Virus record (IMG/VR): IMGVR_UViG_3300011116_000303 | Coordinates: 1-21,171 of that record | Length of the DNA stretch: 21,171 nucleotides | From: a virus | Reading direction: 5' to 3' (one strand) | Shown: one piece after another, positions 1 through 21,171 of the stretch | How the letters are laid out: the number at the start of each line of letters is the position of its first letter | How positions within the stretch are numbered: position 1 is the first letter of the stretch | The notes under the pieces: model-generated | Told to the model about the DNA's origin: nothing | Databases searched by the model: none | Seen by the model: the letters and a program-made list of their open reading frames with translations, nothing else | Position numbers and translations under genes: made by a program

Positions 1-135
1 GCATTAATGCGAGCAGCGAGCCAAGCGCAACTTAATGATGAATACAGAATGGCGCAGGCAAACCCAGCAAGAAAAAAATTTATTGGTGGTCTTGAGAATA
101 GAATTAGAAACAGGCTGGCATCATTCGGTGTCTGA
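1..135 (+). CDS. C-terminal end of an unknown phage protein (partial)
   Basis: An open frame runs from the first base to a TGA at 133-135 and gives 44 residues ending RNRLASFGV. The peptide is rich in Ala, Gln, Asn and Arg and would be mostly helical. I do not recognise the family. Its last 15 bases overlap the end of the convergent leftward gene. Because the terminase/portal module sits at the other end of the window, this could be the end of the structural module if the genome is circular or terminally redundant, but that is inference. Confidence 0.5.
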   Translation, partial: ALMRAASQAQLNDEYRMAQANPARKKFIGGLENRIRNRLASFGV

Positions 136-492
136 TTCTTCGGAATCAAGAATTGTTGATCCTGTGCTTACTTTATTGCCACCAGACCACAAGTAAGTCG
201 AGCCTGTTTTAACAACAGCCCTAGATGATGACAAAAATGTTGATCCTGTGCTTACCACAGGATCATCTGTGTCTGACAAATATGTATTTCCAACCTTCCT
301 ATAAAAACCATTTGGTGTAAAATAATTGTCCCCAACTTTTCTTATGCAACCACCATTTCCAAGCGCATTATCTTTATCGGTTATAATCCATGTACCCCTG
401 TTCTTATAAACTGCACCAATGAAATCCCTCATATTATCCTCCCCCATCACCGGTGCCACTAGCACCGCCATTGCCAATAGTATTCTTTTCAT
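121..492 (-). CDS. Small secreted protein with five short tandem repeats
   Basis: This encodes 123 residues on the minus strand. The chosen ATG gives a typical signal peptide: MKR, then a hydrophobic stretch LLAMAVLVAPVMG, with likely cleavage before Glu-Asp. An upstream in-frame Met at 597 would bury that signal and overlap the divergent gene. The mature part ends in about five repeats of 13-17 residues with the pattern V-x-x-G-(S/N/D)-(T/N)-(Y/F/I)-(L/F): RKVGDNYF, RKVGNTYL, VSTGSTFL, VKTGSTYL, VSTGSTIL. Two copies are also near-identical in DNA (GTTGATCCTGTGCTTAC near 156 and 239), so the array grew by recent duplication. A perfect -35 hexamer TTGACA (minus strand, 522-527) lies upstream, but the -10 is poor. 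A beta-rich exported protein is likely and its function is unknown. A surface or superinfection role is only a guess. Confidence 0.72.
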   Translation of the reverse strand: MKRILLAMAVLVAPVMGEDNMRDFIGAVYKNRGTWIITDKDNALGNGGCIRKVGDNYFTPNGFYRKVGNTYLSDTDDPVVSTGSTFLSSSRAVVKTGSTYLWSGGNKVSTGSTILDSEESDTE

Positions 493-520
493 GTAAAAAG
501 TCTCTACCCGGGAACCATCC

Positions 521-910
521 ATGTCAATCAAGAAATTATCCAACCGGCAAATAGGCGCGGTGGGGGTGGCTAGGGTGGCCAGCATTTTGTTCCGCAATGG
601 CTACAGCGTGCTTGCACCGATGGAGGATTTTTCTGGGTACGATCTGGTGGCCGAAAAGGATGGAAGGTTTATTCGCATCCAGGTTAAGACCAGCGAGAAG
701 CCAGATCCTGAAAGAAACCGCTATGGGTTTATGACCAGCGTTGGAAGTGAATGTAAGACGATTTATACCAAGGTAATTGTTGACTACATTATTTGCTGGG
801 CTATGGATGCAGACCTATTTTGGATCTTCAAACCACACCAATGCAAAAGCAAGAACAAAAAGTGTCAGGCTAAAACAGGTTCTTCATGGCGCATAATCAG
901 CGATCTGTAA
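521..910 (+). CDS. PD-(D/E)XK-type endonuclease-like protein
   Basis: This 129-residue protein has a short nuclease-like core. A helical N-terminus (QIGAVGVARVASILFRNGY) is followed by SGYDLVAEKDGRFIRIQVKTS, where Asp41 and the Gln54-Val-Lys56 strand match the D...QxK form of the PD-(D/E)XK active site. This arrangement is typical of small intron-type and Holliday-junction-resolvase-like nucleases, for example the PDDEXK_5 group. The C-terminus is Lys/Cys rich and may bind a metal. It is divergent from the secreted-protein gene with only 28 bases between the start codons. Its end overlaps the next gene by 25 bases. The Shine-Dalgarno is weak. A role in recombination or as a homing-type nuclease is inferred. 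The fold assignment rests on the motif only. Confidence 0.72.
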   Translation: MSIKKLSNRQIGAVGVARVASILFRNGYSVLAPMEDFSGYDLVAEKDGRFIRIQVKTSEKPDPERNRYGFMTSVGSECKTIYTKVIVDYIICWAMDADLFWIFKPHQCKSKNKKCQAKTGSSWRIISDL

Positions 911-1077
911 AAGAATCCATCAGGGCATGGCGCACGTTTGAGGATGCGCTGAAAAACCTAGATTCATTTGAAGCTTGCGCCAAATGGGTCATTGATAACC
1001 CTCACATTTGCAAGAAGTTATCTGGCATGGGACTTATGGCCGTGATGAAAGAGGATTTAAGCAGAAAAAAAGATTGA
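886..1077 (+). CDS. Small protein of unknown function, 63 aa
   Basis: The ATG at 886 overlaps the previous gene by 25 bases and has a weak CAGG Shine-Dalgarno 7 bases upstream. The product is charged and predicted helical (ESIRAWRTFEDALKNLDSFEACAKWVIDNP...), with no membrane segment. I do not recognise it. Its position between two small nuclease genes suggests membership of the recombination module. The gene ends eight bases before the extended frame of the next one. Confidence 0.6.
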   Translation: MAHNQRSVKESIRAWRTFEDALKNLDSFEACAKWVIDNPHICKKLSGMGLMAVMKEDLSRKKD

Positions 1078-1108
1078 CTAGGTTTTGACACCACGCCTAG
1101 CGTTGGGC

Positions 1109-1564
1109 ATGGCAATCAACTCAAGACGTAAGGGAGCAGCGGGTGAGCGGGAATTGGCGAATTATTTAAGGGAACAGGGTTGGCAGAAGGCAAGGCGCAC
1201 CCAGCAGTACGCAGGCAATCCAGAGGGTGGCAGCGGTGACGTAGTATGCGACAACCTCCCTTTCCACATAGAGGGAAAGCGTTGCCAGCAGATTAAACCC
1301 GAAGAGTGGATGCGTCAGGCCAAGGCAGACTGCCCAGCAAACAAAATCCCATCTGTATTCTTTCGGCGTAACGGCGAGAAGAAATGGCTTGTGATCCTCC
1401 AGGCCGATGACGTTTGCGAGATTGCCCGTCACATTGCCCCGCCAAATTTGAAGATCGACATTGTGCATCCAGCCCCTTATTGCACAACAGTAGCACAAGG
1501 AATTTCAATAACTTCACCCACAATACAACAACAACCAACCATCAATAAAGGAGATATGCAATGA
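1109..1564 (+). CDS. Holliday junction resolvase-like (Hjc-type) nuclease
   Basis: This gives 151 residues from ATG 1109. A TTG at 1085 would add eight residues, but the conserved fold starts just after MAINSRRKGAAGERELA. The pattern fits the archaeal-type Hjc family of structure-specific nucleases: Glu13 in GERELA, a C-terminal helix of that motif, Asp44 in SGDVV, then Glu55-Gly-Lys57 in HIEGKR, which form the E...D...ExK catalytic set of the PD-(D/E)XK fold. The family cuts four-way DNA junctions, and phages use such enzymes to resolve or debranch replicative DNA before packaging. The last 40 residues (Thr/Gln/Ile/Pro rich) are extra to the family. An excellent Shine-Dalgarno for the next gene (AAAGGAGATATGCA) lies in its 3' end, and the two genes overlap by ATGA. 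Confidence 0.8.
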   Translation: MAINSRRKGAAGERELANYLREQGWQKARRTQQYAGNPEGGSGDVVCDNLPFHIEGKRCQQIKPEEWMRQAKADCPANKIPSVFFRRNGEKKWLVILQADDVCEIARHIAPPNLKIDIVHPAPYCTTVAQGISITSPTIQQQPTINKGDMQ

Positions 1565-2208
1565 GTCTAACCATCAGCGCAACTGAATCGAAAAACGGAG
1601 AACGCCAACTGCCCGAAGCCGGAGCCACCATTGGGGTGTGTTTCAGCATTGTGGATCTTGGTACGCAGAAAACCAACTGGGACGGAGACGAGAAGTGGAC
1701 CCCCAAGGTTCGCTTGGCGTTCGAACTTCCCGACCAGACCATCGAAGGCGAAGTGACCGAGAACGGTAAGACCACCAAGGTGACCAAGCCAATGGTCGTC
1801 AGCATGGAGTTGACCCGCAGCCTTGGCGAGCGTGCCACGCTCCGCAAGCATCTTGAAACCTGGCGTGGCCAGAGCTTCACAAGCAAGGAATTGGCGGCAT
1901 TCAACATGAAGAATCTGCTGGGCAAGGCCGCCATGCTCACCCTGGTCCGTAAGACCAGCCAAGCCGGGCGTGAGTACTGCGCCATCCAAGGATTGGCCAA
2001 GCTGCCCAAGTCGGTCAAGGCTCCTACCACCACCGAGAACACGCAGGTATTTTACGAAATCGAGGAAGGCAAGGGCGGCGCGTTTGCCGAGATGCCAGAA
2101 TGGTTGCAGGGCAAGATTCTTGAGAGCAAGGAATTGTCCGGTGCGGCTAGTACGCCAGTGGCGCATAAGGCCAGCACTGATGTTGACGGCAACACGATGC
2201 CATTCTGA
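1561..2208 (+). CDS. Probable single-strand DNA-binding protein (OB-fold type)
   Basis: This is a 215-residue protein preceded by AAAGGAG. The body has alternating beta-type segments (VCFSIVDLGTQ, PKVRLAFELPDQ, PMVVSMELTRSL) and then LRKHLETWRGQSFTSKEL and NLLGKAAMLTLV. I associate this pattern from memory with phage OB-fold ssDNA-binding proteins found beside RecB-type exonucleases. The C-terminus is a flexible linker ending DVDGNTMPF. Bacterial SSBs end in an acidic tip such as DDIPF that docks partner proteins, so this mimics an SSB tail. It overlaps both neighbours (ATGA and 1 base), which fits an exonuclease/SSB operon. An alternative is a single-strand annealing protein, because none is otherwise visible. 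The family call is inferred from context and tail. Confidence 0.65.
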   Translation: MSLTISATESKNGERQLPEAGATIGVCFSIVDLGTQKTNWDGDEKWTPKVRLAFELPDQTIEGEVTENGKTTKVTKPMVVSMELTRSLGERATLRKHLETWRGQSFTSKELAAFNMKNLLGKAAMLTLVRKTSQAGREYCAIQGLAKLPKSVKAPTTTENTQVFYEIEEGKGGAFAEMPEWLQGKILESKELSGAASTPVAHKASTDVDGNTMPF

Positions 2209-3026
2209 TGTCGCTTACAATAACATCAAAAGAGCCTAGCCAATCCCGTCTGGTCGCCACCGACCAGGCGGGTCATTGGTATACCGAGAAAGGCGAGTCC
2301 GCGCACGTTGTCATTGGAAAGAATGGCAACGAGCGTAATACCACGGTTGCCGATGCCCGGAAGATGGGGTTACTACCGTCCGTCACAAGCGTGCTTGGCA
2401 TCATGGATAAGCCGCAACTCACCGCATGGAAGATCGAGCAGGCCATCATGTCCTCGCTCACCTTGCCCAAGGAGGATGGTGAATCTTTGGAGGATTACGC
2501 CAAGCGTGTGGTAAAGGATTCCAAGGAGTCAACATCCAAGGCAGCCGAGCATGGGACCAGAATGCACGAGCAGATGGAGCATATTCTCCTAAAGCGAGCG
2601 CATTCCAAGGATGCCGATCTCCAGCCATACATAAAAACCTTCCGTGAATGGGCGGAAGACAACGTAGAGCAAACCTACTGGTGCGAGAAGGCTCTGGTAG
2701 GCGCAGGCTATGCTGGCAGGTGCGATGCCTACGTCCGCTTGAAGGGGATTGGGGACGCTATCATCGACCTGAAGAATAGGAAGGTTAACCCCAAGTATGA
2801 CCCGTTTTACGATTCCGACTGCGCCCAGCTATGGGCCTATAGGATCGCATCCGACAACCCGAAATGCGCTTGCGTTTCGGTGGTCCTGGCGGCCAATGAC
2901 CCGGAAAGTTTGGTCATCCACCGCTGGTCGGATGAGGAGTTATATGAGGCGGGGATTGCGTTTAATGCCATGCTCAAGGTGTGGGCGTGGGCGAAGAAGT
3001 ACAATCCGCCTGGGATGAAGTTGTAA
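2208..3026 (+). CDS. RecB/Cas4-family PD-(D/E)XK exonuclease
   Basis: This 272-residue protein has the ordered motifs of the RecB-like nuclease family. An N-terminal SVTSVLGIMDKPQLTAWK is followed by His120 in GTRMHEQME, then GYAGRCDAYVRL with Asp173, then IIDLKNR with Asp187-x-Lys189, and finally QLWAYR (Gln207, Tyr211). This is motif H-D-DxK-QxxxY of Cas4, AddB and phage exonucleases. I see no four-cysteine iron-sulphur set, so it is closer to iron-free phage exonucleases. It would resect duplex DNA ends to single strands for recombination, working with the SSB-like protein encoded one base upstream. The start codon overlaps the previous stop by one base and leaves no room for an alternative. 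Confidence 0.88.
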   Translation: MSLTITSKEPSQSRLVATDQAGHWYTEKGESAHVVIGKNGNERNTTVADARKMGLLPSVTSVLGIMDKPQLTAWKIEQAIMSSLTLPKEDGESLEDYAKRVVKDSKESTSKAAEHGTRMHEQMEHILLKRAHSKDADLQPYIKTFREWAEDNVEQTYWCEKALVGAGYAGRCDAYVRLKGIGDAIIDLKNRKVNPKYDPFYDSDCAQLWAYRIASDNPKCACVSVVLAANDPESLVIHRWSDEELYEAGIAFNAMLKVWAWAKKYNPPGMKL

Positions 3027-3325
3027 TGGAAAACCCTCCCACAATTTCAGAGATGGGTGATGCCGCCTCCGAGATTGTGTGGAGGGTGATGGGCAACGGG
3101 TCCGCCAAGTCTGCCTATGGCGAGTGGTTCTGGAAGGATCGGCCTGTATACGATTACCACATCACCCGCTGCATCAAACACGCAGTCACCGCCCAACAGC
3201 AGATCCACCTAAACCATCCATGCCCGGACGAGTCGGGAGAGAATGCGCTTGACCATCTGGAACGTGCGGTGGTAAGAGCATTGTTTGCATGGATGCAATT
3301 AAAGAAAGGACTACCTAGATTATGA
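3026..3325 (+). CDS. Small protein, weakly like dATP/dGTP diphosphohydrolase N-domains
   Basis: I use ATG 3026, which overlaps the upstream stop by one base, rather than a TTG-initiated extension from 2981. That gives 99 residues. The segment HITRCIKHAVTAQQQIHLNHPCPDESGENALDHLERAVVRALFAW has the all-alpha layout and the D-E-S-G plus histidine pattern seen in the DUF5664-type dATP/dGTP diphosphohydrolase N-terminal family, where a helical bundle carries the motif D-x-E-S-G...H. The metal ligands normally seen in HD or MazG enzymes are not obvious, so the link is tentative. If right, it would adjust purine deoxynucleotide pools during infection. Confidence 0.55.
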   Translation: MENPPTISEMGDAASEIVWRVMGNGSAKSAYGEWFWKDRPVYDYHITRCIKHAVTAQQQIHLNHPCPDESGENALDHLERAVVRALFAWMQLKKGLPRL

Positions 3326-3600
3326 GAGAAATAGAAATGGACACACTTGAGGCAAGATTTGTTTGGCAAGGAAGGATCTGTGACGTGATTGCAGATGCAG
3401 TCCTAAAGGTTGGCAAGGAGGACATTGGTCCTAGGGGATTCAGAGAACACGTTGTTGTCGAGGTTCCGCAGGATTGCGAGGTAAAGAACCTTAGCATTAT
3501 GATTGATGGAAACAGCGTGGAAAATCCTAGTAAAGATTTGGTCAAAGTGGCCGAAGAAATGATCCGCGAGAAAGCTGGTTATGTTTTTGAGGTTGTATGA
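3322..3600 (+). CDS. Hypothetical protein, 92 aa
   Basis: The start overlaps the previous stop as ATGA. The 92 residues are mixed alpha/beta and acidic (ARFVWQGRICDVIADAVLKVG, then HVVVEVPQDCEVKNLSIMIDG, then a C-terminal amphipathic helix with KVAEEMIREKAGYVFEVV). There is no signal or membrane segment and no motif that I recognise. It is translationally coupled within the long operon. Confidence 0.6.
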   Translation: MREIEMDTLEARFVWQGRICDVIADAVLKVGKEDIGPRGFREHVVVEVPQDCEVKNLSIMIDGNSVENPSKDLVKVAEEMIREKAGYVFEVV

Positions 3601-3734
3601 AAACCACCCGCGCTGAAAAGATCGAGGGAGGCTGGGCATTGTACGGCATCAACGAGAAGGAAAAGAAGGAGATGCAGGTTGGATTTTGCGGCGAGAACCT
3701 TCCGCTGGAAGCATGGGTAAAGATCGAGAAATGA
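3597..3734 (+). CDS. Hypothetical 45-aa protein
   Basis: This short frame starts in an ATGA overlap with the previous stop and ends in another ATGA overlap with the next gene. Both junctions are therefore tight, which supports a real coupled gene. The product begins MKTTRAEKIEGGWALYG, has a charged middle (INEKEKKEMQVGF), and ends in EAWVKIEK. It is soluble and of unknown function. Confidence 0.55.
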   Translation: MKTTRAEKIEGGWALYGINEKEKKEMQVGFCGENLPLEAWVKIEK

Positions 3735-3877
3735 AACTTGCGCTGGCATGGATTTGTTATTGGATAGGTGACTTTATCAGCATCACGATCATGCGATACG
3801 GATACGGCTATTCACTTTACAACAAGTTAATGCTTCTCAGCAGCGATCTGGACGATAAAGGAGTTATCTGGAAATGA
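3731..3877 (+). CDS. Small membrane-associated phage protein, 48 aa
   Basis: ATG 3731 overlaps the previous stop and the TGA at 3875-3877 overlaps the start of the glycosyltransferase gene. The product begins MKLALAWICYWIGDFIS, a short aromatic hydrophobic segment, then ITIMRYGYGYSLYNKLML and a polar end. I recall similar short W-x-x-Y-W-I-G-D-F proteins ending in a tyrosine-rich turn in other phages, without known function. One amphipathic or membrane-surface helix is likely. A longer start at 3686 would overlap the upstream gene heavily and is less likely. Confidence 0.6.
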   Translation: MKLALAWICYWIGDFISITIMRYGYGYSLYNKLMLLSSDLDDKGVIWK

Positions 3878-4554
3878 AGAAAGCATTGGTCACCCAAGCA
3901 TTCGGAGAGAAGTGGCATAAGGTTTTGGAGCTAACCAAGCCACGCATGGAGTCTTATTGCAAGCGGCATAAGATTGATTTGATCTCGTTTGAGAAGCCGC
4001 TGGTCGAGCCGGTACAGTACAGCAAGCTGGCAATCGGAAACATCATTGCCACCAAGGGCTACGAGCAAGTGACATTCTTGGATTGTGACGTTTTGGTGGC
4101 AGAAGATTGCGAGGATATTGGAACGCTGCTGGAGAATGACTGCACGTTCATGGCTTTTGATGAGGGCGAGTACCTTGACCGCAAGCCTGGGTTAAAAGGA
4201 CTGGCCGATGCCTTTGGGTTTGTTCCGGGGTTCCAGCCTAGTTTCTATTTCAACACTGGCGTGTTCGTGATTACGCCCAAAGCTGTAGGAGCACTCAGCC
4301 AGCCGCCGATTGGCCTATTCCCAAACCACTTTGCCGAGCAAACATGGATGAACCTCCAGTTGCACCTATGGTCCACGGCCACATGCAACCTTGACCCAGC
4401 CTACAACTGCATGACCAGCGTGGAGGATCACTTTGGCTTGGATCGCTACAAGGACGCGCAGATCATACATTACGCGGGGCAAAGCAACGATCTAAACAAA
4501 CTTGCTGAAACCATCAAGGCTGACGATGCCAAGCTTAAAGAACTAGGCCGATGA
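3874..4554 (+). CDS. GT-A fold glycosyltransferase (GT8-like)
   Basis: This 226-residue protein has a nucleotide-sugar binding N-terminal half that ends in VTFLDCDVLV, where Asp70-Cys-Asp72 is the DxD metal/UDP-sugar motif of GT-A enzymes. Further matches to GT8-type layout are FMAFDEGEY, SFYFNTGVFVITP (the FNxGV turn), AEQTWMNLQLH (acidic acceptor region) and a late HYAGQ, where the histidine usually completes the metal site. It would move a sugar from a nucleotide donor to an unknown acceptor (protein, lipid, glycan or modified DNA base). It is soluble with no signal peptide. The gene is coupled by ATGA overlaps on both sides. A second, unrelated glycosyltransferase lies at 8564. Confidence 0.82.
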   Translation: MKKALVTQAFGEKWHKVLELTKPRMESYCKRHKIDLISFEKPLVEPVQYSKLAIGNIIATKGYEQVTFLDCDVLVAEDCEDIGTLLENDCTFMAFDEGEYLDRKPGLKGLADAFGFVPGFQPSFYFNTGVFVITPKAVGALSQPPIGLFPNHFAEQTWMNLQLHLWSTATCNLDPAYNCMTSVEDHFGLDRYKDAQIIHYAGQSNDLNKLAETIKADDAKLKELGR

Positions 4555-4772
4555 CACCAGTGCGAGTCCAACCGGAGGAAGGCAAGTGGCGTGTGACCAC
4601 AATGGCCGGTAACCCGATTGGACCGCGCTTGTGGGGAGCAGAGCCTCCGAATGGTCTGCCGCCTATCGAGGACTTGTTCGATGACAAGGGCAAGGCGCAG
4701 GATGCCGCCGACCTATGGAATGCCTATGCCATGTGGTGCAAGGATCGTAGCGGGAAGCGGAAACGCCGATGA
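4551..4772 (+). CDS. Hypothetical protein, 73 aa
   Basis: This starts and ends in ATGA overlaps. The sequence MTPVRVQPEEGKWRVTTM and LWGAEPPNGLPPIEDLFDD suggests a small beta unit followed by a helical segment (AQDAADLWNAYAMWCKDR) and a basic tail GKRKRR. It looks like a small nucleic-acid or partner-binding protein. I do not recognise the family. Confidence 0.58.
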   Translation: MTPVRVQPEEGKWRVTTMAGNPIGPRLWGAEPPNGLPPIEDLFDDKGKAQDAADLWNAYAMWCKDRSGKRKRR

Positions 4773-5083
4773 TTTCAGCACAGTTTACCAGAGGAGACCA
4801 GGATGACAGAATCAAACAACTTGCTGGAGAAGTCGCAATCCGAGCCATGCAGGACATCCGCTTACTACAGCGCAGAGGTGTGCTGGATGGACTCAGGGTC
4901 ACCAAAAACCGCATTGGTAAACTTTCGGATTGCAACTGCTACAGGGACGTTAAGGAGGTCAGGTCACTTGTCCGCGACATCAAGAACGGGACGGTATTAT
5001 TCTGGTGCAAAATGGCTGGGGTCAGAATTGACCAAGCAACCTTAAACAGGGTGATTAAAAAGGGATTGGGTAATGTTAATTGA
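4769..5083 (+). CDS. Hypothetical basic protein, 104 aa
   Basis: The start is an ATGA overlap with the previous gene. The product is mainly helical and basic, with IKQLAGEVAIRAMQDIRLLQRRG, then SDCNCYRDVKEVRSLVRDIKN, then VLFWCKMAGVRIDQATLNRVIKK. The C-terminal part resembles a helix-turn-helix in outline, but that is weak. It has no secretion or membrane signal. It overlaps the next micro-membrane gene by 11 bases. Confidence 0.58.
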   Translation: MISAQFTRGDQDDRIKQLAGEVAIRAMQDIRLLQRRGVLDGLRVTKNRIGKLSDCNCYRDVKEVRSLVRDIKNGTVLFWCKMAGVRIDQATLNRVIKKGLGNVN

Positions 5084-5234
5084 ATACGCAAAATTTGCGC
5101 TTGACGTATTGGCGCAGGTCGGAATCATGGTCGTGCTATGCGGAATAACCGTGTCAATGATCGCGTTTCTGGGAGGCTTTCTATTTTGGCTTGTGGGAAA
5201 GGCGACAAGCGAAAAATCAAAATGGATGGATTAG
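5073..5234 (+). CDS. Micro membrane protein, 53 aa
   Basis: The 53-residue frame begins MLIEYAKFALDVLAQ and then has one long hydrophobic span, VGIMVVLCGITVSMIAFLGG, continuing into FLFWLV. It ends in a short charged tail. It starts inside the previous gene by 11 bases (AATGTTAAT) and ends inside the next by 13. It probably sits in the host inner membrane with the charged C-terminus on one side. Its role is unknown. Holin- or exclusion-type functions are possible but not shown. Confidence 0.6.
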   Translation: MLIEYAKFALDVLAQVGIMVVLCGITVSMIAFLGGFLFWLVGKATSEKSKWMD

Positions 5235-5461
5235 GCCAGATTAAGATCCTTGCCGAGCGCAAGGTAAAGATGGTTGAACTGGACATCGAGGTTGATGACA
5301 AGACAAGGGATATAGTTTGTCATGCCGCCCTGCATGAAATCACCAGTGACGGAGATGCTTTGTTTAACTATGGCTTCAACCAAGCTTTGAAGAGATTTAT
5401 TCAAACCAAAGGAAAGAAATGCACCAAGAAAAGTTCAAACAAAAAGTCCTCACGGCGGTAA
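5222..5461 (+). CDS. Hypothetical protein, 79 aa
   Basis: The likely start is ATG 5222, inside the end of the membrane-protein gene. An alternative ATG at 5264 has the better Shine-Dalgarno (AAGGTAAAG). The upstream extension from 5138 would fully overlap the membrane protein and is unlikely. The core KMVELDIEVDDKTRDIVCHAALHEI followed by GDALFNYGFNQALKRFI is an acidic strand plus helix. A Lys-rich tail overlaps the oxygenase gene by 43 bases and provides its Shine-Dalgarno. Confidence 0.55.
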   Translation: MDGLGQIKILAERKVKMVELDIEVDDKTRDIVCHAALHEITSDGDALFNYGFNQALKRFIQTKGKKCTKKSSNKKSSRR

Positions 5462-5994
5462 CGGTTCCCAGGGTATTGACGCAAGGCCAGTGTGAACTGG
5501 TCATTCACGATGCTACCAAGATTGGCATGAAGCGTGCTCCGGTGCTTGGGAAGGATGGGCGGAATGTAAGAAGTTGGAATCGCACTTGTGATTCGTGCTG
5601 GGTTCCCAAGGATGGTCTGTTTGATTGGCTCTACAATTATGTGGCCGCTGTCACCGACGAAGTGAACAACGAACATTATCAGTTTGACATAACAGACATG
5701 CAGCAGTTGCAGGTCTTGCGCTATCGCCCAGGGCAATGGTTCCGCTGGCATTTTGATGCCATTGAAACGCAGGGCGATATTCGCAAGATGACGATGGTTA
5801 TCAATCTGTCAAAGCCAAGTGACTACATGCTTGGCGGCTTACAGGTAGACGGAAACTGGCACAACGTAAATCATGCAGCCGACCAAGGTGCTGCCAGCTT
5901 CTTTCCATCTTGGATGAAGCATTGTGCCAAAGCTCCGATCTGGGGGACCAGATGGGTACTGGTGGCATGGATTACAGGACCGGCATGGCGATGA
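5419..5994 (+). CDS. 2OG-Fe(II) oxygenase (prolyl-4-hydroxylase-like)
   Basis: This 191-residue protein is preceded by AAAGGAAAG. The double-stranded beta-helix motifs are present: LRYRPGQWFRWHFDA with His111-x-Asp113 as two iron ligands, a central MTMVINLSK strand and GGLQV loop, then FPSWMKHCAKAP with His168 as the third ligand and Arg178 in TRWVLVAWI for 2-oxoglutarate. This matches prolyl-4-hydroxylase-like oxygenases common in phages, which hydroxylate a protein, nucleobase or small molecule. The substrate cannot be read from sequence. It lies in the same operon as a cytosine methyltransferase and two glycosyltransferases, so base oxidation is a testable idea. TET/JBP-type enzymes look different, however. 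It is coupled by overlap to the next micro-gene. Confidence 0.87.
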   Translation: MHQEKFKQKVLTAVTVPRVLTQGQCELVIHDATKIGMKRAPVLGKDGRNVRSWNRTCDSCWVPKDGLFDWLYNYVAAVTDEVNNEHYQFDITDMQQLQVLRYRPGQWFRWHFDAIETQGDIRKMTMVINLSKPSDYMLGGLQVDGNWHNVNHAADQGAASFFPSWMKHCAKAPIWGTRWVLVAWITGPAWR

Positions 5995-6065
5995 GCGATT
6001 GGTTGATTTTTTGCATTTGGATGGTGGTATTCACTGCGCTGGTTACTTTCTTTCACAAGGAATGA
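5991..6065 (+). CDS. Single-helix micropeptide, 24 aa
   Basis: The frame starts in the ATGA of the oxygenase stop and ends in the ATGATG of the next gene. It encodes MSDWLIFCIWMVVFTALVTF and then HKE, which is one complete transmembrane helix with a polar end. Precise coupling at both ends favours a real gene despite the length. The function is unknown. The alternative is a leader that simply couples translation of the two neighbours. Confidence 0.45.
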   Translation: MSDWLIFCIWMVVFTALVTFFHKE

Positions 6066-6283
6066 TGCTTCAACTCAATCCAGAGATTTGGATGATGACA
6101 CCCAAGGGTGAGGGTATGGCTATCTTAGCCACGGATTACGGCATGGATCATAACAAGATATTCACCGTGATGCTCAACAGCGGAGAGATCCTTGACTTCG
6201 ACATTCGTGATTGCCGCCGTTGTGAAAATCCTTCTTTTTGCATTGACGCACCCAAACAACCAAGGCCACACTATGCGGTATGA
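6062..6283 (+). CDS. Hypothetical protein, 73 aa
   Basis: Two adjacent ATGs (6062 and 6065) follow AAGGA. The second has the better spacing. The product reads MLQLNPEIWMMTPKGEGMAILATDYG, then a strand-rich KIFTVMLNSGEILDFDIRDC, with a terminal cluster CRRCENPSFCIDAPK containing three cysteines. Small beta-barrel folds with this strand pattern (TPKGxGxAILATDYG...NKIFTVML..GEILDFDI) occur in phage proteins of unknown role. It overlaps the next start by 11 bases. Confidence 0.62.
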   Translation: MMLQLNPEIWMMTPKGEGMAILATDYGMDHNKIFTVMLNSGEILDFDIRDCRRCENPSFCIDAPKQPRPHYAV

Positions 6284-6509
6284 AAAAGAGCCGGACACGA
6301 CAAAAGACGTTTTTATTGATGGTCACCACATCAAGGGCAGGAACTGGACGGTGTGCATGGATGCAACGCCAGAAACTTCGGCAGTCTATTATTGGAAGGA
6401 CGGCTACACCTACTGCTCGTTCCTGAGTAATGTGAAATGTTTTACCATGAGGAAATCGACCGCAGGCACATCGAGGCTCTTAAAGAAATCCTCGAAACAA
6501 CGGAAGTAG
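6273..6509 (+). CDS. Hypothetical protein, 78 aa
   Basis: The start at ATG 6273 has an AAGG Shine-Dalgarno eight bases upstream. The first 50 residues look coherent (MRYEKEPDTTKDVFIDG, RNWTVCMDATPETSAVYYWKDG). The last 25 (KSTAGTSRLLKKSSKQRK) are low in complexity and lie in the 73-base overlap with the next gene. Either it truly has a basic tail, or an ancestral stop was lost. Function is unknown. Confidence 0.5.
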   Translation: MRYEKEPDTTKDVFIDGHHIKGRNWTVCMDATPETSAVYYWKDGYTYCSFLSNVKCFTMRKSTAGTSRLLKKSSKQRK

Positions 6510-6646
6510 ATCCAGGGCGATTGATGAATCTTAACCTTGGACCATTTGCCAGCGTGATGAATCAGATGTTGTACGACAAGTTTCACGGACACGGTTGGAA
6601 GCTGGATCTTCTGACCGGACGGTTCGTAAAAACAGAAGGAGAATAA
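6437..6646 (+). CDS. Hypothetical helical protein, 69 aa
   Basis: ATG 6437 lies in an unusual 73-base overlap with the preceding gene. An internal ATG at 6524 with CAGGG upstream would avoid the overlap but would cut an amphipathic helix (EEIDRRHIEALKEILETTEVD). The rest is NLNLGPFASVMNQMLYDKFHGHGWKLDLL. No family is recognised. It ends two bases before the next gene, after GAAGGAG. Confidence 0.52.
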   Translation: MFYHEEIDRRHIEALKEILETTEVDPGRLMNLNLGPFASVMNQMLYDKFHGHGWKLDLLTGRFVKTEGE

Positions 6647-6648
6647 CC

Positions 6649-6831
6649 ATGCCACTAGGTAAAGACATCGGTGCAAACATCCGCGAGCTTCGCGCGGATA
6701 ACAAGAAGAAGGGATCGGCTCGCGGTGCCGGCGGCACACCTCGCAGCGAGAAGCAGATCCTAGCCATCGCACTACGCTCGGCTGGGGTTAAACCCAAGGC
6801 CGGTGGACGCAAATTTAAGATGAAGGGCTAA
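6649..6831 (+). CDS. Small basic conserved phage protein (DUF6496-like)
   Basis: ATG 6649 has a strong Shine-Dalgarno (GAAGGAGAATAACC). The 60-residue product MPLGKDIGANIRELRADN is followed by a Lys/Arg/Gly-rich linker, then SEKQILAIALRSAG and a basic C-terminus. From memory this layout (MPLGK..G.NI.EL...N, then R..KQI.AIAL..AG) is shared by many short phage and prophage proteins of the DUF6496 type. It may bind nucleic acid because of its charge. It overlaps the next gene by one base. Confidence 0.7.
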   Translation: MPLGKDIGANIRELRADNKKKGSARGAGGTPRSEKQILAIALRSAGVKPKAGGRKFKMKG

Positions 6832-7040
6832 TGATCGTTTCGGAGACGCAACGCCTGTCGTGGCAACGCGACATCCTCAACGAGGCCAGAAGGCAACTGG
6901 TCAAGTTGCGGGGTAGCGTTGGCCACGGGCAGGTAATCGACATCAACGCAATCATCGCGCAGGTGGATTCCGCAATGGTGATTGCATGGGAACTGATTGG
7001 AAAAGGAGAAAAGAAAAATGAACACACTAGACCAGATTAA
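6831..7040 (+). CDS. Hypothetical helical protein, 69 aa
   Basis: The ATG overlaps the upstream stop by one base. The product is predicted helical throughout: MIVSETQRLSWQRDILNEA, then a short turn, then VIDINAIIAQVDSAMVIAWELIG and a charged tail. Its last 23 bases contain the Shine-Dalgarno AAAGGAGAAAAG for the next gene. No family is recognised. Confidence 0.58.
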   Translation: MIVSETQRLSWQRDILNEARRQLVKLRGSVGHGQVIDINAIIAQVDSAMVIAWELIGKGEKKNEHTRPD

Positions 7041-7365
7041 CCCGATCCATGTGCTGACCGCCAGGGTCAACAGCTTGGAACAGGCCACCCGCCGTCTTGA
7101 GGCGGCAAGGATGGAGTTGCACGCCAAGATGGCCATGATGATGGAAATGAAATCCATCCCGGAAGCCAAAGAACTGAAAATATCCGAATCGGTGAAGATG
7201 GATGGCAACTCACCCGATGCGGTGGATAAACGATACCGCATCTGGCAGGTGCTTTACGAGAATGGCTACACGGTGTCGTCAATAGCTAGGGCATGGAAGA
7301 CGGATCGCGGTGCCATCCAGCACGCCAGAAAGCAGGGCTGGAGGTCGAGGTATTTGAGCAAATGA
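7018..7365 (+). CDS. Coiled-coil protein with C-terminal helix-turn-helix
   Basis: I use ATG 7018, seven bases after AAAGGAGAAAAG, rather than a TTG at 6997. The 115 residues have an N-terminal heptad-rich coiled coil (VLTARVNSLEQATRRLEAAR through MMMEMK), a polar linker, and a C-terminal DNA-binding-type helix-turn-helix: YRIWQVLYENGYTVSSIARA then WKTDRGAIQHARKQGW. This fits a small dimeric DNA-binding protein. It is coupled by ATGA overlap to the cytosine methyltransferase, so it may regulate or assist that gene. This link is inferred. Confidence 0.68.
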   Translation: MNTLDQINPIHVLTARVNSLEQATRRLEAARMELHAKMAMMMEMKSIPEAKELKISESVKMDGNSPDAVDKRYRIWQVLYENGYTVSSIARAWKTDRGAIQHARKQGWRSRYLSK

Positions 7366-8567
7366 AATACGTTTCCGTATGCTCAGGAATCGAGGCTGCC
7401 AGCATGGCTTGGGAGCCTTTTGGCTGGGAGCCGATTGCATTTTCAGAAATCGAACCATTCCCGGCGGCGGTGCTGAAGCACCATTGGCCGATGGTTCCAA
7501 ACTTAGGAGACATGACAAAACATGAACAATGGACAATACCAAGCGGATCAGTTGACCTTCTGGTCGGAGGCACGCCATGCCAATCCTTCTCAGTCGCAGG
7601 ACTTAGGCAAGGACTTAAAGACCCAAGGGGAAACCTCATGCTTACCTATCTTGCAATCGCTGAACGTTTCAAACCTCGATGGCTTGTCTGGGAAAATGTC
7701 CCCGGTGTCCTGTCGTCTAACGGAGGAAAAGATTTTGGTTCCTTCCTCGGAGCGTTGGGGGAGTTGGGGTATGAGTGGGCGTACCGAGTGCTGGACGCTC
7801 AATGGTTCGGAGTGGCCCAAAGACGCAGACGTGTGTTTGTTGTCGCACATCTTGGAGAAGGGAACCTTGCCGCAAAGGTTTTATTTGAGTCCGAAAGCCT
7901 GCTCCGGGATACTCCGCCGAGCAGAGAAACGAGGAAAGGAATTGCCTCCAATGTTGCGCCAAGCCTTACAGCTAGTAACGACCCAAGCCGAAGCCCCCAA
8001 TCAAGCGAAGTAACTCAGCAAGTTAATCCGGTGCTGGAGGCCATTAACTCTGGAAAACTTACCGAGCAATCTGTTTGCCCTACGCTAAAGGCAAACACGA
8101 AGGCTGGTGATACTGAAGTTAAGGTTGTCCTCTACGAAAACCACCCCAACGACAGCCGAGTCACTGGTCCACACAAAGTCGCGCCGAGTTGCGTGTCGAG
8201 GTTCGGGACGGGCGGCGGGAATGTGCCGTTGGTGCAAGAGGCAGTAGCCGTGGATTGTTACAACAAAACAATCAACGAGAAGTCGCAAGCCATCTCATCG
8301 TCAGCATCCGACATTAATCACACTGGGGGTGTAATCAATCCAGCAGATCGTATGGCCGTCCGCAGACTCACTCCCAAAGAATGCGAGCGGCTTCAAGGAT
8401 TTCCAGACGATCACACGCTAATCCCTTGGCGCAACAAACCAGCGGATCAATGTCCGGACGGGCCAAGGTACAAGGCTTTGGGAAACTCGATGGCCGTGCC
8501 GTGCATGGCTTGGATAGGGAAAAGGATTGACGCAATAGAACGCAACAATAGAAAGGACGGCCAATGA
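7362..8567 (+). CDS. C5-cytosine DNA methyltransferase (Dcm family)
   Basis: This has 401 residues from ATG 7362, in an ATGA overlap. The ordered motifs are: I, SVCSGIEAASMAW (SAM binding, residues 5-17); IV, GGTPCQSFS with catalytic Cys73; VI, ENVPG at 111; VIII, QRRRRVFVV at 153; IX, RRLTPKECERLQGFP near 334; X, ALGNSM near 372. It transfers a methyl group from S-adenosylmethionine to C5 of cytosine. Residues about 165-330 hold a long, Ser/Asn-rich target-recognition region (NVAPSLTASND, YENHPNDSRVTG, SRFGTGGGNVPL) typical of phage Dcm enzymes. No restriction partner is visible, so it probably protects phage DNA from host restriction. A second reading frame is embedded in it. It is ATGA-coupled to a glycosyltransferase downstream. 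Confidence 0.95.
   Translation: MKYVSVCSGIEAASMAWEPFGWEPIAFSEIEPFPAAVLKHHWPMVPNLGDMTKHEQWTIPSGSVDLLVGGTPCQSFSVAGLRQGLKDPRGNLMLTYLAIAERFKPRWLVWENVPGVLSSNGGKDFGSFLGALGELGYEWAYRVLDAQWFGVAQRRRRVFVVAHLGEGNLAAKVLFESESLLRDTPPSRETRKGIASNVAPSLTASNDPSRSPQSSEVTQQVNPVLEAINSGKLTEQSVCPTLKANTKAGDTEVKVVLYENHPNDSRVTGPHKVAPSCVSRFGTGGGNVPLVQEAVAVDCYNKTINEKSQAISSSASDINHTGGVINPADRMAVRRLTPKECERLQGFPDDHTLIPWRNKPADQCPDGPRYKALGNSMAVPCMAWIGKRIDAIERNNRKDGQ
7522..8013 (+). CDS. Overlapping gene inside the methyltransferase gene (163 aa)
   Basis: The frame is +1 relative to the methyltransferase and entirely within it. It opens MNNGQYQADQLTFWSEARHA and runs through GLSGKMSPVSC, SERWGSWGMSGRTECWTLNG and SEWPKDADVCLLSHILEKG to a striking end, QRFYLSPKACSGILRRAEK, then RGKELPPMLRQAL (residues about 118-149). 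From memory this C-terminal motif (LPQR(F/Y)YLSxKACxGILRRAxxRGKxLPxxLxxAL) occurs in many database proteins called hypothetical, many of them beside or over phage cytosine methyltransferases. AGGAG lies 12 bases before the ATG. The composition is protein-like, not random. The alternative is that conserved motif VIII onward merely forces this frame. Function is unknown. Confidence 0.6.
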   Translation: MNNGQYQADQLTFWSEARHANPSQSQDLGKDLKTQGETSCLPILQSLNVSNLDGLSGKMSPVSCRLTEEKILVPSSERWGSWGMSGRTECWTLNGSEWPKDADVCLLSHILEKGTLPQRFYLSPKACSGILRRAEKRGKELPPMLRQALQLVTTQAEAPNQAK

Positions 8568-9688
8568 AACTATGGACCAATAATACCAACCAAATCCACA
8601 AGGTGGACGACAATATGCTGCACGTCCGCAATACCTACGTCCTGCCAGACGAGCTTACCGGACCAACCTGGGACGATTCGATCCCTTGCCCGCACAAGAT
8701 CAAGCCTTATTACAAAGGCCGCGCAACTGGCGGAGCCACAGCGGTCTACCGCGCCGGAGCAATCGGGGATGCGGTCATAGCAACGGCCTTCGTACATTAC
8801 TTGGTTCAAGAGTCTGGTGGTGTGGTGGATGTTTACGCACCTGCCAGGAACCTGCCTCTCTACGCTGGGCTGGGAGCAAAGCTGTGGCCGCTACCAGCAT
8901 CACTGGAGGCTTGGGACAGCTACGATGCTCACCTTCCCACGGATGATTTGTTCAGCGGTCAGGTTGGCAACACCAAGCTAGGCACAGGTCCGGGCAACTG
9001 TTACCAGCGGATCTACGAATGGATGGGGGTTTGGGACGAAAAGACCATGGCCAAGTATTGCCGACCCTATCTTCATCTAGTTGAACCAGACCACAACGAG
9101 CTAAAGGAACTAGGCAAGTGGCCACTGCCAATCCCGTACTTCGCCTACCATGTCAGCAGTTCCGGGCCCACCCGCACCTACCCACCCAAGATGGGGCAGG
9201 ACGCTGTGCTAGCCTTACTCGAAGCCCACCCACACCATCATGCGGTCATTATCGGGTTGGACAACTCCAACAACTTCAAGGTCGACCATCCCAGGGTGAT
9301 CGACCTGTTCAACACTACAAAGCAGATCCGTTCACTGTTCCCGATTATAGCCAACGCAGACTTCGTTGTGGCACCGGATAGTTCGGTCAACCACATTGCG
9401 GCGGGGTTGGACACGGCTTGCGTGTCGCTGTGGGGGAGTTACGACCCTGCTGATCGCATGACGTACTACCCAAAGAACGTGTCGGTGTTCAAACCAGACA
9501 CCTGCCCACACGCGCCGTGCCGTCCACATGCGGGTCTACCGCAGGCGAAGTGTAAGGATGCGAGCAATAAGACTAAGGGAACGCAATACTTTTGCAACGC
9601 TCTCCGAAACATAACAGCGGAGGATATTGTGGCTGCATCGCATAAGGCGAGGGAGTTGGAAGATAAACTACATGAGGAGAAGAAATGA
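8564..9688 (+). CDS. GT9-type (heptosyltransferase-like) glycosyltransferase
   Basis: This 374-residue protein is coupled to the methyltransferase by an ATGA overlap. It has the GT-B layout of the ADP-heptose:LPS heptosyltransferase family. GAIGDAVIATAFVHYL (residues 65-80) is the N-domain glycine loop. The C-domain has the donor site NADFVVAPDSSVNHIAAGLD with Asp272, His277 and the following CVSLWGSYDP. A cysteine-rich stretch follows (CPHAPCRPHAGLPQAKC), perhaps a zinc or structural site, and the tail is a charged helix. It is expected to be cytoplasmic. The acceptor is unknown. Lipopolysaccharide remodelling is the family's usual job, but fusion of its expression to a DNA methyltransferase leaves DNA modification open. 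The shorter start options lack support. Confidence 0.85.
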   Translation: MKLWTNNTNQIHKVDDNMLHVRNTYVLPDELTGPTWDDSIPCPHKIKPYYKGRATGGATAVYRAGAIGDAVIATAFVHYLVQESGGVVDVYAPARNLPLYAGLGAKLWPLPASLEAWDSYDAHLPTDDLFSGQVGNTKLGTGPGNCYQRIYEWMGVWDEKTMAKYCRPYLHLVEPDHNELKELGKWPLPIPYFAYHVSSSGPTRTYPPKMGQDAVLALLEAHPHHHAVIIGLDNSNNFKVDHPRVIDLFNTTKQIRSLFPIIANADFVVAPDSSVNHIAAGLDTACVSLWGSYDPADRMTYYPKNVSVFKPDTCPHAPCRPHAGLPQAKCKDASNKTKGTQYFCNALRNITAEDIVAASHKARELEDKLHEEKK

Positions 9689-9852
9689 AAAGAATATTAT
9701 CAGAAACATTTAACATTATGTTTGTAATATGTGTGCTTATCTTGCCGATATTGTATACATTGAAAATAATCACATGTGCGGCAGGAATAACCAAGATTGA
9801 TTGGTTTGACGCAATATTTTTAATTGCATACACATTCTTATTGAGAGATTAA
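9685..9852 (+). CDS. Two-span micro membrane protein, 55 aa
   Basis: ATG 9685 overlaps the glycosyltransferase stop and follows GAGGAGAAGAA, a strong Shine-Dalgarno. The product starts MKRILSETFNI and has two hydrophobic spans, MFVICVLILPILYTLKIITC and a later DAIFLIAYTFLL ending RD. It is distinctly AT-richer than its neighbours and ends the long operon before the RNA leader. Function is unknown. Late addition by transfer is possible. Confidence 0.62.
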   Translation: MKRILSETFNIMFVICVLILPILYTLKIITCAAGITKIDWFDAIFLIAYTFLLRD

Positions 9853-9860
9853 ATCCAACC

Positions 9861-9937
9861 AATCCAGCGCATGGTACGCAGGGAGATCCTGCGGCGGGAT
9901 TCCCTAGTGTGTTCTCCCCTTGAAACAAAGCTGGGTT
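9861..9937 (+). ncRNA. Candidate three-way-junction RNA, copy 1
   Basis: A 77-base element can fold into a three-way junction. The closing stem pairs AATCCAGC (9861-9868) with GCTGGGTT (9930-9937), eight pairs with one G-U. The J1/2 strand is GCATGGTA. Hairpin P2 is CGCAGG-GAGAT-CCTGCG (9877-9893). A variable third arm occupies 9894-9920. The last junction strand is TGAAACAAA (9921-9929). Copy 2 has the same junction strands and the same GAGAT loop but different stem sequences, with pairing preserved. It has no match to a riboswitch or ribozyme class I know. It sits in the leader of the primase gene. Confidence 0.62.
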
Positions 9938-9954
9938 TTAATTAACATGAACCA

Positions 9955-10021
9955 ATGCCCCGAATGGTACGCAAGGAGATCTTGCGGCTGTGTGTCTACC
10001 ACATCTGAAACAAAGGGGCAT
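9955..10021 (+). ncRNA. Candidate three-way-junction RNA, copy 2
   Basis: This is a second, 67-base copy, 17 bases after copy 1. The closing stem is seven perfect pairs, ATGCCCC (9955-9961) with GGGGCAT (10015-10021). J1/2 is GAATGGTA. P2 is CGCAAG-GAGAT-CTTGCG (9970-9986). A third arm GTGTG-TCTAC-CACAT follows (about 9990-10004), then TGAAACAAA (10006-10014). Three closing-stem pairs and one P2 pair differ from copy 1 by double compensatory changes, which is strong evidence for RNA structure. A 34-codon frame from ATG 9946 crosses it, but it lacks a Shine-Dalgarno. Confidence 0.65.
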
Positions 10022-10043
10022 GACTTGCAACCAGAAAAAGTAG

Positions 10044-10052
10044 TGATATAGA
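10044..10052 (+). promoter_or_regulatory. Possible extended -10 promoter for the primase gene
   Basis: TGATATAGA reads as an extended -10 (TG-N-TATAGA, four of six matches to TATAAT), 24 bases before the primase ATG and just after RNA copy 2. No good -35 is visible. If active it would give a transcript that lacks the tandem RNA, so the leader RNA would then need an upstream promoter. Confidence 0.3.
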
Positions 10053-10075
10053 AACAAACAGAAAGGTTGGTAGAC

Positions 10076-12064
10076 ATGAATAAAGATATGTTGGCGGCTC
10101 TAGCAAGCCGTCTTGGTGGAAAAGCCGTATTCCTTGCGGTTCCCAAGGGCGAGAAGGGTCCGGTCAAGCCAGGCTGGCAAAAGATAACCTACGAGGAAAC
10201 CCAGAGGCCAGAGTACATTGAAAGGCTAATTACTGGAAATATAGGCGTATTGCTTGGTAAGGCATCGTCTGGTCTTTGCACGATAGACATAGACAGCGAC
10301 ACAAGGGCGGAGGAGTTTGCCGAGCTAAATCCAAAGCTTGCCAAGACGTTCCAGACCAAGGGTGCGCGGGGTAGGAACTTCTGGGTAGTGATAGATGGAG
10401 AGTTTCCGCCACTTCACAAAATTAAGGCTGGTCAGGAGGATTGGGGTGAATGGAGAAGTGATGGCGGTCAGACAATCGTATATGGAACCCATCCAAGCGG
10501 AGTGGCGTATAGTTATCCCAACCAGGGATCAAGTGTTGTCGGGATAAAGTTTGATGAAATTGTATGGCCTGAAGACATTCAAAAGCCATGGGTTGAGGAA
10601 GAGGCAACCGAGGAATCCAAAGACCTTGAGAAAAGATTTGGCAGTCCGTTCAAGATTCGGGTCAACCAGAAGACCGGCGATGAGATTGTCGTTGGCATCA
10701 ATGAACCATTCTGGGCGGCAAAGTATTTTACGGAGAACAGGATTCTATGGGAACCGTCAGAAAAGATGTTTTACATGTATGACCAAGAAACTGGATTGTG
10801 GGGCCACAAAACAGAGGACACAATTAAACAGGAGATAAGTTCGAATATTCTGGAATATGGCCGCGATGCCCACCAGCCTTCCACGCAAGATATGCGCAGC
10901 GAGAGGTTGCTGACATCCATCACAAGGCAGTTGCGCGGGATGGTTGAGATTCGTGATGCCTTCGTAAACAAGGGAACACCTGGTGTGCATTGTGCAAATT
11001 CCTACATAACCTTTGATGATCTCGGGAACATCCATGAGCATGAGTTTAGTCCGGACTTTTATTCAAGGAACCAATCGCCAATAGAGTTTCAAGGGATTGA
11101 CCTTGAGCCAAGTAGGTTCATTAACGAGCTTCTGATACCAACCCTTCCAAATAAGGACGATATTGCGATATTTCAGAAGTATGGCGGCATGTGCCTATTT
11201 GGACGAAACATCATACAAAGATTCATGGTCATGTATGGTCAGGCCGGAGGTGGCAAGTCAACGCTGGTCAATATTGTCCTAAACATAGTCGGAAAGCACA
11301 ACATGGCTGGGCTTCGAACCGGACATCTAAACAATCAGTTTGAGTTATACAGGTTCAGAGCCAAGACACTTCTGTCTGGCACAGACGTTCCAGGCAACTT
11401 CCTATCCACGCCAGGAGCCAAGGTTATCAAGGGATTGACCGGAGGTGACACCATAGAGGCGGAGGGCAAGGGGTTGAATGATGGAGTTGTGTTGCAGGGA
11501 ATATTCAACATCCTTATAACAGCCAATGAGCGGTTGAAGGTGGCACTTGAGGGTGATGTGGACGCTTGGAACAGGCGGTTGCTCTTGCTTGAGTTTAACC
11601 AACCACCACCAGCCAAGAAGATTGAGGGTTTTGCCGACAAGCTTGTGACTGAAGAGGGGTCGGCAATCCTTGCGTGGTTCCTGCGCGGGTTTAGGGATCT
11701 GTTAGAAGATGTAAGAGAAACTGGTGATATTAGATTGTCTAATACACAGATTGAGAAGACCAAGAACCTACTGGCAGAATCCGATAGCGTCACTCATTTC
11801 ATCAAGGATAAGGTTCACAAGGTTCAAGGAAGCAGCGTAACCAATGATGAGTTCATTACCTTATATGGCGAATACTGCGCAGAACGCGGGTGGGTGGCAA
11901 TGGAGCAGGCCAGGCTTCAAAAGGTAATCAATTCAAAGATGCTGGAGTTAAGGCAGGTAACCCAAAGCCATTCGGTTGAGGGCGGAAAGGGTAGGAATAA
12001 GCGCGGGTTTAGAAACATCCATATAGATGGACAGGAGCAGCACCAATACCATGAGGCACTATAA
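10076..12064 (+). CDS. Primase-polymerase / SF3 helicase replication protein
   Basis: This gives 662 residues from ATG 10076. GAAAGG lies nine bases upstream, and a TTG at 10067 is possible. The N-terminal 200 residues form an archaeo-eukaryotic primase (prim-pol) domain: KGPVKPGW, then NIGVLLGKASSGLCTIDIDSD with the catalytic Asp71-x-Asp73 pair, then GRNFWVVIDG and the later SDGGQTIVYGTHP. The C-terminal half is a D5/SF3 helicase: Walker A GQAGGGKST (388-396), motif B around Asp437 in LLSGTDVPG, and motif C ILITANER with Asn484. This domain fusion primes and unwinds phage DNA at an origin, usually as a hexamer. The C-terminus (ESDSVTHFIKDK onward) is a D5-type wing. It is followed, one base overlapping, by a zinc-ribbon protein. 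Confidence 0.93.
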   Translation: MNKDMLAALASRLGGKAVFLAVPKGEKGPVKPGWQKITYEETQRPEYIERLITGNIGVLLGKASSGLCTIDIDSDTRAEEFAELNPKLAKTFQTKGARGRNFWVVIDGEFPPLHKIKAGQEDWGEWRSDGGQTIVYGTHPSGVAYSYPNQGSSVVGIKFDEIVWPEDIQKPWVEEEATEESKDLEKRFGSPFKIRVNQKTGDEIVVGINEPFWAAKYFTENRILWEPSEKMFYMYDQETGLWGHKTEDTIKQEISSNILEYGRDAHQPSTQDMRSERLLTSITRQLRGMVEIRDAFVNKGTPGVHCANSYITFDDLGNIHEHEFSPDFYSRNQSPIEFQGIDLEPSRFINELLIPTLPNKDDIAIFQKYGGMCLFGRNIIQRFMVMYGQAGGGKSTLVNIVLNIVGKHNMAGLRTGHLNNQFELYRFRAKTLLSGTDVPGNFLSTPGAKVIKGLTGGDTIEAEGKGLNDGVVLQGIFNILITANERLKVALEGDVDAWNRRLLLLEFNQPPPAKKIEGFADKLVTEEGSAILAWFLRGFRDLLEDVRETGDIRLSNTQIEKTKNLLAESDSVTHFIKDKVHKVQGSSVTNDEFITLYGEYCAERGWVAMEQARLQKVINSKMLELRQVTQSHSVEGGKGRNKRGFRNIHIDGQEQHQYHEAL

Positions 12065-12651
12065 TGGCTCTTGACGTATCAAGGCTGGAAAAGGTCAAGG
12101 ATGGCGCAAATGGAGGCATCAAGGCCAGATGCCCAGCATGTGCGGCCAACGGAGAGGATAATCAAGGAAATCATTTATACATATACCCAAGTGGAAAGTT
12201 TGGTTGTGCCAAGTACCCAAATGACAGGAAACATAGATCGCACATCGCCAGGCTTGCTGGCGGTGGGGAGCCGGTGGTTAGGAGGGTTAGCGTCAAGGTA
12301 AAGCCATTTAAGGCTCCAAAACATACCCTAAAAAGGACATTTGGGACAGATGGGACACCTTTTTCTAACCTACGCGCATGCGCAGAAAAAATTATAGTAT
12401 CTAAAATAGATACCGATATAATAGAACCCGCAGGTGTAAAGGACTTGGAAATACCCGTCCCAAACGTCCCAGATTTGGATAAGTCATTGATAGACAACGA
12501 AAGTGATAAAATAGGGGTTATTCCAGCATGGATTGAGGAGGAAATCCGCTCTTGGGGATGGCTGTGGGAAGCTGTGGATGGATGGGATGCCCGACTTGTG
12601 GGCGCAGTTTGGGAATGCGAGGTCTATGGCGACATGAGTATTGCAAAATGA
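12064..12651 (+). CDS. Zinc-ribbon protein, probable primase partner
   Basis: This 195-residue protein starts in a one-base overlap with the primase stop. Residues 20-60 form a CHC2-like zinc ribbon: ARCPACAANG with Cys23 and Cys26, NHLYIYPSGKFGCAKYPND with His37 and Cys48, then HRSHI. In DnaG-type and many phage primases this zinc module is fused in front of the catalytic domain and recognises the template start site. Here it is a separate gene after a primase that lacks it, so the two proteins probably work as a pair. The rest is a poorly conserved linker and an acidic helical end (PAWIEEEIRSWGWLWEAVDG). The exact function is inferred. Confidence 0.75.
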   Translation: MALDVSRLEKVKDGANGGIKARCPACAANGEDNQGNHLYIYPSGKFGCAKYPNDRKHRSHIARLAGGGEPVVRRVSVKVKPFKAPKHTLKRTFGTDGTPFSNLRACAEKIIVSKIDTDIIEPAGVKDLEIPVPNVPDLDKSLIDNESDKIGVIPAWIEEEIRSWGWLWEAVDGWDARLVGAVWECEVYGDMSIAK

Positions 12652-12884
12652 AGCTTGGTGGGTTTTATCTTGAAGAGTGGGACTTATGGGATGCCTATAA
12701 CAAGCTTTCGCCATCAATGGTAAGGCGCGAACTTTGGAAGGAAAGGTACAGAGCATTGGATCATAAGTGGCCTAAGAGAATGTTTGCATTGAGAATTTCC
12801 AAAATGGCTTTTGTCTTACAAAAGCAAGTTCCGGACGACAAGAGATTGACGAAAGAGGAAATGCTTAAATTCTTGGATTTTTGA
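12648..12884 (+). CDS. Hypothetical helical protein, 78 aa
   Basis: ATG 12648 overlaps the previous stop as ATGA. An upstream start at 12552 would lie fully over the zinc-ribbon gene and is rejected. The product is aromatic and basic: MKLGGFYLEEWDLWDAYNKL, then SPSMVRRELWKERYRALDHK, KRMFALRISKMAFVLQKQ, ending EEMLKFLDF. It appears soluble. I do not recognise it. It ends the primase operon, and a candidate promoter follows. Confidence 0.6.
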   Translation: MKLGGFYLEEWDLWDAYNKLSPSMVRRELWKERYRALDHKWPKRMFALRISKMAFVLQKQVPDDKRLTKEEMLKFLDF

Positions 12885-12897
12885 TCTGCCTTCATGG

Positions 12898-12906
12898 TGC
12901 TATACT
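12898..12906 (+). promoter_or_regulatory. Extended -10 promoter, possibly leaderless transcript
   Basis: TGCTATACT is an extended -10 (TG-C-TATACT). The hexamer ends six bases before the ATG at 12913, so transcription would start on or next to the start codon. No Shine-Dalgarno is present before that ATG. No convincing -35 is at 16-18 bases, as expected for an extended -10 site. Confidence 0.45.
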
Positions 12907-12912
12907 AGCCAC

Positions 12913-13056
12913 ATGAAACAAGGTCTATACGCCAATATCAACGCCCGCCGTAAAGCTGGGACTAGCAGGCCCAAGTCCAAGTCAACCATAACCCCTCGCA
13001 CCTGGAGGCTTATGAAGGCCAAGAAGGGTGGGTTTAGTGAGTCTGGGAAAGACTGA
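12913..13056 (+). CDS. Small basic phage protein (GLYANI family), 47 aa
   Basis: The product starts MKQGLYANINARRKAGTSR, then PKSKSTITPRTWRLMKAKKG, ending FSESGKD. I recall very similar short proteins (M-K-x-G-L-Y-A-N-I-x-A-(R/K)-R-K) in many environmental and marine phages, where they are longer and end in a basic region. The role is unknown. The high charge suggests nucleic acid binding or packaging. It has a promoter with almost no leader and no Shine-Dalgarno, so leaderless translation is likely. Confidence 0.68.
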   Translation: MKQGLYANINARRKAGTSRPKSKSTITPRTWRLMKAKKGGFSESGKD

Positions 13057-13279
13057 CCTAGCTTGGGCGTACATCGAGTTACTGCTTACAGAGAACAGCA
13101 GGCTCCATAAGACCATTGGCCTAGTCGATAGGTTTTTCGGGGATGTGCTGGCCAACTGTAGCAAAGAGGTGTACGAGGCGAATATGGCCACCCTTACTGA
13201 GGATTTGGAGGATCTGGGGACTTTCCTAGACAAGCACCAATACCGCATTAAACTGCTGGCTGAACAACTGAAGTCATGA
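13037..13279 (+). CDS. Hypothetical helical protein, 80 aa
   Basis: The frame has no ATG near the start. GTG 13037 lies nine bases after AGAAGG and overlaps the previous gene by 20 bases. GTG 13028 would be too close to the ribosome site. The product is helical and leucine rich: LAWAYIELLLTENSRLHKTI, then DRFFGDVLANCSKEVYEANM, then DLEDLGTFLDKHQYRIKLLA. It resembles a small coiled-coil dimer. No family is known to me. Its end overlaps the next ATG by four bases. Confidence 0.55.
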   Translation: MSLGKTDLAWAYIELLLTENSRLHKTIGLVDRFFGDVLANCSKEVYEANMATLTEDLEDLGTFLDKHQYRIKLLAEQLKS

Positions 13280-13512
13280 GCACCCAAGACTTACCCTGCA
13301 ACAGCCCAAGGCGCACCCCTGGTGGTCCCAAGAAGTTCGTGGTGCGTGCCTGTCAGAACGGCGAATCCAAGACGATTCGCTATGGTGATCCCAAGATGAC
13401 CATAAAGAAGTCCAACCCAGACCGGCGCAGAAGCTTCCGAGCTAGGCATCAGTGCGACTCTAAGCCGCCTAGCAAGATGTCGGCTAGGTATTGGTCCTGT
13501 AAGAACTGGTAA
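13276..13512 (+). CDS. Conserved phage protein, FRARHxCD/ARYWSC family (DUF6321-like)
   Basis: This 78-residue protein starts in an ATGA overlap. It contains KKFVVRACQNGESKTIRYGD, then a basic stretch KSNPDRRRSFRARHQCD, then MSARYWSCKNW. From memory the pattern (GDPxMxI+xxxPxRRKSFRARHxCD...ARYWSC) is a well-conserved small domain in many tailed phages, sometimes as part of head or prohead-associated proteins. Cys60 and Cys75 with His58 could bind a metal. The role is unknown. It is part of the short GLYANI operon. Confidence 0.78.
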   Translation: MSTQDLPCNSPRRTPGGPKKFVVRACQNGESKTIRYGDPKMTIKKSNPDRRRSFRARHQCDSKPPSKMSARYWSCKNW

Positions 13513-13513
13513 A

Positions 13514-13699
13514 ATGCCAAAGGTAGCCAAAAAAACACGCCACAACCTATCAAAATCGCGCCAGGATGCCATTTCTAGGCGTTTTGGTGGCAAACATGAT
13601 GCTGGAGACCTTCCAGTGGTAAAATTTAAGGTTGAGAAGCTACCCATGCCTAGCCTACCGTTAGGCAACCGTGCCTGCTGTTGCCGTATAGGTCGCTAG
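13514..13699 (+). CDS. Hypothetical basic protein, 61 aa
   Basis: The ATG starts two bases after the previous stop. The first 45 residues are basic (MPKVAKKTRHNLSKSRQDAI, FGGKHDAGDLPVVKFKVE). The end, LPLGNRACCCRIGR, lies over short repeats and two small hairpins (13653-13666 and 13664-13685), so the natural stop may have been lost into repeat sequence. The Shine-Dalgarno is weak. No family is known to me. Confidence 0.42.
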   Translation: MPKVAKKTRHNLSKSRQDAISRRFGGKHDAGDLPVVKFKVEKLPMPSLPLGNRACCCRIGR

Positions 13700-13710
13700 G
13701 CTTCCGTTTG

Positions 13711-13732
13711 GCATATCCCTTATAGGATATGC
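13711..13732. terminator. Hairpin between convergent operons, possible terminator
   Basis: GCATATCC-cttata-GGATATGC forms eight pairs and is followed by GTCTTTAT on the plus strand. It lies between the ends of the rightward operon (13699) and the leftward gene (13759), the right place for a bidirectional terminator. The stem is AT-rich and the T-run short, so termination would be weak. Confidence 0.4.
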
Positions 13733-13758
13733 GTCTTTATAGCGTCCTTATAGAGCCT

Positions 13759-13947
13759 TTAACGCTCCCGCTTAATAGCTACCCTACCGTTTTCTGCTCG
13801 CCACTTATCCCAACGCTCCCGCTGTGCCTGGGCTACCGTTTGGTAATGCTCCCGCGAAAGCTTGCGAGCTTTGGTGGGGCCGGTAACGCTCCCGCCCTTT
13901 CGTCCCATGGCTGAAAAGTATTCTTTTAGGATCTGTTCTTTGGTCAT
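13759..13947 (-). CDS. Small GRKGG-type phage protein, 62 aa
   Basis: The product MTKEQILKEYFSAMGRKGGS is followed by VTGPTKARKLSREHYQTVAQ and a basic helical end (RERWDKWRAENGR). The core A-M-G-R-K-G-G, then a basic helix, resembles many small phage and plasmid proteins with the (A)LGRKGGK motif. AAGGAAAA is upstream of the ATG. Several codons are built from the short repeats AACGCTCCCGC and CTACCGTTT, so the repeat family has spread through a coding region. It is the last gene of the leftward cluster. Its function is unknown. Confidence 0.65.
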   Translation of the reverse strand: MTKEQILKEYFSAMGRKGGSVTGPTKARKLSREHYQTVAQAQRERWDKWRAENGRVAIKRER

Positions 13948-14028
13948 GTTTTGATGTTTTCCTTATAGGCTAGGCTGCCGTTTGTAAAGGCAGCAATGCC
14001 TAGGCTGCCGTTTGTAAATAAAGATTCA

Positions 14029-14047
14029 GCAAGGGGTGGAACCTTGC
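14029..14047 (-). terminator. Hairpin after leftward gene 14057-14302
   Basis: On the minus strand GCAAGG-ttccacc-CCTTGC forms six pairs nine bases after the gene's stop. CTTTATTT follows a few bases later, so it could be a weak intrinsic terminator. It is placed like the three stop-adjacent hairpins upstream in the cluster but lacks their GATA hairpin. Confidence 0.35.
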
Positions 14048-14056
14048 GGGGGATAG

Positions 14057-14302
14057 TTACTTGGATATGTAGTGCGTCCTTGTATAAACATCCAGCATAC
14101 CTTCAGCAAAGTTTTCTGCTGAAGACTTGGTGGGATGATGGCTCGTCACCATATTGCAATCATCTACAAATATGATTGATCGCCATCCTATTTTTTTGCT
14201 TTTGCTTACTTTCTGAATGTCGGCCTTAATCAATGGCGAATAGTTGCCATTTTTGGGGTAGTGACCACTCCAAGGCCGTGGCAATAATCCGATTCTGTTC
14301 AT
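14057..14302 (-). CDS. Hypothetical protein, 81 aa (leftward cluster)
   Basis: ATG 14302 follows AAGGGGAAACACATT. A start at 14326 lacks a Shine-Dalgarno. The product MNRIGLLPRPWSGHYPKNGN, then KADIQKVSKSKKIGWRSIIF and VDDCNMVTSHHPTKSSAENF, is basic and mixed alpha/beta. No motif is recognised. It lies after a leader containing the hairpin/GATA element A. Confidence 0.6.
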   Translation of the reverse strand: MNRIGLLPRPWSGHYPKNGNYSPLIKADIQKVSKSKKIGWRSIIFVDDCNMVTSHHPTKSSAENFAEGMLDVYTRTHYISK

Positions 14303-14372
14303 AATGTGTTTCCCCTTCTTTTCCATTCACGCAACCGATCACCGACTGCGCTGCCGTTTATAGGATTGCCCA

Positions 14373-14427
14373 AGCTATCGCCCGGATCATTCCTCCGTTC
14401 CCCTCCGTGACGAGGGGAAACGAGGAA
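14373..14427 (-). promoter_or_regulatory. Stop-adjacent hairpin plus GATA hairpin, element A
   Basis: The large hairpin starts four bases after the stop of the leftward gene ending at 14432. The stems are TTCCT, CGTT and CCCCTC (14390-14405) paired with GAGGGG, AACG and AGGAA (14412-14427), with two one-base bulges and loop CGTGAC. Then, toward the next gene, GC-GATA-GC on the minus strand (14374-14381). Elements B and C have the same two-part layout. Confidence 0.5.
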
Positions 14428-14431
14428 GGAT

Positions 14432-14608
14432 TTACCTTGAATTGTATAATGTATTATCAATTAAACTCACAAACGAATCCAACATCTTTTCGTCTACCCA
14501 ATCTTTTTGCAGATATCCCATTTTGCTACCCGATATTGTCGCCTTAATTTGTTTAAGGCTTTCCTTCAAATAATCTATTTTCCATTGCAATTCTCTTTCT
14601 TTTGTCAT
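14432..14608 (-). CDS. Hypothetical charged protein, 58 aa
   Basis: ATG 14608 has AAAGAAAGG nine bases upstream. A longer start at 14686 would run through the hairpin leader and is rejected. The product is a coiled-coil-like helix (MTKERELQWKIDYLKESLKQ, then IKATISGSKMGYLQKDW) with a helical end. Function is unknown. It is flanked on both sides by the hairpin/GATA elements A and B. Confidence 0.55.
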   Translation of the reverse strand: MTKERELQWKIDYLKESLKQIKATISGSKMGYLQKDWVDEKMLDSFVSLIDNTLYNSR

Positions 14609-14640
14609 GTGTATCCTTTCTTTATTGTTTTCTAGGCAAA

Positions 14641-14689
14641 CCCTATCGGGTCTGTCCTTTGCCTCCCCCTTGTGAGGGGAGGACAAGGA
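14641..14689 (-). promoter_or_regulatory. Stop-adjacent hairpin plus GATA hairpin, element B
   Basis: The hairpin starts five bases after the stop of the 27-aa gene. CCTCCCC (14662-14668) pairs with GGGGAGG (14676-14682), and an outer TCCTT(T)G pairs with CAAGGA. The loop is CTTGTGA. It is followed on the minus strand by CCC-GATA-GGG (14641-14650), then the Shine-Dalgarno of the next gene. Loop GATA is the same as in A and C while the stem bases differ. Confidence 0.52.
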
Positions 14690-14694
14690 AAGAC

Positions 14695-14778
14695 TTACTT
14701 CCTAAGCATGAAGGCCACCCATGAAGCCAGAACCGCGCCAAGGATGAGGCCGTGAGCAAATGCGATTGCAATGTTCAT
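14695..14778 (-). CDS. Single-helix micropeptide, 27 aa
   Basis: The minus-strand frame MNIAIAFAHGLILGAVLASW, then VAFMLRK, is a single membrane helix with a basic end. AAAGGAG lies about ten bases upstream. It begins directly after the stop of the gene ending at 14779. It is followed after five bases by element B. It is short, so the call rests on its composition, the ribosome site and the position. Confidence 0.48.
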   Translation of the reverse strand: MNIAIAFAHGLILGAVLASWVAFMLRK

Positions 14779-14925
14779 TTACCATTTCTCCTTTCTGATT
14801 GTGTAATCTTGTGGACCCATGAACCGCTTCCACCGCTCTGCTTTTTCGTATGTTTCAAATCGGCAGATGAAGGAGCCGGATCGGGTGTAGATGGCGAAGC
14901 AGATCACGATTGAACCGCCGTCCAT
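14779..14925 (-). CDS. Hypothetical protein, 48 aa
   Basis: The likely start is ATG 14925, overlapping the end of the previous leftward gene by 22 bases. A 74-residue version from 15003 would overlap it by 100. The product MDGGSIVICFAIYTRSGSFI, then CRFETYEKAERWKRFMG, has a strand-rich start and a helical end. The Shine-Dalgarno is weak. No family is known to me. Confidence 0.48.
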   Translation of the reverse strand: MDGGSIVICFAIYTRSGSFICRFETYEKAERWKRFMGPQDYTIRKEKW

Positions 14926-15419
14926 CGGTAGACATTCACCAAGTCTGTATAAGCAACGCACTCCCACTTCCCGCCGATTGCCTCCGATATTTGATGGTAA
15001 CAACCCTCACCAATCCCGCCCTCAAAGTATGGGAGCCACTTGGCATTGAGCGGGGGGAGACTGATTCCGTATGGCTTTTTGACCTCAAGTCTTTTTAGCA
15101 CCTCTTGGTCAAATAATTTGTGCCGTAGGAATTGATTAAACAAGCCGGCGATTACAGTTGACCGCTTGCAATATCCGCAACCGCTCGCCTTAGCCGTCCC
15201 AACTTGTCGCCGTCCTTCTGTTGTAATTGCCTCGCCAGTTGCGTGAGGATTGTATCCCCATGTTCTGCTTTTTCTCCATTCGATTGTGATGGTTAGGCTT
15301 TCCAATTTTGATTGGCCTTTGATTTCATCAATTTTCTTTTGTCTCTTGGCCTCTTCCCGCAACTGCTTGCGAGCCTCTGCCCTTGCTTGCTTTTCGTCTG
15401 TTTCGATTGTCGTTTGCAT
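14904..15419 (-). CDS. Conserved protein with SGCGY motif, 171 aa
   Basis: ATG 15419 follows AGAAAGGAAACACAC, and the longer start at 15482 would run through element C. The first 50 residues are a charged coiled coil (TDEKQARAEARKQLREEAKR). Then come LTITIEWRKSRTWGYNPHAT, GRRQVGTAKASGCGYCKRST with a helix AGLFNQFLRHKLF, and a final PYFEGGIGEGCYHQISEAIG with a strand end. I recall a widespread unnamed family in bacteria and phages with this ExxKSxTWGxNP...SGCGYxKxS...PYFxGGxGxxC pattern. The two GC-rich turns suggest a compact alpha/beta fold. The function is unknown. Confidence 0.72.
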   Translation of the reverse strand: MQTTIETDEKQARAEARKQLREEAKRQKKIDEIKGQSKLESLTITIEWRKSRTWGYNPHATGEAITTEGRRQVGTAKASGCGYCKRSTVIAGLFNQFLRHKLFDQEVLKRLEVKKPYGISLPPLNAKWLPYFEGGIGEGCYHQISEAIGGKWECVAYTDLVNVYRWTAVQS

Positions 15420-15454
15420 TGTGTGTTTCCTTTCTTTTGGTTTCTTTAATTCCA

Positions 15455-15503
15455 GCCTATCGGCCAGACCGAAACGCACCATAGAAGATGCGTTCGGGGT
15501 CTG
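15455..15503 (-). promoter_or_regulatory. Stop-adjacent hairpin plus GATA hairpin, element C
   Basis: The hairpin starts six bases after the stop of the gene ending at 15510. CAGACC (15465-15470) pairs with GGTCTG (15498-15503), and AACGCA (15473-15478) pairs with TGCGTT (15489-15494), with a small internal loop. It is followed on the minus strand by GCC-GATA-GGC (15455-15464), and 35 bases later by the ATG at 15419. Confidence 0.52.
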
Positions 15504-15509
15504 ATCGCC

Positions 15510-15905
15510 TTAGCTTTTTAGTGATTTGTAGTTTTCTCCGAAAATTCCAACCAAGTCGTCGTGGCTTAGTCCGTAATGTTCCAAGGGGTCAACCGCAAAC
15601 CTTCCACAATCGGATTCGAATGGATTTGTGACAAATATCCCCCGATGCGTAAATCCGCAGACTTGGGAACAATGTCCGTCCAATGAGTATAAACCAAACT
15701 CGTCAGCCTCTGCTTCATCGTATTCCGAAAGATCGGCATCACCATCTTCTTTTGCCCAATCTCTGATTGCTTCGAATGTTTCCTTGTCAACCCTAACGCA
15801 ATCCCATCCATTCCAAGTTGAGCAATCCCAATAACCCACAAAGAACTTGGGGTCATCATATCTGAATATGACTTTCAGATCTCCACAATCTGCTGGTGTT
15901 TTCAT
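15510..15905 (-). CDS. Hypothetical acidic protein, 131 aa
   Basis: ATG 15905 follows AAAGAAAGGAAACGACACA, almost the same ribosome-site region as gene 14904-15419. The product is strongly acidic: KVIFRYDDPKFFVGYWDCST, then ETFEAIRDWAKEDGDADLSE and YDEAEADEFGLYSLDG. A C-terminal part (GFTHRGIFVTNPFESDCGRF, then a helix) follows. DNA mimicry by acidic phage proteins is one idea, but nothing specific shows it. Confidence 0.62.
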   Translation of the reverse strand: MKTPADCGDLKVIFRYDDPKFFVGYWDCSTWNGWDCVRVDKETFEAIRDWAKEDGDADLSEYDEAEADEFGLYSLDGHCSQVCGFTHRGIFVTNPFESDCGRFAVDPLEHYGLSHDDLVGIFGENYKSLKS

Positions 15906-15932
15906 TGTGTCGTTTCCTTTCTTTTGGTTGGT

Positions 15933-16148
15933 TTATTTCTTCAAAACAAAATCAGCTTGAAAGATTGCTTCTTCTGCTCGCCCAAGAATGTTTGCGGTTT
16001 TGTGCGAGGGGCGATCAAATTCCACATCTTGCACAAAATCAAAACATTCATTCAAAGATTCCCGAAGATTGTAAATGATAGACAACAATTGTTTGATGCG
16101 ATGATCTTCGGCCGTCATCGCTTCGGCACTAGGTGTGTTGCTTTGCAT
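15933..16148 (-). CDS. Hypothetical helical protein, 71 aa
   Basis: This is the first gene of the leftward cluster. The product is helical: DHRIKQLLSIIYNLRESLNE, then CFDFVQDVEFDRPSHKTANI, then ILGRAEEAIFQADFVLKK. There is no Shine-Dalgarno before ATG 16148, but a -10-like TACTAT ends six bases upstream, so a leaderless message is possible. The function is unknown. Confidence 0.58.
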   Translation of the reverse strand: MQSNTPSAEAMTAEDHRIKQLLSIIYNLRESLNECFDFVQDVEFDRPSHKTANILGRAEEAIFQADFVLKK

Positions 16149-16154
16149 AGGCTC

Positions 16155-16182
16155 ATAGTATTACAAGCGGAACGGACTACAA
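16155..16182 (-). promoter_or_regulatory. Promoter of the leftward cluster
   Basis: On the minus strand TTGTAG (16177-16182) is followed by 16 bases and TACTAT (16155-16160). The -10 ends six bases before the ATG at 16148. The -35 match is poor, so this is moderate evidence. The sequence ATACTATGAGCC resembles ATACTAGCC at the promoter of 12913. Confidence 0.4.
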
Positions 16183-16205
16183 GGATTTTCTTTTGTCTAT
16201 TTTGA

Positions 16206-16214
16206 TGGTATAAG
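16206..16214 (+). promoter_or_regulatory. Extended -10 promoter of the late (terminase) operon
   Basis: TGGTATAAG is an extended -10 (TG-G-TATAAG, five of six). It ends eight bases before ATG 16223, so the message would start about at the start codon. There is no Shine-Dalgarno. It is divergent from the promoter of the leftward cluster about 50 bases away. Confidence 0.45.
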
Positions 16215-16222
16215 TCTTGCTT

Positions 16223-16930
16223 ATGGATGTGCCTGGCGGATCTCCAACCGCAAAAAAATCAAAGAATGGAAAAGTGGCTTTTACTCCCGAAATTGAAGCC
16301 GAATGCGTTTCCGCTTGTTCCGCTGGATTTACAATAGAAAAGTGCGCTGGCTTGATTGGCGTACCCATCGGCACTCTCAAGACTTGGACGAATAGATATC
16401 CAGATTTTGCCCGCAAACTAGAAACCGCCCGAAAAAAGCACGAACTTAGCCTATTGCGAGACATAGAACTAGCTGGCCAAAAATCATGGCAGGCTAAGGC
16501 GTGGATTGCCGAAAGAGTGTACCAGCATGCAATCCCTAGTGCACGATTGCAAGTATCTGGAAGTGTGGATCATAACGCTGGTGCTGGATTCGCCCAACTC
16601 ATCGCTGGCCTTGCATCGAGGAGAGCAGAAAAGAAGGCGCAAGTGATTGAGGCTGAAGAGGTGCGCGCTATTGATGACACTAAGAAAGTATCTCCCAAGC
16701 TTAACGAGGGAACTTTATACAATACTTATTCTGCGACTTTAACGCCAAATTGCGACAATCACAAACCATTGTCAGTCAATGAGAAATCAAATTGTCAAAA
16801 ATTATCAGATGTAACTTCTCCAAAATTAAGGAATAAACCGATGAGGAGAAGAAAGCCTAGGGTAGAGTCGCTGGCAAAATATCCGCCCCCTACCACCACG
16901 CCCCCCGCCGACCCCCCAGCCGCCATTTAA
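16223..16930 (+). CDS. Terminase small subunit
   Basis: This gives 235 residues from ATG 16223. A TTG at 16217 would add two. The N-terminal half is a helix-turn-helix of the phage terminase small subunit: TPEIEAECVSACSAGFTIEK, then CAGLIGVPIGTLKTWTNRYP, then a helix KLETARKKHELSLLRDIELA and GQKSWQAKAWIAERVYQHAI. This domain binds the packaging start site and recruits the large subunit, encoded 49 bases downstream. The C-terminal 90 residues are low in complexity and basic, ending in a proline-rich tail (PPPTTTPPADPP), unlike the compact core. A stretch near 16700-16850 is AT-rich compared with its surroundings. Confidence 0.82.
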   Translation: MDVPGGSPTAKKSKNGKVAFTPEIEAECVSACSAGFTIEKCAGLIGVPIGTLKTWTNRYPDFARKLETARKKHELSLLRDIELAGQKSWQAKAWIAERVYQHAIPSARLQVSGSVDHNAGAGFAQLIAGLASRRAEKKAQVIEAEEVRAIDDTKKVSPKLNEGTLYNTYSATLTPNCDNHKPLSVNEKSNCQKLSDVTSPKLRNKPMRRRKPRVESLAKYPPPTTTPPADPPAAI

Positions 16931-16979
16931 TTCGCATAGACCCCCCTAAGTAATTCTGCCACAAAACAAAAAGAGGTCT

Positions 16980-18416
16980 ATGGCCAAGCGTGTTCCCAAG
17001 TCTGCCCAGAAGTCTCCAGAAGAGCTAATCCAAGAGCTACTTCGCCCAGTGCCTTTCGCAGATAAGGTGTTGGGACTCAATCTCTATGACTGGCAAAAGA
17101 AAGTATTGGCAGACCTAGAACCTAGAGACTGTCGAGTGGCGTTACGTGCAGCCAACGGTTCCGGCAAGACCAGCACCGTCATTTCCAGCATTTTGATATG
17201 GCACGCGCTCGTTTACCAGCGCTCTATAGCCGTAACAACCGCCGGTGTTTTTCGCCAAGTCGAATCCCAACTTTGGCCTAGCATGCGTTCCCAAATTGCC
17301 AAGCTTGGCGGCCCTTGGGAAGTCACCAGTGGCGAGATCCGCTACCTACACCCTAACGGCAACACATCGCGCATTATAGGCTATTCTGCAACCGATCCTG
17401 GCCGTGCTGAAGGATGGCATGCCGAAGACCATGAACACCACCCATTGCTTATGGTTGTTGACGAAGCCAAGACCGTAGCTGACCCATTGTTTGAAGCCAT
17501 CAGTCGATGTCAACCAACGCGACTGCTAATCGCCTCATCACCAGGGGGCAGCAGTGGTGCGTTTTATCGGGCATTCACCAAAGAGGCTAATATGTGGTCA
17601 AAGCACGCTGTCACGGCGTTTGATTGCCCCCACATTACACAGGCGCAGATAGACGAGGTGATACAGCGGTATGGTGAGAAGCATCCGCTGACCCGCTCCA
17701 TGATTTATGGCGAGTTTGTGGACATAGGCAGCGAGAGTCTTGTCATTAACCTAACCCAGCTTCAGAACTGCTTTAATACACCGCCTCAGTTCAAGCCTGG
17801 GACTAGGGTGGCTGGCGTAGACTTTGCCGCCGGTGGCGATGCCAACGTACTATGTATTAGGGATGGCAATAAGGTGCTACCAATGATTGCATGGCGCGAA
17901 AGGGATACGATGGCGGCTGTGGGTAGGTTTATTGTCGAGTTCAAGAAGGCGGGGCTGGAAGCTAGCAACATCTACGCTGACGCAAGCGGTCTTGGCATGG
18001 TTATGTGCGATGCGTTGGCCGAATCTGGCTGGCAGGTCAATCGGGTCAACTTTGGGTCAACCGCCTACGACAACGATGCGTATACCAACAGGTCAGCAGA
18101 GATGTGGTATGGCATGGCCAAGAAAATTGAAGATGCCGAGATCATTCTACCGGAAGATGACGAACTAACGGCGCAACTGACCTGTCGGCGCAGTATGACC
18201 AACTCCAAGGGTAAGCTTGGTGTGGAATCAAAGGACTCGATGCGATCCAGGGGTCTGGCAAGCCCAGACAGAGCCGATGCCCTTGCCCTGTGCCTGGATG
18301 GTGGTAACATGAGGTGGGATTTGACTTTTCCCGTTGAGAAGCCAACGTGGAAGTCGCTTCTGTCCATGATTGAGTCGCACGACCCCGTCATGGCTGGATT
18401 TGACCCAGGAGGTTAA
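16980..18416 (+). CDS. Terminase large subunit
   Basis: This 478-residue protein follows AAAGAGGTCT. The ATPase half has Walker A AANGSGKT (58-65), an adenine-binding-type Gln39 in DWQKKVL, and Walker B LLMVVDEA with Asp161-Glu162. The coupling region is RLLIASSPGG. The nuclease half has the RNase H-like acid residues Asp281 in VAGVDFAAGGD, Asp334 in IYADASGLG, and Asp433 in SPDRADALAL. It translocates DNA into the procapsid and cuts it, acting with the small subunit and the portal. The length is standard. The start is well supported. A likely Shine-Dalgarno for the next gene follows its stop region (CAGGAGG). Confidence 0.95.
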   Translation: MAKRVPKSAQKSPEELIQELLRPVPFADKVLGLNLYDWQKKVLADLEPRDCRVALRAANGSGKTSTVISSILIWHALVYQRSIAVTTAGVFRQVESQLWPSMRSQIAKLGGPWEVTSGEIRYLHPNGNTSRIIGYSATDPGRAEGWHAEDHEHHPLLMVVDEAKTVADPLFEAISRCQPTRLLIASSPGGSSGAFYRAFTKEANMWSKHAVTAFDCPHITQAQIDEVIQRYGEKHPLTRSMIYGEFVDIGSESLVINLTQLQNCFNTPPQFKPGTRVAGVDFAAGGDANVLCIRDGNKVLPMIAWRERDTMAAVGRFIVEFKKAGLEASNIYADASGLGMVMCDALAESGWQVNRVNFGSTAYDNDAYTNRSAEMWYGMAKKIEDAEIILPEDDELTAQLTCRRSMTNSKGKLGVESKDSMRSRGLASPDRADALALCLDGGNMRWDLTFPVEKPTWKSLLSMIESHDPVMAGFDPGG

Positions 18417-18418
18417 TT

Positions 18419-18589
18419 ATGAACGTATGGAATTGGATTACTTCAAACTGGACCGAGATCGTTGCCGCCGTTGGTGGCGTTGTCTTGGCCGCTCGAATCA
18501 TTGTTAAACTTACCCCCACCCCCGCTGATGATTCTTTCCTTGAGAAAGTCGTCAACTTCCTAAAGGGTGTCGGGCTGAACATCAAATAA
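18419..18589 (+). CDS. Holin-like small membrane protein, 56 aa
   Basis: ATG 18419 is preceded by CAGGAGGTTAATT, the best ribosome site in the module. The product starts MNVWNWITSNWTEIVAAVGG, with one membrane span VVLAARIIV, then KLTPTPADDSFLEKVVNFLK. From memory, similar short phage proteins (WN...A..GG....ARxIV.LTPTPxDD) are found in lysis positions and called putative holins. The single span would make it a class III-like holin. It lies just before the nested pair that resembles spanins. The lysis role is inferred from context. No endolysin is seen in the window. Confidence 0.6.
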   Translation: MNVWNWITSNWTEIVAAVGGVVLAARIIVKLTPTPADDSFLEKVVNFLKGVGLNIK

Positions 18590-18595
18590 TCAATA

Positions 18596-18802
18596 GTGAT
18601 CGGTGCGATACTTCAAATCATCGCATCGGTCTTACGCCTCATTCCTGGCTGGCGGGAAAAGCGCATTGACAAGATTGAGGGCGAGTGGCGTAACAATCAT
18701 CAAGCCATTGATGATGATCTCGGTCCTAAGCCTTGGTGGGTGCGCTACAACGACACCGTACACGAAGACAAGCGGAGCCGTGACGGATCTGATGCTCGAT
18801 GA
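18596..18802 (+). CDS. Rz-like (i-spanin-like) protein
   Basis: GTG 18596 opens a frame of 68 residues with an N-terminal hydrophobic segment IGAILQIIASVLRLIPGW, then a charged helix KRIDKIEGEWRNNHQAIDDD and a polar end. A short N-terminal anchor and a charged helical tail is the layout of inner-membrane spanin subunits, although this one is short. A different frame over the same bases encodes a lipoprotein (18666-18914), exactly the Rz/Rz1 overlap architecture. The start lacks a strong Shine-Dalgarno. The call depends on this pairing. Confidence 0.5.
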   Translation: MIGAILQIIASVLRLIPGWREKRIDKIEGEWRNNHQAIDDDLGPKPWWVRYNDTVHEDKRSRDGSDAR

Positions 18803-18914
18803 GAACTATCCGGAAGTCCGCAATGGCAGTCCTGGGGTCAAGGCTTGGGCAAGAAAAGCTTTACATTACGTCAACGATTTGTCATACGAATTAAATAGGG
18901 AGCGCGAGAAATAA
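18666..18914 (+). CDS. Rz1-like (o-spanin-like) lipoprotein
   Basis: The frame overlaps the previous one by 137 bases. The lipobox SLGGCA has its cysteine about 26 residues from TTG 18666 (or 23 from TTG 18675). The n-region has Arg and Lys (TRLRASGVTIIK), the h-region is PLMMISVLSL. An ATG at 18711 would leave a signal too short to work. The mature part is CATTTPYTKTSG, then a helical end (KAWARKALHYVNDLSYELNR). It would sit on the inner face of the outer membrane and help breach it with the i-spanin, implying a Gram-negative host. Shine-Dalgarno is weak. It overlaps the portal start by one base. Confidence 0.58.
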   Translation: MTRLRASGVTIIKPLMMISVLSLGGCATTTPYTKTSGAVTDLMLDENYPEVRNGSPGVKAWARKALHYVNDLSYELNREREK

Positions 18915-20791
18915 TGGCCGACAACAATCCACGGGCAACGTATTATCAAAGAATTTTAGAGGCGTTAAACCAGCGTGAAAGCTGGGAGAACCGCCAGCGG
19001 TTGTTTTATCAGGCTCGTTACTTTGGCGTTCGCCGCAAGATCAAGCCTTGGCCTACTGCCGCCGATCTACACGTTCAGTTGATTGATACTGCCATTGAGA
19101 AACTGAAACCCAGCTTCGTCAACAGCGCAATCGGCAACGACATCCTTTCCAGCTTTGTGCCTATGCGCCAGCAGTTGACTCCGATCACGGTTTCAGCCGA
19201 GCGTTGGTTTGATTACAATATGCGTGAGAAGACCAATTTCCAGAAGGAGATTGTGTCGGTCATCGACAACATTCTGCTCTATGGCCGTGGCGTTGCCAAG
19301 GTGATTTGGGACGAGGATAAGAAACAGATTAAGTTTGACGCTATCGACCCTTTCCATATTATTGTTCCTTCCTACACCAAGGAGTTCAAAGATGCGGATT
19401 TCATTGTACACATCCTCTCGACTAGTATCGACTCCTATAAGGCAAATCCCGCTTACAAGCAGGACGAGGAACTCATCAAGATCATTTCTGGTAAACCCTC
19501 CAAATCGGTGGGCTTACGAAGTGAAATTCAGGATGAGATTTATCGGCGTGAAGGAATTACTCAGGAAGGCGAAAATGATCGCATCATTCTTTGGGAAATG
19601 TATACGCCGACCAAGGACGGCTGGAAAGTAGAGACCTACAGTCCGCTTCAGATCCAGACCGACATCCGCAAGACTTTCATTCTGCCGTATAACCACGGCG
19701 AACCTCCTTTCGTTGATTTCCCCTATGAAGTAACAGGGGGCGGTTGGTATAGCCCAAGAGGAGTGGCCGAAATCCTACTCCCAGGCGAGAACCTGCTGAA
19801 TAAACTAAAGAACAGCCTCTCGGACTATGTGGAGCTTGCCAACCGACCCGTTTTCGAGGCACAGAACCCGATCTCGCTCAACACGGCGAATCTGAAGATG
19901 CAGCCTGGCCAGATCCTTCCTCAAGGGTTAAAGCCGGTTCAGTTCAGTCAACCTCCATTCGACTTCCAGCGTTTGATGCTGGAGGAGCGGATGCTGGCCG
20001 AACAACGCATGGGTCAGTTCGACATGAGCGCGGCTGGTCAGTATTCCGGGGCGGATCGCAAGACTGCCACTGAGGTGCAGGCTATCCAAGGTCAAGCCGC
20101 TGCGTCTGGAGATTTGAGAAACCGCATTTTCCGCATGAGCTTGGCGCATCTGTTCAAGCAGTGCTGGTCGCTTTACACGCAGTACAACAAGAAAGATTTG
20201 ATGTACCGCTACGCCGAGGAAACTGGGCAGATGGTTCCGGAAGGTATCCATGCAGAGTATTCAATCGAACCCAAGGGCGGATTAGATTTCATCAATCGCC
20301 AGTTTGCCCTTCAAAAGTCCGTGGCCCGGATGCAGATGTTCCAAAACAATCCTTTCGTCAACCAAGGCGAATTGGTTAAATCGGTGTTGGAGCAGGACGA
20401 TCCTTCATTGGTTCGCCGGTTGTTCCAAGACCCGCAGGCCGCTTCTGGCGACCAAGCCGAGGATCAAGCCACCGAGATTGCCACCATGCTTGCCACCGGA
20501 TTCCCTGTGGCGATCAAACCTTCAGACGATCATAAGGCGCACATCTCTGTATTGTTTGCCTTTAACCAAGCGGCGCAAGCCCGCCAGCAGCCTGTAGACC
20601 AGGCAGCCATGCAGGTACTCATGGCTCACCTCCAGCAGCACTTGGCTGCCTTGGAGAAGATCGACCCCAACACATCCCGCGCTATCCAAAAACAGCTTCG
20701 TGATGCGGCTAAAGCCCAAGTCCAACAGCAGGCACAGCAGTTGCCTCCTGGTGCGATGCAGGGTCAAGCACCCGCTCCGATGCCTGCTTGA
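18914..20791 (+). CDS. Portal protein
   Basis: This 625-residue protein starts in a one-base overlap with the lipoprotein stop. It follows the terminase subunits as portals do. The pattern is that of podovirus-type head-tail connectors: an N-terminal helical region with WPTAADLHVQLIDTAIEKLK, the VIDNILLYGRGVAKVIWDED core, AIDPFHIIVP, then GEPPFVDFPYEVTGGGWYSP, RGVAEILLPGENLLNKLKNS and a barrel-like C-terminal helical region ending in a Gln/Ala-rich tail (KAQVQQQAQQLPPGAM). It forms the twelve-subunit ring through which DNA is packaged. The family call is by order and motif, without alignment. It seems intact. Confidence 0.87.
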   Translation: MADNNPRATYYQRILEALNQRESWENRQRLFYQARYFGVRRKIKPWPTAADLHVQLIDTAIEKLKPSFVNSAIGNDILSSFVPMRQQLTPITVSAERWFDYNMREKTNFQKEIVSVIDNILLYGRGVAKVIWDEDKKQIKFDAIDPFHIIVPSYTKEFKDADFIVHILSTSIDSYKANPAYKQDEELIKIISGKPSKSVGLRSEIQDEIYRREGITQEGENDRIILWEMYTPTKDGWKVETYSPLQIQTDIRKTFILPYNHGEPPFVDFPYEVTGGGWYSPRGVAEILLPGENLLNKLKNSLSDYVELANRPVFEAQNPISLNTANLKMQPGQILPQGLKPVQFSQPPFDFQRLMLEERMLAEQRMGQFDMSAAGQYSGADRKTATEVQAIQGQAAASGDLRNRIFRMSLAHLFKQCWSLYTQYNKKDLMYRYAEETGQMVPEGIHAEYSIEPKGGLDFINRQFALQKSVARMQMFQNNPFVNQGELVKSVLEQDDPSLVRRLFQDPQAASGDQAEDQATEIATMLATGFPVAIKPSDDHKAHISVLFAFNQAAQARQQPVDQAAMQVLMAHLQQHLAALEKIDPNTSRAIQKQLRDAAKAQVQQQAQQLPPGAMQGQAPAPMPA

Positions 20792-20802
20792 AGGTACCGG
20801 TA

Positions 20803-21171
20803 ATGCGGGATGTCTTCCAGCAGGAAGGCTTGAGACATCTTTGCGAGTGGGCTAACAAAGAAGGTGCAGTAGGCAAGGCGGTTGAGATTGGCTCTTACAG
20901 CGGTGAGGGTACTATTGTCATCGCCAAATACTTTAAGGAAGTTCTGGCCGTAGATCCTTGGCTAAACGGCTACGACATCAATGACCGGGCGAGCCAACAA
21001 TGCCCGATGAAATTTGTTTTTGAGAAATTCCAAGAAAATACCAAGGGTCTTGGTAACGTCATGTATAGCCGTGGGAAAAGTCTTGACGCATTGCCTCACG
21101 TCAAGGATGGTGATTTAGATTTTATTTATGTTGACGGCGATCACAGGTATGAAGCGGTCTTGGCTGACATC
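20803..21171 (+). CDS. Class I SAM methyltransferase (Methyltransf_24-like), partial
   Basis: The frame runs off the window end, giving 123 residues. ATG 20803 follows AAGG by nine bases. The motifs are AVEIGSYSGEGTIVIAKYF (SAM glycine loop, motif I), VLAVDPW (acidic residue after strand two) and DFIYVDGDHRYEAVLADI, the hallmark of Methyltransf_24-type enzymes. Such proteins in phages are often encoded near glycan or tail genes and may methylate a sugar or a small molecule. Its position right after the portal gene is unusual, since a scaffold or capsid gene is usually next. The substrate is unknown. Confidence 0.82.
   Translation, partial: MRDVFQQEGLRHLCEWANKEGAVGKAVEIGSYSGEGTIVIAKYFKEVLAVDPWLNGYDINDRASQQCPMKFVFEKFQENTKGLGNVMYSRGKSLDALPHVKDGDLDFIYVDGDHRYEAVLADI

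Follow-up and report, generated by a model that had tools for sequence, protein, structure and literature searches.

The region at positions 9861 to 10021 of an uncultured phage record in IMG/VR (IMGVR_UViG_3300011116_000303; the 21,171 bases analysed are referred to here as the window) carries two similar stretches that were read, in an earlier note on this DNA, as tandem copies of a three-way-junction RNA. The window encodes a C5 methylase, a GT9-like glycosyltransferase, a Prim-Pol/DUF5906 primase, a terminase and an SU10-type portal (Pfam, PHROG), and both stretches sit between the end of a 55-aa open frame (9852) and the start of the primase gene (10076) (Table 1). The stop codon of the 55-aa frame (9850-9852) ends 8 nt ahead of P1 of the first copy (copy A). 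The primase gene lies 3' of the second copy (copy B) and has its own Shine-Dalgarno (SD)-like sequence, AAAGG, at 10062-10066. No terminator was found near either copy within the window. A sigma-70-like site (TTGAAA-17-TAACAT; 9920-9948) overlaps the J31 strand of copy A and is within chance expectation.

Table 1. Positions in the window of the two three-way-junction RNA copies, their parts and the neighbouring open frames
Feature	Position	Strand	Basis
Glycosyltransferase family 9-like gene	8564..9688	+	Pfam PF01075, 31.1 bits
55-aa open frame	9685..9852	+	Direct reading
Copy A (copy 1) of three-way-junction RNA	9861..9937	+	Direct reading; covariance-model score 89.1 bits
Copy A P1	9861-9868/9930-9937
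Copy A J12 ATGGTA	9871-9876
Copy A P2	9877-9882/9888-9893
Copy A P2 loop GAGAT	9883-9887
Copy A J23 GC	9894-9895
Copy A P3	9896-9899/9915-9918
Copy A J31 TGAAACAAA	9921-9929
Short open frame, 34 codons (MNQCPEWYARRSCGC...VVI)	9947..10051	+	Direct reading
Copy B (copy 2) of three-way-junction RNA	9955..10021	+	Direct reading; 75.6 bits
Copy B P1	9955-9961/10015-10021
Copy B ATGGTA	9964-9969
Copy B P2	9970-9975/9981-9986
Copy B P2 loop	9976-9980
Copy B GC	9987-9988
Copy B P3	9989-9992/10000-10003
Copy B TGAAACAAA	10006-10014
Bifunctional primase-polymerase/helicase (Prim-Pol, DUF5906)	10076..12064	+	Pfam PF09250, PF19263; PHROG DNA primase

Direct reading of the sequence bore out all coordinates of the two copies, which share their joining strands and the GAGAT loop and are separated by a linker of 17 nt. 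The four double compensations that had been described between them are present, three in P1 (G-C to C-G, A-T to C-G and C-G to G-C) and one in P2 (G-C to A-T), and a repeat search recovered the pair of copies with 79% identity across 48 nt. The minimum-energy fold of copy B is the proposed junction (z -2.85). That of copy A keeps P1 and replaces P2 and P3 with an alternative hairpin (z -1.59), and the stability of the region as a whole is unremarkable (z -0.15). Folding energy alone is thus not decisive, and proof of the fold is comparative.

The A-type copies, in the window (9900-9913) and at other loci, retain the word YCCUC..AGUGUGU in the P3 loop despite drifting stems. A bistable switch in which P2 pairs with this conserved loop was considered and rejected, as it was no better than shuffles, and the conservation of the word was not explained by pairing with P2.

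IMG/VR was searched with a core pattern in which 22 bases are fixed, giving 116 matching stretches. A covariance model built from 45 sequences was run on the fetched loci and detected about 200 copies on about 140 uncultured phage contigs, many of them close relatives, and also recovered weaker first members of tandem pairs, which had escaped the pattern. Such a search had been proposed in the earlier note, and the stem changes seen among the homologues retain pairing. In a 94-copy alignment, which was fitted to the covariance model and therefore leans towards the structure, double compensatory changes occur in 19 of 19 stem pairs, standard pairs fill 89.5% of pair cells compared with 64.6% in shuffles, and 423 cells are changed on both sides compared with 137 in shuffles. 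The covariation score of the same alignment was 0.657, against 0.199 for shuffles and at most 0.163 for slid controls, and P2 was 99.6% paired. An independent MAFFT alignment of 45 sequences gave the same picture. Homologues were also reached via a neighbouring helicase gene, without use of the RNA pattern, and carry a divergent copy upstream with a longer, covarying P1.

Chance, already thought a poor explanation for the two copies, is ruled out by the covariation and by the control patterns given below. G-U pairs fill 79 cells and A-C pairs 27, indicating that the + strand folds, a bias that is also expected of single-stranded DNA and is by itself no proof of RNA. The element is a new, conserved family of structured RNA, carried by phages and folded from the + strand around an invariant core, with all of its helices covarying.

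The consensus reads P1 – G(x)AUGGUA – P2 (6 bp) – GAGAN – P2' – GC – P3 – (YU)UGAAACA(AA) – P1'. P1 varies freely, being G+C-rich and 9 bp long in the L173 copy, while the core stays invariant, with the core residues U, GG, GAGA, C, U, A, C and A never or almost never varying. U17-A85 and G18-C84 (alignment columns) are able to lengthen P1, U20/A81 is replaced by A/U in two copies and, by our reading, apparently by G/C in locus L210, and the non-canonical A21-G39 pair at the P2 base can be G-A or A-U instead. GAGA was invariant among the copies found, several of the collection patterns having required it, and the base ahead of it is A instead of G in about one-fifth of distinct copies. The suggestion that an SD-like GGAG is sequestered in the loop was therefore not upheld, since only the GAGA part is invariant. 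Patterns demanding a non-G third loop base or a 7-bp P2 gave only chance matches, all of which failed the covariance model, and the P2 length and the loop are therefore fixed; strongly divergent members such as L210 may be missed by pattern-based sampling.

No Rfam 15 family matched the window at the gathering threshold, with only chance matches at E values up to 10, and 12 further loci compared with Rfam 15 yielded tRNA only, in agreement with the earlier note, which knew of no described class with this core. Among GTDB genomes there were 17 relaxed matches, whose model scores were all below significance (best 15.5 bits), and a search of 369 genomes of one bacterial class gave no match. In cultured phages, the motif region had no blastn match and the divergent copies had only weak, chance-like matches, while four annotated phages scanned in full contained no model match. 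Plasmids gave chance matches only. No description was found in the open literature, in a search lying outside a 2017 catalogue of 224 motifs, which are reportedly largely in Rfam. The element is a new RNA family within a known broad kind, the phage structured RNA.

The genetic context of the element was examined across the lineages. Among 30 records searched whole, a single copy was found in 25 and a tandem pair in four, and the remaining record has a weak second copy far from the first. The GT9-like gene seen in the window is the usual upstream neighbour in the main lineage (gene cluster c0), where the order is GT9-like gene – A – (B) – primase/helicase. In another lineage the element follows an SSB-like gene and precedes small genes and DNA polymerase A, and in a third it lies between an SSB-like gene and an SF2 helicase gene. 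Further replication contexts include a methylase and a helicase, replication protein O, and a position 3' of a VapE-like primase. Selfish or accessory genes (GIY-YIG/T5orf172, HNH, PAPS reductase-like) lie directly behind the element in L020, L026, L029 and L001, and in L020 and L026 they are located between copies A and B.

Other copies are found in quite different surroundings. One context is a lysozyme region, one copy is located directly between tRNA-Pro and tRNA-Met in a phage array of 18 tRNAs (L014:3020-3259), and one immediately precedes a gene for the RNA ligase RtcB (L146:7871-9144). U-tracts or terminators lie behind some copies: those in L179 and L141 are intact and precede terminator-like sequence, and a degenerate second copy (G008 36296-36369, in L224) follows the C-terminus of an SSB-like protein (DEEIPF stop) and has an intrinsic terminator behind it. 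Coding sequence contains the element in frame in three lineages, namely inside a glycosyltransferase-like gene (L005:1043-1125 group), in an 832-aa frame between its GT2 and GT4 parts (L160:11367-11443) and near a gene start (L177:3571-3643), and all three use the same frame, xGTQG[DE]PAA...ETx. The idea of a leader controlling replication genes was thus borne out in that replication genes are common neighbours but not in its specificity, as copies also occur before unrelated genes, between tRNAs, beside RtcB, before terminators and inside coding sequence.

Frequent location in the replication module, at about one site per genome, would suit a single-stranded DNA structure or replication origin. 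However, this explanation is highly unlikely, as the element was at a GC-skew turning point in none of the seven records tested, which rules against an origin, copies also lie in tRNA arrays and late-gene regions, and the relation to start codons is consistent.

Wherever a lineage has a gene close behind the element, the two share a strand. The downstream genes belong to about a dozen unrelated families and start about 10-33 nt past the element, and the stop codons of upstream genes are often 10 nt or less from P1. In the main lineage, at the loci where copy A stands alone, no SD sequence precedes any of the 23 genes that begin behind it (mean -1.9 kcal/mol, none below -4), compared with a mean of -5.1 kcal/mol and 55% below -4 for 157 other genes on the same contigs. 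As the genes behind the element in the main lineage are of unrelated families (AAA/primase-like, radical SAM, PAPS reductase, GIY-YIG and others) and all lack an SD, it is the slot, not the gene, that is SD-less in this lineage.

In the other lineages, a start codon at short spacing without an SD is found mostly, though not always. Examples are the SF2 helicase and C5 methylase genes, the short gene of the SSB-PolA lineage, and the genes behind the element in L170 and L173. Baseline SD use is lower in the helicase, methylase, L170, L173 and SSB lineages, and the absence of an SD is less telling in some of the other lineages because overall SD use is low there (7% in the c17 lineage). A downstream SD-like sequence is present in L050 and a weaker one in L146, and the gene behind copy B has its own SD. 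In L207-L209, the helicase gene lacks an SD though the element is not adjacent.

In tandem loci, 37 of 37 A copies are followed by an ATG 15-22 nt past UGAAACA, and in the window this ATG is 17 nt past TGAAACAAA of copy A and opens a frame that traverses copy B. Neither the frame nor the peptide behind the conserved ATG is conserved, as would be expected of a start site linked to the element. Copy B is traversed in different frames at different loci, in keeping with the earlier view that the two copies are hard to explain by coding. A coding repeat was rejected for these copies, as there is no single conserved frame and in-frame coding occurs only in the three other lineages described above.

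A tentative reading of these arrangements, falling short of an even chance, is that the element acts in cis between cistrons, at gene boundaries, to set up translation of the gene that follows, and that this would be its main job. The + strand of the phage mRNA would fold into the element, with P1 closing a compact junction and bringing together the stop codon of one gene and the start codon of the next, between which the junction often fits. The rigid junction would then set up or regulate initiation at an SD-less start about 10-33 nt behind it, with the ribosome either recruited directly or via a bound factor, or handed on after just terminating. For the window this would mean that the ATG at 9947 is acted on by copy A, and that the leader frame preceding the primase start (10076) is modulated by copy B. 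We infer that the element may itself cause initiation, through contact either with the ribosome or with a bound factor. It is possible, but doubtful, that the element is a stand-in for the SD sequence, with the three-way junction recruiting or handing ribosomes to a nearby start as a small bacterial internal-ribosome-entry or reinitiation structure that phages have placed between unrelated genes.

A translation role is a poor fit for the copies that lack a following start (L014, L179, L141 and the weak copy in G008) and for the in-frame copies within coding sequence in three lineages, and riboswitch or operator, small-RNA, and ribozyme or processing models therefore stay alive. The first of these, in which binding of a small molecule, or of a protein from phage or host, to the junction and GAGA hairpin would repress or activate the gene behind, appears somewhat unlikely. 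Translational operators of T4 replication proteins provide a precedent, and invariant single-stranded junction residues amid freely varying stems, the fixed 6-bp P2 and GAGA loop, the tandem copies and the frequent SSB, primase, helicase, DNA polymerase and replication protein O neighbours would all suit such an aptamer or operator. However, the main lineage has no SD to sequester, the window lacks a terminator near the copies, and the downstream genes are very diverse, with some copies located within coding sequence or between tRNAs.

The copy between two tRNA genes in the 18-tRNA array points in another direction, to a gene for a trans-acting small RNA or a sponge, with an RNA of ~75 nt cut from longer transcripts so that gene position would hardly be relevant. 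Terminator-like sequence behind copies in other genomes, the presence of one copy or one tandem pair in most genomes and the adjoining RtcB RNA ligase gene in L146 are consistent with this. A small RNA is nevertheless an unlikely explanation, as it leaves the SD-less starts at short spacing, the conserved ATG past A copies and the constant orientation with the downstream gene unexplained.

The RtcB neighbour, though a single case, would also suit a self-cleaving ribozyme or a processing site, with cleavage of the phage transcript at the borders between genes yielding mRNAs with short leaders, and the shape and size of the three-way junction are typical of small ribozymes. The boundary positions and the short AU-rich leaders behind P1 agree with such a cut. 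This model is nonetheless improbable, given that no Rfam ribozyme family matches and that, in conserved coding sequence, cleavage at the in-frame copies would destroy the mRNA.

Small three-way-junction riboswitches and ribozymes in Rfam, for example the glnA/glutamine RNA (cyanophages) and the hammerhead, are also found in phages and in tandem. The element resembles these classes in its size, junction, conserved joining strands and varying stems, but has different core strands, and Rfam 15 models gave no match in the window and only tRNA genes in the other loci tested. HK022 put RNA and lambda boxB are phage RNA elements that act on transcription, put consisting of two simple hairpins and boxB of one. 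The element is likewise a short phage RNA whose hairpin loop is fixed and which lies close to early or replication genes; neither put nor boxB is known to have this junction core. If the element does act in cis on translation, it would be comparable to the calicivirus TURBS and to T4 coupled genes, in which a structure lies between a stop and a downstream start without ordinary initiation signals, although the fold of the element is far more rigid and conserved.

The motifs reported by Weinberg et al. 2010 (PMC2864571), which include manA and wcaG in cyanophages, are of a similar kind, namely environmental phage RNAs found by covariation. A search of the paper's text turned up neither a primase-associated nor a freshwater motif, and the element differs from manA and wcaG in that the Rfam models do not match it.

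The element adds a well-supported RNA family to uncultured environmental phages, in which few structured RNAs are known. Its core is as strict as those of riboswitches and ribozymes, and there is therefore a specific interaction to find. If the element does replace the SD sequence, it would represent a natural structured initiation element in bacteria, and such a role would be new.
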